NCBI GenBank assembly: GCA_002928735.1
Contig: PERL01000004.1
Location: forward strand, 124,001 to 188,000
Source of the DNA: Hyphomicrobium sp.
GTDB lineage: Bacteria > Pseudomonadota > Alphaproteobacteria > Rhizobiales > Hyphomicrobiaceae
Reading direction: 5' to 3'
DNA length: 64,000 nucleotides
This document shows positions 1-64,000 of the stretch, piece after piece; the stretch's first letter is position 1; every line of letters starts with the position of its first letter. The notes under the pieces were generated by a model, which was not told where the DNA came from, did not search any database, and saw only the letters and a list, made by a program, of their open reading frames with translations. Position numbers and translations under genes: made by a program.

Positions 1-160
1 CCGCGCCGAGCGGACCGGTCGCGAACGCGGCCGTCATTGCCGCTTCCAAGTCCTTGTCGTGCATGTTCCCCGAAAACACCTGCACACCGGCGTATCCCGC
101 GACTGCGCCGAGCGCGTAGCCAACGGCCAACCCCAATGCCACCCGCAAAACCAAATGCAT
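1..160 (-). CDS. Small membrane protein, 3' end cut by window edge
   Basis: Fifty-three codons of a minus-strand gene are visible before the window edge. The protein opens MHLVLRVALGLAVGYALGAV, one hydrophobic helix with glycine spacing that could be a signal anchor, followed by a more polar stretch with HDKDLEAAMTAAF. A good ribosome binding site, GGAGG, lies six bases before the ATG on the minus strand (bases 166-170), which fixes the start. Base composition and third-position GC match the neighbours. I do not recognise the family, and the length and C-terminus are unknown because the gene runs off the sequence. Confidence 0.6.
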   Translation of the reverse strand, partial: MHLVLRVALGLAVGYALGAVAGYAGVQVFSGNMHDKDLEAAMTAAFATGPLGA

Positions 161-310
161 GATCGCCTCCACCCCACGTGCCGTTCCGACTGAAGCGCGC
201 GCCCTTCCCGCCGTCAACGCACGTCCACTTCCCGCCATGCTCGCCGTTCTCTATGGTGGCGCCGTGGGGCAGGGGCCTCAAAGCCAGAGGCACGGGGATA
301 AGACGACCGC

Positions 311-1051
311 ATGCGCGTGATCCTGAACCTCATCCTGATCCTGTTCGAGATCGCCGCCTGCGCAGCCGTCGCCTGGGCCGGCCTCCACCATCCTGTCCTG
401 TTCGCGCTTGGAACCGGGCTCCTCGCCTTCGCACTCGGGCTGCGCCTGGAGGTCCTGCGGCTTCGCAACGAAATGCCGTTCTACTTCGGCCCCGGCAATT
501 CGCTGCGCGGCCTGTTCGTCCCTGTCATCGGATTTGGCGAAGCCCTCTTCAAAGGCCTGCTCGCCGGCGTCGCAGCCCTCTTCACATTCTCCGGCACCGA
601 CCAGGGCCGCCTGTTCTGGGTCGCCGTCGCTTTTGGGCTGACGATCTACGCCGGCGCCGGCCTCCTGCGCCTCCTCGCCCTCAAATTCGACGCCCGGCCC
701 GAGCGGTGGGGCTTCTTCCGCCTCGGCCCGCCGCTGGGGCTTCTCTTCTCCGCCATGATCGCGTTTTTGGCCCTCTACGGCCTCGTCCCGTCGCCCACCG
801 TCGGCGACATCGGCTGGACCATCGTCTGGGAAATGCCAAAAATTCCCACCGTCGAGCAGACCAGCGAACTGTTTTTCCGCCTCAAGCAAGCTTTCGACGA
901 TTTTATTGTCACCTTATTGTCCGCTTATATGCCGACCTCATCGGCAAGAGCGATTGGCATTATCGTTAGCGTCAATGTATTGGCCGGCTTCGTGGCCTCT
1001 CTGTACGCGGCTGTCGTTGCCGGCATCGTGCGCCGTCTCGAACCGCGATAA
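311..1051 (+). CDS. Multi-pass inner-membrane protein, unknown function
   Basis: The 246-residue product has about six hydrophobic segments (near residues 3-25, 28-46, 70-92, 102-122, 140-160 and 215-240) and a cytoplasmic-looking arginine-rich C-terminus, so it is very probably an integral inner-membrane protein. The central part contains FYFGPGNSLRGLFVPVIGFG, a glycine-rich loop. I do not recognise a family. It lies 62 bases before a second membrane protein on the same strand, so the two may be co-transcribed. No strong ribosome binding site is visible at the chosen ATG; the nearest purine-rich run is GGGGATAAG, 8-16 bases upstream. Confidence 0.65.
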   Translation: MRVILNLILILFEIAACAAVAWAGLHHPVLFALGTGLLAFALGLRLEVLRLRNEMPFYFGPGNSLRGLFVPVIGFGEALFKGLLAGVAALFTFSGTDQGRLFWVAVAFGLTIYAGAGLLRLLALKFDARPERWGFFRLGPPLGLLFSAMIAFLALYGLVPSPTVGDIGWTIVWEMPKIPTVEQTSELFFRLKQAFDDFIVTLLSAYMPTSSARAIGIIVSVNVLAGFVASLYAAVVAGIVRRLEPR

Positions 1052-1113
1052 GCGCCACCTCGCGCCAATCACCCCGGCGGAGACCCTGCAAAGCAACAAT
1101 TGAAAAAGAGCCC

Positions 1114-1974
1114 ATGCAACCCCGCACCTTCACTGGCGACCTCGTTCTCGGCATCCTCATTCTCGCGTTCGTGTTCGCTGCGTTGATTGCACTGTCGTAT
1201 GCCATTTCAGCCCTAAGCCCAGCGCTGGGCCCGCCCGTCGCCAACGTGCTGTGGGCAGGGGCGCTCATCGCCATGGCCGTCATCGCGACACGGGCCGAGC
1301 GCTGGGGACGCGCCGCAGCCCCCGTCGCCTTCATTGCGCTGTGGGCGGCCGGCGCCCAAATCAACGCCGGGCTCCTCTCCGCCCAAACCGGAACCCGCGA
1401 CGGCCTGACCCACGTTCCCGACGTCCGCCCCGTCACACGCCTGATCGTCAACGCCTCCTACGGTCTGCCGATCGATCCCACCCGCTCCGGCGGCGTCGCG
1501 GTCGCCCGCTTCGACGAATGCAGCGCCTGGTGCCGCGATTTGATCCTGAAGCAAGGCATGGGCTCGGTTGTCCTCTGGACGCCCAAACCTGATGCTCCAA
1601 CCGCCCGCACACTCTTTCGCAAGGGCGGGGCAGGGGAGTGCACCGGCGCCGAGCCCTGCATCGTCGAAGAACCCGCCGAAGCGTTCCCCGACGGACTGAT
1701 GATTGAAATGGGCGATGAAGCCGGCCCCGCGCCCAGCAACAATCTGTGCTGCCCGGTGGCCGTGATATCGAAAATCGAAGGTGGCAACAAAACCGTTTTG
1801 AAGTCCTATCGTCAGGGCCTCAATCTGGCGATCATGCCGCTGCCCGTCATTGCCGCCACTGGCAAGCCCTTCGAAACGCCGCCCGTGATGCAAAGCAACG
1901 TCGCCCTCGGACCGCCCCTGCGGTTCGATACGCTCATCGAAGCTTTGCTCAACACCCAGCTGTCCTGGAAGTAG
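1114..1974 (+). CDS. Membrane-anchored protein with cysteine-containing domain, unknown function
   Basis: The product has 286 residues. Three hydrophobic segments occupy roughly residues 10-32, 42-60 and 68-90. A soluble domain of about 190 residues follows, probably periplasmic. It carries cysteines in pairs (DECSAWC near 130, GECTGAEPC near 175, NNLCCP near 210), a pattern compatible with disulfides outside the cytoplasm. I do not recognise the family. It follows the membrane protein gene ending at 1051 and may form a two-gene unit with it. Downstream it faces pepA tail-to-tail across an AT-rich palindrome. Confidence 0.65.
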   Translation: MQPRTFTGDLVLGILILAFVFAALIALSYAISALSPALGPPVANVLWAGALIAMAVIATRAERWGRAAAPVAFIALWAAGAQINAGLLSAQTGTRDGLTHVPDVRPVTRLIVNASYGLPIDPTRSGGVAVARFDECSAWCRDLILKQGMGSVVLWTPKPDAPTARTLFRKGGAGECTGAEPCIVEEPAEAFPDGLMIEMGDEAGPAPSNNLCCPVAVISKIEGGNKTVLKSYRQGLNLAIMPLPVIAATGKPFETPPVMQSNVALGPPLRFDTLIEALLNTQLSWK

Positions 1975-2076
1975 CCGCACCAGCCGGACAGCCGCACCGC
2001 GCAAGCGTCTTCGGCATCGCACACACCGACGGGGACCAAGGAAACCCCAGCCCCCTCCCGCTCAAACCGCCATTCG

Positions 2077-2092
2077 CATAATATATATTATG
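2077..2092. repeat. 16-bp perfect AT-rich palindrome between convergent genes
   Basis: CATAATATATATTATG reads identically on both strands. It stands out in a GC-rich region and sits between the convergent ends of the gene ending at 1974 and pepA ending at 2155. It has no GC stem, so it is not a classic terminator. It could be a binding site or a weak transcription end. Confidence 0.6.
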
Positions 2093-2154
2093 GAAAATAG
2101 AGGTAAAGCTCAAAGCGAGATCAGAAAGCTAGACTGCCGGCGCTACCCGCTGCC

Positions 2155-3705
2155 TCACCCCTTCTCGTGGTGATCTGCCACGAACCGGTCGAGCAACCGC
2201 ACGCCCCAACCCGAACCCCAACTCGTGTTGATGTCCGAGCGGCCCGAATCCATCGCCGTGCCGGCCACGTCCAGATGCGCCCACGGCGTGTCCTTGATGA
2301 AGCGCTCCAGGAATGCGGCGGCCGTGCACGAACCCGCCCAGCGCCCGCCAATGTTCTTGATGTCGGCCGTCTTGCCGTCGATCATCCGGTGAAACGCCTT
2401 GTCGAGCGGCATCCTCCACAGCTTCTCCCCTGTCGCCTTCGACGCCGACATCAGATCACCCGCCAGCTTGTCGTCGTTGGCAAAGAGCCCCGCGTATTCC
2501 TTGCCGAGCGCGATCATGATCGCGCCCGTGAGCGTCGCCAGATCGACGATCAGCTTGGGCTTATAACGCTCCTGCGCATACCAAAGCACATCCGCCAGCA
2601 CCAACCGGCCTTCCGCGTCCGTGTTGAGGATCTCGACTGTCTGACCCGACATCGACGTCACGATATCGCCCGGACGGATCGCATTCCCCGACACCATGTT
2701 CTCGACGAGGCCAATGATGCCGACCGCATTCACGTTTGCCTTGCGCTCGGCCAGTGCCGACATCAGACCGACCACGGCAGCCGCCCCGCCCATGTCGCCC
2801 TTCATGTCTTCCATGCCGCCCGCCGGCTTGATCGAATACCCGCCGGTGTCGAACACCACGCCCTTGCCGACGAAACACACCGGCTTGGTGCGCTTCGATT
2901 TGGCGCCATTCCAGTGCATGATCGCGACCCGTGACGGCCGCGCACTCCCCTGCCCCACGGCCAGCAGCGTGTTCATTTTCAAGGCCGTCAAGGCGTCCAC
3001 ATCGAGAATTTCGACGTCGAGCCCAACCCGCTCCAAATCCTTGACGCGCTCGGCGAATTCGACCGGCCCCAGCACGTTGGCCGGCTCATTGACGAGGTCC
3101 CGCGCCAGGATGATGCCGTTCGCCACCGCTTGCTGCCGCTGAAACGCCACCCGCGCCTTATCGGGATCCGCCGTCATGATGACGAGCTTCTGCAGCCCGT
3201 CCGGAGCCGGCGCAGCCGCCTCGCCACCCTCACCCGCAGTCGCGTTCTCATCGCCGCCGTTCTTCTTCGTCTTATATTTGTTGAACGCGTAATGGCGCAG
3301 CAGCACGCCGAACGCTATCAGCGCTGCGATATCGGCCGGCTTCTTGTCGCCGATGCCGTCGAAATCAGCGATCAGGCTCGCGCGCGGCGTTTTGCGCTGT
3401 GTGATCTGTCCGTAGCAGTAGCCGCCGAGCATGGCCCAGTCGGTATCGGTGAGATCACTCGTCTTACCCGCACCCGCAACAATCAAGCGCGCCGTATCGA
3501 TCTTCGACGGCGCAAGCATCTCAAACGACGACTTCGACTTGCCCGAAAAGCCCGACGCGGCCGCCGCCTTCAGAATAAGACCACCACATTTCTGATCGAG
3601 TGCTTTGATAGCGTCACCGAGCGCCAGCTCCCCACCGGCAAACGCGACCGCCGCCGGTTCCAGTGCAGAGTTGAGAGGCGCGAACGTGATTTCGAAGGCG
3701 GACAT
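2155..3705 (-). CDS. pepA: Leucyl aminopeptidase (M17 family)
   Basis: A 516-residue cytosolic metallo-aminopeptidase that removes N-terminal residues from peptides using two metal ions. The M17 signature NTDAEGRLVL lies near residues 359-368, with the upstream lysine/aspartate region GKGVVFDTGGYSIKPAGGME and the TLTGAI segment, as expected for the catalytic C-terminal half. The N-terminal third is the variable M17 N-domain. The start at MSAFEITFAPLN fits the family length; the frame is open further upstream, but that extension is proline/arginine-rich and not family-like. In some bacteria PepA also binds DNA; nothing here tests that. It is divergent from lptF. Confidence 0.93.
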   Translation of the reverse strand: MSAFEITFAPLNSALEPAAVAFAGGELALGDAIKALDQKCGGLILKAAAASGFSGKSKSSFEMLAPSKIDTARLIVAGAGKTSDLTDTDWAMLGGYCYGQITQRKTPRASLIADFDGIGDKKPADIAALIAFGVLLRHYAFNKYKTKKNGGDENATAGEGGEAAAPAPDGLQKLVIMTADPDKARVAFQRQQAVANGIILARDLVNEPANVLGPVEFAERVKDLERVGLDVEILDVDALTALKMNTLLAVGQGSARPSRVAIMHWNGAKSKRTKPVCFVGKGVVFDTGGYSIKPAGGMEDMKGDMGGAAAVVGLMSALAERKANVNAVGIIGLVENMVSGNAIRPGDIVTSMSGQTVEILNTDAEGRLVLADVLWYAQERYKPKLIVDLATLTGAIMIALGKEYAGLFANDDKLAGDLMSASKATGEKLWRMPLDKAFHRMIDGKTADIKNIGGRWAGSCTAAAFLERFIKDTPWAHLDVAGTAMDSGRSDINTSWGSGWGVRLLDRFVADHHEKG

Positions 3706-4133
3706 ACGGAAGGCTCCATGGCTGACTGTCGAACCCGAGCTAGGGCAAGGTCGAGGTCCTGAAGAGGGCCACAGCTGGTCACCGCGCGGCTGGCGCGGAT
3801 CCAAGCCTGCATCGAGCTCGGGGAAAAAGGGAAGCGGTCTCAACGCGGGAGATTATCCGCTTCCCGCCGCCGCGCAAGTTGCCCGCGCACCTCGAACGCC
3901 GAATTGCCCAATGAGATGGGCCTGAACTGTCCCACAAGGTCGCCAAAAGCAATGTTCGCAGCGCGAAGCCAGCCCTTCGATCGGCCCAACCCTCGCTCCC
4001 GCGCCGAATTTTGGCCATGCCGGGATGCCATGTTGCGCACGCAGCCGGGGGGCTCACATCTTGACGGTTAACGCTGCCTACCGCCAAGTGACGGCCCGCC
4101 CACCAGAACCTGAGCGAGCCGGTCCCAACGCGC
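3706..4133. other. Divergent intergenic region pepA/lptF
   Basis: This 428-base stretch separates the divergent starts of pepA and lptF and should hold both promoters. I see no convincing -35/-10 pair, no repeat and no conserved coding frame. The open frames present on either strand are arginine/proline-rich shadow frames. Confidence 0.4.
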
Positions 4134-5336
4134 ATGACGACGATTTTTTCGCGCTACGTATTCCGGCAGGCGGCAGGCGCGCTTCTGCTCATTTTGTCGT
4201 CGCTATCGGGCATCGTGTGGATCGCACTCGCCCTGCGCCAATTCGAGGTGGTGACCAGCCAGGGTCAGAACGCCTGGACCCTCTTGGCCATGACGACGCT
4301 GGGCGTGCCCAACCTCTTGGCTCTCATCGCGCCGTTCGCGCTCCTTATCGCCGTCATGCACACGCTGAACCGCCTCAACGGCGACAGCGAACTGATTGTC
4401 ATGACTGCTTCGGGCGGCACCATCTGGATCATCGCCCGGCCGCTGCTGCTCCTTGCCGCGATCGTTGCCACCGCGGTCACCTTCGTCAATCACATCGGCA
4501 TGCCCTGGAGCCTCCGCATGCTGCGCGATTATGTCGTCGAAGTGCGCACCGATCTGCTCTCCCAGGTCCTCCAGCCGGGCAAATTCTCAAGCCCGGAGAG
4601 CGGCGTCACCTTCCACATTCGCGAACGCGCGCCCAATGGCGACATCCTGGGCCTCATCATGCACGACACGCGCACCGGAAAGAGCGCCATGTCCTACTTG
4701 GCCGAACGCGGCCATATCGTGAAGCAGGAGAGCGGCTCCTACATGATCATGAGCGGCGGCCACGTCCTCTCCCAGGACGACATTAAACAGCCCCCGCGCA
4801 TCGTTGCATTCGACCGGTATGCGCTCGACCTCGACGCCTTCGACCAGAAAATCAGCGACGACAAGGATCTCCGCCCTCGTGAGCGCTACTATTCCGAACT
4901 GGTCAACCCCGATCCCGAAAGCCGCATCTACAAGCGCAATCGTGGCCAATTCCGCGCTGAACTGCACGAACGCTTCGCCAGTCCGCTCTATCCGCTGGCT
5001 TTCGTCTTCATCGCGTTGGCCGCCGCCGGCGGTGCGCAATCGACCCGTACGAACCGCACCCGCTCCATCGTGATGGGCTTTGCCGCCGGCGCCGGCCTGC
5101 GCCTTGCCGGCCTTGGCCTCAACAACCTCGTCTCCGTCAACCCTGTGATGATTCCCCTTCTTTATCTTTTGCCCCTGGGCGCCATCGCCATCAGCCTCGT
5201 GCTCATCCAGCGCGCCGGTCAGCAGCGTCCCGGTCAAAGCCGCACCAGCCGCCTTCTGGATTCGATTGGTGAGATGGCGTCCAACATCGCCGCGCGCCTC
5301 CGCCCCGGCACACCAAAACCGGCAGGGAGCACCTGA
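4134..5336 (+). CDS. lptF: LPS export permease LptF (YjgP/YjgQ family)
   Basis: A 400-residue inner-membrane subunit of the LptB2FG ABC transporter, which extracts lipopolysaccharide from the inner membrane and passes it to the Lpt bridge. The N-terminus (MTTIFSRYVFRQAAGALLLI) is typical of the family. Transmembrane helices cluster near residues 10-35, 55-80 and 100-120, and again in the C-terminal third (290-370), with a periplasmic beta-jellyroll domain between them. The stop codon shares one base with the start of lptG, so the two permease subunits are translationally coupled. lptD follows directly, making a compact LPS-export operon. Confidence 0.93.
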   Translation: MTTIFSRYVFRQAAGALLLILSSLSGIVWIALALRQFEVVTSQGQNAWTLLAMTTLGVPNLLALIAPFALLIAVMHTLNRLNGDSELIVMTASGGTIWIIARPLLLLAAIVATAVTFVNHIGMPWSLRMLRDYVVEVRTDLLSQVLQPGKFSSPESGVTFHIRERAPNGDILGLIMHDTRTGKSAMSYLAERGHIVKQESGSYMIMSGGHVLSQDDIKQPPRIVAFDRYALDLDAFDQKISDDKDLRPRERYYSELVNPDPESRIYKRNRGQFRAELHERFASPLYPLAFVFIALAAAGGAQSTRTNRTRSIVMGFAAGAGLRLAGLGLNNLVSVNPVMIPLLYLLPLGAIAISLVLIQRAGQQRPGQSRTSRLLDSIGEMASNIAARLRPGTPKPAGST

Positions 5337-6442
5337 TGCGCCTTCCCCGCCTTTTGCCAACCACCGTCGGCATCTACGTCGCCAAGCGATTTCTCGGCGC
5401 CATCGTGCTGACGTTCCTGGTCTGCTCCTTCCTCATCTTCGTCATCGATCTCGTCGAAATGCTCCGCCAATCCGGCAAGTATGGGGGTGTGGCCGGCTGG
5501 AAGGTTGCATGGCTCACGCTCCTGCGCCTGCCCGCCTACACCGAGTTTCTCCTCGCCTTCGGCGTCCTCGCCGGATCGATCGGCGCGCTATTGATGCTGT
5601 CGCGCAAGAGCGAACTGGCCGTCATTCGCGCCTCGGGCATGTCGGCCTGGCAGTTTCTGCGGCCTGGCCTCCTGGTCGCCTTCGTTCTCGGCGTCCTGAG
5701 CATCACGCTGTATAACCCCATGGCCGCCTCCGCGCGGGCCTATGCGGACACCTTGTTCAATCAATATTTTGGCCGCGAGGTCAACCTCTTGCAGGCGGGC
5801 AGCGCCGGCTCATGGCTGCGCCAGGATGGCCTCGACGGTCAATCCGTGTTGACCGCCGCGTCCGCCGCCCGCGGTGGCATCGAACTCACCGGCGTGAATG
5901 CCTTCGTCTTCGACACTGAAGGCCGCTTCAAGGAACGCGTCGATGCGGCCAAGGCCACCCTCCTCGACGGCTACTGGAAACTTGAAAACGTCACCGTCGC
6001 TCGCCCCGGCGAAGAACCCGTCGCCTACGGGTCCTATCTGCTCTCCACCTACCTAACCCCAGAACGCGTCTCCGATGCCCTGGGCCGGGTGATCGCCGTC
6101 TCGTTTTGGGAACTCCCCGGCCTCATCGAAGTGGCTGAAAAAGCGAAACTTTCGACCTCTAACCTGCGCCTGCAGTACGAACTGCTCCTGTCAAGGCCGT
6201 TCCTATGCGTTGTGATGGTGCTTTTGGCGGCCACTGTGTCGCTAAAGTCATTCCGCTCCGGTGGCGTCCAGACTATGGTCGTGACCGGGATGATCGGGGG
6301 CTTGGGATTCTTCCTACTGGCTGAGATTTCACGACAATTGGGCGCGGCAGGTCTTGTCGCCCCAAGGATCGCGGTCTGGTTCCCCATCACCTTGGCGCTG
6401 GTCGCCACAACAACGGTGCTTTTGCACCAGGAGGATGGCTGA
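5336..6442 (+). CDS. lptG: LPS export permease LptG (YjgP/YjgQ family)
   Basis: The 368-residue partner of LptF in the LptB2FG transporter. The opening PTTVGIYVAKRFLGAIVLTF is characteristic of LptG. Helices lie near residues 15-40, 60-85 and 100-120, then in a C-terminal group from 280 to 365, around a periplasmic domain that contains the YLTPERVSDAL segment. The ATG overlaps the lptF stop by one base, and lptD begins within a few bases of the lptG stop. The ATPase subunit LptB is not in this window. Confidence 0.93.
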   Translation: MRLPRLLPTTVGIYVAKRFLGAIVLTFLVCSFLIFVIDLVEMLRQSGKYGGVAGWKVAWLTLLRLPAYTEFLLAFGVLAGSIGALLMLSRKSELAVIRASGMSAWQFLRPGLLVAFVLGVLSITLYNPMAASARAYADTLFNQYFGREVNLLQAGSAGSWLRQDGLDGQSVLTAASAARGGIELTGVNAFVFDTEGRFKERVDAAKATLLDGYWKLENVTVARPGEEPVAYGSYLLSTYLTPERVSDALGRVIAVSFWELPGLIEVAEKAKLSTSNLRLQYELLLSRPFLCVVMVLLAATVSLKSFRSGGVQTMVVTGMIGGLGFFLLAEISRQLGAAGLVAPRIAVWFPITLALVATTTVLLHQEDG

Positions 6443-6445
6443 GTG

Positions 6446-8914
6446 ATGCGTGCTCTGCGGCGAGCGCAGGCATTGGAAGCAGGGAAACCGAAGACGGCTC
6501 GTCGCCTGATGGCGGCGTCGGCTGTGTTCGCGTTTGGCCTGCTCGCATCTATTGCCGGTTCGCCGATCCAGCTGATCACCGCCACGCCCGCCGCCGCCCA
6601 ACAGACTCCCAAGTCCGCATTTGCCAAGCCCAAGAACGGCATTTTCGGCAAAACGCAGAAGTTCGATGGCGGCCTGCCCTTGCACCTTCAGGCGGACGAA
6701 CTCGTCTACGACAGCGAAGGCTCCAAGGTCATCGCCAAGGGCAACGTCGAGATCCAGTACGAGAATAACAATCTCACAGCTGACGAAGTCATTTACGACC
6801 AAGCCGCCAACACGCTCTCCGCCCAGGGCAACGTCGTCTTGCGTGATGCCAACGGCAACATCGTCCGCGCTGAGCGCTACACGCTCACCGATGACTTCCG
6901 TGACGGCTTCGTCCAGTCGCTGAGCGTCGTTGCCGTCGACGATTCCAAAATCTCGGCCGAGCAGGGCATCCGCCGCGACGGCAACGTCACTGAATTCAAG
7001 AACGCGAAATTCACGCCCTGCCGAACGGACGGTTCGCAGCCGCCGCTGTGGTGTATCGCGGCCTCGACGGTCACGCACGATCAGGCGGCCCAGACCATAA
7101 GCTATCAGGATGCACAGTTCGAAATGTTTGGCGTGCCGATCTTCGGCCTGCCCTACTTCGAGCACCCCGACCCCACCGTGAAGCGCAAGTCCGGCTTCCT
7201 GGCTCCAGATATCGGCTCCTCCGGCGACCTCGGTTTCTTCACCGAGATCCCTTACTATTTCGCACTCTCGCCCTCCTACGACTTCACCTTCCACCCGCGC
7301 TACATGACCGGCCAGGGCGTGCTCTGGATGGGGGATTGGCGTCAGCGGTTCGCCAACGGCCAGTACTCCGTCAAGCTCGCCGGCATCGATCAGGACGGCA
7401 GCGACCTCGACGTCGATCCCGCCAAGCAGCAGGACCTAGACGGCTTCCGCGGCAGCATCGTCACAAGAGGCGATTTCTCGCTCGCCAGCTGGTGGCGTGC
7501 TGGATGGGACGTCACGCTGGAAACCGACGACACGTTCCGCCGCTTCTACAAGCTCGACAGCATCCTGCTGACCGACCGCGTGAACAACCTCTACTTCACC
7601 GGCATGTCGGACCGGAACTACTTCGCCACCAACCTCTATCAGTTTGGCGGTCTTCTGCTCGACGACACGGCCCAATCCGAAAGCCGCGTCCATCCCGTCA
7701 TAGATTACAATTACATCGTGGACGCGCCCGTCGTTGGCGGCGAACTCTCGATCGCCGGCAACGCGCTGAGCCTGTCGCGTTCCGACGGTCTGCTCGGCAC
7801 GTCCGATCAGGAAATGTCGCGCGCCTCGATGGAAGTGAAATGGCGCCGCCGCCTGACCGATCAGATGGGCATCACCTACACGCCCTTCGGCGAACTGCGC
7901 GGCGACCTCCTCCAGGTCAACAACTACCGCGACGCCGAAACCGGTCTAGCCGTCGACGACGACACAGTCGCCCGTGGCCTCGCCTCTGGTGGCGTCACAG
8001 TGGCCTATCCCTGGATTGCATCCACAGCGGGCGCCTCGCACATAATCGAGCCCATTGGCCAGATCATCACCCGCACCGCCAACGTCGATCAGCGCGAATT
8101 CCCAGTCGAAGACGCAAAGAGCCTTGTCTTTGACGACACCAACCTGTTCGACACCAACAAATTCTCCGGCTGGGACCGCCTCGAAACCGGCACCCGCGCC
8201 AACGTCGGATTGCAGTACACCTTCCAGCCCTGGACCGGCGGCCACGCCCGCGTCCTCGCCGGCCAAAGCTATCAGCTCGATGGCCAAAACCCGTATGCGA
8301 ACCGGGCCATCCCTTGCGATCCCGACGGCGCTGGACCGCAGCCCGAGTCGATTGTCCGCGCTGCTGGTGTCGACGACAACTGCAATCCCGTATTCTCGCC
8401 CAACAGCGGCCTCGAAACGTCCACGTCAGACTACGTGCTCGGCGCCTACATCGCACCGACCGACAATTTCCGCCTCATCTCCCAAAGCCGCTTCAACGAC
8501 GATGACTTCACTCTGAAGCGTGAAGATGCGACCCTCGCCGTCAACTACGGCCCGTTGTCCATGGCCGCCACCTACACGTATTCCTTCGCTGATCCAGAGT
8601 TTGGCACCCGTGCCGAACAGGACGTCAGCGCTCTCTTCGGCCTGCGCCTCACTGACCGCTGGTCGCTGCTCGGCGGCTTGCGTTACGACCTCGACGAAAG
8701 CCAGTTCATTACCGACACGGCGACGATCCGCTACCAGGACGACTGCTTCATGCTCTCCGTCACCTACGACGAGTACCACATCCGCGACGAAGCCCGCGAC
8801 ATCGAGCCCGACCAGACGGTCATGTTCCGGATCGAATATAAGTACCTGGGCGGCTTCAACTATAAGAGCAACGTCCTCGACTATGTGAACTCCGACCAGC
8901 AGCCCCCTGGCTAA
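6446..8914 (+). CDS. lptD: LPS-assembly outer-membrane protein LptD (OstA/Imp)
   Basis: An 822-residue outer-membrane protein that inserts lipopolysaccharide into the outer leaflet together with LptE. After an N-terminal hydrophobic export segment (about residues 18-55, ending near ATPAAAQ), an OstA/LptA-like jellyroll carries alternating repeats (DELVYDSEGSKVIAKGNVEI and similar, residues 70-170). The long C-terminal part is the beta-barrel, ending in aromatic-rich strands. Cysteines occur near residues 190-206 and later at 630-660, compatible with the family's disulfides. A GTG at 6443 is directly followed by this ATG; I chose the ATG. surA follows on the same strand and helps fold this protein. 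Confidence 0.93.
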   Translation: MRALRRAQALEAGKPKTARRLMAASAVFAFGLLASIAGSPIQLITATPAAAQQTPKSAFAKPKNGIFGKTQKFDGGLPLHLQADELVYDSEGSKVIAKGNVEIQYENNNLTADEVIYDQAANTLSAQGNVVLRDANGNIVRAERYTLTDDFRDGFVQSLSVVAVDDSKISAEQGIRRDGNVTEFKNAKFTPCRTDGSQPPLWCIAASTVTHDQAAQTISYQDAQFEMFGVPIFGLPYFEHPDPTVKRKSGFLAPDIGSSGDLGFFTEIPYYFALSPSYDFTFHPRYMTGQGVLWMGDWRQRFANGQYSVKLAGIDQDGSDLDVDPAKQQDLDGFRGSIVTRGDFSLASWWRAGWDVTLETDDTFRRFYKLDSILLTDRVNNLYFTGMSDRNYFATNLYQFGGLLLDDTAQSESRVHPVIDYNYIVDAPVVGGELSIAGNALSLSRSDGLLGTSDQEMSRASMEVKWRRRLTDQMGITYTPFGELRGDLLQVNNYRDAETGLAVDDDTVARGLASGGVTVAYPWIASTAGASHIIEPIGQIITRTANVDQREFPVEDAKSLVFDDTNLFDTNKFSGWDRLETGTRANVGLQYTFQPWTGGHARVLAGQSYQLDGQNPYANRAIPCDPDGAGPQPESIVRAAGVDDNCNPVFSPNSGLETSTSDYVLGAYIAPTDNFRLISQSRFNDDDFTLKREDATLAVNYGPLSMAATYTYSFADPEFGTRAEQDVSALFGLRLTDRWSLLGGLRYDLDESQFITDTATIRYQDDCFMLSVTYDEYHIRDEARDIEPDQTVMFRIEYKYLGGFNYKSNVLDYVNSDQQPPG

Positions 8915-9104
8915 CGGTGTTAACCGTCCGGCTGGTTGCCACGTCCTGGCCACGGTTACAGTGGATAACCGGATATTCTCAAGCCGAGGCGCTGGGTACA
9001 CTCGCCGGAGCGACTCGGGCGCGTGCCTGCGCCCCCCCCGGCCCCGCCAGTGGTCCAGCGCCGCCAGCGGCCCGCGGCCCACTTTGGAGAAAATTGAAAC
9101 CCGC

Positions 9105-10424
9105 ATGCGCTCGACCCTGCGCTTCAGTCCGCCCCGTCGTCTGCTCTTGGCTGCCATCCTCACGGCCGGGCTATGCCCGGCATGGGCCGTGGCACAGCAG
9201 GGCATCACCGTCACCACTCCGCCCGGCACCCAACCCCTGCCCGAGGTCGTCGTCCCAAACGAACCCCCGCCACCCGCACCGGCTAAGCCAAAGGCAAACC
9301 CTGCCACCAAACCCGGCGCCGGTGCCAAGTCCGCCGCCATCAAACCCGGCGACGGCTCGCTGGGCAAAGTGACCGGCGCGCAGTCGATCGCCGTCCTCGT
9401 CAACGACGAGCCCATCACCGGCTACGAGATCCAGCAGCGCCAGCGCCTCATGGGCATGGGCAACGCCAACATCGGCGAGCGCGCGCAGGCCAACTTCAAA
9501 AACCTCATCAAACAAAAGTCGACCAACGACCGCTTGAAAGCGATCCTCGAAAAGACGGTCAAGGAAAACGAAGGCAAATCGCGCGAAGAGATCATCGCCA
9601 TCTTCGAGAAGCGCAAAACCGAGTTCGCCAAGGGACTGCAGCAGCAGGCCGTTGAGAATGCACGTCAGAGCGTCATGCCCGGTATCCGCAAGGAAGCGCT
9701 CGAGGAACTGATCGACGAACGCTTGAAGCTCCAGGAAGCCAAAAAGCTCAATGTCGTCGTCGGCGACGAAGACGTCGACAAGATCATGGCCTCCATCGCC
9801 GAAAAGAACAAAATGACCGCACCGGAATTCGCGGCCCATCTGAAAAAGATGGGCGCCGATCCAGCCGTCATGCGGCAGCGCTTCAAGGCCAACATGTCCT
9901 GGCAGGAAGTCATCCGCCGCAAATTCGGCGCTCAAATCGCCGTCAACGACCGCGACGTCGACCGCATCGTCGCCAACTCGCCTGGCACCAACGGCGACGG
10001 CATCGAGTTGCAGGTCCAGCGCATTGTTCTGCCCATTCCCGCAGGCGTCGATCAGAAGATCATGGCCCAGCGCATGGCCGAAGGCGATAACCTGGCCCAG
10101 CGCGGCGGCGGCTGCGCCCAGATGTCGGCCAACGCCACCACCGTCGCCGGCGCCCGCTTCGACAACCTCGGCGGCCGCCTCCCCTCCGCAATCCCCGAAC
10201 CCACCCGCTCGCTCCTGCTGGCCGCCAAAGACGGAGAAGTGCTCCCCCCGACCGTCGGCGCGGAAGGCGTCGAGATCTGGGCTGTCTGCGGCCGTAAAAC
10301 GGTGGCGGCCGACCTCGAACGGCGTCAGACTGTGCAAGCTGAGTTGCGCCAGAAGGAGTTCGAAGTCATGGCCAAGAAACACCTGAAGGACCTGCGCCAG
10401 GACGCGGCCATCGAGTACCGCTGA
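9105..10424 (+). CDS. surA: Periplasmic chaperone / peptidyl-prolyl isomerase SurA
   Basis: The 439-residue product begins with a cleavable signal peptide (MRSTLRFSPPRRLLLAAILT, cleavage near WAVAQQG). A proline/alanine linker and a SurA N-terminal helical domain follow (from about residue 85, with the motif IAVLVNDEPITGYEIQQRQR). A degenerate parvulin-like C-terminal region occupies about residues 295-410. It escorts outer-membrane proteins through the periplasm; its neighbour lptD is a known client type. The frame is open upstream, but only the ATG at 9105 gives a proper signal peptide. Its stop overlaps the pdxA start by one base, as in many proteobacteria. Confidence 0.9.
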   Translation: MRSTLRFSPPRRLLLAAILTAGLCPAWAVAQQGITVTTPPGTQPLPEVVVPNEPPPPAPAKPKANPATKPGAGAKSAAIKPGDGSLGKVTGAQSIAVLVNDEPITGYEIQQRQRLMGMGNANIGERAQANFKNLIKQKSTNDRLKAILEKTVKENEGKSREEIIAIFEKRKTEFAKGLQQQAVENARQSVMPGIRKEALEELIDERLKLQEAKKLNVVVGDEDVDKIMASIAEKNKMTAPEFAAHLKKMGADPAVMRQRFKANMSWQEVIRRKFGAQIAVNDRDVDRIVANSPGTNGDGIELQVQRIVLPIPAGVDQKIMAQRMAEGDNLAQRGGGCAQMSANATTVAGARFDNLGGRLPSAIPEPTRSLLLAAKDGEVLPPTVGAEGVEIWAVCGRKTVAADLERRQTVQAELRQKEFEVMAKKHLKDLRQDAAIEYR

Positions 10425-11473
10425 TGCCCGCAACATCTGCGGAGCGCACACTCCCCCTTGCCGTCACGATGGGCGACCCCGCCGGCATCGGACCCGAAAT
10501 CGTTCTGAAGGCCTATGCGCGCCGCGCCGACCGCGGCCTCGCTCCGTTCGCCGTGTACGGTTGCCCCCGAACCCTGGCGGAACGCGCCAGACTCCTTGGC
10601 CTTGAGACGACGATCAGCGAAATCGCAGGCCCTTCGGACGCCAGCGCACGTTTCGCGACTGAACTCCCCGTCGTACCAATCACCGTCGCCCGCGACGTGA
10701 AGCCCGGCACACCGCTACCCGAAAACGCCATGGGCACCATCTCCGCCATCGAGCAGGCCGTCCGCGCGGTCGTGGCCGGCGAAGCCTCCGCTGTCGTCAC
10801 CGCTCCCATCGCCAAAGCCGTTCTTTATGCCGCCGGTTTCGTCCATCCCGGCCACACAGAATTTCTGGCAGCACTCGCCGGCTCCCTCGTCCCCGGCAAG
10901 CGCCATCATCCCGTGATGATGCTGGCCTCGGACCTGCTCCGCGTCGTGCCTGTCACCATCCACGTGCCTCTCTCAGATGTGCCGCGCTCGTTATCCAAAC
11001 GCCTCCTCTATGAGACGATCAACATCACGTGGCGCAGCCTGAAATCCGATTTCGGCATCGATGAACCGCGCGTCGCGGTTGCCGGCCTCAATCCGCATGC
11101 CGGCGAAGGCGGCACCATCGGACGCGAGGACATCGACCTCATTGCGCCTGCCATCGAAGAACTGCGCCGCGAAGGCCTCTCCGTCACCGGGCCCCACTCC
11201 GCCGATACGCTCTTCCACGCCGCCGCGCGCAAAACCTACGACGCCGCCGTCTGCATGTATCACGACCAGGCGCTCATCCCGATCAAGACGCTGTCCTTCG
11301 ATACCGGCGTCAACGTCACGCTCGGCTTGCCCTTTGTCCGCACCTCGCCCGACCACGGCACGGCCTTCGATATCGCCGCGAAAGGCATCGCCTCGCCCGA
11401 AAGCATGATCTGCGCAATCCGCATGGCCGCTGAATTGGCCGACCGCCGCCGCGCGCGCGCGTCCGCGGCATGA
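10424..11473 (+). CDS. pdxA: 4-hydroxythreonine-4-phosphate dehydrogenase
   Basis: A 349-residue NAD-dependent enzyme of the DXP-dependent pyridoxal 5'-phosphate pathway, oxidising 4-phosphohydroxy-L-threonine. Family landmarks are [11 protein letters not shown] near residue 16, the metal-binding histidine in HPGHTEFL near 140, the NPHAGEGG loop near 222 and the second histidine in [11 protein letters not shown] near 278. Length is normal. It overlaps surA by one base and rsmA by four bases (ATGA), so translation of the three is probably coupled. The surA-pdxA-rsmA order is widely conserved. Confidence 0.95.
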
Positions 11474-12375
11474 GCACGGCCGCCCCGCCGCCCGGCAGCC
11501 CGCCCGGTGCCTCAATAGACGACGGCCTTCCGCCGCTCCGCGACGTCATCCGCGCCCACGATCTCATCGCCAAGAAAAACCTCGGCCAGAACTTCATTCT
11601 CGATCTCAACCTGACGCGGCGCATTGCGCGCCTCGCCTCTCCGCTGACGAACACAACCGTCATCGAGGTCGGCCCCGGCCCCGGCGGCCTCACCCGCGCG
11701 CTTCTCATGGAAGGCGCTCACCACGTCATCGCCATCGAACGCGACGCCCGCTGCCTCAGAGCGCTCGCCGAGATCTCCGCCGCCTATCCCGGCCGCCTGA
11801 CCGTTCACGAAGGCGATGCCCTCGAAACCGACTTCGCAGCCCTCGCCGCCAGCGCGCCGGGCGATGTCGCGGTGGCCGCCAACCTCCCCTACAACATTGC
11901 GACCTTGCTCCTCATCGGCTGGCTCGAAACTGAACCCTGGCCGCCCTGGTGGCAGCGCATGGCGCTCATGTTTCAAAAGGAAGTCGCCGAACGCATCGTC
12001 GCCGAACCCGGCTCCAAGGCCTATGGCCGCCTTGCGGTCATTGCCCAGTGGCGCGCCAAACCGCGCATCGCGCTGACCCTTCCGCCCGCAGCCTTCACGC
12101 CACCGCCGAAGGTCTCCTCCGCCGTCGTCGTCTTCGAACCACGCGAAAAACCCACACCCGAATGCTCGGTGAAAACACTGGGCCGCGTCACGCAATCCGC
12201 CTTCGGGCAGCGCCGCAAAATGCTGCGCCAATCCTTGAAGACACTGCTGCCCATGCCTGAGTTGCTGCTACGCGAAGCCGGCATCTCGCCCGAACTGCGC
12301 GCCGAACAGTTGACCGTCGAAGACTTCGCCCGCTTAGCAAACATCTACGAGCGCGGCACCTACAAGCCCGTCTGA
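11470..12375 (+). CDS. rsmA: 16S rRNA dimethyladenosine transferase RsmA (KsgA)
   Basis: A 301-residue SAM-dependent enzyme that dimethylates two adjacent adenosines near the 3' end of 16S rRNA during small-subunit maturation. It shows [11 protein letters not shown] near residue 37, the SAM motif [16 protein letters not shown] near 63, and the catalytic motif NLPYNIAT near 141. The first 25 residues are proline-rich and longer than in E. coli KsgA. The start overlaps pdxA by four bases. Its 3' end overlaps the 3' end of convergent gmk by 16 bases. Confidence 0.95.
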
Positions 12376-13016
12376 AGATCGCGCACGAATTGCGAAAGCC
12401 CAAGCAAGCGCTCGCGCTTCAAACGTTCCGCCGCCAGGATCGAGCGCAGACCCTCGATGCTCACGGCTAGATCCGCATTTACGATCACATAGTCGTATTC
12501 CGCCCAATGGCTGATTTCTGCGGATGCTTCTGCCATGCGCTTGGCGACCACCTCGGGCGGATCCTGCGCCCGGCCTTTGAGCCGCGTTTCCAAGACGCTC
12601 CCCGACGGAGGGAGAATGAACACGCGCACCAAATCGCCGGCCATCTTCTCCGACAACTGCTGCGCGCCCTGCCAATCGATGTCGAACAAAACGTCCTCGC
12701 CGCGCGCGATGGCCGCCTCCACGGGCGCGCGCGGCGTTCCATAAGAATTGCCAAACACCGTTGCCCACTCGAGCAGATCGCCCTTCGCGCGCATCGCGTC
12801 GAACCGCGCCCGATCGACGAAGATATAATCCTTGCCATCCACCTCGCCCGGACGCGGCGTCCGCGTTGTCACCGAGATCGACAGCCGGATGCCCGGATCA
12901 CCTTCGAGCAGCGCGCGCGATAGCGTCGTCTTGCCCGCGCCCGACGGCGACGACAAAACGAGCAGCACGCCCCGGCGGGCGATCGGAGGCGGGGATGTTG
13001 TGACAGCGCTATTCAA
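12360..13016 (-). CDS. gmk: Guanylate kinase
   Basis: A 218-residue cytosolic enzyme that phosphorylates GMP to GDP with ATP. The P-loop is [12 protein letters not shown] near residues 22-33, the GMP-binding region [20 protein letters not shown] follows near 49-68, and the C-terminal lid is intact. The apparent start is a TTG embedded in the last codons of yicC, giving an eight-base overlap. A downstream GTG (before LLVLSSPSG) is possible but would remove residues usual for the family. The gene is last in the run ending fabF-mltG-yicC-gmk and runs tail-to-tail into rsmA. Confidence 0.93.
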
Positions 13017-13890
13017 TGTTCTGCACCTGCTCGCGCAATTGATCGATGACGGTTTTCAAGGCGAGCCCCGCGCGCGACACCTCCATGTCGATCGCCTTCG
13101 ACGTCAGTGTATTAGCCTCGCGGTTGAATTCCTGCGCCAGAAAATCGAACTTGCGCCCCGCCGGCTGGCCCTCCGACAGCAACGACCGCGCGGAGGCCAC
13201 GTGCGCCGCCAGCCGTTGGATTTCCTCCTCCACATCCGCCCGCGTCGCCAGCAGCACCGCCTCTTGATGCAGCCGCGCCGGATCGAGCGCCGGGCTGGCA
13301 TCAAGCAGCTTGGCCACCTGTTCGGACAATCGAGCCCGGATCGCGTCCACCGTCCGCGACGGCGACGCCTGCACCTGCCGCGTCAGCCGTTCGATCTCGT
13401 CGATATGCGCGGCCAGAACCGCCGTCAGCCGCTGGCCTTCCGCCGCCCGCGACTGTCCCAGCGCATCGAGCGCCGCGTCAAGGGACACCAGCATCGCCGC
13501 AGCTACCTCCGCATCAAGCGACCCATCGGCTTCGCTCACATCGAGCACGCCGCGCAACGCCAGCAACCCATCGGCGCTGGGCGGCGGCGCACCCGTCAGC
13601 CGCCGCACCTCCTCGACTGCACGCAACACCTGCGCCAGCGCCGCTTCGTTGACACGCACCTCGACGGCGGCCGCATCGCGCTGCGCATTGAGATTGATGG
13701 TCAGGCTTCCGCGTTGAAAGCGCTTCCCCGCCGCCTCGCGCACTTTGGGCTCCAGCTGATCGTGCCCCTGCGGCAACCGAATGCGCACATCGAGCCCACG
13801 CCCGTTGACGCTCTTCACCTCCCAGTACCAGCGCACGCCCTTCTCCGAGCCGTCCGCGCGAGCAAAACCGGTCATACTGTTGAGCGACAT
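13009..13890 (-). CDS. yicC: YicC family endoribonuclease-like protein
   Basis: A 293-residue YicC/YloC family protein. It starts MSLNSMTGFARADG, the near-invariant family N-terminus, and ends with the DUF1732 region containing KFDFLAQEFNREANTLTSKA. E. coli YicC is described as an endoribonuclease that acts on small RNA; that function is inferred here from the family only. The end overlaps the gmk start by eight bases, the usual yicC-gmk arrangement in alphaproteobacteria. Confidence 0.92.
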   Translation of the reverse strand: MSLNSMTGFARADGSEKGVRWYWEVKSVNGRGLDVRIRLPQGHDQLEPKVREAAGKRFQRGSLTINLNAQRDAAAVEVRVNEAALAQVLRAVEEVRRLTGAPPPSADGLLALRGVLDVSEADGSLDAEVAAAMLVSLDAALDALGQSRAAEGQRLTAVLAAHIDEIERLTRQVQASPSRTVDAIRARLSEQVAKLLDASPALDPARLHQEAVLLATRADVEEEIQRLAAHVASARSLLSEGQPAGRKFDFLAQEFNREANTLTSKAIDMEVSRAGLALKTVIDQLREQVQNIE

Positions 13891-14006
13891 GGAACCCCGA
13901 AGGCGAATGGAAAACCCAAAGCGGTGCGAAAACCCTGATCAGGGTTTAACCGCCCCGCCCCGATCCGCCAAGGGACCGCTGGGAGAAAGCCAATCGCCAA
14001 GCGCGC

Positions 14007-15356
14007 TCAAGGCGTCTTGGGCTTGCGCACCGGCAGCGGAATGTTGCTCTTCTTAGCCGGAGCAGGAGGCGCCGCAACCGCAGGTGCCGCCGTCACCGCG
14101 GCCGCAGCCGCACCGGCCTCCGGCGCAGCAGCTGCATCGGTGCTGCCTGCCTCGCCGGCCGCGCCCACAACGTCGCCCTCTTCGGCCACGCCCGGTCCGG
14201 CGTTGCGCTCTTGACCGGCTTGGGTCTTCTCGATCTTGCGCCAGTTTTGCACCGCCGCGTTATGCGCCGCCAGCGTTTCCGAGAACGTGTGTCCGCCCGT
14301 CCCGTCGGCCACGAAATAAAGGTCGTTGGTCACCGCTGGATTGAGCGTCGCCTCGATCGTTTCGCGCCCTGGGTTGCAGATCGGCCCCGGCGGCAGTCCG
14401 TTGATGCGATACGTGTTGTAGTCTGTCTTGGTGTCGATATCGGAGCGCGTGATCGAACGCCCCAGCGAGCCGCGCCCGCCCACGATGCCGTAGATGATCG
14501 TTGGATCCGACTGCAGCCGCATCTTCTTCTTTAGCCGGTTGACGAACACCGCCGCCACGCGCTGCCGTTCGTCCGCCTTGCCGGTCTCCTTCTCCACGAT
14601 CGAGGCAAGGATCAGCGCCTCCCGCGGCGTTGCCACCGGCAGATCCGCCGCCCGCTTCTCCCACGCGCGCGCCAAAAACTCCGCGCTCTCCGCTTGCATG
14701 CGCCCGAGCAGCTCCTGCCGCGACATCCCCTTCGACACCCGGTACGTGTCCGGCAACAGCGAACCTTCCGGCGGAATCTGCGTGATCTCACCTGACAGAT
14801 TAGGCTCCGCCAGCAACCGCTCGACGATCTGCTGGCTGGTCAGCCCCTCCGGCAGCGTCACCTTGTAGAGCACCGACTTGCCCTCACCCAACAGCTCCAG
14901 CACGTCGCGCATGCTGGCCGCGGCCTTGATCTCGTATTCGCCAGCTTTCATTTCCACTGGCTTGCCGCCGCTCATAACATTGCGCAGCAGATGATTGGCC
15001 ACAAACGCCCAGCGGCTCGAAATGATCCCGTCACGCTCGAGCTGCTCGGCAATCTCGATCCGCCCCGCACCCTTTTCAATGACCACGCTGCGCGCCTCAA
15101 TCAAAGGTCCCGGCCGCTCGTAGAAATGCCCGAGAAGAAGCGCGAGCCCGCCGATCACGACGAGGGCCACCACCGACAGCGTGATGATCGCGCTCCCGAT
15201 CCGGGCAATCGTGGACAACACGCGCGACGGCTGGCGGATCTTGCCGCCCCGCGGCCGCTGCGGTGCCCGCGTTGGTTCAAGCGCCTCCGACGGACTGCGC
15301 GGGCGCATCGATCCCTGCGGCGACATCGTCGGCGGGCCATCACGGCGCTGGATCAT
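14007..15356 (-). CDS. mltG: Endolytic murein transglycosylase MltG (YceG-like)
   Basis: A 449-residue membrane-anchored lytic transglycosylase that cleaves nascent glycan strands and is thought to set their length. It has a proline/arginine-rich cytoplasmic start, one transmembrane helix near residues 55-80, a LysM-like segment, and the YceG catalytic domain with the glutamate in LASIVEKETGKADERQRVAAV (E near residue 257). The C-terminal 70 residues are an alanine/proline-rich tail ending in lysines. I chose the ATG at 15356, with GAGGAG five bases upstream, over the preceding GTG. It follows fabF on the same strand, as in many alphaproteobacteria. Confidence 0.92.
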   Translation of the reverse strand: MIQRRDGPPTMSPQGSMRPRSPSEALEPTRAPQRPRGGKIRQPSRVLSTIARIGSAIITLSVVALVVIGGLALLLGHFYERPGPLIEARSVVIEKGAGRIEIAEQLERDGIISSRWAFVANHLLRNVMSGGKPVEMKAGEYEIKAAASMRDVLELLGEGKSVLYKVTLPEGLTSQQIVERLLAEPNLSGEITQIPPEGSLLPDTYRVSKGMSRQELLGRMQAESAEFLARAWEKRAADLPVATPREALILASIVEKETGKADERQRVAAVFVNRLKKKMRLQSDPTIIYGIVGGRGSLGRSITRSDIDTKTDYNTYRINGLPPGPICNPGRETIEATLNPAVTNDLYFVADGTGGHTFSETLAAHNAAVQNWRKIEKTQAGQERNAGPGVAEEGDVVGAAGEAGSTDAAAAPEAGAAAAAVTAAPAVAAPPAPAKKSNIPLPVRKPKTP

Positions 15357-15532
15357 CACGTCTCCTCGACCGTCGTGGGCACGGGTCCCAAGCCCGGCAA
15401 ATCCTCGCCGGTTCCCGTCCTCCGCCCGCTCAGTAAGCGCGCCTTACGGAACAAATTATGGCGATCTCTCGCCCATTCCGCCAGGACACCCGCAACGCAA
15501 ACAGCAAAGCCGTGTGAGGCCGGCCGGAGCCC

Positions 15533-16801
15533 TTATGCCACCCGCCGCATAATCAGCGACGCGTTCGTGCCCCCGAAGCCGAATGAGTTCGACAGCACCG
15601 TATCGATCTGCCGCTTCTTGGCCGTATGCGGCACCAAGTCGATCGCCGTCTCCACCGACGGATTGTCGAGATTCAAGGTTGGCGGCGCAATTTGATCGCG
15701 CAACGCGAGCAAAGAGAACACCGCTTCCACCGCACCCGCCGCCCCGAGCAGATGCCCGACCGCCGACTTGGTCGACGACATCGACAGCTTGGCTGCCGTG
15801 TTGCCGAACAAACGCTCCACCGCGCTCAGTTCGATCTCATCGCCCATCGGCGTCGAGGTCCCGTGCGCGTTGATGTAGTCGATGTCCGAAGCATCGATCT
15901 TCGCGTTCTTCAGAGCCGCGCGCATGCACCGATAAGCCCCATCACCCGATTCCGACGGCGCCGTGATGTGATAGGCATCGCCCGACATCCCGTAGCCGAT
16001 GACTTCGCCGTAAATCTTCGCCCCGCGTGCTTTCGCGTGCTCCAGGCTTTCCAGCACGACAACGCCCGCGCCCTCACCCATCACGAACCCATCGCGATCG
16101 CGGTCATAAGGACGCGATGCTTTCGTCGGCGTGTCGTTAAATCCCGTCGAGAGCGCGCGGCAGGCAATGAACCCGGCCATGCCGATCCGGCAGATCGGGC
16201 TCTCCGTACCGCCCGCCACCATCACTTCCGCATCCCCCAGCGCGACAAGCCGCGCCGCGTCGCCGATGGCATGTGTTCCCGTCGCGCACGCCGTCACCAC
16301 AGCGTGGTTCGGGCCCTTGAGCCCATGCCGGATGGACACATATCCGCCAGCCAAGTTGATCAGCCGGCCTGGAATGAAGAACGGCGACACGCGCCGCGGC
16401 CCCTTCTCCTTCAGCAGAAGCGACGTATCCGCGATGCCCGACAATCCGCCGATACCCGCCCCGATCAGAACGCCTGTCGTTTCCTGCTTTTCAACCGTAT
16501 CGGCGGTGAACCCCGAATCCTTAATCGCCTGCTCGGCTGCCGCCATGGCGAAAATGATGAAGTCGTCGACCTTGCGCTGCTCCTTCGGCTCCATCCAATC
16601 GTCGGGATTGAACAAGCCCTCGGCCGTCGATCCGCGCGGAACGAAATTCGCAATCTGGCAGGTGAGATCCGCCGACTCGAATTCCCCGTTGATCCGGCGC
16701 GCGCCATTCGCACCATTGAGAAGATTTTTCCAGGCCGCCTCGACGCCCACGCCGACCGGCGTCACCAGACCCAATCCCGTCACAACGACGCGTCGCAGCA
16801 T
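15533..16801 (-). CDS. fabF: 3-oxoacyl-ACP synthase II (KAS II)
   Basis: A 422-residue condensing enzyme that elongates acyl-ACP with malonyl-ACP. The Cys-His-His triad is present: cysteine in VTACATGTHAIGDAA (near 169), histidine in NAHGTSTPMGDEIE (near 309) and histidine in KSAVGHLLGAAGAVE (near 346). The glycine-rich NSFGFGGTN closes the fold. The start MLRRVVVTGLGLVTPVG is the family start; the open frame upstream is not conserved-looking. It follows acpP, but a hairpin with a T-rich run lies between them, so its expression may be lower than that of acpP. Confidence 0.95.
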   Translation of the reverse strand: MLRRVVVTGLGLVTPVGVGVEAAWKNLLNGANGARRINGEFESADLTCQIANFVPRGSTAEGLFNPDDWMEPKEQRKVDDFIIFAMAAAEQAIKDSGFTADTVEKQETTGVLIGAGIGGLSGIADTSLLLKEKGPRRVSPFFIPGRLINLAGGYVSIRHGLKGPNHAVVTACATGTHAIGDAARLVALGDAEVMVAGGTESPICRIGMAGFIACRALSTGFNDTPTKASRPYDRDRDGFVMGEGAGVVVLESLEHAKARGAKIYGEVIGYGMSGDAYHITAPSESGDGAYRCMRAALKNAKIDASDIDYINAHGTSTPMGDEIELSAVERLFGNTAAKLSMSSTKSAVGHLLGAAGAVEAVFSLLALRDQIAPPTLNLDNPSVETAIDLVPHTAKKRQIDTVLSNSFGFGGTNASLIMRRVA

Positions 16802-16945
16802 GCCCAAATCCCTTTTGTCTTGCGGCGAACCAGTATCGCCGGTCTCATCGTTTCTGGCCGCCACAGGCCGAGCCACGCCCGTCGCCAGATGGACGAACGG
16901 CGTCCGGGATCAAACGAGCCCGAACGCCGCACTTCAGTGTCAGGG

Positions 16946-16969
16946 CCAAAAGACCGTTCCTTGGAACGG
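16946..16969 (-). terminator. Intrinsic terminator/attenuator between acpP and fabF
   Basis: On the minus strand, CCGTTCC pairs with GGAACGG (plus-strand 16963-16969 and 16954-16960) around two bases, followed by TCTTTTGG. It sits directly after acpP and before fabF. It could end most acpP transcripts, in keeping with the much higher demand for ACP than for FabF. Confidence 0.55.
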
Positions 16970-16991
16970 CGTTGGCCTGTCGCGGCGCCGT

Positions 16992-17234
16992 TTAGGCAGC
17001 CGTTGCGTTCTTCTCAAGAAACCGCACGGCATCGCCGACGGTCAGGATGTGCTCGGCGGCATCATCCGGGATCTCGCATCCGAACTCTTCTTCGAAAGCC
17101 ATTACCAGCTCGACCGTGTCCAAGCTGTCGGCGCCGAGGTCGTCGATGAAGCTGGCGTTCTCCGTCACCTTCTCGGTCTCGACGCCCAGATGCTCGACTA
17201 CGATCTTCTTCACGCGCTCTGCGACATCGCTCAT
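16992..17234 (-). CDS. acpP: Acyl carrier protein
   Basis: An 80-residue acidic carrier that holds growing fatty acids on a phosphopantetheine arm. The attachment serine is in [20 protein letters not shown] (serine near residue 38). The start [17 protein letters not shown] is canonical, with a GAGGAAG ribosome binding site just upstream on the minus strand. Length is normal for alphaproteobacteria. It lies between fabG and fabF, with a 331-base upstream gap that probably holds its own strong promoter. Confidence 0.97.
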
Positions 17235-17565
17235 CGTCTTCCTCGCGTCCCTGTATCTGCGTTGAATGGTACTTATTGTCGTTTGATGGTCCGGCTGCGG
17301 ACCGTTTCCGGCCACCGCCCGTCCGGATGGCCAGGCGGGCCTCCCCACCACTCCAGTCCGGCTACCCTGAGTCCTTTCGGCTCCCCAGCGCCAATGCCAC
17401 GATCGTTAGGGCTTTTCCCCAGCTTCCGCAGCAAAAAACATCCGCTCGGTAACACATCTCCTCACCCTTTGGCCACCTTCGCGGAGTTTTGCCGCAGCCC
17501 ATGACCATGACGAGGGAAAAGCGCGTATTGGCAACGGGTTGCCTCCCGCACGATCCGCATCCAGC
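17235..17565. other. Intergenic region fabG-acpP
   Basis: The 331 bases between the fabG stop and the acpP start hold the acpP leader. A short palindrome (GGCAAC/GTTGCC, 17530-17543) lies just after fabG but lacks a T-run, so termination there is uncertain. I see no coding frame and no clear sigma-70 promoter. Confidence 0.35.
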
Positions 17566-18312
17566 CTAAACCATCGCCATCCCGCCGTTGATGTGCAGCG
17601 TCTGGCCGGTCACGTACCCGCCCTCGTTGGAGGCGAGATACAGCGCGCCGGCTGCAATATCCTCCACCGAGCCGAAACGCTGGGCGGGGATCATCTTGGC
17701 GATTTCCTCTTGCTGCTTGTCGTTGAGCGCATCCGTCATCGGGGTCTTGATGAAACCCGGCGCAATGCAGTTAGCCGTGATCCCGCGATTGGCAACCTCG
17801 CGCGCCAGGCTCTTGGTCATGCCGACCATACCCGCCTTCGAAGCCGCATAATTCCCCTGGCCCGGATTGCCGAACACGCCCGAGACCGACGAAATATTGA
17901 TGATCCGCCCGTAGCCCGTCTTGTTGCGCAGCATAGCGCGCACGGCGGCCCGGCAGAGCATGAACGTCGATGTCAGGTTGACGGCGATCACGTCGTCCCA
18001 CTGCTCATCCTTCATCACCATAAAGAGGTTGTCTTTGGTGAGGCCCGCATTGTTGACGAGAATATCGAGCCGGCCGCCAAGCGCCTTCACGGCCTCATCG
18101 ATGAGTTTGCCCACCTGCGCCCGGTCCGCCAGATCGCATGGCACCACCACGACGCGATCGCCCAACTCCGCCTTCAGTGCTTCGAGCTTGGCGACCTGAC
18201 GTCCCGAGATCGCCACCGTTGCGCCAGCCGCGTGATACGCCCGCGCGATCCCCTCGCCGATACCACCCGTCGCGCCCGTCACGAGCGCCGTCTTGCCTGT
18301 CAGATCGAACAT
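17566..18312 (-). CDS. fabG: 3-oxoacyl-ACP reductase
   Basis: A 248-residue short-chain dehydrogenase that reduces 3-ketoacyl-ACP with NADPH in the fatty-acid cycle. The cofactor motif is TGATGGIGEGIA near residue 13. The active site reads NISSVSGVFG (serine near 139) and YAASKAG (tyrosine and lysine near 152 and 156). The usual C-terminal YVTGQTLHINGGMAM is present. The start MFDLTGKTALVTG fits the family; longer open frame upstream is not family-like. Order fabD-fabG-acpP-fabF is conserved in proteobacteria. Confidence 0.95.
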   Translation of the reverse strand: MFDLTGKTALVTGATGGIGEGIARAYHAAGATVAISGRQVAKLEALKAELGDRVVVVPCDLADRAQVGKLIDEAVKALGGRLDILVNNAGLTKDNLFMVMKDEQWDDVIAVNLTSTFMLCRAAVRAMLRNKTGYGRIINISSVSGVFGNPGQGNYAASKAGMVGMTKSLAREVANRGITANCIAPGFIKTPMTDALNDKQQEEIAKMIPAQRFGSVEDIAAGALYLASNEGGYVTGQTLHINGGMAMV

Positions 18313-18454
18313 GGGAAGGTCGTCCTTGTTTTTGCCAGTTGGCCCGAGTTGCAGATCGGGCGATCCGTTGGCGGGACTTTTGGAACCGCGCCCCGCCCCC
18401 GTCAAGTGGTCCGCCACGTCGCGGCGATGACCCGGCCGCTTTAACCGTAATGGC

Positions 18455-19399
18455 TCAGACCAACCCGCCAATCACAGCGTCGATATCCGCTGGCGTGCCC
18501 ACCGGCGTCGCCTTGATCGATTTTTCGATGCGTCCCACAAGGCCTGACAGCACCTTGCCCGACCCGATCTCATAAACCTCGGTGATGCCGTTCGCGGCCA
18601 TGTACTGCACGCACTCGCGCCAGCGCACCGTGCCGGTCACCTGTTCGACAAGCCGCCGCCGGATCTCGTCAGGATCAGAGATCGGCGCAGCCAGAACGTT
18701 CGCCACAACGGGAACCGACGGAGCGTTTACCTGCACTTTGCTCAAAGCGTCCGCCATCGCATCCGCGGCCGGCTGCATCAGCGCACAATGGAACGGTGCC
18801 GACACCGGCAACGGGATTGCGCGGCGCACGCCGAATGCCTTGCCAACTTCCGGCACACGATCGATCGCTGCTTTTGATCCCGACAGCACGACCTGCGTCG
18901 GCTCGTTATCGTTGGCCACCTGACAGCAATCGCCCTGCGCCGCCGCTTCTGCCACTTGTCTCGCCACATCGAGCCCGACGCCGAGCAGCGCCGTCATGGC
19001 GCCCTGCCCTACCGGAACCGCCTTTTGCATCGCCTGCCCGCGAAGCTTCAGCAAACGCGCCGTATCCGCCAGCGAGAACGCCCCAGCCGCTGCCAGGGCC
19101 GAATACTCACCCAGCGAATGCCCGGCGACGAAAGCAACCTTATCCTTGAGCGAAAACCCCTTCTCCCGCTCCAGCACGCGCATGACCGCCATGGACACCG
19201 CCATCAGTGCCGGCTGCGCATTCTCCGTCAGAGTGAGCGTTTCCTTCGGCCCCTCCCACATGATCTGCGAGAGGTTCTGTCCAAGCGCCTCGTCCACCTC
19301 GGCAAACACGTCGGCCGCAACCTTGAAGGTTTGCGCCAGTTCGCGGCCCATGCCGACGTCCTGACTGCCCTGCCCCGGAAATACGAATGCGATGGCCAT
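18455..19399 (-). CDS. fabD: Malonyl-CoA:ACP transacylase
   Basis: A 314-residue enzyme that loads malonate from malonyl-CoA onto ACP, supplying the extender for FabF. It starts MAIAFVFPGQGSQDVGMG, the family N-terminus, and has the nucleophile motif GHSLGEYSALAAAG with serine near residue 95. The catalytic histidine falls in PFHCALM near 205. It is the first gene of the fab cluster here, 142 bases upstream of fabG on the minus strand. Confidence 0.95.
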   Translation of the reverse strand: MAIAFVFPGQGSQDVGMGRELAQTFKVAADVFAEVDEALGQNLSQIMWEGPKETLTLTENAQPALMAVSMAVMRVLEREKGFSLKDKVAFVAGHSLGEYSALAAAGAFSLADTARLLKLRGQAMQKAVPVGQGAMTALLGVGLDVARQVAEAAAQGDCCQVANDNEPTQVVLSGSKAAIDRVPEVGKAFGVRRAIPLPVSAPFHCALMQPAADAMADALSKVQVNAPSVPVVANVLAAPISDPDEIRRRLVEQVTGTVRWRECVQYMAANGITEVYEIGSGKVLSGLVGRIEKSIKATPVGTPADIDAVIGGLV

Positions 19400-19513
19400 T
19401 GTCCGCGCGCCCTTCTGCTGAGGCGATACCGCCTGAGATCACTGGCGCGGCAATGCCCCAAGCCGGACGCGCTCGTCAAGGCGGACCCATGGCCGCGCTA
19501 GCTCTGTACCCGC

Positions 19514-20470
19514 TCAATGCGCGGTTTTTGCCCCGAACATCGGCTTCACCAAACCCACAACGACAGCCACAATGGCGCCCGCGACCAAACCAACCATGGC
19601 CGAGGCCAGCGTCCCTGTCAGCCAGGCAAAAAAGCCCGACGCCACGGGGATCGCCGCGCGCACCGCCTCCGACCAATCATGGATCAGATGCTCGGGCCCC
19701 GGATAGTCGAACACAGCAAGACTGTGGATCAGAATGCCGCCGCCAACCCAGAGCATGGCGATCGTGCCGACGAACGCCAACGCCTTCAAGAATCCCGGCA
19801 TGCCCTTCACCAACGCCCGGCCGACGGGCGCCGAAACTGGCCCCCCGCGCTTGGCCAGCCAAACGCCGAAATCGTCGGCCTTCACGATCAGCGCCACAGC
19901 GCCATAAACCAGGAATGTAATGAACAGGCCCACGACCGCCAGCACGACACCGCGCGTCACGACATCGGGCGCATCAATGGTCGACAACGCAATCGCCATG
20001 ATTTCCGCCGACAGAATGAAGTCAGTTCGGATGGCACCCGCCACGCGCTCATCTTCAAGCTTCTGCGCTTCCGGTGTGCCTTCTTTCACGTCCGCAACGG
20101 TCGTGGTCACCTTATGCGGCGACACCATCTCGTGCACTTTTTCATAGCCTTCGAAAGCGAGATAGAGGCCGCCCACAAACAGAATCGGCGTGATCAGCCA
20201 CGGCGCGAATTGCGACAGCAGCAACGCGGCGGGAAGGAGAAACAACAATTTGTTCTTGAGCGAGCCCAGCGCAATCCGCCCGATGATCGGCAATTCGCGT
20301 TTGGCAGCAAGCCCCGTGACGTAGCGCGGCGTAACAGCCGCATCGTCGATCACGATACCGGCAGCCTTCGCCCCCGCTTTGCCCGCCTGCGCCGCGGCAT
20401 CATCGATCGTCGTGGCTGCCAACTTTGCCAGCGCCACAACGTCATCGAGAAGTGCAAGCAAGCCGCTCAT
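19514..20470 (-). CDS. DUF808 family inner-membrane protein (YedI-like)
   Basis: The 318-residue product matches the DUF808/YedI family. It begins MSGLLALLDDVVALAKLAAT, has TIDDAAAQAGKAGAKAAGIV, KLLFLLPAALLLSQFAPWLI and LYLAFEGYEKVHE in the expected order, then several C-terminal membrane helices rich in glycine and alanine. The cellular role of the family is not known. I placed the start at MSGLL, the conserved family N-terminus, although the frame is open 42 codons upstream. It is divergent from the antiporter gene at 20671. Confidence 0.88.
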   Translation of the reverse strand: MSGLLALLDDVVALAKLAATTIDDAAAQAGKAGAKAAGIVIDDAAVTPRYVTGLAAKRELPIIGRIALGSLKNKLLFLLPAALLLSQFAPWLITPILFVGGLYLAFEGYEKVHEMVSPHKVTTTVADVKEGTPEAQKLEDERVAGAIRTDFILSAEIMAIALSTIDAPDVVTRGVVLAVVGLFITFLVYGAVALIVKADDFGVWLAKRGGPVSAPVGRALVKGMPGFLKALAFVGTIAMLWVGGGILIHSLAVFDYPGPEHLIHDWSEAVRAAIPVASGFFAWLTGTLASAMVGLVAGAIVAVVVGLVKPMFGAKTAH

Positions 20471-20670
20471 CGTGCCATCCCCCATATCGCAGCCAGCGGA
20501 ATCACCGCCAGCGCCCGTCCTTGTCACCCGGCGCTCCTTATACGGCAAGAGCCGCGCAACCCGTAAGACAACGGGGCTGGTTGGACCGGGTTGCATCTGT
20601 CATGCCGTCGCAGGTGAACCCGAACAAGGAGTCGCCGCGTTGTTCATCGCAAATTGAGGGAGGGCACGGG

Positions 20671-22443
20671 GTGGAACTTCTGGTCGCAAAACTCGCCGCC
20701 GTCGGCCTCGCCGGGATCGGATCGCAATGGCTGGCCTGGCGCTTCCGCATCCCGGGCATCGTCCTCCTGGCGCTCGCTGGCCTCGCCTTGGGCCCGGCAA
20801 CGGGGTTCCTCGTCCCCGAGCGCGACTTTGGCCAGCTCTTCAAGCCCATGGTCGCAGTCGCCGTCGCCATCATCCTTTTCGAAGGCGGGTTTACCCTCAA
20901 CTTCCACGAAATCCGCCACACCTCGACCGCCGTCCGCCGCCTCGTCATCATTGGCGCCCCGCTCGCTTGGGTCTTGAACACGGCGGCCGGTTACTACGTG
21001 GCCGGCCTGCCGCTCCCCGCAGCCGTTATTCTCGGTGGTGTCCTCGTCGTCACCGGCCCGACGGTGATCATGCCGCTGCTGCGCCAATCCAATCTCACGT
21101 CACGCCCAGCCTCGCTCCTGCGCTGGGAAGCCATCGTCAACGATCCCGTCGGCGCGCTCTTTGCGGTGATTGCTTTCGAAGCTCTGCTCATCTCGCAGGG
21201 CACTGGCACCGTTCCCGAACTGATTGCGCACGCCATTGTCGCACTCATCTTTGCGCTGGGTGTCGGCATTCTGGCTGGCCGCGCCGTCGTGTGGACGTTC
21301 AACGGCGGTCACGTCCCCGAATACCTGAAGGCCCCCGTCCTCCTCGTCGTCGTTTTGGGAACCTACGTCGCCTCGCAATGGATCCTCGAAGAGTCGGGGC
21401 TGCTCACCGTCACGGTTCTTGGCATCACACTCGCCAACTCCAATCTCGCCGACCTCGTCGAAATCCGCCGCTTCAAAGAGACAATCACAACACTCCTCGT
21501 CTCCGGTGTGTTCGTCCTCCTCAGCGCCAGCATCGATATGGCCACCATTCAAGCCCTCGACTGGCGCGCCGCCGCCTTCGTCGCGGTCATGCTCTTCGTC
21601 GTACGGCCCGTCACAATTTTCATCGCCACCATCGGATCAGGCCTCACCTGGCAGGAACGCGTCCTCACCGGCTGGATCGCCCCGCGCGGCGTCGTCGCCA
21701 TCGCGGTGACGAGCTTCTTCGCCGCCAAACTCACCAATTTCTACATCGACGGATCGCGCGAGATGGTCGGCCTGGCGTTCGCCATCGTCATGACCACCGT
21801 CGTCCTGCACGGCTTCACACTTGCACCCTTGGCGCAATGGCTTGGCCTAGCCGCCGGCAAGCGCAACGGCGTCATCATCGTTGGCGGCAGTGCCTGGAGC
21901 GTGGGCCTTGCCAAGAAACTCAAAGACCACGGCTTGCCGGTGCTGATCGTCGACAACAACTGGAACCAGCTGCGTGAAGCCCGCTCCGCCGGCATCCCAA
22001 CGCACTACGGCGAAATCCTCTCTGAGACCATGGAATACTCGCTCGACCTCGGCGGTTACGGCACCATGATCGCGGCCACCGAAAACGACGCCTACAATAC
22101 GCTTGTCCTCACCGACTACGCGTTCGACTTCGGCCGCCAGAACGTGTTCCAGATCGCCCCGGCAACCCGCAAACTCGGGATAGCCGCCGAAGCCGCCTTC
22201 CAACTCGGCGGCCGCGCCCTGCAGGCCGGCCAATCGACGCTTTCAGATTTTGCACGCGGCGGCAGCGAGATCGGCTTCAGCGCCACCAAGCTCACGGCGA
22301 AGTTCGACTTGAAACAGTTGATCGCCAGCAAGGATGCGCGCTGGGTGCCGGTCCTCGCCATCAAGCCCGACTTGAGCATCGTGGTCGCCACCGCCGGAAA
22401 ACCATTTGCCGCCTCGACCGACGACATCGTCATCGGCCACTAG
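20671..22443 (+). CDS. Cation:proton antiporter (CPA1/NhaP type) with NAD-binding domain
   Basis: A 590-residue membrane transporter. About twelve hydrophobic segments span residues 1-400, with the antiporter core seen as VTGPTVIMPLLRQ near 130 and EAIVNDPVGALF near 155 (the ND pair of NhaP-type exchangers). From about residue 405 a cytosolic Rossmann domain begins (VIIVGGSAWSVGLAKKL), resembling the TrkA-N/RCK regulatory domains that sense nucleotides. I infer Na+ or K+/H+ exchange without predicting the ion. The start is GTG at 20671 with GAGGGAGGGC upstream. It ends eight bases from the convergent end of ubiG. Confidence 0.88.
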   Translation: MELLVAKLAAVGLAGIGSQWLAWRFRIPGIVLLALAGLALGPATGFLVPERDFGQLFKPMVAVAVAIILFEGGFTLNFHEIRHTSTAVRRLVIIGAPLAWVLNTAAGYYVAGLPLPAAVILGGVLVVTGPTVIMPLLRQSNLTSRPASLLRWEAIVNDPVGALFAVIAFEALLISQGTGTVPELIAHAIVALIFALGVGILAGRAVVWTFNGGHVPEYLKAPVLLVVVLGTYVASQWILEESGLLTVTVLGITLANSNLADLVEIRRFKETITTLLVSGVFVLLSASIDMATIQALDWRAAAFVAVMLFVVRPVTIFIATIGSGLTWQERVLTGWIAPRGVVAIAVTSFFAAKLTNFYIDGSREMVGLAFAIVMTTVVLHGFTLAPLAQWLGLAAGKRNGVIIVGGSAWSVGLAKKLKDHGLPVLIVDNNWNQLREARSAGIPTHYGEILSETMEYSLDLGGYGTMIAATENDAYNTLVLTDYAFDFGRQNVFQIAPATRKLGIAAEAAFQLGGRALQAGQSTLSDFARGGSEIGFSATKLTAKFDLKQLIASKDARWVPVLAIKPDLSIVVATAGKPFAASTDDIVIGH

Positions 22444-22450
22444 GCCCTCA

Positions 22451-23209
22451 CTACGCTCGCCGCAGAACCTGCAAATAGTTGACGCTCGTGTCCGCGCCCA
22501 CGCTCCACTTAAACGTCAGGGGATTGAGCGCCACGCCCTTCAACTCGAGCGCGGAAAGGCCGAGCGGCGCGAGGTGCGCCGTCACCTCATCCGGCCGGAC
22601 AAACTTTGCCCAGTCGTGCGTGCCCCGCGGCAGCCATCGCAACACATATTCCGCCCCGATGATCGCCTTCACGTAGGATTGCGGCGTCCGGTTCAGCGTG
22701 CCGATCACCATCAGCCCACCGGGCTTCACAAGCCGCCCAATCGCCCGCAGAAACTCGCCCACATCCGCCACGTGCTCGACCACTTCCAGCGACAGGACGA
22801 TGTCAAACGCACCCGTCTCCCCCGCCAGATCCTCCGGCAGCGCATGCCGGTAGTCGATCCCGATGCCCGCCTGCTCCGCGTGATGGCGCGCCACCATCAC
22901 ATTGCGCTCCGAAGCATCGATACCCATCACCTCCGCGCCGAGTCGCGCCATCGGCTCCGCAACGAGCCCAGCGCCACAACCGGCATCCAAGAGCCGCAGC
23001 CCCGCCAAAGGTTTCTCACGGATCGGACATCGCCCCGACATTGCCGGGAGTTGCTGCGACAAGTACTGCACGCGCACCGCGTTGAACGCATGCACGACCT
23101 TGAATGCCCCGTCCGGCTTCCACCACTCGTCCGCCAACGCATTGAACCGCGCCACCTCCGCCGCATCCGCCGTCGGCTTCACACCCTTCAGTTCATCCTT
23201 GCGCAGCAC
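22451..23209 (-). CDS. ubiG: Ubiquinone biosynthesis O-methyltransferase UbiG
   Basis: A 252-residue SAM-dependent methyltransferase that carries out the two O-methylations of ubiquinone synthesis. Family features are FNALADEWWKPDGAFKVVHA near residue 25, the SAM motif LLDAGCGAGLVAEPMARLGA near 75, and the membrane-binding segment ending in GTLNRTPQSYVKAI near 180. The start is GTG with GAGGAG eight bases upstream on the minus strand. It is divergent from rpsF, separated by a 366-base control region. Confidence 0.93.
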   Translation of the reverse strand: MLRKDELKGVKPTADAAEVARFNALADEWWKPDGAFKVVHAFNAVRVQYLSQQLPAMSGRCPIREKPLAGLRLLDAGCGAGLVAEPMARLGAEVMGIDASERNVMVARHHAEQAGIGIDYRHALPEDLAGETGAFDIVLSLEVVEHVADVGEFLRAIGRLVKPGGLMVIGTLNRTPQSYVKAIIGAEYVLRWLPRGTHDWAKFVRPDEVTAHLAPLGLSALELKGVALNPLTFKWSVGADTSVNYLQVLRRA

Positions 23210-23575
23210 GCGGCCTGCTCCTCAATTTGCCTTGGTGACTATACGCGTATTCCGCCGCTCGGGACCTCTGACGCACCCCGACTTTGCACCCTCTCCCTTG
23301 CCTCCCGCCCGATTTCGCGTATAAGCCCCCTCGTCACCCGCTCCGGTTGGAGGCTGAACGGGGGGCCGTGTTGTATTGGCGTAAGCTGATCGCGCGGAGG
23401 AGCTTCAAGCGGCTCCGTCTCCCAGTGTCTTCACTCTCATGGGTTTCCTGTTGGCCCTTCCAGGTCCGGCAGAGGCTTTGCGCCGGAGCATGACCCGCAT
23501 TTGCGACATACGCTTTTACGGAACCGGCTTCACACCCGCCCGCGGAGTGTGGACCCAAACAAAGAGGGGTTTAGC
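23210..23575. other. Divergent intergenic region ubiG/rpsF
   Basis: The 366 bases hold the ubiG promoter and the rpsF leader. A compact hairpin 25 bases before the rpsF start is listed separately. The rest contains no convincing gene; its open frames have atypical composition. Confidence 0.4.
23531..23551 (+). promoter_or_regulatory. Candidate S6:S18 autoregulatory leader hairpin
   Basis: CACAC (23531-23535) pairs with GTGTG (23547-23551) around a loop region that contains CCG and GGA. It sits just before rpsF. In other bacteria the S6:S18 complex represses its own operon by binding an mRNA hairpin that mimics 16S rRNA, with conserved CCG and GGA elements. Position and motif fit; binding is inferred. 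Confidence 0.45.
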
Positions 23576-24118
23576 ATGCCGTTATACGAGCATGTCTTCA
23601 TGACGCGTCAGGACGTGTCCAACCAGCAGGTTGAGACGCTGACCAAGGAATTCACCGACGTCATCACCGAAGGCGGCGGCACGGTCACCAAGTCGGAATA
23701 CTGGGGTCTCAAAGGCCTCGCCTACAAGATCAAGAAGAACCGCAAGGCGCACTTCTCGCTCTTGAACATTGATGCTCCCCCGGCCGCCGTGGCCGAAATG
23801 GAGCGCCGCATGGGCATCCAGACCGACATCCTGCGCTTCATCACCATCAAGGTCGAAGAGCACGAAACCGAACCGTCTGCGATGATGCGCAAGCAGGATC
23901 GCGACGAGCGCGGTGATCGTGGCGACCGCGGTGATCGCGGCGACCGTGGCCCCCGCGGTGGCGGCGGCTTCCGTGGTGGCGATCGTGGTGGCGACGGTGG
24001 CTCGACGTTCCGCTCTCGTCCCCCGCGTGAAGGCGGCGGGTTCCGCGACGGCGATGCGCCGCGCGGTCCGCGTCCGCCCCGTCCGCCCCGCAACGACACA
24101 CCTGGCTCGGAGGGCTAA
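23576..24118 (+). CDS. rpsF: 30S ribosomal protein S6 with long Arg/Gly/Asp-rich tail
   Basis: The 180-residue product starts [18 protein letters not shown], typical alphaproteobacterial S6, and keeps the S18-contact fold up to about residue 95. The remaining 85 residues are low-complexity, built from repeats of Arg-Gly-Asp-like units ([19 protein letters not shown] near 115-133) and Gly/Arg/Pro. Such a tail is longer than in E. coli S6, where glutamates are added to the C-terminus. It is first in rpsF-rpsR-DUF2232-rplI. The ATG at 23576 is chosen from the conserved N-terminus; GAGGGG lies just upstream. Confidence 0.95.
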
Positions 24119-24121
24119 TCC

Positions 24122-24370
24122 ATGGCTGAAGTCCAGCAGTTGGCCGCTCGCCGGCCGTTCCATCGCCGCCGCAAGACCTGCCCATTCTCAGGCGAGCATG
24201 CGCCGAAGATCGACTACAAGGATGTGCGCCTTCTGGGCCGTTACATCTCCGAGCGCGGCAAGATCGTGCCGAGCCGCATCACGGCCGTATCCGCCAAGAA
24301 GCAGCGCGAACTGGCAAAAGCCATCAAGCGCGCCCGCTTCCTCGGCCTCCTGCCGTACGTCTTGAAGTAA
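24122..24370 (+). CDS. rpsR: 30S ribosomal protein S18
   Basis: An 82-residue basic protein that pairs with S6 on the small-subunit platform. The pattern [20 protein letters not shown] and the C-terminal [20 protein letters not shown] followed by [20 protein letters not shown] are diagnostic. The start lies three bases after the rpsF stop, so the two are co-translated. A stem-loop follows the stop codon. Confidence 0.97.
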
Positions 24371-24379
24371 CCGACGAAA

Positions 24380-24422
24380 TGCCCCAACCGGCCGGCGCGC
24401 GGAACGCGTGTCGGTTGGGGCA
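24380..24422 (+). terminator. GC-rich hairpin after rpsR
   Basis: TGCCCCAACCG (24380-24390) pairs with CGGTTGGGGCA (24412-24422). No T-run follows, so it may be a partial terminator or an mRNA-stability element. It separates highly needed rpsF/rpsR from the downstream membrane gene and rplI. Confidence 0.5.
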
Positions 24423-24518
24423 ATTCAACAACGCAGCGACGAAAACGAAATCAAGGGTTGGGCGCGCGGCGGATGCCGGACAGCGCTCTAACTGCGCAAG
24501 CGGGACAGCTGGGATCGG

Positions 24519-25508
24519 ATGCGCAAAGAAATTCTCATAGCCCTGTTGCTCGGCCTCGTGTCGGCGGTGGTCTTCGCCTCCGCAACGACGGGCCCGATGC
24601 TCATGCGCTTTGCGCTCTTTCTTTTGACCTCGCTGCCGATCTTCCTTGCGGGCCTCGGCTGGGGCTGGCGCTTCGCCGCCGTCGCAGGCACTGCAAGCAT
24701 TCTGATCGTCTTGGCGCTCGCCGGTCCGATGATCGCTGGCATCTATGCACTGACGCAGATCATCCCGGCCGTCATCCTCACCTATCTGGCGCTCCTCAAC
24801 CGGCCCTATCAACCTGACGGCGCCGAGACCGCGACGGTCGAGTGGTATCCCGTCGGCCGTCTCGTGCTCTGGGCCGCCGTCATGGCCGGTTCGATCACGC
24901 TCATCGTCCTCCTCGTCATCGGCCAGGATTTCGACGAACTCCGTACCGGTCTCAAACAGTACCTGTCGGAATCGATCAAAACCAACATGCCCCCGGACGC
25001 CACGGGCGCCGCACTCGACGATCAGCAGTTGGAAACGATGACCAACATCATGGTCGCCGTCATGCCGGCCGCATCCGCCGTCTCCTGGCTGACCGCCCTC
25101 GTGGTCAACCTCTGGCTCGCTGGCCGCATCACGTTGGCCTCCGGCCAATTGCAGCGCCCCTGGCCCGACATCTCGGCGATGGATTTCCCGCCCGGCACGG
25201 CTCTGATGCTCATTGCGTCGATGCTCGGCGCAGGCGCCAAAGGCATCGCTGGCGCCGTCGGCACCGCCTTCCTCGGCGCTTTTTTCCTCGCCTATGTCTT
25301 TGCCGGCCTCGCCGTCATCCACTACGTGACGCGCGCCCGCGCCTGGCGTCCGATCGGGCTTTGGATGCTCTACATCGGCCTCCTCGTTGTCGCCGTCTGG
25401 ATCGCCGTCTTCATCGCCCTCGTCGGCCTCGCGGAACGGCCGCTGCGGCTGCGCGAGCGCGCCTTCCCTTCAGGCCCGCCGCCACCACCGGCTCCGGTGT
25501 CCACCTGA
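24519..25508 (+). CDS. DUF2232 membrane protein
   Basis: A 329-residue integral membrane protein with seven or eight hydrophobic helices (near residues 4-30, 32-60, 65-90, 118-142, 175-205, 232-260 and 275-310). It occupies the slot between rpsR and rplI where alphaproteobacteria usually carry a DUF2232 (YybS-like) gene, and its N-terminus MRKEILIALLLGLVSAVVFA fits that family. Function is unknown. Conserved linkage with ribosomal genes may reflect expression rather than function. Confidence 0.82.
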   Translation: MRKEILIALLLGLVSAVVFASATTGPMLMRFALFLLTSLPIFLAGLGWGWRFAAVAGTASILIVLALAGPMIAGIYALTQIIPAVILTYLALLNRPYQPDGAETATVEWYPVGRLVLWAAVMAGSITLIVLLVIGQDFDELRTGLKQYLSESIKTNMPPDATGAALDDQQLETMTNIMVAVMPAASAVSWLTALVVNLWLAGRITLASGQLQRPWPDISAMDFPPGTALMLIASMLGAGAKGIAGAVGTAFLGAFFLAYVFAGLAVIHYVTRARAWRPIGLWMLYIGLLVVAVWIAVFIALVGLAERPLRLRERAFPSGPPPPPAPVST

Positions 25509-25559
25509 TTTTCTCGCATCGCCTTCCACCATCAAACACGCAACGAAAGGACCACCCCC

Positions 25560-26135
25560 ATGCAAGTCATTCTCCTCCAGCGCGTCGGCCGCATCGGCCA
25601 GATGGGCGATGTCGTCAACGTCAAGGACGGCTTTGCCCGCAACTTCCTGCTGCCGCAGAAGAAGGCACTCCGCGCCACCAAGGAAAACCTCGCCAAGTTC
25701 GAAGGCCAGCGCGCGCAGCTCGAAGCCAATAACCTCGAGCTGAAGAAGGAAGCCGAAGCGGTTGCCGCCAAGCTGGACGGCCAGTCGTTCATCACCATCC
25801 GCTCCGCCGGCGATACCGGCCAGCTCTACGGCTCCGTCTCCCCGCGCGACATCGCCGAAGTCGTCACTGCTGGCGGCTTCACCGTCGACCGCAACCAGGT
25901 CGTCATCGACAAGCCGATCAAGACGCTCGGGCTGCACGGCGCCAAGATCCAGCTCCACCCGGAAGTGCTGGTCTCCGTCTCCGTCAACGTCGCCCGCTCG
26001 CAGGAAGAGGCCGATCGTCAGGCCCGCGGTGAGAACGTCACCGTCATCAAGGACGAGAAGCTCGACATCGAGACCTACTCCGAAGACATGTTCGAAGAAG
26101 GCTCTGCCCCAGCGGACGAAGCCGAAGAGGCCTGA
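25560..26135 (+). CDS. rplI: 50S ribosomal protein L9
   Basis: A 191-residue protein of the large subunit near the L1 stalk. The signature [20 protein letters not shown] followed by [11 protein letters not shown] is present in the N-terminal 40 residues. A long connecting helix and the C-terminal RNA-binding domain follow, then an acidic tail ending EAEEA. It is slightly longer than E. coli L9, as is usual in this order. An intrinsic terminator follows at 26161-26193. Confidence 0.96.
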
Positions 26136-26160
26136 TCCTCTCGACAGACTTCCGCCGCAG

Positions 26161-26193
26161 AACCCCGCAGGCTCCAGCCTAGCGGGGTTCTTG
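26161..26193 (+). terminator. Intrinsic terminator of rplI operon
   Basis: AACCCCGC (26161-26168) pairs with GCGGGGTT (26182-26189). An inner AGGCT/AGCCT pairing extends the stem, and TTC-TTGC follows. It lies 26 bases after the rplI stop. Confidence 0.8.
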
Positions 26194-26221
26194 CATTTCC
26201 ACGCCCGTCCTCCGCCTTAAA

Positions 26222-26250
26222 ACAAAAACGGAGCGGACCTTTCGGACCGC
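26222..26250 (-). terminator. Minus-strand hairpin with T-run
   Basis: Read on the minus strand, GCGGTCC and GGTCCGC pair around GAAA with one central mismatch, followed by CCGTTTTTGTTTT. This is a plausible intrinsic terminator for a transcript covering the tiny ORF at 26369-26434, since no other minus-strand gene ends nearby. Confidence 0.5.
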
Positions 26251-26368
26251 CCCGCTTCTGTCTCATGTCAAAACGCGTTTGGAGGAAGACGCCGTGACAC
26301 TGGTAACACCTCGGAGGAAACTGGACCCGCCCGGGCCGCGTCGCGCGGCCCCCAGCGGGGATGCTGGC

Positions 26369-26434
26369 TCAGCCTGCGCGAGTGCGACGGCGAGCCGGCT
26401 GACGCTGCAACAGCGCCAGAATGAAGGCTTGCAT
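26369..26434 (-). CDS. Tiny ORF (21 aa), possible leader peptide or small protein
   Basis: The reading frame encodes MQAFILALLQRQPARRRTRA plus a final glycine: a hydrophobic half followed by a strongly basic half. A clean AGGAG ribosome binding site lies six bases before this ATG; an in-frame ATG two codons earlier abuts that site. Immediately upstream is the palindrome GGCCCGTTGACGGGCC (26446-26461). Downstream on the minus strand are two stable GC-rich hairpins (near 26351-26366 and 26334-26350), then a terminator-like element. It could be a leader peptide, a small membrane-active protein or chance. I do not recognise it. Confidence 0.35.
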   Translation of the reverse strand: MQAFILALLQRQPARRRTRAG

Positions 26435-26658
26435 GATCATCTCCTGGCCCGTTGACGGGCCTTGTCTGTTCTGACGCCGGCAGGCACACAATGCTTCCCA
26501 GCACCAACCGGCCTCTACTTCCTACCTAAGTTCTCTACGCCGTAGAAGTCTCAAAATCGCAGTGCACCATTGCGCTGGACGCATAGCTCTTTTCAGCATT
26601 GTGTAATGCTCGGGTGCAGCGTTCCCCAAATTTCGAAAACGCCAGCCTTGCTGCATAC

Positions 26659-26684
26659 GAAAAAGGGGCGCCATGCAGCGCCCC
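26659..26684 (-). terminator. Intrinsic terminator of the secreted-protein gene at 26710
   Basis: On the minus strand GGGGCGC and GCGCCCC (plus positions 26678-26684 and 26665-26671) form a stem around six bases, followed by TTTTTCG. It lies about 25 bases after the stop of the gene at 26710. Confidence 0.78.
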
Positions 26685-26709
26685 TCTCCGGCCGAAATCG
26701 GCAAGTCTG

Positions 26710-27126
26710 TTAGCGCGCTGCCGGCGTCGAATAAGCGACCCGCTCATACACGCGCGTCGTCAGGAACGATGCACCCGTCGAGCAGAAGAACTCGACCGAA
26801 GGACCATCCGCCGTATCGATCCGCGCCGTGCGGCCGGCAGCCACCAGCGTGCTAAAACGCGAGGCTGTGCCGCCTTTTGCGGCTTCCGAGGCCGCCTCAC
26901 CGGCTTCCCCGATCAACAGCGTCAGATCGCACCCGCCCCGCTCGGCGAGGAAGTAGCCGACGGCCTGCTTCGATCCCACGGGGAACGACAGACCAGCCTT
27001 AGGCTTCACGACGGTGGCCGAAGAAAACTCACCAGCGTGAGTAGCCGATGCACCCAGACCAGCGGCCCCTGCGATGACCAGAGCGGCGGCGGCAACAAGC
27101 GACTTGAAAGAAAGCGAAGTGGACAT
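26710..27126 (-). CDS. Secreted protein, paralogue of the next gene, unknown function
   Basis: The 138-residue product has a clear signal peptide (MSTSLSFKSLVAAAALVIAG, predicted cleavage after ATHA). The mature part has two cysteines, in GGCDLTLLIG and EFFCSTG, probably disulfide-bonded in the periplasm. It shares motif order with the protein at 27373-27768: a KAGLSFPVGSKQAVGYFLAE-like block, a Cys-x-hydrophobic strand, an ARIDT/LQIDS strand, an EFFC motif and a TRVYERVAYS/ARVFEREGYS end. I do not recognise a named family. A terminator follows it. The start is set by the signal peptide; upstream frame is not credible. Confidence 0.7.
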   Translation of the reverse strand: MSTSLSFKSLVAAAALVIAGAAGLGASATHAGEFSSATVVKPKAGLSFPVGSKQAVGYFLAERGGCDLTLLIGEAGEAASEAAKGGTASRFSTLVAAGRTARIDTADGPSVEFFCSTGASFLTTRVYERVAYSTPAAR

Positions 27127-27372
27127 TGGTGGGCTCCATCGTGTTCGAACTGAGGTTGTAAACACAAACAGCGCCCGCAGCGGCCTCACGTGCTCATGAT
27201 CGGTCTCAACTGCTGGCGACCCCGTAATTAACCTCCTGGTCTCTTGTACAAAAGTGCTAGTTCAGCACCCCAGCCCTGCGTTTGCTGCAGCGCAAAACAG
27301 TCACAGCCCGAACGGGTAGGCTTACCCGCCCAGGCTGCAATTTATATCAAAGCTATGCGAATACCGGGATGC

Positions 27373-27768
27373 TCAGGACTTCTTATCTTTGGAGTACCCT
27401 TCGCGCTCGAACACCCGGGCATTCATCTTCCGGCCGTCAGGACCGCAGAAGAACTCGGCCGACTGCGACGTACTGCTGTCGATCTGCAACCGGCTTCCCG
27501 GCACGACCAGCGCCGTTACTCGCGTTCCCGGGCTGTCGTCTCCGGTCACGCCACCGTCCTTCGACGACAGCACGACCGTCACGCTGCACGCCCCATCCTT
27601 CTCTGTGTAGTAAGTCACCGCATGCTTGTTCCCGATATCGAGCGGCAGGCCCTTACCGGGCGTCAGCGGCACGTTCTCGCCCTCGCCTGCGATCGCCAGC
27701 GTGGAAGCAGCAGCAAGCGCGGCAGCAGCCGCAGAAACACGAACCAAAGTCTTGAGAGTACGGCCCAT
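27373..27768 (-). CDS. Secreted protein, paralogue of the preceding gene, unknown function
   Basis: A 131-residue exported protein. The signal peptide MGRTLKTLVRVSAAAAALAA has probable cleavage after TLAIA. The mature domain carries GKGLPLDIGNKHAVTYYTEK, GACSVTVVLSS, LQIDSSTSQSAEFFCG and ARVFEREGYS, matching its neighbour at 26710-27126 block by block, including both cysteines. The two lie on the same strand, 246 bases apart, and look like a diverged tandem duplication. The lysine-rich C-terminus (KDKKS) is unique to this copy. Function is unknown; the fold is probably a small beta-sandwich, by inference from the strand pattern. Confidence 0.7.
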   Translation of the reverse strand: MGRTLKTLVRVSAAAAALAAASTLAIAGEGENVPLTPGKGLPLDIGNKHAVTYYTEKDGACSVTVVLSSKDGGVTGDDSPGTRVTALVVPGSRLQIDSSTSQSAEFFCGPDGRKMNARVFEREGYSKDKKS

Positions 27769-28160
27769 GATGGCACATCCTTCTTGGCCCGCGAGATCCG
27801 GCCGGGACGCTCTCGCAAGGCGGATCTGAATGTTGATCCCGGCTCACAACGAAAATCCTACGCCTCTGACCCGCCTCACAAAACGAAGCCATATGCCCCG
27901 CGGACATCGCGTCCCCGCATGATCGAGATCAACGCACGCGCGCACCGCCGAATACCCACAGGGCCCGCCGCAGCCTCACCGCCCGACCACGATCTCCCGC
28001 TCACGCATCCCTGCATTCCAACCCAGCGCTGGGCGCATGCCTCCAGGCGTTCATCCACCCTCCCCAGCCCAATCGTCCCAGCACCGCGACAAGGCCGGTG
28101 CGGGGGGCTATAACGCGCCCAACACCGCCATCAGCCTCGACGAGCACCCCAAGAGAGCCC
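27769..28160. other. Divergent intergenic region before purL
   Basis: The 392 bases separate the secreted-protein gene from purL. A TATAAC hexamer at 28109-28114, 47 bases before the purL start, could be a -10 element, but I see no good -35. No coding frame is convincing. Confidence 0.3.
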
Positions 28161-30377
28161 ATGCAAGACGCCGCCGAAAAGCCCGCCATCACGCCCGAGA
28201 CCGTCGCCGAACACGGGCTGAAACCCGATGAATATCAGCGGCTTCTGAAAATCCTCGGCCGCGAGCCCTCGCTCACGGAATTGGGCATCTTTTCCGTCAT
28301 GTGGTCTGAGCACTGCTCGTACAAATCCTCCCGCGTCTGGCTGAAAACGCTCCCCACCTCCGGCCCCAAGGTCATCCAGGGCCCCGGCGAAAACGCAGGC
28401 GTGGTCGACCTCGGCGACGGCGACTGCGCTGTGTTCAAGATGGAGAGCCATAACCACCCGTCCTACATCGAGCCGTTCCAGGGTGCCGCCACCGGCGTCG
28501 GCGGCATCATGCGCGACGTGTTCACGATGGGCGCCCGCCCCGTGGCGAACCTGAACGCACTCCGCTTCGGCGCACCCGAGCATCCCAAGACACGCCACCT
28601 CGTTGACGGAGTCGTCGCCGGCATCGCGCACTACGGCAACTGCACCGGCGTGCCCACCATCGGCGGCGAAACCAACTTCGACGCGGGCTACAACAACAAC
28701 ATCCTCGTCAACGCCATGTGCGTCGGCCTCGCCAAGTCCGACAAGATTTTCTACTCCGCTGCAAAGGGCGTCGGCCTCCCCGTCGTCTATGTCGGCTCCA
28801 AAACCGGCCGCGACGGCATCCACGGCGCCACCATGGCGTCCGCCGAATTCGACGATAAGAGCGACGAGAAGCGCCCCACTGTTCAGGTCGGCGACCCCTT
28901 CACCGAAAAGCTCTTGATCGAAGCGTGCCTCGAATTGATGGCAACCGACATGATCATCGCCATCCAGGACATGGGCGCCGCCGGCCTCACGTCCTCGACC
29001 TCGGAGATGGCGGACAAGGGTGGCGTCGGCATCGACCTCGTGCTCGATCACGTCCCCCAGCGCGAACCGGGCATGACCGCTTACGAAATGATGCTCTCCG
29101 AAAGCCAGGAGCGCATGTTGATGATCTTGAAGCCGGGCCGCGAACCGGACGCGGAAAAGATCTTCACCAAATGGGGTCTCGACTTCGCCGTCATCGGCAC
29201 GACGACCGACACCGGCCGCATGATCGTCACGCACAAGGGCAAGGTCGAAGCCGATCTGCCCGTCCCCGTGCTCGCCAACTCCGCGCCCATGTACGAGCGC
29301 CCGTGGTTCTATCCCGTGCCGCCCGCGCCTGTGCTGCCCGAGTGGGTGCCGCCGCCTGAAAGCCTCACGAAAGCGCTCACCACGCTCATGGCCTCGCCCG
29401 CGCTGTGTTCGCGCCGCTGGATCTATCAGCAGTACGACCACATGGTGATGGGCGACACGGTCGGCCGCCCCGGTGGCGATGCCGGCGTCGTGCGCGTCCA
29501 CGGCACGCAAAAGGGCATAGCCGCCACCTGCGATGTCACGCCCCGCTACGTCGCAGCCGACCCCGAAATGGGCACCAAGCAGGCCGTCGTTGAAACCTGG
29601 CGCAACCTCTGCGCCGTCGGCGCCGATCCTATCGCCATCACCGACAACATGAACTTCGCCAACCCCGAGCGCCCCGAAATCATGGGCCAGTTTGTGGCGA
29701 GCGTGAAAGGCATGGGCGAAGCCTGCCGCGTACTCGACTATCCCGTCGTCTCCGGCAACGTCTCGCTCTACAACGAGACCAACGGCATCGGCATCCCGCC
29801 CACGCCCGCCATCGGCGGCGTCGGCCTAGTCCCCGACGTGTCGAAACTCGCCGACATTGCGCTCAAACGCGACGGTGATCTTTTGATCGTCATCGGCCTT
29901 GAGCGCGGCTGGCTCGGCCAGTCCCTCTACCAGCACATGGCCGCCGGCAAATTCGAAGGCGCCCCGCCCCCCGTCGATCTCGCCGATGAACTGAAAGCCG
30001 GCCGCCTCGTGCGCGCCCTCATTCGCGAAGGCAACGTCTCGGCTGTGCACGATTGCGCCGACGGCGGCCTCCTCGTCGCCATTGCCGAAATGGCGCTCGC
30101 CGGCAACATGGGCGCCGATCTCTATCCCTACGAAGGCAGCTTGCCCGCACACGCCGCTTGGTTCGGCGAAGATCAGGGCCGCTACGTCCTTTCCGTCTCG
30201 CCCGCGAAGGCCGAAGAAGTCCTCGAACGCGCGCGCCTCCTGGCGCTCCCCGCCCGCGTCGTCGGCAAAGTCGGCGGCGACACCCTCACGCTGCGCGGCG
30301 ACGAAGACCCCTACCCCCTCGACAAACTCCGCGCCCTGAACGAGCACTGGCTCCCGGACTACATGTCGGGGCACTAA
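28161..30377 (+). CDS. purL: Phosphoribosylformylglycinamidine synthase subunit PurL
   Basis: A 738-residue enzyme of purine synthesis that converts FGAR to FGAM with ATP and ammonia supplied by PurQ in the PurLQS complex. It has [20 protein letters not shown] near residue 30, the histidine/glycine motif [20 protein letters not shown] near 95, and the second half-repeat with [10 protein letters not shown] near 535. Length matches the small (non-fused) PurL of alphaproteobacteria. purQ and purS are not in the window. The ATG at 28161 follows AAGAGAG. Confidence 0.95.
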
Positions 30378-30449
30378 CCGGAACCACCGCCCCCTCACCC
30401 CGTTACACCAACCTTATCTGTTTGAAACAGGATACCAGGATGGTGTGCG

Positions 30450-31667
30450 ATGACGATTGCGTGGCGAGCAAGGCTGGCGCTGGGTGCTTCAATTTTGGGA
30501 GTGGCCATCATGGGTGATCAAGCCTTCGCGCAAGACGCGGCCGCCCAAGAATTCTCCGCCAAGTCCGGCAAAATCCAGGGCCAGATGCTGACGCCCCTGT
30601 CGCATCCCTGGAAAATCGCCGTCCTGCCCGATGACCGCCTTCTGATCACCGAAAAGACCGGCAGCCTGCGCATCTATGCCGATGGCAAACTCTCCGATCC
30701 CATCGCCAACGTCCCCAAGGTCCACTTCGAAGGCCAAGGCGGATTGCTGTCCGTCGTCGCCCATCCCGGCTTCGCGACCAACAACACGATCTACCTCTCC
30801 TACGCCGAGCCCGCCGAGGATCAACCCGTTGACGCCAAAGACCCCGGCGATCCGCGCGTCGGCGATGACGGTGCCAACAGCGATATCGTTCTAAAAGGCC
30901 TCGCCGTCGCCCGCGCCGTGCTCGACGGCAACCAACTCAAAGACGTCGAAGTCATCTGGCGTCAGGAGCCCAAGCAGATTGGGCGCGGCCACTTCGGCGG
31001 CCACATGGCGTTCTCAGGCGACGAAAAACTCTTCATCACAAACGGTGATCGCCAGCGCTTTCTCTCCCACGATCCCGCGACCAACGCCGGGAAGATCGTG
31101 CGCATCAATCCGGACGGTTCACTCCCTGCCGACAACATGGAGCAAGGCCCGAAGAACGCGCGCAAGGACGTGTGGAGCACCGGTCACCGCAACCCGCTTG
31201 GCATCGCGTTCGATCCCGCCACCCGCAAACTCTGGATCCACGAAATGGGACCCGCCGGCGGCGACGAATTAAACCTCATCGAGCGCGGCGCCGACTACGG
31301 CTGGCCCGCCGTCTCGAATGGCAACCACTACAATGGGGAGAAAATCCCCAACCACGACACGCGGCCCGAATTCAAAAAGCCCGTCATCTCGTGGACGCCC
31401 GTCATCTCACCCGCCGGCCTCACCTTCTACACCGGCACGCGCTTCCGCGACTGGACCGGCAAGGCGCTGATTGGCGGCTTGAGCTCCGAGGCGATTGTCG
31501 TTGTGGAGGTGAAGGGCGAAGAGGCCCGCGAAACCGACCGCATCGATATGGGCATGCGCATCCGCGACGTCGCCCAAGCAAACGACGGCAGCCTCTACGT
31601 ACTCAAAGACGGTGAAGACGGCGGGCTGATGCAGTTAAAGCCGCTCGACAAGGATGCAAGCCGGTAA
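30450..31667 (+). CDS. PQQ-dependent sugar dehydrogenase (soluble, YliI/Asd type)
   Basis: A 405-residue periplasmic protein with a signal peptide (start MTIAWRARLALGASILGVAI, cleavage near AFA-QDAA). It has the six-bladed propeller of soluble aldose dehydrogenases: HPWKIAVLPDDRLLITEKTG near 50, a GHFGGHMAFSGDEKLFITNG block near 180 with the catalytic-type histidine, GHRNPLGIAFDP near 248 and EMGPAGGDELNLIERGADYG near 267. The family oxidises aldoses using bound PQQ and calcium. No PQQ synthesis gene is in the window. It lies 72 bases after purL but is functionally unrelated. Confidence 0.87.
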   Translation: MTIAWRARLALGASILGVAIMGDQAFAQDAAAQEFSAKSGKIQGQMLTPLSHPWKIAVLPDDRLLITEKTGSLRIYADGKLSDPIANVPKVHFEGQGGLLSVVAHPGFATNNTIYLSYAEPAEDQPVDAKDPGDPRVGDDGANSDIVLKGLAVARAVLDGNQLKDVEVIWRQEPKQIGRGHFGGHMAFSGDEKLFITNGDRQRFLSHDPATNAGKIVRINPDGSLPADNMEQGPKNARKDVWSTGHRNPLGIAFDPATRKLWIHEMGPAGGDELNLIERGADYGWPAVSNGNHYNGEKIPNHDTRPEFKKPVISWTPVISPAGLTFYTGTRFRDWTGKALIGGLSSEAIVVVEVKGEEARETDRIDMGMRIRDVAQANDGSLYVLKDGEDGGLMQLKPLDKDASR

Positions 31668-31681
31668 AGTAAGCCGGGCAA

Positions 31682-31804
31682 TCAGCCCGCCTTCTTCGCG
31701 TTGCGCTCTTTCTTGGCGATCTTGGCAACGCGCATCTCTGCGTTCTTCGCCTTGCGCTGGCGGGCTTGGATCTTACGGCGGCGTGAATTCGACATCGTCG
31801 GCAT
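31682..31804 (-). CDS. Small lysine/arginine-rich protein
   Basis: A 40-residue, very basic product starting MPTMSNSRRRKIQARQRKAK and ending KKERNAKKAG. It is probably one long charged helix that could contact RNA or DNA; that role is inference from composition. AGGAG lies ten bases before the ATG. I believe similar short SRRRKI-type proteins exist in related genomes but cannot check here. It ends 14 bases from the convergent sugar dehydrogenase gene. Confidence 0.6.
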   Translation of the reverse strand: MPTMSNSRRRKIQARQRKAKNAEMRVAKIAKKERNAKKAG

Positions 31805-31856
31805 TGCGGTCAATCTCCTGTGTGAGCCCCGGGTTCTAGGTCGAAATACCCGCCTG

Positions 31857-32093
31857 TCAACGTCCTTGCCGCACAAACTCATGTCGGCGGCATCCGCACC
31901 GGTCGCAGACATCGACCGCGCGATGCAAGCGATGTGCGCACTGCGGACACGATCCAAAGGCCATGTAGATCCAATAGCCGAGCCACGCCGCATAAACTGT
32001 CGCAACCGTTAGGGCGACCACGGCAAGCCAACCGTGTTGCACAAAAAACTGCACGCCGACTCGCTGGAACGTGGAGGTTGATTGAAAGCCCAA
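31857..32093 (-). CDS. Small membrane protein with zinc-ribbon-like motif
   Basis: The 78-residue frame has one hydrophobic helix (about residues 22-46, with WLAVVALTVATVYAAWLGYW) followed by SCPQCAHRLHRAVDVCDRCG, a C-x2-C...C-x2-C zinc-ribbon pattern. A membrane helix joined to a ribbon is a recurring design in small bacterial proteins, which argues for a real gene. The first codon available is TTG at 32093; an internal GTG (residue 13) is also possible, and no strong ribosome binding site decides between them. Function is unknown. Confidence 0.5.
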   Translation of the reverse strand: MGFQSTSTFQRVGVQFFVQHGWLAVVALTVATVYAAWLGYWIYMAFGSCPQCAHRLHRAVDVCDRCGCRRHEFVRQGR

Positions 32094-32324
32094 GATACGA
32101 CGCCGGGCTCATTCCGACACGGATAGTATCCACGTATAACATCAATGATAGACAAAATGTTTCATGATAAAGCTTAAGGTTGAATCGAAGTGACTTGTCG
32201 CGTCAACCGGGTAAAACGCCGGCCGAAAATCTCCGCAAACTTGAGCCCAGAAACCGGGCCGCTTCCCTCGCCTGCTGCCAGCACGAGCGTTCCGCAGCGC
32301 AGCAAATCGCGCTAAATCGGACCG

Positions 32325-33371
32325 ATGGGAACAGACGCACCAGACATGACGGCCGGACTTGCCGCCGTCGGCGGCGGTGGCAGCCAATCCATCGCTGCGG
32401 CCGACGACCGCCGCTTTTTCCGCTTTCTCATGATCGCTGTTCTGCTGCATGCGCTGCTGCTCGTGCGGGTCAACACCGGCGAACCGCGGCGGCTGGGCGC
32501 CGAAGGCGGCGCCGACGACGCCATCAGCGTCTCGATCATCACCGAACAAGATCTCCGCGGCGACGCCACCGTCGCCGATACCGCAGCCGGCGTGCCAGCC
32601 CCTCCCCCATCGCCGTCCGCGCAAAAGGAAACACCGCCCCCTGCACCTCCCGTCGAACAATCCAAGCCTGCCGAACAGCCCGCCGCAGCTCCTCCCCCAC
32701 CGCCCCCTGCCGCTGCCGCTGAGACACCGCCCGCCGAAACTCCGGCGCCTCAGGCATCGCTGCGCCCCACGCTGCCCGACGAGGCTATCGAAGAAGCCCC
32801 AAAGCAGGCCGAACCAAAGCCCTCCCAGGAAAAGACCGAGCAGCAAAAGCCCGCCGAAACGCCCGCCAAAAAGGCCGAATTGATCGACGACACCGCCAAG
32901 CTTCTTGAATTGCCCGATCCCGCACAACTGAAGAAGCAGGCCGAAAAGCCCGCAGAAGCCAAACCGAAGACACCAACTCCGCAGAAGCCCGCACCGAAGA
33001 AGACGGAAACCGCCAAACTCGACCTCACGCCACCGGCCGTGTTTCAAGCCCCCGTCGGCGGCGGTGGAGCAGGTCTTCAGCGCCCCGCCGGGATCACGCG
33101 CTCGGGAGAGAACGACGACTTCGCGCGCGGCGTTATCCGCGCCCTGCAGACGACCATGCCGCAACTCCGAAATACCTTCGGCCGCGTCACCGTCCGCATC
33201 GAACTCGATATGAAAGGCAACCTCGTCCGCACCACGGTTCTCAGACCGTCCAACATCGCCGGCCTCGACCAGAGCGTCGTTTTCGCCACCAAGCAATCGA
33301 GCTTTCCGTTCCCGCCACACAACGCGGTGTCGGCCGATCTCGTCTTCTTCGTCAGCTACATTTATCGATGA
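32325..33371 (+). CDS. TonB-like energy transducer
   Basis: The 348-residue product has a single transmembrane helix near residues 30-47 (FFRFLMIAVLLHALLLVRVN), a proline/alanine/lysine-rich periplasmic spacer from about 95 to 245 and a C-terminal TonB-type domain from about 265 to the end (GRVTVRIELDMKGNLVRTTV and the closing LVFFVSYIYR). TonB proteins couple the proton motive force, via ExbB/ExbD, to outer-membrane receptors. Neither ExbBD nor a receptor gene is in the window, so the substrate is unknown. It could instead be a TolA-like protein, but the C-terminal pattern fits TonB better. Confidence 0.75.
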   Translation: MGTDAPDMTAGLAAVGGGGSQSIAAADDRRFFRFLMIAVLLHALLLVRVNTGEPRRLGAEGGADDAISVSIITEQDLRGDATVADTAAGVPAPPPSPSAQKETPPPAPPVEQSKPAEQPAAAPPPPPPAAAAETPPAETPAPQASLRPTLPDEAIEEAPKQAEPKPSQEKTEQQKPAETPAKKAELIDDTAKLLELPDPAQLKKQAEKPAEAKPKTPTPQKPAPKKTETAKLDLTPPAVFQAPVGGGGAGLQRPAGITRSGENDDFARGVIRALQTTMPQLRNTFGRVTVRIELDMKGNLVRTTVLRPSNIAGLDQSVVFATKQSSFPFPPHNAVSADLVFFVSYIYR

Positions 33372-33372
33372 G

Positions 33373-33810
33373 CTAGTCCGCGCCAATGCAGCGCTGATAC
33401 CGGTTCGACCAGTAGAGCCGACCTGTGCGGACGGCGAGCCGCCGCAACTGCTCGCAACTGATCGCATTCTCTGCTGGCTTATCGAAGAAACGCGCCGGAT
33501 CGCCTCCCGCCCCCGGCGCCTTCGGCACGACCCGGGAACTGTCCGGTGAGCGCCGCAGCTGGCGATCGGGAACGTAACGCCGCGACCGGTCGATCCGGTT
33601 GTCATTGGGAACCCGCGGTAAAACCGTCGTATCGCTCCCAAATGATCGTGGAGCCGGCGTCGGTGGCCCATCGGCAGGCCGGCTGTCGAACGGCCGTGGC
33701 ACGGCCTGAGCAAAAATCAACGGGCGCTCGATCGCGCCCGCGTCCTGGAGAGGTCCCGCGCTCAGACCAACAACCGCCAAAATCAACGCGCGCCAAGTCT
33801 TACTAATCAT
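33373..33810 (-). CDS. Secreted proline/arginine-rich protein, unknown function
   Basis: A 145-residue exported product. A signal peptide (MISKTWRALILAVVGLSAGP, cleavage probably near DAGA) precedes a disordered proline/arginine/serine stretch and a short C-terminal segment with two cysteines (ISCEQLRRLAVRTGRLYWSN then RYQRCIGAD). The C-terminal block looks conserved in character and may be a small disulfide-stabilised domain. GAGG lies four bases before the ATG. It is convergent with the TonB gene, one base apart. I do not recognise the family. Confidence 0.6.
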   Translation of the reverse strand: MISKTWRALILAVVGLSAGPLQDAGAIERPLIFAQAVPRPFDSRPADGPPTPAPRSFGSDTTVLPRVPNDNRIDRSRRYVPDRQLRRSPDSSRVVPKAPGAGGDPARFFDKPAENAISCEQLRRLAVRTGRLYWSNRYQRCIGAD

Positions 33811-34001
33811 TTCGCCTCGATCGCTTACCGGGCGCACCCGAATGAAGCCTGGATCCACCCTTGCGAAAGCATGACCGCAACAATGGCCGTCCAATTCGTC
33901 AGCAGTCCCCTTGACGTGACGCAGACTTCCATGATGCTACGCGCCCGGAGCGGGTTTCGTTTCCAATTCTTCGCCACTGATTTTTTGACGGGGGTTTTGC
34001 C

Positions 34002-34457
34002 GTGAGTGATGGCCTGCATCCGATGGCGCCGCATCATCTGCCATCCTTCATCAGCGGACCCAGCGAAGGCGACCCCCTTTACGTCATTGTTACCCTGATT
34101 GTCCTCGCGGGCGTCGTTGGCCTTGGCGTTCTGTTCTTCACGCTGCATTCGCTGCCCGAACGCATGGGCCACAAAAAACTACAGTTCGAGATCGTTGCCG
34201 TGCTTGGCCTGCTCTCGCTCTTCACCCACATTCACGCATTTTGGGTCGCAGCGCTCCTCCTCGCCCTCATCGATCTGCCCGATTTCGTCTCACCGCTGAA
34301 GCGCATGGCCGCCGCTCTGGAAAAACTGACCGGCATCCCTCCGTCCGAGGACGCGCCTACCGATGCCGATGGCGATCACGACGCCCCGCCAAAAGCAGCG
34401 CCCGAACCGCCCCCGGTCGCCCTCGCACCCGCCGCCACACCGTCGACGGGAGCCTGA
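34002..34457 (+). CDS. Inner-membrane protein, probable DUF3302 (YiaW-like)
   Basis: A 151-residue product with two hydrophobic helices (about residues 26-48 and 66-92), linked by LHSLPERMGHKKLQFEIVAV, and a proline/alanine-rich cytoplasmic tail. Helix spacing, the short LP..KK loop, and the position three bases before an HlyD-type gene match the yiaW-yiaV pair of E. coli, where YiaW is a DUF3302 protein. I rate that assignment as likely, not certain. The GTG start is supported by a GGGGG run seven bases upstream. Confidence 0.62.
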   Translation: MSDGLHPMAPHHLPSFISGPSEGDPLYVIVTLIVLAGVVGLGVLFFTLHSLPERMGHKKLQFEIVAVLGLLSLFTHIHAFWVAALLLALIDLPDFVSPLKRMAAALEKLTGIPPSEDAPTDADGDHDAPPKAAPEPPPVALAPAATPSTGA

Positions 34458-34460
34458 GCC

Positions 34461-35693
34461 ATGCTGGAAATTCTCATCTGCTCCCTGTTCACGATCCTGC
34501 CCGACTATCTCTACCGCCACTACTATCAAGGCAAACGCTTCGGCCACGAAATTACGCTCTATTCCGTCTGGTACGAACTGCGCTGGGGCATCACCGGCTG
34601 CATTCTGCTGACCGTCCTGCTCATCACGATCATCTTCTATAATCACCCCTCCACATCCAACGCACTGATGTTCTACCGCACCATTCCGATCCTTCCCGAA
34701 ACGCCGGGCCGGGTCGAAGAGGTGTTCGTGCCCGTGACCGGCGAGGTGAAGCAGGGCCAGAAGCTCTTCAAGCTCGACAGCGCCAAGCAGGAAGCCGCCC
34801 TCGAAACCGCCAAGCGCCGCGTCGCCGAAATCGATGCTCAGATGGAGATGGCTAAAGCCGACATCGCCGCCGCGAATGGCCAGATCAAGGAAGCACAAGG
34901 CGCGCTGCAGCAAGCCCTCGACGATCTGCGCACCAAGCAAGAACTTGCCCAACGCAATGCCGGCGTCGTCGCCACCCGAGAGCTGGAAAAGCTCCAGGTC
35001 ACCGTCGACGCCCGCGAAGGCCAACTTGCCGCCGCCAAGGCTGGCCTCCAAGCCGCTGAAACCAAGATCTCAACCCTGCTGCCTGCTCAAAAGGAAAGCG
35101 CTAAAGCCGCCCTCGACCAGGCGCAAGTCGACCTCGACAAGACAGTCATCTACTCAGGCGTCGACGGCCGTGTGGAACAGTTCGTTTTGAAACCCGGCGA
35201 TTTCGTCAGTTCGATCATGCGCCCGGCAGGCATCATCATTCCCAAGAGCATCGGCCGCCGCCAGCTCCACGCCGGTTTCGGTCAGATCGAAGCGCAGGTC
35301 ATGAAGGTCGGCATGGCCGCCGAAGCGACCTGCATGTCGAAACCGCTGTCGATCATTCCCCTCGTTGTCGTCGACGTGCAGGACGTCATTGCATCCGGCC
35401 AGTTCCGTGCCGGTGAACAACTCGTCGACCTCCAGCAAGCGCGCGCTCCGGGCTCCATCACAGTTTATCTCGAACCGCTCTACGAAGGCGGCCTGAACGA
35501 CGTCACGCCTGGCTCCAGCTGCATCGTAAACGCCTATTCCAGCAACCACGACCGCATTGAAACCGAACCCAGCTTCTTCAAGCGTCTGGCCCTGCATGCC
35601 ATCGACACGGTCGGTATCGTCCATGCAGCCATCCTGCGTTCACAAGCCTTGCAAATGCCGGTGAAGGTTCTCGTCTTAAGCGGAGGTCACTGA
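34461..35693 (+). CDS. HlyD/membrane-fusion family protein (YiaV-like)
   Basis: A 410-residue periplasmic adaptor anchored by an N-terminal hydrophobic region (two segments, near residues 1-18 and 45-65). A biotinyl-lipoyl-like half motif (RVEEVFVPVTGEVKQGQKLF) lies near residue 90, followed by a long alpha-helical coiled coil (about 110-215), the second lipoyl half (VIYSGVDGRVEQFVLKPGDF near 235) and a beta-barrel domain. Such proteins bridge inner-membrane pumps to the outer membrane, but no pump subunit is encoded nearby. It partners the upstream YiaW-like gene. It ends overlapping by seven bases the convergent PAP2 phosphatase gene. Confidence 0.82.
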   Translation: MLEILICSLFTILPDYLYRHYYQGKRFGHEITLYSVWYELRWGITGCILLTVLLITIIFYNHPSTSNALMFYRTIPILPETPGRVEEVFVPVTGEVKQGQKLFKLDSAKQEAALETAKRRVAEIDAQMEMAKADIAAANGQIKEAQGALQQALDDLRTKQELAQRNAGVVATRELEKLQVTVDAREGQLAAAKAGLQAAETKISTLLPAQKESAKAALDQAQVDLDKTVIYSGVDGRVEQFVLKPGDFVSSIMRPAGIIIPKSIGRRQLHAGFGQIEAQVMKVGMAAEATCMSKPLSIIPLVVVDVQDVIASGQFRAGEQLVDLQQARAPGSITVYLEPLYEGGLNDVTPGSSCIVNAYSSNHDRIETEPSFFKRLALHAIDTVGIVHAAILRSQALQMPVKVLVLSGGH

Positions 35694-36424
35694 CGCGCGC
35701 CGCTAGCCCCGCGCTCCAAGGCGCGAAACACCAGCCAGCCCAGCGTTGCCCAAGCAGCCCCCAAAGCCCAGCCGGCCAAAACGTCGGATGGCCAATGCAC
35801 GCCCAGATAAACCCGGCTCATGCCAACAAGCAGAGTGAGAAGAACCGCAAACGCCAGTACGAAAAACTTGATCCGGCGGCTCTCCTGGACCAGCGCGATC
35901 ATCGCGCCCAACGTCAAGAAGATCACCGCCGACGACAGCGCATGACCGCTGGGAAATGAGTGTGTAAAAACCTCCGCCCCATGCGGCACGAGATCTGGCC
36001 GCGGTCGGGCGAAACCCAATTTCGCAAACGTGCTGAGCAGCGCGCCCGCCGCGGTCCAACCCAACACGGCAATCGCTTTGCGTGGCCGGTTGGACAGATA
36101 AAGATACCCCGATACGGCGACCACGATGAGCGCCAAAACCGACGTCGAGCCGAGCGCGGTCAGATCCCGCACCACCTCCTCGAACCACACCGGCCCTAAC
36201 GGATCGGACAAATCGGCCGGATTGCGCAACCAAAGCAGCAAAGCTTCGTCGGCCCCGCGAAAGCCCCCGTTCAAGACCATCCCCGCGATGAGCAAAAACA
36301 CGAAAACCCCCGCCGCCGCGCCACCGAGGCCAAGCAGCACCTCCGCTTCCACCGGCCACCGCTCGCGCCCTTGGGGCGCGCTCTCATGAGCGGGCAAGGA
36401 CGGCGTCGTTGGATCGTTGAGCAT
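35687..36424 (-). CDS. PAP2-family phosphatase (lipid phosphatase)
   Basis: A 245-residue membrane phosphatase. All three PAP2 motifs are present: KLGFARPRP (near 136), PSGHALSS (near 155) and SRVYLGVHWPSD (near 205), on a backbone of about six helices. Family members dephosphorylate phosphatidate, lysophosphatidate, PGP or undecaprenyl pyrophosphate. The gene overlaps the end of the diacylglycerol kinase gene by 41 bases on the same strand. A kinase and a phosphatase of opposite direction on lipid phosphates in one transcript suggests phosphatidate/diacylglycerol turnover, but undecaprenyl-PP remains possible. Confidence 0.87.
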   Translation of the reverse strand: MLNDPTTPSLPAHESAPQGRERWPVEAEVLLGLGGAAAGVFVFLLIAGMVLNGGFRGADEALLLWLRNPADLSDPLGPVWFEEVVRDLTALGSTSVLALIVVAVSGYLYLSNRPRKAIAVLGWTAAGALLSTFAKLGFARPRPDLVPHGAEVFTHSFPSGHALSSAVIFLTLGAMIALVQESRRIKFFVLAFAVLLTLLVGMSRVYLGVHWPSDVLAGWALGAAWATLGWLVFRALERGASGARQ

Positions 36425-37331
36425 CGGCAGGACTTTCCGTGACGGGAACGAGAACCTTCAGGGCCCGAGGGCGAATCTTATACCGCAGCGGCATCTCCAC
36501 GATGTCCAATTCCCCATCGTTGGAAACCCGCAACCGCGACCGGCGCGCGGACACATCGATCTCATGCGCCTCAATGTGCACGATATTGGGATCGGACCGG
36601 AACCGGCCGAGCATCGCCCGGACAATCGCCCGCGCCAGCGCCCATCCCGAGGGATGCTGCGAGATATAGGCCGCCAGCACGCCGTCGCTCAGCGTTTCCT
36701 TCTGCAGCATCAGGCTCGCGTTTTCCAGATACCGGTTGTTGGACACCGCCATCGACAACACCCGGACCCGCATCCGCGACTGCCCGTGATCGATGTCGAC
36801 ATCCATACGCCGCCGGCTCTTGAGAATTTCTATGACCGCCGTACTGTACCCGCGCATCCGCTCAATGAACGGCCGACCGCGCACCGCCTGCCGGTACTGC
36901 GAATAAATGACCGTCAGTCCCAACAGCGAATTGTTGAGAAAGATACGCCCGTTGACCTCGCCCACGTCGATCGCCTCCACGCGGGCGTTCGCCAAGGCTG
37001 CCGCGGCCGCATGCACCTCCAAGGGGATCTTCAAATCCCGCGCCAACCGGTTCAGCGTGCCGAGCGGAAGAATGCCCAGCGGCACATCCGTGCCCATGAG
37101 CTTGATGGCGCCCGTCCGCACCGTCCCATCGCCACCGCCGATGATCAACGCCTGACAGCCCTGCGCCAAGGCGCGATCGATGGTCGGCACCAGATCGTCC
37201 GGCGAGATGAGATGCAAAGTCACCTCATGCCCATGCGCCCGGAAGGCGGCCAAAATTTCCTGCTGTAACGAACCGCTCTCCCAATCGAGCACCGTCCCAG
37301 CGCGCTTGTTCACAACAACATGGAATTTCAT
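36384..37331 (-). CDS. Diacylglycerol kinase-family lipid kinase (YegS/DgkB-like)
   Basis: A 315-residue soluble lipid kinase. It starts MKFHVVVNKRAGTV, has the nucleotide motif IIGGGDGTVRTGAIKL near 62-77 and GILPLGTLNRLARDLKIP near 84-101, and ends with the beta-rich C-terminal domain that includes DGELDIVEMPLRYKIRP. The family phosphorylates diacylglycerol or related lipids with ATP. The frame is open upstream of the ATG, but only from here does it look family-like. The 3' end overlaps the downstream PAP2 gene by 41 bases, so the two are almost certainly co-expressed. Confidence 0.87.
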   Translation of the reverse strand: MKFHVVVNKRAGTVLDWESGSLQQEILAAFRAHGHEVTLHLISPDDLVPTIDRALAQGCQALIIGGGDGTVRTGAIKLMGTDVPLGILPLGTLNRLARDLKIPLEVHAAAAALANARVEAIDVGEVNGRIFLNNSLLGLTVIYSQYRQAVRGRPFIERMRGYSTAVIEILKSRRRMDVDIDHGQSRMRVRVLSMAVSNNRYLENASLMLQKETLSDGVLAAYISQHPSGWALARAIVRAMLGRFRSDPNIVHIEAHEIDVSARRSRLRVSNDGELDIVEMPLRYKIRPRALKVLVPVTESPADAQRSNDAVLARS

Positions 37332-37492
37332 AACGGGCTGAACGCTATTCCGGGTCCTGCGGTTCCACCATTGGCCCGCCATCACCGCTACATGTGACGG
37401 CGTTTTCCAACCGCAACCCCTTGAAACTCTGGGGGTGAGCGTGCATAGCGCTCGCCAGAGCGAGAGCACACCCGAGCGAGAAGGATTGTCAC

Positions 37493-37729
37493 ATGCCCAT
37501 GTCCGCTGCCGAAATCGAACGCCGGATCAAGGCCAAGTTGCCCGACGCCGAGGTGCGTCTGACCGATCTCGCCGGTGACAACGACCACTGGGCTGCCCAC
37601 GTGGTCTCATCGGCCTTTAAAGGGCTCCCGCGCGTGCGCCAGCACCAGTTGGTGTACGACGCCTTCGGCGGCCAGATGGGCAACGTTCTGCACGCCCTGC
37701 AGTTGACGACCGCCGCCCCGCCGGATTAG
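37493..37729 (+). CDS. BolA family protein
   Basis: A 78-residue BolA/IbaG-type protein, with HWAAHVVSSAFKGLPRVRQHQL and the VYDAFGGQMGNVLHALQL helix typical of the short (BolA2-like) group. These proteins form iron-sulfur-bridged heterodimers with monothiol glutaredoxins; grxD is the next gene on the same strand. AAGGA lies seven bases before the ATG. In related genomes bolA and grxD usually follow purL closely; here 7 kb intervenes. Confidence 0.92.
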   Translation: MPMSAAEIERRIKAKLPDAEVRLTDLAGDNDHWAAHVVSSAFKGLPRVRQHQLVYDAFGGQMGNVLHALQLTTAAPPD

Positions 37730-37849
37730 CGCCGGCTCGGCAGCCTAACCGTTGCCATAGCGTGCCATTGACTTTCCATCATGCCGCCCCCCATCTAACC
37801 GCAAAGACCGGTCAGGAAGCTACATCCGGCCCCGTCAGGAGATCTCACG

Positions 37850-38194
37850 ATGAGCGACAAAGACATTCACGCCTGGATCAAGGAAACCATCGATAGCAAC
37901 GACGTCGTGCTCTTCATGAAGGGCAACGCGCGCTTCCCCCAGTGCGGCTTCTCCGCCACCGCCACCAAGATCCTTCAGCACCTCGGCGTCCCCTTCAAGG
38001 ATGTGAACGTGCTCGATGATCAGGGCATCCGGGAGGGCATCAAGAGCTTCTCCAACTGGCCGACAATCCCCCAGCTCTACGTCAAGGGCGAGTTCGTTGG
38101 CGGCTGCGATATCATGCGCGAAATGTTCGAGGCCGGCGAACTGCACGACCTCATCTGCGAGAAGGGCATCGCTCACCAGCATCACCACGGGTAA
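37850..38194 (+). CDS. grxD: Monothiol glutaredoxin, Grx4 family
   Basis: A 114-residue glutaredoxin with the single-cysteine active site CGFS in KGNARFPQCGFSATA (cysteine near residue 30) and the WPTIPQLYVKGEFVGGCDIM segment. Proteins of this type bind a bridging 2Fe-2S cluster with glutathione and hand clusters to target proteins, acting with BolA. It follows the BolA gene by 120 bases. A strong intrinsic terminator ends the unit. Confidence 0.96.
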   Translation: MSDKDIHAWIKETIDSNDVVLFMKGNARFPQCGFSATATKILQHLGVPFKDVNVLDDQGIREGIKSFSNWPTIPQLYVKGEFVGGCDIMREMFEAGELHDLICEKGIAHQHHHG

Positions 38195-38232
38195 TCAAGC
38201 CCCCTTTTCGCCACGACTGAGACCGATAGGAT

Positions 38233-38270
38233 AGCCCCGGACGCCGCAACGGCGGGCCGGGGCTTTCTTT
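38233..38270 (+). terminator. Intrinsic terminator after grxD
   Basis: AGCCCCGG (38233-38240) pairs with CCGGGGCT (38257-38264), with an inner CGCCG/CGGCG stem, followed by TTCTTT. The T-run continues to the TTG that could otherwise be read as the next gene's start. Confidence 0.88.
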
Positions 38271-38292
38271 GGGCACAAGAGCAGGCGGAACC

Positions 38293-39387
38293 ATGCGGCT
38301 CGGCGGTCGGCGCTTCTTGTTGAGCTTCGCCATCATCGGCGCCGCCGTGTGTCTGGCGCTGGGCATCTCCCTGCCCATCATCCGGCTCACCAAATACGTC
38401 TTCTGGTCCACCGAACACTCGTTGCTCTCCACCGTCGAAGTTCTCATCCGCGATGGTCAGGTGTTTCTCGGCTTCACGGTCCTCATCTTCTCAATCGTAT
38501 TGCCAGTCCTGAAGCTCCTCTACCTTCTCTTGATCTCCACCCTGCCCGCCGCCGAACTCGTCCGCCAGCATCGTCGCTTGCGCGCACTCGAGTGGCTCGG
38601 CAAATGGTCCATGCACGACGTGCTTGTGCTCTCGCTAACGATCTTCTTCATCAAGGCCCAAGGGCTCTATGACGCCGCCAGCCTCGCCGGCGTTTACTTC
38701 TTCACCGCAGCCGTCGTCTTGATGATTTTATCCTACGCGTGGCTGCGCAACGAAGGCATCGCCGCCACGGTAATGCCCGAACCCGAGCCACCCAGCCGCG
38801 TCTCGCCGTTCCGCAACTTCGTGCTGTCGTTCCTCATCATCGTTGCAACGGTCTCCTTCGCGCTGGGCATCATCCTGCCGTCGATCCGCTTCACCACCAT
38901 CTACGTCTGGACCAACGAGCACTCGATCGGCACCATCATCTGGGCACTTTGGGACCAGGACGAAGTCTTCCTGTGCGTCGTGCTGTTCCTGTTCTCGATC
39001 CTCTTTCCATTCCTGAAACTGCTCTACTTGCTCACCCTCGTCGCCTCGCCCGACATCCCGCCCGAATTTCGCAAGAAGTCGATCGCCACCATGGAATGGC
39101 TCGGCCGCTACTCCATGACCGACGTCATGGTGCTGGCCCTCATGATTTTCTATGTGAACTCGTCCGGCTACACCGAAGCCCGCGTGCTGCCCGGCGTCTA
39201 TTTCTTTGCCGCCAGCGCGCTGATCACCATGCTCGCTTATGGCTGGGCCAACACGGTGCCCGCCCGCCGGGCGGGCGGCTATCCGAGCACCCTGCCCACG
39301 TCCCCCGGCGCTGCTCCCGAACCCCAGCCGATCCCCGGCGCACCCGTGCCGCTCTCGACCCACCCCGCGCGCCGCTGGCGGACGTGA
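38293..39387 (+). CDS. PqiA-like membrane protein with internal duplication
   Basis: A 364-residue membrane protein made of two similar halves. Each starts with a helix containing ALGISLPIIRLT or ALGIILPSIRFT, then a short loop with TEHSLLS or NEHSIGT, then a long hydrophobic stretch ending LPVLKLLYLLL or FPFLKLLYLLT, then a WLGKWSMHDVLVL or WLGRYSMTDVMVL segment. This is the paraquat-inducible protein A pattern. The usual PqiA zinc-ribbon cysteines are absent, and no PqiB/MCE gene is nearby, so lipid-transport involvement is only a guess. I chose the ATG at 38293 because the upstream TTG lies inside the grxD terminator. Confidence 0.78.
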   Translation: MRLGGRRFLLSFAIIGAAVCLALGISLPIIRLTKYVFWSTEHSLLSTVEVLIRDGQVFLGFTVLIFSIVLPVLKLLYLLLISTLPAAELVRQHRRLRALEWLGKWSMHDVLVLSLTIFFIKAQGLYDAASLAGVYFFTAAVVLMILSYAWLRNEGIAATVMPEPEPPSRVSPFRNFVLSFLIIVATVSFALGIILPSIRFTTIYVWTNEHSIGTIIWALWDQDEVFLCVVLFLFSILFPFLKLLYLLTLVASPDIPPEFRKKSIATMEWLGRYSMTDVMVLALMIFYVNSSGYTEARVLPGVYFFAASALITMLAYGWANTVPARRAGGYPSTLPTSPGAAPEPQPIPGAPVPLSTHPARRWRT

Positions 39388-39393
39388 GGAAGG

Positions 39394-39732
39394 CTAGACC
39401 CAAAGGAACGCTGCCGCGATCGCGGCCAGCCCCAGAACAATGAAGATCAGCCCCGCGATAGTGACGAAGCGGGCAATGAAAAACCGCGCCCCGTGCTTCA
39501 CCGCTGTCCGCGCATGCCCCATGCGCGCCGCATCCGCGCGGATATCGGCCAACTGCTCGTCGACCACGCGCCCCAGTTCGTCCCGCGCGCCCGTCGTGCT
39601 CCCCGTCTTCGCCATCCGCCACGCGGCATCGACCGCGATCCCAGCAGCATCATAGCGCGACGCCCAGCGCATCAAGAGCAGGCCGATCAGCACCAACACG
39701 CCGCCGGCCGCGATCCACATGGGGTTTTGCAT
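39394..39732 (-). CDS. Small membrane protein with two terminal helices, unknown function
   Basis: The 112-residue product has an N-terminal helix (MQNPMWIAAGGVLVLIGLLL), a polar helical middle containing ELGRVVDEQLADIRADAARM, and a C-terminal helix (FVTIAGLIFIVLGLAAIAAA). The GGAGG ten bases before this ATG favours it over an ATG three codons upstream. It lies just beyond the rpsD terminator on the same strand. I do not recognise a family. Confidence 0.6.
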   Translation of the reverse strand: MQNPMWIAAGGVLVLIGLLLMRWASRYDAAGIAVDAAWRMAKTGSTTGARDELGRVVDEQLADIRADAARMGHARTAVKHGARFFIARFVTIAGLIFIVLGLAAIAAAFLWV

Positions 39733-39750
39733 CCGAACCATCCCTCCAAA

Positions 39751-39782
39751 CGAAAACGGCCGGGCGATGGGCCCGGCCGTTT
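39751..39782 (-). terminator. Intrinsic terminator of rpsD
   Basis: A long perfect stem, AAACGGCCGGGC (39754-39765) with GCCCGGCCGTTT (39771-39782) around five bases, is followed on the minus strand by TTCGTTT. It lies 22 bases after the rpsD stop. Confidence 0.88.
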
Positions 39783-39804
39783 CCAAATAGCAAATCGAAG
39801 CCGT

Positions 39805-40422
39805 TTAGCGCGAGTAGAACTCGACCACGAGGTTCGGTTCCATCACGACCGGATACGGCACGTCCGCCAGACCCGGAATGCGCGCCAGCTTGGCGGTCAT
39901 CTTCGAGTGATCGGTATCGACGTAGTCGGGCACATCACGCTCGGAGCTCTTGATGGCTTCCAAGAGCAGCGGCAGTTGGCGCGAGGCTTCCTTGACCTCA
40001 ACCACATCGCCGATGCGCAGACGGTAGGACGGGATCGTGACGCGGCGGCCGTTCACCGACACATGGCCGTGGCTCACGAACTGGCGGGCGGCAAACACCG
40101 TCGGGACGAACTTGGCGCGATAGACGACGGCGTCGAGACGGCGCTCGAGCAGGCCGATCAGCTGTTCCGACGTCGAACCCTTGAGGCGCGTTGCTTCCTT
40201 GAACAAGCGCAGGAACTGGCGCTCGGAGATGTTGCCGTAATAGCCGCGCAGCTTCTGCTTGGCCTTGAGCTGCTGGCCGAAGTCCGACAGCTTCGAGACG
40301 CGGCGCTCGCCATGCTGGCCGGGACGGCTCTCGCGCTTGTTGAGCGGGCTCTTCGGACGGCCCCAGATGTTTTCACCCAGGCGGCGGTCAATCTTATGCT
40401 TAGCGCTATGGCGCTTGGTCAT
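39805..40422 (-). CDS. rpsD: 30S ribosomal protein S4
   Basis: A 205-residue primary 16S rRNA-binding protein that starts assembly of the small-subunit body. It begins [20 protein letters not shown], and its S4-type RNA-binding loop reads [20 protein letters not shown], then [20 protein letters not shown]. Alphaproteobacterial S4 typically stands alone, as here, outside the alpha operon. The frame is open upstream but not ribosomal-like; the ATG at 40422 gives the family length. A strong terminator follows. Confidence 0.96.
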
Positions 40423-40565
40423 GGTCGAGCACTCCATTGGTAAGTTGCAGACACAGCGCGACCAGCGCCGGATCCGGTTGGAGCGCCCCCTCCTCTGTCT
40501 AAGCCCCTGATTCTGGAGCTTTGACCGACAGGTCCCCGGCGTGACGGCCGGGCACCGCGGGTGCG

Positions 40566-40596
40566 CAAAACGAACGCGGGCCCCGAAGGCCCGCGT
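40566..40596 (-). terminator. Intrinsic terminator after the secreted-protein gene at 40664
   Basis: ACGCGGGCC (40574-40582) pairs with GGCCCGCGT (40588-40596) around CCGAA; on the minus strand TCGTTTTGC follows. It lies about 70 bases after the stop of the gene at 40664. Confidence 0.72.
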
Positions 40597-40663
40597 CGCA
40601 GACTGTGTCCTATGTGGAAACGGCCCGCCCGTCAACTGCGACCGAGGGCCGAACGCCGGTCCG

Positions 40664-41350
40664 TCACTGAGACTTCGGCACCACCGTCGTGGACCCCGTA
40701 GCCGCCGGAGCCGCAGCAGGGGCAGCCTTCGCCGCCGCCGGAGCAGCAGCTGGCGCCGCTCCACCTGCCGGCGCACCCGCGATCGGAGCGACGTTGACCT
40801 TGAAGTTCGGACCCGACTGCACATACGCCGTGATCGTATCCTGCACCTTTTTGCGTTCCTCATCCGTGCAGGTCTTCTGCGTAGCCTTGCCGTCGTCGAC
40901 GACGACTTCCTTGTCGCCTTCGTTCTCAACCACCCGGATCCGGCCCGTCAGCAGCATCACGGTCGTGAGGTGCAGCTGGTTGATGTAAACCAGCTGCTGA
41001 TCCGACCAGCTCTTCTTGTCTTCCTCACGCTTCATGAGCGAGCGGTGATTGATCACCTGATGGTCGGGCAAGCTGCAAATCTGCGCATGCGCCGAAAGGC
41101 GGCCCACGCGGATCACTTCGCGCGCCACGTCCATCGGCACCATCACGTCATCCCGCTTCTTTTTGTCGATGACGATGACCGTGCCGTCCTGCTTGGAGAA
41201 CTGCTGCGGCGTTAGCGACCACGCATAATCCATGAACGAGCGAACCGACTTTTCGCTGAGCTCCTGCGCCACGGCCGGCTGAACTGCGCCAACAAGCGTT
41301 CCCGCCGCCGCGCATGCCCCGATCACCCCCGCCCAGACCGTCATTCGCAT
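40664..41350 (-). CDS. Secreted protein with Ala/Pro-rich tail, unknown function
   Basis: A 228-residue exported protein with a signal peptide ([20 protein letters not shown], cleavage near AVAQ-ELS). A predicted alpha/beta domain follows (residues 30-175), containing [20 protein letters not shown] and two cysteines ([16 protein letters not shown]). The last 45 residues are an alanine/proline/glycine tail. The domain looks conserved in style with proteins of unknown function in this order, but I cannot name a family. AGGGG lies eight bases upstream of the ATG. It sits between rpsD and the TrmJ fusion gene on the same strand. Confidence 0.65.
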
Positions 41351-41570
41351 TTGAATTGCCCCTGTTTTTGTCTTTTGAGCCCAGACGGGCCCGTCCATCG
41401 ATCCAGCCGCCCGCCCGGTTCCTCACCCGGCATCCGAACAGACGTTCCGCACGCACCGTTAGGGACCCCGCAAGACCCTCTAATCGGCGCCATCCGGACT
41501 GGCGGCCAGTGACGTTTTCCCGGGCATCGCTCGGCTCAAAACTTGGCCAGAACAAGGCGGCGTTTGTGGA

Positions 41571-42797
41571 TCACTTTCGGCCCTGTCCCTTGGGGCGCAC
41601 CAGAGTGGCAACAATGCCACGCAGGGTTTTCACCTCTTGGCCGGTCGGCTCGGCCCGCACGAACATTGTCCGCAAGTTATTGACGACAGAAGGACGTTTG
41701 TCGGGCGACGAAAAGAAACCCTGGGCCTCCAACTCCCGCTCCAAATGCTCGAAAAACGCAAAAAGCTCCTCCCGCGTCGCCGGCGCCTGATCGTTAAGAT
41801 AAAGACCAGATGACAGCGGCTGCTCAAACGTCGTCACCCGCCCAAGCGTCGCCTGCCCCGAACTGCGCATCCATTCGTAGCCGAGAATCAAAACCGCCTG
41901 CGCCAGGTTCAGCGAGGCAAAGCGACTATTCACCGGGATCATGACGACCGCGTCCGCCCGCGCCACCTCGTGCGTCTCGAGACCGTTCCGCTCCCGCCCA
42001 AAGATCACCCCGCACCGTTGCCCTTCCCCGATCCGGCGGCGCATCTCCGCCACGGCCTGCTCCGGCGTCAGAACCGGCTTCCTCAAATCCCGCTGCCGCG
42101 CCGTCGTCGCGCAAACCCAATTCAGATCGCCAAGCGCCGCATCGAACGTGTCATAGGCCGCTGCGTCGTCGATGACGTAATTGGCCCCCGATGCCGCAAT
42201 CCGCGCCTTCTCGTTCGGCCATCCGTCGCGGGGATCGACAAGCCGCAAATCATCCAGCCCGAAATTCGCGCACGCGCGCGCCACCATGCCGATGTTGTCG
42301 GGCAACTGCGGTTCGATGAGAATGACCGACGGCGTCGTCCCCGGCGGCGCAATCGCGTTGCCGCGAATGTGCGCCCGCCGGATGCCGTGCCTAAGCTTTC
42401 GCAATACGCGCCGCGCCCAGAACCAGTAATTCTCCCCCGACCAAGTCTTCTCCAGCGCCGCCAGCGCCGGCGTGGTGAGCCGCCCGGTCCCCGAGCCCTT
42501 CAATCGCACCGACCCGTCGCCGACCACAATCTCCTCGTGCCGCGCGATGAAATCGTCGAGCGTCGCGATCCCCTCCGCCTCCGTCCGCCGCTTGCATCCC
42601 GGACACGTCACCTGATCCGCCTCACAGCGCAATTCCGCGCAATAGGTCAGCACCGGCTCCAGCGTCGCCCGGTCGAGCCCCGGCATGGCCAGCGCCGCCA
42701 ACCCCGCATCGAGCGTCTTCTCGTGGCAAGCATGCACGATGGCGCCGACCGGCACGCCCTGAACGCACGGGGCCCCGTCGGCAATTTCGATCTGCAT
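41571..42797 (-). CDS. trmJ: Fusion of a DUF433-like domain to tRNA methyltransferase TrmJ
   Basis: A 408-residue protein in two parts. Residues 1-140 form a small domain that recalls DUF433 (GAPCVQGVPVGAIVHACHEK, then a YCAEL helix) with a cysteine cluster C-x4-C-x6-C-x2-C ending in CPGCKRR, and a WFWARRVLRKLRHG helix. Residues 145-408 are a SpoU-type methyltransferase of TrmJ type: VILIEPQLPDNIGMVARACA, VDPRDGWPNEKA, GVIFGRERNGL and IPVNSRFASLNLAQAV. TrmJ 2'-O-methylates position 32 of tRNAs. No ribosome binding site or normal start lies at the junction, so the fusion looks real. Start chosen at MQIEIADG, six bases after GGAAGG. Confidence 0.83.
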   Translation of the reverse strand: MQIEIADGAPCVQGVPVGAIVHACHEKTLDAGLAALAMPGLDRATLEPVLTYCAELRCEADQVTCPGCKRRTEAEGIATLDDFIARHEEIVVGDGSVRLKGSGTGRLTTPALAALEKTWSGENYWFWARRVLRKLRHGIRRAHIRGNAIAPPGTTPSVILIEPQLPDNIGMVARACANFGLDDLRLVDPRDGWPNEKARIAASGANYVIDDAAAYDTFDAALGDLNWVCATTARQRDLRKPVLTPEQAVAEMRRRIGEGQRCGVIFGRERNGLETHEVARADAVVMIPVNSRFASLNLAQAVLILGYEWMRSSGQATLGRVTTFEQPLSSGLYLNDQAPATREELFAFFEHLERELEAQGFFSSPDKRPSVVNNLRTMFVRAEPTGQEVKTLRGIVATLVRPKGQGRK

Positions 42798-43007
42798 GAC
42801 CATCCTTCCACATGACGCTGCGGGCCCCGCCCGCCGCTGGCCCGGCTATAGCGAAGCCTCGCGCGCCCGCCAACCGCTCTGACGCGCGCGCGGGCGCTCG
42901 CCATTTCGTCCGGGTGCGGCCCGCCGCCCCTTGGCGTCCGTCATCTACCGCCCTATGGTGCGCCGCATCATTCCCTTCCAAATCAACGAGACAGCAGGCA
43001 GAGCCCT

Positions 43008-44222
43008 ATGACGAAGATCAAGGTGACCGGCACCGTCGTGGAACTCGACGGCGACGAGATGACCCGCATCATCTGGCAACTCATCAAGGACAAGCTGATC
43101 CACCCCTACCTCGACGTGAACCTCGAATATTACGACCTCTCCGTCGAGAACCGCGACAAGACCTCCGATCAGGTCACGATCGATAGCGCGCACGCCATCA
43201 AGAAGCACGGCGTCGGCGTCAAGTGCGCCACCATCACGCCCGACGAAGCCCGCGTGAAGGAATTCAACCTGAAGGAAATGTGGAAGTCGCCCAACGGCAC
43301 CATCCGCAACATCTTGGGCGGCGTCATCTTCCGCGAGCCCATCATCTGTAAGAACGTGCCGCGCCTCGTGCCGGGCTGGACGCAGCCGATCATCGTCGGC
43401 CGCCACGCCTTCGGCGACCAATATAAGGCGACCGACTTCAAGTTCCCGGGCAAGGGCACGCTGACAATCAAGTTCGTCGGCGAAGACGGTAAAGTCATCG
43501 AAAAGGAAGTCTTCAAAGCCCCCGGCGCCGGCGTCGCCATGGCCATGTATAACTTGGACGAGAGCATCCGCGAATTCGCCCGCGCCTCCCTCAACTACGG
43601 TCTCAACCGCAACTACCCCGTTTACCTCTCGACGAAGAACACCATCCTCAAAGCCTACGACGGCCGCTTCAAGGATATCTTCCAAGAAGTCTACGAGGCC
43701 GAGTTCAAAGCCGAGTTCGAAAAGCGCAAACTGGTCTATGAGCATCGCCTCATCGACGACATGGTTGCCTCCGCCTTAAAGTGGTCGGGCGGCTACATCT
43801 GGGCCTGCAAGAACTACGACGGCGACGTACAGTCCGATACCGTCGCGCAAGGCTTCGGCTCGCTCGGCCTCATGACGTCGGTGCTGATCACGCCCGACGG
43901 CAAAACCATGGAAGCCGAAGCCGCCCACGGCACCGTCACGCGCCACTACCGTGAGCACCAGAAGGGCAAGGAAACGTCCACCAACGCCATCGCCTCGATC
44001 TTCGCCTGGACCCGCGGCCTCATCCACCGCGCCAAGCTCGACGACAACGCCGACCTGAAGCGCTTCGCCGAAACGCTCGAAAAAGTCTGCGTCGACACTG
44101 TCGAGTCCGGCTTCATGACCAAGGATCTCGCCCTCCTCGTCGGCCCCGACCAGAAATGGCTCTCCACCACCGGCTTCCTCGATAAAGTCGACGCCAACCT
44201 CAAGAAAGCAATGACGGGTTGA
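43008..44222 (+). CDS. icd: NADP-dependent isocitrate dehydrogenase
   Basis: A 404-residue dimeric-type (eukaryote-like) isocitrate dehydrogenase that oxidises isocitrate to 2-oxoglutarate in the TCA cycle and makes NADPH. Motifs are [20 protein letters not shown] near 12, [20 protein letters not shown] near 128, the metal-binding [13 protein letters not shown] near 250 and [13 protein letters not shown] near 308. This form is usual in Hyphomicrobiales. Length is typical. Confidence 0.97.
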
Positions 44223-44228
44223 GCAGCA

Positions 44229-44561
44229 ATGACTACTCGCAAAATAGCTAGTCCCATGGACGACGAAGAGTTTCTAGCGCTTTTTGGGTATAAGGCACCG
44301 ATGGATGCAGTATCCCTCGTGGACCACGATCCTGAAGTCGTCGCCAGCTTAAAAGAGCTTTTTGGCGAGGCAGGACATTTGTTTGAATGCCATGCTGATG
44401 GAACATGGGCAGGTCCCGATGGTCACAAAGATCGGCTGGCTCTGCGCTTGTGCGAAATTCTTAGGACACGTCCAAACTTGGCCCACCGCCTAATCAAGAC
44501 AGATAACCGCGTTGTTAAGATGATCACCTACCGCGCCTTGGAGATCACTAAGGAAACTTGA
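44229..44561 (+). CDS. Unrecognised 110-aa protein, lower GC than neighbours
   Basis: The product is a soluble, mixed alpha-helical protein opening with MTTRKIASPMDDEEFLALFG and including HLFECHADGTWAGPDGHKDR. It starts six bases after the icd stop. Its codons use A/T third positions more often than icd or the following genes, and the local sequence is visibly less GC-rich, which suggests recent acquisition. No domain is recognised and no ribosome binding site is strong. Confidence 0.5.
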   Translation: MTTRKIASPMDDEEFLALFGYKAPMDAVSLVDHDPEVVASLKELFGEAGHLFECHADGTWAGPDGHKDRLALRLCEILRTRPNLAHRLIKTDNRVVKMITYRALEITKET

Positions 44562-44657
44562 ATAGCGGCAGAGCAGCACAAGTTCAAACCGATTGTATTC
44601 GCGGTTGGGGTATCGATACTTGGCTGGAAAATTATACCTAGTGAAAGCGATGACAGC

Positions 44658-45110
44658 GTGAGCGATCCCGCCACGATCGAACACACCGCAGACCGTCTGC
44701 TGGCGGCGGCCTACAAAGCCCCGCCAGCAGAGATCTTCGACCAGCCCGACACCGTCTTCGCCGACGAAGACACCAAGCTATCAATTGCCAAGGACGCGGC
44801 TGATCTTCTCGTCCGCACGCGCCTCGCCAAGTTCGCCGATGATAGCCGCACGCAAATCACACTCACCAACGCCGGCCGCTATTGGGCGCTGCACGGCGGC
44901 TACCTCGCCTACCTGAAAGACGACAGCGCCACACCCTCGGGCGGCGGCGGACGCCAGCGCAATCCCGAAATGGAAGCGCTCCGCTCCGAATACATGAAAC
45001 TCCGCCTCAACACCTTCTGGTGGAGCTTTGGCCTCTCCATCGCCGGCTTCGTGATGTCCCTCGTCTCCGTCGCCATCGCCGTCTTCTACGGCGCCCGCCT
45101 CTTGCCTTAA
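44658..45110 (+). CDS. Small protein with C-terminal membrane helix, unknown function
   Basis: A 150-residue product with a helical N-terminal half that could be a winged-helix-like fold (DLLVRTRLAKFADDSRTQIT then LTNAGRYWALHGGYLAYLKD), a glycine-rich linker and one strong transmembrane helix near residues 122-146. The wHTH-like LTNAGRYW pattern is seen in many tail-anchored small proteins, but I do not claim DNA binding. The apparent start is GTG. It returns to GC-rich codon use after the AT-richer gene at 44229. Confidence 0.6.
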   Translation: MSDPATIEHTADRLLAAAYKAPPAEIFDQPDTVFADEDTKLSIAKDAADLLVRTRLAKFADDSRTQITLTNAGRYWALHGGYLAYLKDDSATPSGGGGRQRNPEMEALRSEYMKLRLNTFWWSFGLSIAGFVMSLVSVAIAVFYGARLLP

Positions 45111-45188
45111 GTGCGGTGGCGGCCTTTTTCGGTGCCTATTGCAGCTGGCGCCTTACATCGACAGACTTAAAGCGGAGGCTGATCAGCG
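45111..45188. repeat. Repeated upstream element, copy 1
   Basis: This gap contains GCCTATTGCAGCTGGCGCCT, then TACATCGACAGACTTAAAGCGG. The gap before the pirin gene (about 45968-46040) carries a close copy (GGCCTATTGCAGCGGGCCCC, then TTGCATCGACACATAAGCGG). It may be a shared promoter or a remnant of duplication. Confidence 0.55.
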
Positions 45189-45947
45189 ATGCTCAAAACC
45201 ATTCTGAAGCTGTTGGGACTTGCTGGCTTTGCCGGAACGGCTGCCGCCGCACCGGGCGATGCGCCCCCGTACGCAAATCTGTTTACCCGCGCCTTCGAAC
45301 CGGATTTCACCATCGAGGTGGAAGAGGACGCAGGCGGCGAAGGCCCCGTGCGAAATCGCTACACCTTCCACACCCAGAGTGCCGGCGATCTCATTGTTTC
45401 CACAGGCCGCATCGCCGCCGCCGATCCATTCGTCAATCTCACCGAAACACTCCCCTTCGTCACCCCGGTACCCAATGGCCGCTTCCCCGTCACACTCTCG
45501 GTCGCGAAAATTGGGAATGAGCACTACCGCGTGGCCTTGGCGCGCGTTCTCTTTTCGAATGAACCAGCCGTGCGCTGGCAAATGGCTCTCAAAAATGGTC
45601 AGGATCCCGCGACACTAAAGCCGGACGAAATCTTTGGCTACCCCGTCGACGCAGGCACCGGCTCCTTCTTTGACCCCGCCGCTGCCGTCGAGGCCAAAGC
45701 CCTCACGGATCGAAACCCCAACGCCTGGGAAGGCTGGCAAACGCGTGGCGAAGCAAACGGTGCCAGCATCGAAAACTTCGGATCGTTTCTTCTGAATGAG
45801 CCATTCGGAAACGCGAACGTCGTCATGTTTCATTCGGGCTGGGGCGACGGCTACTATCCGTCGTATTTCGGCTACGACGCGAGTGGCAAGGTCACCGCAC
45901 TGGTCACGGACTTCGGTACGCACGATTGGAGCCGCTCTAAATTCTAA
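45189..45947 (+). CDS. DUF4241 domain protein, exported
   Basis: A 252-residue protein with a short signal peptide (MLKTILKLLGLAGFAGTAAA). The body matches the DUF4241 pattern: SAGDLIVSTGRIAAADPFVN near 70, a GRFPVTLSVAKIG strand, the GYPVDAGTGSFFDPAAAVEA block near 155 and MFHSGWGDGYYPSYFGYDAS near 218, ending in a VTDF strand. The family function is unknown. A second DUF4241 gene lies at 47117, with a pirin gene between. GGAGG precedes the ATG by ten bases. Confidence 0.82.
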   Translation: MLKTILKLLGLAGFAGTAAAAPGDAPPYANLFTRAFEPDFTIEVEEDAGGEGPVRNRYTFHTQSAGDLIVSTGRIAAADPFVNLTETLPFVTPVPNGRFPVTLSVAKIGNEHYRVALARVLFSNEPAVRWQMALKNGQDPATLKPDEIFGYPVDAGTGSFFDPAAAVEAKALTDRNPNAWEGWQTRGEANGASIENFGSFLLNEPFGNANVVMFHSGWGDGYYPSYFGYDASGKVTALVTDFGTHDWSRSKF

Positions 45948-45967
45948 CCCCGGGACGCCGCCCTGAG

Positions 45968-46040
45968 CGCGGTTGCAGCGTTTGTCGCGGCCTATTGCAG
46001 CGGGCCCCTTGCATCGACACATAAGCGGCGAACGAAGCTC
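45968..46040. repeat. Repeated upstream element, copy 2
   Basis: See copy 1 at 45111-45188. The shared core is CCTATTGCAG with matching flanks GC(C/T)GG.GCC and CATCGACA...TAAGCGG. It lies just before the pirin gene. Confidence 0.55.
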
Positions 46041-46060
46041 TCACACATGAAGGAGGCACG

Positions 46061-46927
46061 ATGCGCACGATTCAGAGCGTCCTCGACGCCCCACGCCCGC
46101 ACTGGGTTGGCGACGGTTTCCCCGTCCGGTCTCTGCTGTCCCACCACGCCCACGGCGCGGCGATCGACCCGTTCCTGCTGCTCGACTATGCCGGACCGCA
46201 CAGCTTCAAGCCGGCGGCCACCCCGCGCGGCGTCGGCGAACATCCCCACCGCGGCTTCGAAACGGTGACCATTGTCTACGAAGGCGAGTTGGAGCACCGC
46301 GACTCCACGGGTGCCGGCGGCAAGATCGGTCCAGGCGACGTCCAGTGGATGACGGCGGCGTCCGGCCTTGTCCATCAGGAGTATCACTCGGGCGACTTCA
46401 CCGCGAAGGGTGGCACATTCGAGGTCGTGCAACTGTGGGTAAACCTGCCCGCCAACGACAAGATGCACCCGCCCGGCTACCAGACCCTAATGGCAGGCGA
46501 CTTCCCCGTCGCGCAGTTGCCCGATGGAGCTGGAACCGTGCGCGTCATCGCCGGCGACTACGAGGGGCACAAAGGTCCCGCAAAGACCTTCACGCCGCTC
46601 GACATGTGGGATGTGCGCTTGTTTGCGGGCAAGCACGCGCAGTTTTCTTTGCCGGAAGGGCACACGCTCGCCCTTGCGGTGTTGTCGGGAACCATCCTCG
46701 TCAACGACGAAGAGATCGCGCGCGAAGCCCAAGTCGTCGTCTTATCGCGTGACGGCGGGGCCATCCGGATCGAGGCAAATAACGACGCCAAGGTCCTGCT
46801 GCTCTCTGGTGCCCCCATCAACGAACCGGTCGCCGCTTACGGCCCGTTCGTGATGAACACCGACGCAGAGATCCGCCAAGCCGTTGCTGACTTCAACGCC
46901 GGCAAGTTCGGCGTGATGACGGTCTGA
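46061..46927 (+). CDS. Pirin family protein
   Basis: A 288-residue bicupin. The metal-site motif HPHRGFETVTIVYEGELEHR near residues 67-86 has the histidines and glutamate of pirins, and the second cupin carries LFAGKHAQFSLPEGHTLAL near 190. Pirins bind iron; some are quercetinases or redox-responsive regulators, so the substrate here is open. AAGGAGG lies four bases before the ATG. It is flanked by two DUF4241 genes on the same strand. Confidence 0.9.
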   Translation: MRTIQSVLDAPRPHWVGDGFPVRSLLSHHAHGAAIDPFLLLDYAGPHSFKPAATPRGVGEHPHRGFETVTIVYEGELEHRDSTGAGGKIGPGDVQWMTAASGLVHQEYHSGDFTAKGGTFEVVQLWVNLPANDKMHPPGYQTLMAGDFPVAQLPDGAGTVRVIAGDYEGHKGPAKTFTPLDMWDVRLFAGKHAQFSLPEGHTLALAVLSGTILVNDEEIAREAQVVVLSRDGGAIRIEANNDAKVLLLSGAPINEPVAAYGPFVMNTDAEIRQAVADFNAGKFGVMTV

Positions 46928-47116
46928 CCTAAGGCACTCAAAAGCGGCGGCGATCACAAGACGCCGCCGCCATCCCATTCAAACCCGGCCACAAAGGTTG
47001 CAGCCACACAACAAAGACCCCTTCCTCATCCCCCGTTGACGCTGTGACCCGGCTCTCCATGTCAGCGCCGCAGAGGCGTGCTACTCAGCACGCGCAACAT
47101 CGAGCCCAACATCCCC

Positions 47117-47959
47117 ATGCCCTTCCGCCTTAACATCCTCGCGCTTTGCCTGCTCTGCGCCACCGCGCTGGGCGCAGCTCCCGTTCACGCCGCCGAACCC
47201 CTGCACGCGCCCTACTTCACCCGCGCCTTCTCACCCGACTTTGTCGCCTCCGCCGACGACAGCCTGCCCGGCGAAAAACCGCGCCCGGTGAAAGTCTATT
47301 TCCGCGTCACCGATCTCGCAAAGATCAAAGTCACATCCGGCAAGATCGTCGCCGCCGATCCGTTCGTCAGCACCGACCAGCAGCCTCTCGCACTCGACGT
47401 GCCTCCCGGGGAATACCCTGTCCGCCTCGCCATCCTTGAAGGCTCCATGGGCCGCGGCCGCGTCGCCTTCGCTCGCGTCGACATCACCGAACGTCCTGTC
47501 GTCCGATGGGAATCCGCCAAACCCGTCGACATGCAGCGCGATGCGGAAAACCCGGACGGCACATGGGGCGTCACCGTCGATAGCGGCGTCGCAGCCTTCT
47601 TCGACCAGGATGCAGGCCGCGCCACCAGCGAGGCTGTCGCCGCCGATGAAACCTTCTTCGACAGCTGGCTCGAACGCGGCCAGAACGCTGGCTACAAAGA
47701 CAAAGGGGCCAGCGGTGCGTTTCGGCTCGCAGCCGACATCGGCCCCGGCAATGTCATCGCCTTTGATACCGGCTGGGGCGAAGGCGCCTACACGGTCTAC
47801 GCCGGCTACGATGCGGACCAAAAACTGACGGCCCTACTGATAGACTTCGACATCCTCGACTGGTCCAAGGTCACAGACTTGCCACCGGACCAGCGTCCGA
47901 AGGATCCCGCCCCGGTGACGCCGACACCACCTGCGGAACAAGCAGCCCCCGCACCCTAA
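47117..47959 (+). CDS. DUF4241 domain protein, exported, paralogue of 45189
   Basis: A 280-residue exported protein with a signal peptide (MPFRLNILALCLLCATALGA, cleavage near VHA-AEP). It shares the same blocks as the gene at 45189: PYFTRAFSPDF near the N-terminus, VTSGKIVAADPFVS, a GEYPVRLAILEG strand, a GVTVDSGVAAFFDQDAG block and FDTGWGEGAYTVYAGYDADQ near the end. A proline/alanine tail of about 25 residues is extra. The ATG at 47117 is chosen for the signal peptide. Its stop overlaps the convergent Kef-type gene by four bases. Confidence 0.82.
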   Translation: MPFRLNILALCLLCATALGAAPVHAAEPLHAPYFTRAFSPDFVASADDSLPGEKPRPVKVYFRVTDLAKIKVTSGKIVAADPFVSTDQQPLALDVPPGEYPVRLAILEGSMGRGRVAFARVDITERPVVRWESAKPVDMQRDAENPDGTWGVTVDSGVAAFFDQDAGRATSEAVAADETFFDSWLERGQNAGYKDKGASGAFRLAADIGPGNVIAFDTGWGEGAYTVYAGYDADQKLTALLIDFDILDWSKVTDLPPDQRPKDPAPVTPTPPAEQAAPAP

Positions 47960-49761
47960 TTGGCAGCCGTGTCCCGCGACTTGGACCGCACACCATGGCT
48001 CTGTGTCCGTCCCGCCTTGCCGGCTGCCGACTGCAAGGCCGCCCGGAACTCGTCGCGCTTTACGTGGATCGACGCGATCACCGGCCCCGTTGGCACGCCA
48101 AGGTCCACGAGTGCTGCTTCTGACAATTGCAGGCTCGCTTCGATCGTCTCCGGCACCGCGTCCGAAACACCGATCTCGTAGAGATAGCGCGCATGATCCG
48201 CATCCCGCGCACGTGCCACGATCGTGATCGAAGAACTGAGCCCCCGTATCGTCCTGACGATGTCGTCCGTCGCCTCCCAGTCGTGGATCGTGATGATCAC
48301 GGCCTTCGCCCGGGCCAATCCGCACCGCTGGAGGAAGTTCGTGTTCAAGGCATCGCCATAGTAAATCGGGCGGCTATCCTTGCGCCCCTCCGACACCAGA
48401 TCAGGCCGCTTCTCAGTGATGACATGGGTAACGTTGTGCACGTTGAGCATGTCTGAGACGAGCGCGCCCACGCGCCCATATCCAATCACCATTGCCGTCA
48501 CGCTCTCTTGCGGTTCGGGCAATGCCGTCAACGCGGGATCCGTCGGCACACTCACCGGCACCGGGAACATCGATTGAGCGAACCTGTCGAGCAACGGAAT
48601 GAGTGCCATCGACAACGAAGTCAGGGCCAGGACATACGCCGTCACATCCGGTTCGATAATCTTTGATGCCGCCGCTAGCCCCAGTACAATGAAGGCAAAT
48701 TCACCGCCCGGCCCGAGCAACGCCGCCGTCCGCCCCGCCACAACACCGCTGAATCCATAGGCCCGCACGACGCCCGCCACGATGACGCCTTTGAGGACCA
48801 GAAGCGCAACAAGACCCAGCAGCACCGACACCGGGTTATTGATGATCACGCTGAGATCGAGTCCCGCACCAACCGTAAAGAAGAAGCATCCCAAAAGGAG
48901 CCCCTTCACCGGCTCGATCGTCGCCTCGATCGCCCGCCGGAACTCCGTCTCCGCAAGCAGCAATCCGGCTACGAACGCACCCAGCGCCATCGAAAGGCCC
49001 GCCGCAGCCGTCACGATCCCCGAACCCGCCGCCACGAGAAGCACCGCCGCAACGAAGAGATCGCCGCTCTCGGCATTGGCAACAAGCCGGAACAGAGGCC
49101 GCAGCACGAGATAGCCCACCACAACGATAATTCCGATCGCCACCATGGCTTGCGCGACGGCCTGCGCGATACTGATCCAAAGTGCCCCACCGTTACCGGG
49201 CGCCAGCGCTGGCACGAGCATCAACAGCGGAATAACGGCAAGGTCCTGCATCAGCAGGATGGAGAAGCTCGTACGCCCCGTTCCCAGCGACAAGCGGTTC
49301 TGCTGCGACAGCAATTCCACCACGATCGCCGTCGACGAGAGCGCCAGAGAAGACCCGATAATCAGCGCCGCCGCCGGCCCCTGCCCCAGCAGGGCCGCCA
49401 CAGTGCCGAGCGCCACCGCACTCAGAAAAATCTGCAGCGACCCCATACCGAACACGAGCCGCCGCATGATCCACAAGCGCTGCGGCGCCAGTTCAAGCCC
49501 GATGATGAAAAGAAGAAAGGCGACGCCCAGTTCGCCGACGAGTGCCAGATTTTCCGGATTGGAGATCGTGAACCATTCCGCGGCCGGAAAAGACCCAGTC
49601 AAGGCGCCCATCATATGGGGCCCGAGCAGCATGCCGGTCAGCAGATAGCCCAGAACTGGGCTGATGCGGACGCGTTGCAGTAGCGGAATGGCGATAGCGG
49701 CCGTCGCCAGGATCACCATGCCGTCTTTATAAGCCGTGATGTCGTGCGCCGCCCCGGCCAT
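47956..49761 (-). CDS. Kef-type CPA2 monovalent cation:proton antiporter with RCK domain
   Basis: A 601-residue transporter. Twelve to thirteen helices span residues 15-390, with VAFLLFIIGLELAPQRLWIM near 90 and GLSMALGAFVAGLLLAETEF near 265, both typical of Kef/YbaL proteins. The cytosolic RCK/TrkA-N domain starts near 425 (AMVIGYGRVGALVSDMLNVH) and has the usual YYGDALN and ARDADHARYLYE elements. Family members release K+ in exchange for H+ under electrophile or pH stress; no KefF/KefG ancillary gene is adjacent. Its start is 105 bases from the end of the gene at 49867. Confidence 0.9.
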   Translation of the reverse strand: MAGAAHDITAYKDGMVILATAAIAIPLLQRVRISPVLGYLLTGMLLGPHMMGALTGSFPAAEWFTISNPENLALVGELGVAFLLFIIGLELAPQRLWIMRRLVFGMGSLQIFLSAVALGTVAALLGQGPAAALIIGSSLALSSTAIVVELLSQQNRLSLGTGRTSFSILLMQDLAVIPLLMLVPALAPGNGGALWISIAQAVAQAMVAIGIIVVVGYLVLRPLFRLVANAESGDLFVAAVLLVAAGSGIVTAAAGLSMALGAFVAGLLLAETEFRRAIEATIEPVKGLLLGCFFFTVGAGLDLSVIINNPVSVLLGLVALLVLKGVIVAGVVRAYGFSGVVAGRTAALLGPGGEFAFIVLGLAAASKIIEPDVTAYVLALTSLSMALIPLLDRFAQSMFPVPVSVPTDPALTALPEPQESVTAMVIGYGRVGALVSDMLNVHNVTHVITEKRPDLVSEGRKDSRPIYYGDALNTNFLQRCGLARAKAVIITIHDWEATDDIVRTIRGLSSSITIVARARDADHARYLYEIGVSDAVPETIEASLQLSEAALVDLGVPTGPVIASIHVKRDEFRAALQSAAGKAGRTQSHGVRSKSRDTAAN

Positions 49762-49866
49762 TCACCCCGCCTCGCTGCTTTCCCTATGGAAAAGCACTGT
49801 CGGGCTTCTCAGCCGTCAACGCAACCCACCATCATGCCAGAGCCGCGAGGCCTGTGGACGGCAAAG

Positions 49867-50232
49867 CTACCGGCCCTCATCGTCGACCTTCTTAAACCGC
49901 GCCGCCGCCTGCTCCGTGAATGATGCGCACGGTTTCTCACCAGCGTTGCACAGCACGGCTGTGTCCATCGCCTTGGTGCGGCACGCCACCGCCGGATGCG
50001 CGGTCGTGTTCGGCAGTGCGATCACCCACAGCGACCCGTCGCGGCTGTCGCGCTTCACAAACATCTTGTTATCGCCGTAAACCTTTTCGACCCCGTCCTC
50101 ATACATCCGCAACATGATGTCGACCATCTCCGGCTTCGAGCCACAGATGTCAGCCGGTTTCTCAGCTGATGCCGGAACGGAAAATGCGATCAGCGCACCG
50201 GCGGCCACGAGGCTTGCGAAAGATTTGGTCAC
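49867..50232 (-). CDS. Small secreted protein, unknown function
   Basis: A 121-residue exported protein. The signal peptide ends near PASA-EKPADIC. The mature part has cysteines in ADICGSKP, AVACRTK, AVLCNAGEKPCASF, at least four, which suggests disulfides. The GTG at 50232 has GGGAG six bases upstream and is preferred over the TTG two codons earlier. I do not recognise a family. It lies between the Kef-type gene and alaS on the same strand. Confidence 0.65.
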   Translation of the reverse strand: MTKSFASLVAAGALIAFSVPASAEKPADICGSKPEMVDIMLRMYEDGVEKVYGDNKMFVKRDSRDGSLWVIALPNTTAHPAVACRTKAMDTAVLCNAGEKPCASFTEQAAARFKKVDDEGR

Positions 50233-50306
50233 GAACAACTCCCGTTGGATGGCTTATTCTTGGTTCGGGCAACCCGCCCGCTCGCGTGCAGTCATACGAT
50301 AGATCG

Positions 50307-52991
50307 TCAGCCGCCGATCAGAGCTTCCACGGCTGCCAGCGCCTCGTCCGCCATGGCCCCGTCCGGACCGCCGGCCTGCGCCATGTCCGGCCGCCCGCCG
50401 CCGCCCTTGCCGCCGGATTTCTCCGCCGCCGCCCGCACCAAGTCGACGGCGTTGAACCGCCCCGTCAAATCCGGCGTCACCGCCACGACGATCCCCAGCT
50501 TGCCGTCGGCCGACGCGTTGGCGATCGCCACGACGCCCGAGCCGACCTTAGCCCGTCCCTCGTCTGCCATCGCCTTCAAGTCCTTCATATCCACACCCGA
50601 CACCGACAGCCGGAAGAAGTTTGTGTCACCCACCTTCCCCACGGGTGACGCGCCGCTGGCGCTTCCCCCGCCGCTGCCGCCAAGCGCGATCTGCTTCTTG
50701 GCATCCGCGAGTTGCTTCTCAAGCGCCTTGCGCTCCTCGACAATGGCCCGCAAGCGCTCGACCACATCATCCGGCCGTGTCTTCAAGATGGCGGCCACTT
50801 CACGCAACCGCTCGTCGGCCTCCGCCAGATAACTGCGCGCGCCGTCCGCCGTCAGCGCCTCGATGCGCCGCACGCCGGCCGAACTGGCACTCTCGCCCAC
50901 GATCTTGACGAGACCGATATCGCCCGTGCGCCGCACGTGCGTACCGCCGCACAATTCCACCGACCACGCCTTGTTCGCGCCCGGCTGCGGCTCGCCCATG
51001 GAAACGACGCGCACTTCCTCGCCGTATTTTTCCCCGAACAGCGCCATCGCACCCGACGCCTTCGCATCGTCCAGCGCCATCAGCCGCGTCTCGACCGCCG
51101 AGTTCTGCAACACAAGCGCATTGGCCAGCGCCTCGACCTGCTTCACTTCCTCATGCGACATCGGCTTTTGATGTACGAAGTCGAAGCGTAGCCGGTCGGG
51201 TGAAACCAGCGACCCCTTCTGCGCCACGTGCTCGCCCAAGACCTGCCGCAGCGCCTCATGCAAGAGATGCGTCGCAGAATGGTTCGCCCGCGTCGCCGTC
51301 CGCCGCTGATGATCGACCTCGAGTTCGACCGCGTCACCCGCCTTGAACGAGCCGCTCTCGACAGTCCCCACGTGCACGAACAGATCGCCGAGTTTCTTCT
51401 GCGTATCGGTCACCCGGAACAGCGCGCCCTTTGGCCCCCGGATGACACCGCGATCCCCGACCTGACCGCCGCTCTCACCATAAAACGGCGTCTGGTTGAG
51501 GATCAGCGCGCCCTCTTCGCCAGCCTTCAGCCCCTTAGCTTCCTTGCCGCCGGTGACAATCGCCGCGACCACGCCTTCCGCGCTCTCAGTGTCGTACCCG
51601 AGGAACTCTGTGGCGCCCGTCTTTTCCTTGATCTCGAACCAGATCGTCTCGGTCGCCGCTTCCCCCGACCCCTTCCAGGCCCGGCGCGCGTCCTCCTTCT
51701 GCTTCTCCATCGACGTATTAAACGCCGCCGTGTCGACCGTAATCCCGCGCGGCTTCAGCGCATCTTCGGTCAGATCGAGCGGAAACCCGTACGTGTCATA
51801 GAGCTTGAACGCGACGTCGCCCGGGAACACAGCCCCCTTGCTCAGTTTCGACGACGCGTCTCCGAGCAGCTTCAGGCCGTTCTCCAGCGTCTTGCGGAAC
51901 CGCGTCTCTTCGAGCTTCAACGTCTCGGTGATCAGCGCCTGCGCCCGCGACAGTTCCGGATAGGCATCACTCATCTGCCGCACCAGCGCCGGCACCAGCC
52001 TGTACATCAGCGGATCCTTGGCACCCAGAAGGTGCGCATGCCGCATCGCGCGCCGCATGATCCGGCGCAGCACATAACCCCGCCCTTCGTTCGAGGGGAG
52101 CACACCATCGGCAATCAGGAAGCTCGTCGAGCGCAGATGATCGGCGATCACCCGGTGCGAGAACCGCGCCTCGCCCTCGGCTGTGACACCCGTCGCATCG
52201 ACGGACGCTGCAATCAGCGCTTTGAAGAGATCGGTATCGTAGTTGTCGTGCACGCCCTGCAGCACAGCCGAAATGCGTTCCAGCCCCATGCCCGTGTCGA
52301 TCGAGGGCTTGGGAAGCGAAACCCGGTCACCCGGTCCACGCTGCTCATACTGCATGAATACGAGATTCCAGATCTCTATGAAGCGATCGCCATCCGCGTC
52401 CGCCGACCCTGGAGGCCCGCCGAATATGCCCTTCTTCCCGTCCGGATCGTGATCGTAAAAAATTTCCGAGCACGGCCCGCACGGCCCCGTGTCGCCCATC
52501 GCCCAGAAGTTGTCGGCAGTCGCAATGCGAATGATGCGGCTGTCGGCGAACCCCGTCAGCTTCTTCCAGATCCGGAACGCGTCGTCGTCGTCGTGATAGA
52601 CCGTGACCATCAGGCGCTTCGGATCGAGACCGTAATCCTTGGTAATCAGGGTCCAGGCGAGTTCGATCGCCCGCTCTTTGAAATAGTCCCCGAAGGAGAA
52701 GTTGCCGAGCATCTCAAAGAACGTGTGATGCCGCGCGGTGTACCCGACGTTGTCCAGATCGTTGTGCTTGCCGCCCGCGCGAACGCACTTCTGCGACGAG
52801 GCCGCCGTCGAATAGGGCCGCGTCTCCTGACCCGTGAAGACGTTCTTGAATTGCACCATGCCGGCATTGGTGAACATCAGCGTCGGATCGTTCCGCGGCA
52901 CCAGCGGCGACGACGCCACGACCTCATGGCCGTTGCGCTTGAAGTAGTCGAGAAACGCCGTTCTGATCTCGTTGACGCCGCTGCCGCTCAT
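50307..52991 (-). CDS. alaS: Alanyl-tRNA synthetase
   Basis: An 894-residue class II synthetase that charges tRNA-Ala and edits mischarged serine and glycine. The catalytic core starts [20 protein letters not shown], with [17 protein letters not shown] near 32 and [14 protein letters not shown] near 235. The editing domain has the zinc-site motif [20 protein letters not shown] near 575 and [13 protein letters not shown] near 680. The C-terminal C-Ala domain ends the protein. The frame is open far upstream, but [13 protein letters not shown] is the family start. It follows recA on the same strand, the usual alphaproteobacterial order. Confidence 0.97.
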
Positions 52992-53204
52992 GGGGGTCCC
53001 AAACTTTCCGGATGTTCCTGCGCCGGGGGACGGCGGGCATCGGGGCGGCACATCCGCACCGTACCCCGCAGACCTCAAAACCCCACCGGCTAAGTAGAAG
53101 AGTCGGCCGGTTCTACCCGCCGCCCGCCGCCTTTGTCCAGAAACCCCGCCGCCGCAAGACACCCCAGGCGCAAAACGTCTCCATTCCGCTCCAAATCCGC
53201 TTAG

Positions 53205-53234
53205 AAACACAAACGGGGACCCTTGGGCCCCCGT
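53205..53234 (-). terminator. Intrinsic terminator after recA
   Basis: On the minus strand ACGGGG and CCCCGT (plus 53229-53234 and 53213-53218) pair, with inner GCCC/GGGT, and TTTGTGTTTC follows. It lies about 30 bases after the recA stop and before alaS. Confidence 0.72.
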
Positions 53235-53261
53235 CCGCTTACACCTGTCCTGGCCAACGCC

Positions 53262-54413
53262 TCAGCGCTTGGCCCGGGCCCCCTTCTTCGGGGTCTCCTC
53301 GACGTCCGGCAACACGCCGTCCTCGTCCGGGGTCTCCTCATCGGCCTCCCCGGCCTCGGGCTCCACCAACATCTTATCGACGATCAGCCCAGCATTCGCC
53401 CGCACAGCTGCCTCAATGGCGTTGGCCACCTTCGGATTGGTGCGCAGGAACTCCTTGGTGTTTTCACGGCCTTGCCCAATGCGCTCGCCGTTGTAAGACA
53501 TCCACGCGCCTGACTTTTCGATGATGTTTGCCTTCACGCCCAGGTCGACGAGCTCGCCAACCTTCGAGATGCCCTCGCCATACATGATGTCGAATTCGAC
53601 CTGCTTGAAAGGCGGCGCTACTTTGTTCTTCACGACCTTGACGCGGGTCTGGTTGCCGACCGGCTCGTCCTTGTCCTTGATCTGCCCGATGCGGCGGATA
53701 TCGAGACGCACCGAGGCATAGAACTTCAGTGCATTGCCGCCCGTCGTCGTCTCCGGGTTGCCGAACATCACGCCGATCTTCATGCGGATCTGGTTGATGA
53801 AAATCACCATGCAGCCCGACTTCGAGATCGATGCCGTAAGCTTGCGCAGTGCCTGGCTCATCAAGCGCGCCTGCAGGCCGGGCAAACTATCGCCCATCTC
53901 ACCTTCAAGTTCTGCTTTCGGCGTCAACGCCGCCACTGAGTCGATCACCAGCACATCCACGGCGCCGGAGCGCACCAGCGTATCGGCGATTTCCAACGCC
54001 TGCTCGCCCGTATCTGGCTGCGAGATCAGCAGATCCTGCACATTGACGCCCAACTTGCGGGCATAGACCGGATCGAGCGCGTGCTCCGCGTCAACGAATG
54101 CGCACGTCCCGCCCTTCTTCTGCGCTTCCGCAATCACATGCAGCGTCAGCGTTGTCTTGCCCGACGATTCCGGCCCGTAGATCTCAACGACGCGCCCCTT
54201 GGGCAAACCGCCGATCCCGAGCGCGATGTCGAGTCCCAGCGACCCTGTCGAAATGGCCTCCACGTCGATCGACTTGTCGTTGGTGCCCAATCGCATGATT
54301 GAGCCCTTGCCGAAGTTCTTGTCGATCTGCGCCAGGGCCGCTTCGAGCGCCTGCTTCTTGTCCATCTTAGCCGATCCCCCATCGATCACTTTCAAGTCGG
54401 GCTTGGTCGTCAT
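53262..54413 (-). CDS. recA: Recombinase A
   Basis: A 383-residue ATPase for homologous recombination and the SOS response. Walker A is [13 protein letters not shown] near residue 80, Walker B lies in [20 protein letters not shown] near 150, and the MSQALRKLT and loop-2 [17 protein letters not shown] regions are intact. The acidic C-terminus ([20 protein letters not shown]) is usual. The ATG at 54413 gives the family start; a GTG three codons upstream is less likely. A candidate SOS box lies upstream at 54462-54476. Confidence 0.97.
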
Positions 54414-54461
54414 CGGGCGCACCTTAGGGTTAAAGTTGCAGAGCTACAATTTACCAACTTT

Positions 54462-54476
54462 GTACCCTATTCGTTC
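54462..54476. promoter_or_regulatory. Candidate LexA (SOS) box upstream of recA
   Basis: GTACCCTATTCGTTC matches the alphaproteobacterial GTTC-N7-GTTC SOS consensus with one mismatch in the first half. It lies 49 bases upstream of the recA start, where a LexA operator is expected. Confidence 0.45.
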
Positions 54477-54698
54477 TCACCAGTCAATCACGTTTTGTTC
54501 TCATCTGCCTATATCGATTCCATGGACTTAGCTACGCCCGGCCGCCCAACACTGACCCGCATCACACCGCCCCAAACATGCCCGTGCCCCGGGTTTGCCC
54601 CAGTGTCGGGTTAACGTTGCCTGATTCGATTTCCGTCGCAGGGGGGACCTATGGTCCGTGCCGGAGATCATCAACTCCAAGGGAGGAGACGGATACGC

Positions 54699-54989
54699 AT
54701 GTCGGACCGCACCATGATCGATGTCGCAGGCAAGACCCTGCTCGTTCCACGCCTCGCCAAGCGCGCGCTGCAAATCCTGACCGCGATGGGCCTCACCGCC
54801 CTGCTCACGCTCGCCATCATTGCCGCCAACAGCATGCTGACCGCCAAGGGCGGATCGGCCGCCGGCTTCTCAACGTGGCTCGCCTTTATTCAGCGCCCCG
54901 AGGTGATCGGCACAATGCTGCTGACCGCCATCGTCACGGTGCTCTACCTGCACTGGGACAAACCGTCCTCGTCGGGCAATCGCCGCTAA
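54699..54989 (+). CDS. Small two-helix membrane protein, unknown function
   Basis: A 96-residue product with a short polar N-terminus and two hydrophobic helices (about residues 24-46 and 65-84), ending in a polar PSSSGNRR tail. GGGAGGAG lies nine bases before the ATG, which decides this start over earlier open frame. I do not recognise the family. The gene is divergent from recA and convergent with cckA, separated from the latter by a bidirectional terminator. Confidence 0.65.
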   Translation: MSDRTMIDVAGKTLLVPRLAKRALQILTAMGLTALLTLAIIAANSMLTAKGGSAAGFSTWLAFIQRPEVIGTMLLTAIVTVLYLHWDKPSSSGNRR

Positions 54990-55010
54990 GAACGGTGCGC
55001 CAAGAATCAA

Positions 55011-55044
55011 AAAAAACGCCCGGGAGACATCCCGGGCGTTTTTT
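55011..55044. terminator. Bidirectional intrinsic terminator
   Basis: ACGCCCGGG (55016-55024) pairs with CCCGGGCGT (55031-55039) around six bases, flanked by an A-run on the left and a T-run on the right. It serves the small membrane gene on the plus strand and cckA on the minus strand. Confidence 0.9.
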
Positions 55045-55069
55045 CGTTCCTGAATTCGATCGGGTGAAC

Positions 55070-57664
55070 CTACCGCGCCAGTTCCTGCTTCACCTTCTCG
55101 GCCAGCTGCGGCAGCGAGAACGGCTTCGGCAAGAACGCGACTTCTTCACTGCCCAGCGTCTCGCGGAAGGCCTCGTTGGGATAGCCCGAGACGAAGATCA
55201 CCTTGATCGAAGGATTGGTCTTGCGCAGTTCGCGGAACATGGTCGGCCCGTCCATCTCCGGCATCACGACGTCGGTCACCACGATGTCGATTTCGCCGTT
55301 ATGCGCCGCCACGATATCAAGCGCCTCCTGGCCGTCGGACGCTTCCAGAACCTCATAGCCCTGCCGCGTCAGCGCCCGCACCGCGAACGACCGCACGACA
55401 TCCTCGTCTTCGACGAGCAGCACGCGCCCAGTGCCGGTCAGATCAGACGACTTCGGCGTCACTGGTTCTTTGGCCGGTGCCGCAGCCAGCGCGATCGCCG
55501 ACTCCTCATCCTCAAGATCGGGAATGTAGCGCGGCAGATAGATGTGGAACGACGTCCCACGCCCGATCGCGCTCTCCGCATAAATGAACCCGCCCGACTG
55601 CTTCACGATGCCATAAACCGTCGAAAGCCCAAGCCCCGTTCCCTTGCCCACGGCCTTGGTCGTGAAGAACGGCTCGAAGATCTTCTCCAGAACATCCGCC
55701 GGCATGCCCGTGCCCGTATCGGAAACTTCCACGCCGACGTATTCGCCCACCGGCATGCCCTCGCGGCCAAGCTTCTGGCTATCCCGTTCGGTGATGTTGC
55801 GCGTCTTGATCGAAAGCACGCCGCCATCGGGCATTGCATCACCCGCATTGACGGTCAGATTGACGATGACACGCGAGAACTCGCCCTTATCGACCTTCAC
55901 GTACCAGAGATCGCGGCTCGGCTGCACTTTCAGCGTAATCTTCTCGCCAAGCGACGTCCGCAGCATCGATGTGTTTTCGCTGATCACTTCATCGAGCAGC
56001 AGCGATTCCGCCTGCAACGTCTGCCGGCGCGAGAACGACAAGAGCTGCCGCACCATACCCGCCGCGCGGTAGGCGCTGCCCTGGATATTCTTGATGTCCT
56101 TGTAGGCCGGATCCGAAATCGCATGCGTCTGCAGCAGGAGATCCGAATAGCCGATAATCGCAGTCAGAACGTTGTTGAAGTCATGCGCGATTCCGCCGGC
56201 GAGCTTGCCCACCGCTTCCATCTTCGACGACTGCGCATACTGAACCTCGAGCGCCTTCTGCTCGGTCGCGTCGACCACATAGAGCATGGCCGCCTCGCGG
56301 TCGGTCGCCTGCTCGACCATGGGGCTCATATAAACGCGCCGCACGTTGTTCGGCGACAGCGCCGTCTCGAGCGGCTGACCGCCCGCCTTGCCCGCCAGAA
56401 CACGGCGCAACTGGTCTTCGATCTCGATCCGCGCCGCCTTGTCGTCCGCGCGCGCCAGCACATCCACCGCCCGTTTGCCGACGCCGCCCGTCCCGTCGAG
56501 CATCAGCCGCGCAAACGCGCCGTTCGAACTGGTCACCCGCCCATCCGCCGACACGCTGGCGATTCCGAACGGCGCCGACTGGAAGAAGCGCGCAAAGCGC
56601 ACATCGCTCGCTGGCGCATCGAAGCCCAGACCGTGATCGGCCTCCCGGTTGATGAAGGCGATCAAACGGTGCCCGTCGCGATGCGTGCGCGCCACCAGAC
56701 GCACCGGCAGCAGCCGGCCGTCTTCGCGCGTGGCATCGATATCGAGCGAGATCATGTCTTCCGCGCCCGCCTGTCGCGCGCCTTCGATCAGCGCCACGGT
56801 TTCGGCATTGAGAATGTCCGACAGCCGGACAACGCGATTGACGAGCGGCTGATTTGGATAGCCGAGCCAGCGGGCCAGCGTGCCGTTGATATGACGGACC
56901 GTTCCGCCCTGATCGACCGTCAGCAAGCCGACGGGCGATGCATCGTAGAAGCCCAGCGTATCGACGAGGCTCTGCCGCGCCGCAGCCACCCGCATGCGCT
57001 CTTCCGTGACGTCCTGCACCGACCACAGAGTCGTATGCCCGGTCTCCCGGCCGCGTCCCAGGTCCAGCGGCGACACATCTATGCGCAAGATACGCTGCGG
57101 CAGCGCGCCCCCAGCCGACAGCCGGAAATCTTCCCCATGCCGGTCGCCGCGATCGGCGGCCCGGTTGAGCCGGAAGAATGCTTCGCGCACGGCCAGATCG
57201 GGGCCGAAAGCCATATCGAGCGCCGAAACCTCACGCGAGGACAGCCGGCCGACAAGTTCCTCGAGCTTGTGATTGACGAACAGCACCGAACCATCGCGCC
57301 GCGCGACCATCAACCCGCGATCAATCCCATCGCTGATGCTGCGCGCGATATCGTCGGAGAGAAGGCGGTCGCCGATGCGGATATGGCCCGCCAGCCAACC
57401 GAAGACGAAGAACACGCCCAGGATGGCAAAGGAAGCAAGCACGGCGAGCAGCACTGGCGTCCCGGCCGTGCTCGCGGCAAGCGTCACCGCTACGACGCCC
57501 AGCGCGAACACCGCACCCAGCACCGGCAGATAAGACACCGATCCATCCGCGAACGATCCCGGGGTCCCAGACGTTGCCGGGCCGCGTTGGATCGCAACAC
57601 CACTGTCGCTCATAAAGTCGAAGGGTATCTGATTCGAAGAGGGGACGGCCTCAAGTGGCGGCAT
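55070..57664 (-). CDS. cckA: Cell-cycle hybrid histidine kinase CckA
   Basis: An 864-residue membrane hybrid kinase. Two N-terminal helices (about residues 45-68 and 72-95) are followed by PAS-like sensor domains (about 115-470). The HisKA domain has the phosphorylated histidine in [20 protein letters not shown] (near 494). The ATPase domain has the N, G1, F and G2 boxes ([34 protein letters not shown]), and a receiver has aspartate in [12 protein letters not shown] (near 798). Architecture and motifs match CckA, which drives CtrA and CpdR phosphorylation through ChpT. ChpT and CtrA are not in the window. GAGG lies eight bases before the chosen ATG. Confidence 0.93.
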
Positions 57665-58001
57665 ATCAACGGCCTCGTTACGCAGGTCACTATGGTTGTC
57701 GCCGCATGTCTGCAACCGCCTGTGGAGATCGGGGTTGAGAGGGCAGGAACACTGTCAACACTTCGATCATCAGGGTTAAATTGCCGTGAACTTCGGGGTA
57801 TAGGTCGCCTTCAGTGGTGCTTCGTTTTGGGCAATTCGGGATCGGAACGAGTACACAGCCTTTCGAATGCCTCAACGCCAATCCGGAAATGGGGCGCAGA
57901 TTCAATTGCCTTCGCGTTGCATCTTCAGTTTTTGAGTCAGCACCGCCAAGCGCGGTAAGATATCCGGCCACCTCACCCGGCCGACAGGGAGACGCTGCAC
58001 G
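57665..58001. other. Divergent intergenic region cckA/FliO-like gene
   Basis: This 337-base stretch contains the start-proximal regions of cckA and the FliO-like gene. TTAAATTGCCGTGAA (57777-57791) matches the CtrA box TTAA-N7-TTAA with one mismatch. No coding frame is convincing. Confidence 0.4.
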
Positions 58002-58361
58002 ATGTGGGATATCCTCACTTACCTGGTGCTGATCGTTCTGATCGCAGGCGCCCTCATTGCAGCCGCCCTCGTCGCGCGCAGCTACATGAACGGCTCGTCC
58101 CCACTCGATGGCTTCTTCGGCCCCAAACCCGATCGCCGCCTTGACGTCGTCGAACACGCTTCCGTCGACGGCCGCCGGCGCCTGATCCTCGTCCGCCGCG
58201 ACAACGTCGAACATCTCATCATGACCGGCGGCCCCGTCGATGTGGTCATCGAGACGGGCATTGCCCAGCGCGCCTCCGCGCGCCCCGAACCCGTCGAACC
58301 GCAAGCCGTCTTCTCCCGCGCGCCGCGCACTTTCGGAACGGCATCAGGCGGAGAAAAATGA
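58002..58361 (+). CDS. fliO: FliO/MopB-like flagellar export protein
   Basis: A 119-residue product with one N-terminal membrane helix (residues 4-26, LTYLVLIVLIAGALIAAALV) and a short cytoplasmic domain with LDVVEHASVDGRRRLILVRR then EHLIMTGGPVDVVIE, the pattern of FliO family proteins. FliO stabilises FliP assembly in the flagellar export gate. No other flagellar gene is present, and FliO-like genes also occur away from flagellar clusters, so a flagellar role is not certain. It is divergent from cckA. Confidence 0.75.
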   Translation: MWDILTYLVLIVLIAGALIAAALVARSYMNGSSPLDGFFGPKPDRRLDVVEHASVDGRRRLILVRRDNVEHLIMTGGPVDVVIETGIAQRASARPEPVEPQAVFSRAPRTFGTASGGEK

Positions 58362-58494
58362 CCGCGCGCGACAATGGGTCCGCCGCGCGTGCCGCACGCA
58401 GGCCCAGCCCGTCCCATAAGACAGCTGCCGAAAACCCTCCGGCACCCCGTCCGGCACCGACGTCCGGACGCGGCAAGAAAGTGATGTTGGACGC

Positions 58495-61338
58495 ATGATA
58501 TCTTTAGCCCAGCGGATCGGCGCGGCAGCAGCACTGGCAATCGTCCTCCTCGGCCTTGCACCGGGGCGCGACGATGCGGCGGCGCAAGCACTGTTCGATG
58601 CCGTGGGCCAGACCGCAAAAGCCGTAGCGCAGGCCGCCACACCACCCGCCGGAAACCAAGAGAACACGCCGCAAGAGAACGCGCCACAACAGGCCGATCC
58701 GCAACCGCCGCCGGCCGCGACTGCACCTGCCGACCCGGCGGCCGCTGCACCACCCGCGACCCAAACACAAACGCCACCCGCAGCCGAAGTGCCACCGGCC
58801 GAGCCCGCAGCGGCCCCCGCCGCCGCGCCGCAGCCCGCACCCGACAATGTCGCCGATCAGGCCACAATCGCCGAGATCCGCGAACCCTCGGCCAACCTGC
58901 GCGCAACTATCGACACGCTCGAGACCGACGTCGATGCCTCGCGCGAGAACGACGAAAATCTCGCCCGCCTGCGCCTCGAGATTGACGGCCTCATCGGCGC
59001 ATCGGACCAATTTCTCGAAAGCCTGCAACCCCGCTACCGGGCGATCGCCTCACAGATCGAAAAGCTGGGCCCCCTGCCAGCGAAGGACCAGCCGGCCGAA
59101 GCGCCAGCCATTCAGGCCGAACGTCAGCGCCTCAGCTTTCTCTCTGCCGAGATCGACGGCGCCATCAAAGCGACCGGCCTTGTCCAATATCGCGCCCGCG
59201 AACTCCTCACCCGCGTGCAGGAATATCGAACCGGCATTTTCACCACCCAACTTTTCCGGCGCAACGCCTCGCCGTTGAGCCTCGACACCTGGACGAACGT
59301 TGCCGAGGCCATGCCGCCGGCTTGGACGGAGCTGAACTGGACAATCTGGCGGTGGCGACGCTCGGCGGAAAACAACCTCTTTGCGATTTTCGCGCTCTTG
59401 GGCGGTGCCGCGGCGATCTACATCGCGCTGGCCCGCATTCGCCGCCGCGTGTTTGCCGCCCGCCTGGATGCGCCCATCGAAACCGAACCTGATTTCTTCA
59501 AGCGCGCCGCAACGGCTGGTTGGGTCGCAAGCCTCACCGTACTCCCACCGGCACTCGCCCTATCGTTGATCGCCTTCGGCTTTGACAATCTGGGCCTCTG
59601 GTTCCTCGACAGCGGCCGTATCGTCTTCACCGTCCTCCCGGCCGCTCTGGTGTTTATCGCCGTCCGCGCCCTGGCCCACGCCATCCTGCAGCCGAAGCGC
59701 CCCCAATGGCGCCTCATCGATCTCGACGATAAGCCGGCCGCCTCACTCACCAGCGCCATGACCTGGATCGGCGCCGTCTATGCGATCGATCTCTTGGCTA
59801 AGGAAGTAATCCGCATTCTGGCCATGCCGCTGTCGGTCAGCGTCGCAACCGCGACCATTGCCAGCGTGACGCTGGCAGCCCTCCTCTTCAAGATCGTGCG
59901 CACGCCCTTCACGCGCCGCCCACCGCGTCCGCGCGACACCGAACAGCCCTCTGACGCTTTGACAGCTGTGCCGAAGGACGCGCCGCCAAACGATGCCGGC
60001 CCGTTCGACGTCACCTGGCTCGCGCCGAAGCTCTTGAAAATTCCGCTGTTGGCCGTAGCGCTCTTCATCCTCGGCGCCTCGCTGGCAGGCTACGTCGCAC
60101 TCGGCCGCTTCGTCTCCGGCCAGGTCATCGTCACCGGCAGCGTCGTCGTGCTCGCCATCCTGCTGCACCTTGCAATCCGCGCCCTCATCGAAACAGATTC
60201 CACCGAGCAGCGTGCGCTCGGCCGCGTCATGAATCAGCGGCTCGGACTGGACGATCATCAATCCCGCACGATCACTAAAGTCGCAGCCTTCGCCCTCGAT
60301 GGCCTGCTGGCCCTGGTCGCGTTGCCGTTCATCCTGGTCACATGGGGCTTTGCGCTTCCTGACACGCTGGCCTGGCTGAAATCCCTCGTCTTCGGCTTCG
60401 AAATCGGCCACGTGCGCATTTCGTTGGTCCAAATCGCCGCCGCCGTCACGCTCTTCGCGGCCCTTCTCTTTGTCACCCGCCTCGTGCAGCGCTGGATCTC
60501 CGGCACCTTCCTTTCCACCGCCCGTGTCGACCCCGGCCTCGCCAACTCGATCCACAAGGCCATCGGCTATGCGGGCTTCGCTCTCGCGGTCCTCGTCGCC
60601 CTTTCTTACGCCGGTCTCGACATCACGAATATCGCCATCGTCGCTGGCGCCCTCTCCGTCGGCATCGGCTTCGGCCTGCAGTCCATCATCAACAATTTCG
60701 TCTCCGGCCTGATCCTGCTCTTCGAGCGCCCGCTGAAGGTCGGCGATCTCATCGTCGTCAACGGGCAGACGGGACGCGTCCGCAACATCTCCGTCCGCTC
60801 AACCGAAATCGAAACCGGCGACCGCGCGACGCTGATCGTCCCCAACTCGGAACTGATCACGAATTCCTTCCTCAACTGGACCCACCGCAATGCGCTCTCC
60901 AGCATCTCAATCCCAGTCAAGACCAGCTACGCGGCCGACCCCGACCATGTCCGCACCATCCTCGATAAGGTCGCAGCCGACTGCCCGCTGATCTTGCAGC
61001 AGCCCAAACCGGGCGCCTCCTTCGACGCCTTCGGTCCCAACGGTTTCGAATTCACCCTCTCCGCCAGCGTCGCCGACTTCGGCAAACGCGGTGCAGCGAT
61101 GTCCGATCTGCGCCACCGCATCGTGCGCGCCTTCCGCGAGGCCGGCATCGAAATGCCCTACGCCCAGCACGACGTACATCTGCGCGATCTCGACTTTGTC
61201 AAAACGCTTGTGCAGCGCGTGCAAGACGTGCGCACGGCCGAGGCCGCGCAAAAGCAGGCCCCGCCGGATGAGCCGCAACCCCCGGCGCCGGCCGCATCGA
61301 CCGCCTCAGCGCCCTTCGAGTTCAAAAAGAGACAGTAA
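58495..61338 (+). CDS. MscS-family mechanosensitive channel with DUF3772 domain
   Basis: A 947-residue protein. It has a signal-like N-terminal helix, an alanine/proline/glutamine-rich linker (about residues 40-115), and a DUF3772-like periplasmic helical domain with REPSANLRATIDTLETDVDA near 125. About eleven membrane helices follow, from about 295 to 735, then the conserved MscS core: the pore-lining GALSVGIGFGLQSIINNFVS near 718 and RPLKVGDLIVVNGQTGRVRN near 748. A proline/alanine tail ends it. Large MscS proteins open under osmotic downshift. The ATG at 58495 starts a typical export sequence. Confidence 0.9.
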   Translation: MISLAQRIGAAAALAIVLLGLAPGRDDAAAQALFDAVGQTAKAVAQAATPPAGNQENTPQENAPQQADPQPPPAATAPADPAAAAPPATQTQTPPAAEVPPAEPAAAPAAAPQPAPDNVADQATIAEIREPSANLRATIDTLETDVDASRENDENLARLRLEIDGLIGASDQFLESLQPRYRAIASQIEKLGPLPAKDQPAEAPAIQAERQRLSFLSAEIDGAIKATGLVQYRARELLTRVQEYRTGIFTTQLFRRNASPLSLDTWTNVAEAMPPAWTELNWTIWRWRRSAENNLFAIFALLGGAAAIYIALARIRRRVFAARLDAPIETEPDFFKRAATAGWVASLTVLPPALALSLIAFGFDNLGLWFLDSGRIVFTVLPAALVFIAVRALAHAILQPKRPQWRLIDLDDKPAASLTSAMTWIGAVYAIDLLAKEVIRILAMPLSVSVATATIASVTLAALLFKIVRTPFTRRPPRPRDTEQPSDALTAVPKDAPPNDAGPFDVTWLAPKLLKIPLLAVALFILGASLAGYVALGRFVSGQVIVTGSVVVLAILLHLAIRALIETDSTEQRALGRVMNQRLGLDDHQSRTITKVAAFALDGLLALVALPFILVTWGFALPDTLAWLKSLVFGFEIGHVRISLVQIAAAVTLFAALLFVTRLVQRWISGTFLSTARVDPGLANSIHKAIGYAGFALAVLVALSYAGLDITNIAIVAGALSVGIGFGLQSIINNFVSGLILLFERPLKVGDLIVVNGQTGRVRNISVRSTEIETGDRATLIVPNSELITNSFLNWTHRNALSSISIPVKTSYAADPDHVRTILDKVAADCPLILQQPKPGASFDAFGPNGFEFTLSASVADFGKRGAAMSDLRHRIVRAFREAGIEMPYAQHDVHLRDLDFVKTLVQRVQDVRTAEAAQKQAPPDEPQPPAPAASTASAPFEFKKRQ

Positions 61339-61350
61339 AGCAGCCCGCGC

Positions 61351-61641
61351 TCAGCGCGACGGTGTGCCGGTCTCTTCAGCATCGGCAAACACCGACGGAT
61401 CGATCGCCTTCAGATCGAGATCCTTCAGTGAAACCTTTGCGACCTGATATTGCCCCGGCCCGCCAAGCCGCACGCCCTCATCCTGAACGCCCAGCGCCAC
61501 CGCCGCATTATAGGCCGCAAGCTTCGCGTCGGCGGCCTCCGCGCCGGCCTTCGCCAACCCATCGACAGCGACCGCGAACAAAATCCACCCGAGCGCCGCC
61601 CGGGACCAATGCTTTCCACTGAACGTGAGAATCGACAGCAT
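61351..61641 (-). CDS. Small exported or membrane-anchored protein, unknown function
   Basis: A 96-residue product with a hydrophobic N-terminal helix (residues 12-32, including WILFAVAVDGLAKAG). A polar segment follows with LAAYNAAVALGVQDEGVRLG and a C-terminus containing KVSLKDLDLKAIDPSVFADA. GGAG lies eight bases before the ATG, which sets the start. It faces the MscS gene tail-to-tail 12 bases away and lies downstream of dksA on the same strand. I do not recognise the family. Confidence 0.6.
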   Translation of the reverse strand: MLSILTFSGKHWSRAALGWILFAVAVDGLAKAGAEAADAKLAAYNAAVALGVQDEGVRLGGPGQYQVAKVSLKDLDLKAIDPSVFADAEETGTPSR

Positions 61642-61747
61642 GAAACACACTCCAGACCGCCGCAAAAACAAGCGCGGCAGCCTCCAAGTGTGATCTGCAA
61701 ACGTTGAGCCGAGGTTAACGGCCGCTCCGAACTGGAACGGCCGCCCG

Positions 61748-62485
61748 TCAATCCTCGCGGTAGACCCGCTCGCGCCGCTCGTGGCGCTCCTGCGCTTCCA
61801 GAGAGAGCGTTGCAATGGGGCGTGCATCAAGCCGCTTCAGCCCGATGGGTTCGCCCGTCTCTTCGCAGTAACCGTACGTACCATCCTCGATCCGCGCCAG
61901 AGCCGCATCGATCTTCGAAATCAGCTTGCGTTGCCGGTCACGGGCCCGCAGTTCGAGCGCCCGATCCGTCTCCGATGTCGCCCTGTCGGCCAGATCCGCA
62001 TGCTGCACGCTGTCCTCATGCAGACCTTCAAGCGTCTCCTTGGTCTGCCGGATGATGTCCTCTTTCCAATTCACCAGTTTCTGCCGGAAGTAGAGGCGCT
62101 GATATTCGTTCATGAACGGCTCGTCTTCCGACGGACGGTAATCCGCCGGCAGCACGATGGCCGAGGCTTTGGCACGATCCACGAGTTTCTTATCCGTCTG
62201 TTTCTGAGCAGCCTTGGTCACGGCACGCGACTTCGCCGCCGCAACCGGAGCGGGCGCGGGGACGGCGGCCTTCGCGGCCGGCTTGGCTGAAGTGACTTTG
62301 GCGGCGGTTTTCACGGCGGGTTTTGTGGTTGCCTTGGCAGCAGGCTTGGGCACAACCTTGGCCGCGGCCGTCCGGCTGCCGGCCGCACGCGCCGGCTGCC
62401 GGGCGCTGGCCGAAGCCGTGCTCTTGCCACGGGCGGCGGCAGGCGCCGCTTTGCTGGCTTTCGATTTGTCGTCGCGTTTGCCCAT
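61748..62485 (-). CDS. dksA: DksA-type RNA polymerase-binding regulator with Lys/Ala/Pro-rich extension
   Basis: A 245-residue protein. The last 140 residues match DksA/TraR: YRPSEDEPFMNEYQRLYFRQ near 116, the coiled-coil tip region and a C-terminal globular part, YGYCEETGEPIGLKRLDARP. Only one of the four zinc-finger cysteines remains, as described for alphaproteobacterial DksA. Residues 1-100 are a repetitive alanine/lysine/proline extension not found in E. coli DksA. DksA binds the RNA polymerase secondary channel and works with ppGpp. GGAG lies seven bases before the ATG. Confidence 0.88.
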   Translation of the reverse strand: MGKRDDKSKASKAAPAAARGKSTASASARQPARAAGSRTAAAKVVPKPAAKATTKPAVKTAAKVTSAKPAAKAAVPAPAPVAAAKSRAVTKAAQKQTDKKLVDRAKASAIVLPADYRPSEDEPFMNEYQRLYFRQKLVNWKEDIIRQTKETLEGLHEDSVQHADLADRATSETDRALELRARDRQRKLISKIDAALARIEDGTYGYCEETGEPIGLKRLDARPIATLSLEAQERHERRERVYRED

Positions 62486-62712
62486 GGCCGGTCTCCGCTT
62501 AAGGCACCGTCACGCACTCGAAAAATCCAAGGGTGGGCACGACTCGTGCCCGAGGACCCCGGACGGTCGCGAACCTATTGTCGCGGCCCCGTGTCGGAGT
62601 CAAGGCAAGCGGCCCCTGGCCCGTCCTTCTTTTTATTTTTCTCGTGAATTCTAAGACTTGAGCGAGCCGACGCAGCATGACGCGACAAGACAATTCCACG
62701 CAGTTAACAGCG

Positions 62713-62728
62713 TTAACAAAATCTTAAC
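62713..62728. promoter_or_regulatory. Perfect CtrA-type binding box (TTAA-N7-TTAAC)
   Basis: TTAACAAAATCTTAAC matches the CtrA consensus TTAA-N7-TTAA exactly, with the extra C. A further TTAAC half site lies 10 bases upstream (62704-62708), forming GTTAAC repeats. It is upstream of dksA (minus) and of a putative plus-strand transcript. Confidence 0.6.
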
Positions 62729-62739
62729 TCCTCTGACGC

Positions 62740-62982
62740 AATCTAAGGTTGTTCAAAGGCGATCACGCAACTGATGGGAACACGCCACCTCGCCAGTCTA
62801 ACGTTATCGCCCTTGGAAGGCCAACCGCTCCCACACGGCGCCGATCCACGCAGCTCAAGGCCCGTGTGTCCCCACATCCGGCCGCATCTGCAAATACGGC
62901 GAGGTTCTTCCCGAACACCCGGCCGGGCACATCCACCGGCCCAGCGCCGCCCATGGACCCCACCCATGGGCGGCGCACTTTT
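62740..62982 (+). ncRNA. Candidate non-coding RNA bounded by CtrA box and terminator
   Basis: A strong intrinsic terminator (62944-62982) has no credible coding gene upstream on its strand: dksA runs the other way and the open frames are proline/arginine-rich. A CtrA-type box lies about 15-30 bases before the presumed 5' end. Transcript start is a guess, and I do not match it to 6S, tmRNA or SRP RNA. Confidence 0.35.
62944..62982 (+). terminator. Strong orphan intrinsic terminator
   Basis: GCGCCGCCCATGG pairs with CCATGGGCGGCGC around a short loop and is followed by ACTTTTT. The T-run is only on the plus side, so it acts on plus-strand transcription. No annotated gene ends here. Confidence 0.85.
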
Positions 62983-63094
62983 TCGGCCCTGAGCCACAAA
63001 CGAGGACCCGCCACGCAGTGGCGTTCAGACCCCTTCCCCCGTCTCAAGCATCGCCGTACGGTCCCCATCCCTGCAACCGGACCCCGATGCGCCC

Positions 63095-63958
63095 ATGAAA
63101 TTCGACGGCACGAAGAAATTCGACGGCACGAAAAACTACGTCGCCACCCCCGACCTCAAGGTCGCCGTCAACGCCGCCATCACGCTCGAACGGCCTCTCC
63201 TTATCAAGGGCGAACCCGGCACCGGCAAAACCGTCCTCGCTCTTGAGGTCGCCCGCGCGCTCGGCACGCCCATCATCGAGTGGCACATCAAGTCCACCAC
63301 CAAAGCGCAGCAAGGCCTCTACGAATACGACGCCGTCTCCCGCCTGCGCGACAGCCAGCTCGGCGACGAGCGCGTCAAGGACATCCGCAACTACATCAAG
63401 AAGGGCAAGCTCTGGGAGGCGTTCATCATGGACCGCCGCCCCATCCTGCTCATCGACGAGATCGATAAGGCAGACATCGAGTTTCCCAACGACCTTTTGC
63501 AAGAACTCGATCGCATGGAGTTCTTCGTCTACGAGACCGGCGAAACCATCAAAGCCGCCCAGCGCCCCATCGTCATCATTACGTCGAACAACGAAAAGGA
63601 ACTGCCCGACGCTTTCCTGCGCCGCTGCTTCTTCCACTTCATCAAGTTCCCCGATCCCGACACCATGCAGAAGATCGTGGACGTGCATTTCCCCAACCTG
63701 AAGGGCCGCCTCGTCGCGGAAGCGCTGCGCATTTTCTACGACATGCGTGAGGTTCCCGGCCTTAAGAAAAAGCCCTCGACCTCCGAACTCATCGACTGGC
63801 TGAAACTCCTCCTCGCCGAGGACATCGACTTCGCCACCTTGAAGGAAACCGACAGCCGCAAGCTCATCCCCCCGCTCGCCGGCGCACTCCTGAAGAACGA
63901 ACAGGATGTCCACCTCTTCGAGCGCATCGCCTTCATGAGCCGCCGCAAGGGCGAATAG
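63095..63958 (+). CDS. MoxR-type AAA ATPase
   Basis: A 287-residue AAA+ ATPase. Walker A is GEPGTGKTVLA near residue 39, Walker B is PILLIDEIDKAD near 115, sensor 1 lies in IVIITSNNEKELPDAFLRRC near 152, and the lid domain follows. MoxR-type ATPases usually act with a VWA-domain protein as chaperones for metalloenzymes or envelope proteins; the next gene begins nine bases downstream but only 11 codons are visible. The N-terminus carries an exact-looking KFDGTK hexapeptide duplication. Start chosen at the ATG before this repeat. Confidence 0.87.
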   Translation: MKFDGTKKFDGTKNYVATPDLKVAVNAAITLERPLLIKGEPGTGKTVLALEVARALGTPIIEWHIKSTTKAQQGLYEYDAVSRLRDSQLGDERVKDIRNYIKKGKLWEAFIMDRRPILLIDEIDKADIEFPNDLLQELDRMEFFVYETGETIKAAQRPIVIITSNNEKELPDAFLRRCFFHFIKFPDPDTMQKIVDVHFPNLKGRLVAEALRIFYDMREVPGLKKKPSTSELIDWLKLLLAEDIDFATLKETDSRKLIPPLAGALLKNEQDVHLFERIAFMSRRKGE

Positions 63959-63967
63959 CGGGCCGCG

Positions 63968-64000
63968 ATGTTCAAGACACTCGTCAAAGCCAACGACGAC
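63968..64000 (+). CDS. Start of a downstream gene, cut by window edge
   Basis: Eleven codons (MFKTLVKANDD) begin nine bases after the ATPase stop, with no room for a separate promoter. In MoxR operons the partner is often a VWA-domain protein, but the visible sequence is too short to say. Confidence 0.35.
   Translation, partial: MFKTLVKANDD

Follow-up and report, generated by a model that had tools for sequence, protein, structure and literature searches.

The window analysed here is a 64,000-bp stretch of contig C4 from a 3.34-Mb Hyphomicrobium genome (G000), and the locus of interest within it is the 609 bp of intergenic DNA separating dksA from a gene for a moxR-type ATPase. The genes and features at this locus are:

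61748–62485, minus strand: dksA, flanking gene (Pfam DksA_N and zf-dskA_traR)
62704–62708, plus strand: extra TTAAC half-site upstream of the full CtrA box, not kept in the aligned congeners
62713–62728, plus strand: full CtrA box TTAA-N7-TTAAC, TTAACAAAATCTTAAC, conserved in position across congeners and other genera
62738–62754, plus strand: putative -10/start block GCAATCTAAGGTTGTTC, with 10 nt from box to CAATCT, constant in eight genomes
62748–62983, plus strand: predicted non-coding RNA of ~235 nt (fold z -4.5; covariation; no conserved ORF; no Rfam match)
62750–62754 (5' strand) and 62913–62917 (3' strand), plus strand: closing stem P1, UGUUC/GAACA, which pairs in 5 of 5 congeners
62825–62838, plus strand: small hairpin CCG-CUCCCACA-CGG, in which CUCCC (62828–62832) is a candidate anti-Shine-Dalgarno seed
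62921–62941, plus strand: GC hairpin GGCCGG/CCGGCC ahead of the terminator, from the single-sequence fold and RNAalifold
62944–62983, plus strand: intrinsic terminator, a 13-bp stem with a 7-nt loop (62944–62976), then AC and T5 (62979–62983)
63018–63062, plus strand: conserved block before moxR, in the flank outside the RNA, without a canonical -35
63095–63958, plus strand: moxR-type AAA ATPase, flanking gene (Pfam AAA and AAA_5)

Alignment of the dksA–moxR intergenic regions of six species of the genus revealed three conserved blocks. The outermost on the dksA side, a promoter-like block on the minus strand (62570–62655; TTGACT followed by AATAGG; A-rich UP-like tract around 62628–62640), is kept in 6 of 6 congeners, as is the block preceding moxR, which is probably moxR's own promoter. 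Between them lies the predicted RNA promoter, CGTTAA-N7-TTAAC-N10-CAATCTA-NN-GTTGTTC, identified in 5 of 6 congeners (one base off in G002 and more degraded in G004, including its box). The sixth species, G005, has a short intergenic region containing only the dksA-promoter and pre-moxR blocks; its rows at the latter were read by eye, since MAFFT had misplaced them. That both outer blocks persist in G005 while the RNA is missing suggests a separate RNA cassette, situated between genes with promoters of their own. We also noted two different dksA–moxR contigs in G005 (L005, G005:C88; L008, G005:C180), neither with the RNA; with 6% contamination recorded for this assembly, they may reflect a second strain. 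The flanking DksA carries a ~125-residue Lys/Ala/Pro-rich, histone-H1-like N-terminal extension ahead of DksA_N (Pfam, residues 129–237), and alignments to DksA of the family's other genera frequently begin only at residues 50–110.

Closer inspection of the central block confirmed a perfect TTAA-N7-TTAAC box at exactly the position given in the first-pass annotation, 62713–62728. This is the sole place in the 64 kb with a match (shuffles expect 0.01 per window), reported on both strands because the box is nearly palindromic. Its consensus is the same as the motif derived from ChIP-seq in Hyphomonas (PMC7200025). In Caulobacter, full CtrA boxes that activate begin, at their 5' base, around -35 to -39, and at -39 for ctrA P2 (PMC4287350). 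Counting 39 bases from 62713 leads to 62752, a predicted start position inside the conserved GTTGTT block, and transcription is predicted to begin within about 62748–62756; with the start so predicted, the placement of the box would fit that of activating boxes in Caulobacter. The genome encodes a CtrA ortholog (G000:C11:62922-63596) that is 84% identical to the Caulobacter protein, and across this genome and seven relatives identity ranges from 81 to 85%. The same earlier annotation had located cckA about 5 kb away, and a gene so named by its domain order does occur at 55070–57715 on the minus strand; this nearness is not evidence for CtrA control of the RNA. Some 70 bases ahead of the RNA's predicted start is a GCGAC (62682–62686), which we take to be a SciP-like half-site as in Caulobacter; it is present only in G000 and G003 and so carries no weight.

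The hairpin at the distal end of the locus had been described as a very strong one-sided terminator at 62944–62982, a description that holds up: 11 of its 13 stem pairs are G-C, it forms on the plus strand only, and its T5 tract runs to 62983. Although a generic scan of the window returned terminators at chance level (3 found versus 2.9 expected), this stem greatly exceeds the other two in strength and shows covariation between genera. Among the terminator hairpins of 14 genomes, a set from which G020 and G021 were left out owing to their longer stems, 98.2% of cells pair and double changes affect 8 of 12 pairs (33 cells), giving a covariation score of 0.606 versus 0.219 for shuffled alignments (0 of 500 shuffles), figures that are inflated by the choice of stems for their pairing. 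A DNA palindrome would covary likewise; a terminator is favoured by the T tract and the strand bias. A common GCGCC base, place and strand despite divergent sequence point to a single inherited terminator. In two congeners, G002 and G004, the hairpin is present with a poor T tract.

Between the predicted start and the terminator, the plus strand at 62740–62990 folds better than 200 of 200 dinucleotide shuffles (z -4.5). RNAalifold, applied to the five congeners, recovered the P1 closing stem, a 5' hairpin, the CCG-CUCCCACA-CGG hairpin, the GC hairpin and the terminator, with 13 pairs changed on both sides (0 of 500 shuffles; 1–6 with slid partners), a count that leans towards the structure, as this was drawn from the same alignment. 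Open reading frames do exist, including a 165-aa TTG ORF (62749–63246), and go with high G+C. Their starts, stops and frames differ among relatives, each plus-strand frame is interrupted by stops in some relative, and substitutions between G000 and G003 by codon position (7, 9 and 14) lack clear codon periodicity. These results agree with the initial view that no credible gene follows the box. Likewise, the RNA had been said to match no known family, and a search with Rfam covariance models yielded no family match at gathering score. 6S RNA (RF00013) was considered and discarded, with no match in the window and the genome's 6S gene on contig C3. The first-pass annotation had further proposed comparing homologous dksA–moxR intergenic regions, a comparison that found box and terminator conserved in 5 of 6 congeners and several other genera, many compensatory changes in the terminator and no conserved ORF. 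On sequence grounds, the promoter-like block, the terminator and the non-coding nature of the locus are well supported.

A common layout was identified at this locus beyond the genus, comprising the box, a 10-nt spacer, CAATCTA-NN-GTTGTT, 200–270 nt, a hairpin terminator and moxR, in 5 of 6 congeners and in two other genera (g11 and g18). With exact spacing, the same promoter recurs at the corresponding locus of G076 and G107 (g11) and G022 (g18), in each case followed by a strong hairpin terminator and moxR. Upon scoring 158 moxR upstream regions for the promoter, eight reached 20–23 of 23, while no other region exceeded 17 and the reversed control did not exceed 16. Boxes that are full or nearly so, with terminators and with the start block one base closer, were found in G020 and G055 (g16), and TTAATCACTGCTTAAA with a terminator in G018 (g14). 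In a further set, from about six more genera of the Hyphomicrobiaceae, the terminator is kept and the box degraded, some to background score: G017 and G077 (g13), G040 (g36), G045 (g41), G011 (g7), G046 (g3) and G021 (g17). Strong plus-strand terminators stand shortly before moxR in 16 of 75 regions with dksA alongside versus 3 on the opposite strand, and most of the 16 represent the RNA feature, while at least one (G112) looks unrelated. Where dksA is not visible, the sole terminator accompanied by a promoter is that of G055, in which the contig ends there. Promoter score and terminator co-occur also with the defining genomes left out (p = 0.001).

Given that only 2 of ~21 genomes in g11 carry the RNA gene, its distribution is patchy. 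RNA length in relatives varies from 200 to 390 nt, and the body is poorly conserved between genera, diverging fast while promoter and terminator stay. A DNA search alone detected the RNA in only 3 of the 6 congeners. A covariance model built from the five congeners reached, beyond the genus, a single clear homolog in synteny, that of G107 (31.9 bits); the remaining matches outside the genus were weak and off-locus. An order-wide search of 397 genomes for the promoter pattern, covering few genomes per genus and demanding strict spacing, returned matches at this locus only.

The RNAs share a short motif, CUCCC, the complement of the Shine-Dalgarno sequence GGGAG. Seven RNAs contain 13 occurrences versus 3.7 expected (0 of 500). 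As several words had been tried on these seven, the count was repeated on eight unused RNAs, of which some (G011, G046 and G045) are defined by weak promoters, and again showed an excess (20 versus 7.1 expected; 0 of 400). The reverse complement was not enriched in this held-out test, consistent with a strand-specific signal, and in 2.2 kb of flanking sequence from the first seven genomes there was none. CUCCC is present in 15 of 15 independent RNAs and is the sole 5-mer common to all. In the window RNA the site at 62828–62832 is 97% unpaired; overall, CUCCC has a mean unpaired probability of 0.70 versus 0.63 for other C-rich words (311 of 5000), and because those words are nearly as unpaired, accessibility adds little. 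GTGGGAG was not enriched in the window.

Together, these findings suggest a mechanism in which phosphorylated CtrA would bind the full box at 62713–62728, in the -35 region of a promoter with the -10/start block GCAATCTAAGGTTGTT, and would activate transcription of the ~235-nt non-coding RNA gene at 62748–62983 on the plus strand. RNA polymerase would halt ~115 nt short of moxR, at the strong intrinsic terminator, and moxR is probably served by a promoter of its own. Once folded, the RNA may then expose one or more CUCCC motifs that could pair with the GGGAG Shine-Dalgarno sequences of target mRNAs and block ribosome binding, such that CtrA activity might also shape translation. The sequence of the locus presents several features of a trans-acting sRNA, namely its own promoter-like block and intrinsic terminator, no conserved ORF and a conserved candidate pairing region (CUCCC). 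We favour, with some confidence, a CtrA-activated trans-acting sRNA masking ribosome-binding sites, of which we infer the transcription, the binding of CtrA and its direction, the trans action and the targets. A more tentative proposal, which we hold to be possible rather than probable, is that this RNA forms a post-transcriptional arm of the CtrA regulon in much of the Hyphomicrobiaceae, where a CtrA-driven RNA with repeated anti-Shine-Dalgarno motifs would repress many mRNAs when CtrA is active, its body being rewritten from genus to genus. The ctrA mRNA itself was tried as a target and set aside, since its duplexes with the RNA failed to outperform shuffles across the seven genomes examined.

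The main rival to the sRNA reading is that the RNA constitutes a 5' leader of moxR, with the CtrA promoter serving as a distal moxR promoter and the terminator as a conditional attenuator. Although the RNA always directly precedes moxR in the same orientation, and the weak T tracts of two congeners would suit attenuation, we regard a leader as unlikely: past the terminator, moxR is preceded by a separate promoter-like block that G005 retains although it lacks the RNA, the majority of moxR genes are without an RNA of this kind in front of them, and the enrichment of CUCCC would be left unexplained. Similarly doubtful is a genuine non-coding RNA that acts without anti-Shine-Dalgarno pairing, for example as a protein-binding or sponge RNA. 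Its extensive structure, and the fast divergence of its body relative to promoter and terminator, are compatible with such a role; the strand-specific occurrence of CUCCC as the only 5-mer in all 15 RNAs speaks for pairing, and a non-systematic inspection recognised no known protein-binding motif.

Two further readings concern the neighbouring and overlapping sequence. CtrA might act on the divergent dksA promoter, leaving the terminator merely to insulate moxR, and a nearly palindromic box between divergent genes would allow this; however, the conserved start block lies on the moxR side at fixed spacing, and the dksA promoter-like block lies over 100 bp away and persists in G005 too, without the box, which makes this reading very improbable. 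Least credible is a small protein gene: some frames are open in G000, but given single-base indels in addition to the shifting starts, stops and frames and the unclear codon periodicity described above, this candidate was rejected.

Comparison with described RNAs places the candidate sRNA near several cell-cycle regulators. CcnA, a cell-cycle ncRNA of Caulobacter crescentus, is 182 nt long, is encoded in the Cori region and acts on ctrA and gcrA through a CCCC loop (PMC8959179). Compared by description, the two share a CtrA box in the promoter region and a C-rich loop for which action at ribosome-binding sites is proposed, whereas the RNA here is ~235 nt, lies between dksA and moxR, and has CUCCC rather than CCCC, with pairing to ctrA unsupported. 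The CCCC seed of CcnA was not enriched among the RNAs, and the terminator loop of G002 contains GGGG. EcpR1 of Sinorhizobium meliloti, from the same order, is a cell-cycle-linked trans-sRNA whose conserved loop pairs near ribosome-binding sites (PMC4414408), as is proposed here for CUCCC. It differs in its sigma70 promoter, with no CtrA box reported, its loop UCCGCCGCAUCU and its locus (PMC4414408), and was found through Rfam in a study of Methylosinus (PMC12403871), unlike the present RNA. The G000 RNA contains a string resembling EcpR1, UCCGGCCGCAUCU, which is absent from G003 and G001 and was ascribed to chance. GspR, a further cell-cycle sRNA of the order and known only from Sinorhizobium/Ensifer, is linked to the CtrA circuit, but has a different promoter, is encoded at another locus and represses ctrA (PMC5928217). 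Those ncRNAs of Caulobacter whose start sites carry CtrA motifs (PMC4287350) resemble the candidate in promoter and kind of product, a likeness without an established relation of sequence or locus. Based on the lack of an Rfam match and the differences from CcnA, EcpR1 and GspR, we refer to a new RNA family among CtrA-linked sRNAs. Small RNAs with C-rich anti-Shine-Dalgarno loops also include the staphylococcal UCCC sRNAs, for which the proposed action is the same; both the bacteria and the RNAs are unrelated, so that this is analogy only.

The Hyphomicrobiaceae are a family with budding and stalked bacteria, and RNAs under direct CtrA control are, to our knowledge, few in number, with little study outside Caulobacter. 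A CtrA-controlled RNA conserved in this family, if true, would provide a defined locus for the reach of a cell-cycle regulator to translation. These results also illustrate how promoter–terminator synteny can expose an RNA gene with a body that changes too quickly to be found by sequence or covariance searches.

Within G000, the CtrA-type promoter shape occurs at five sites (two for the reversed control pattern), of which only the RNA promoter matches perfectly. Other sites with this shape lie upstream of a YadA-like adhesin and other protein genes. In two genera the shape precedes genes with YadA-head-like repeats, i.e. trimeric autotransporter adhesins (L209, G000:C6:23660; L145, G044:C6:23488), which suggests CtrA-timed surface adhesion. 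Also identified after a CtrA-type promoter, in two congeners, was a small conserved ORF beginning MIRQLY(D/E)LEDWLFYRS (L214, G000:C8:73036; L201, G004:C12:80317).
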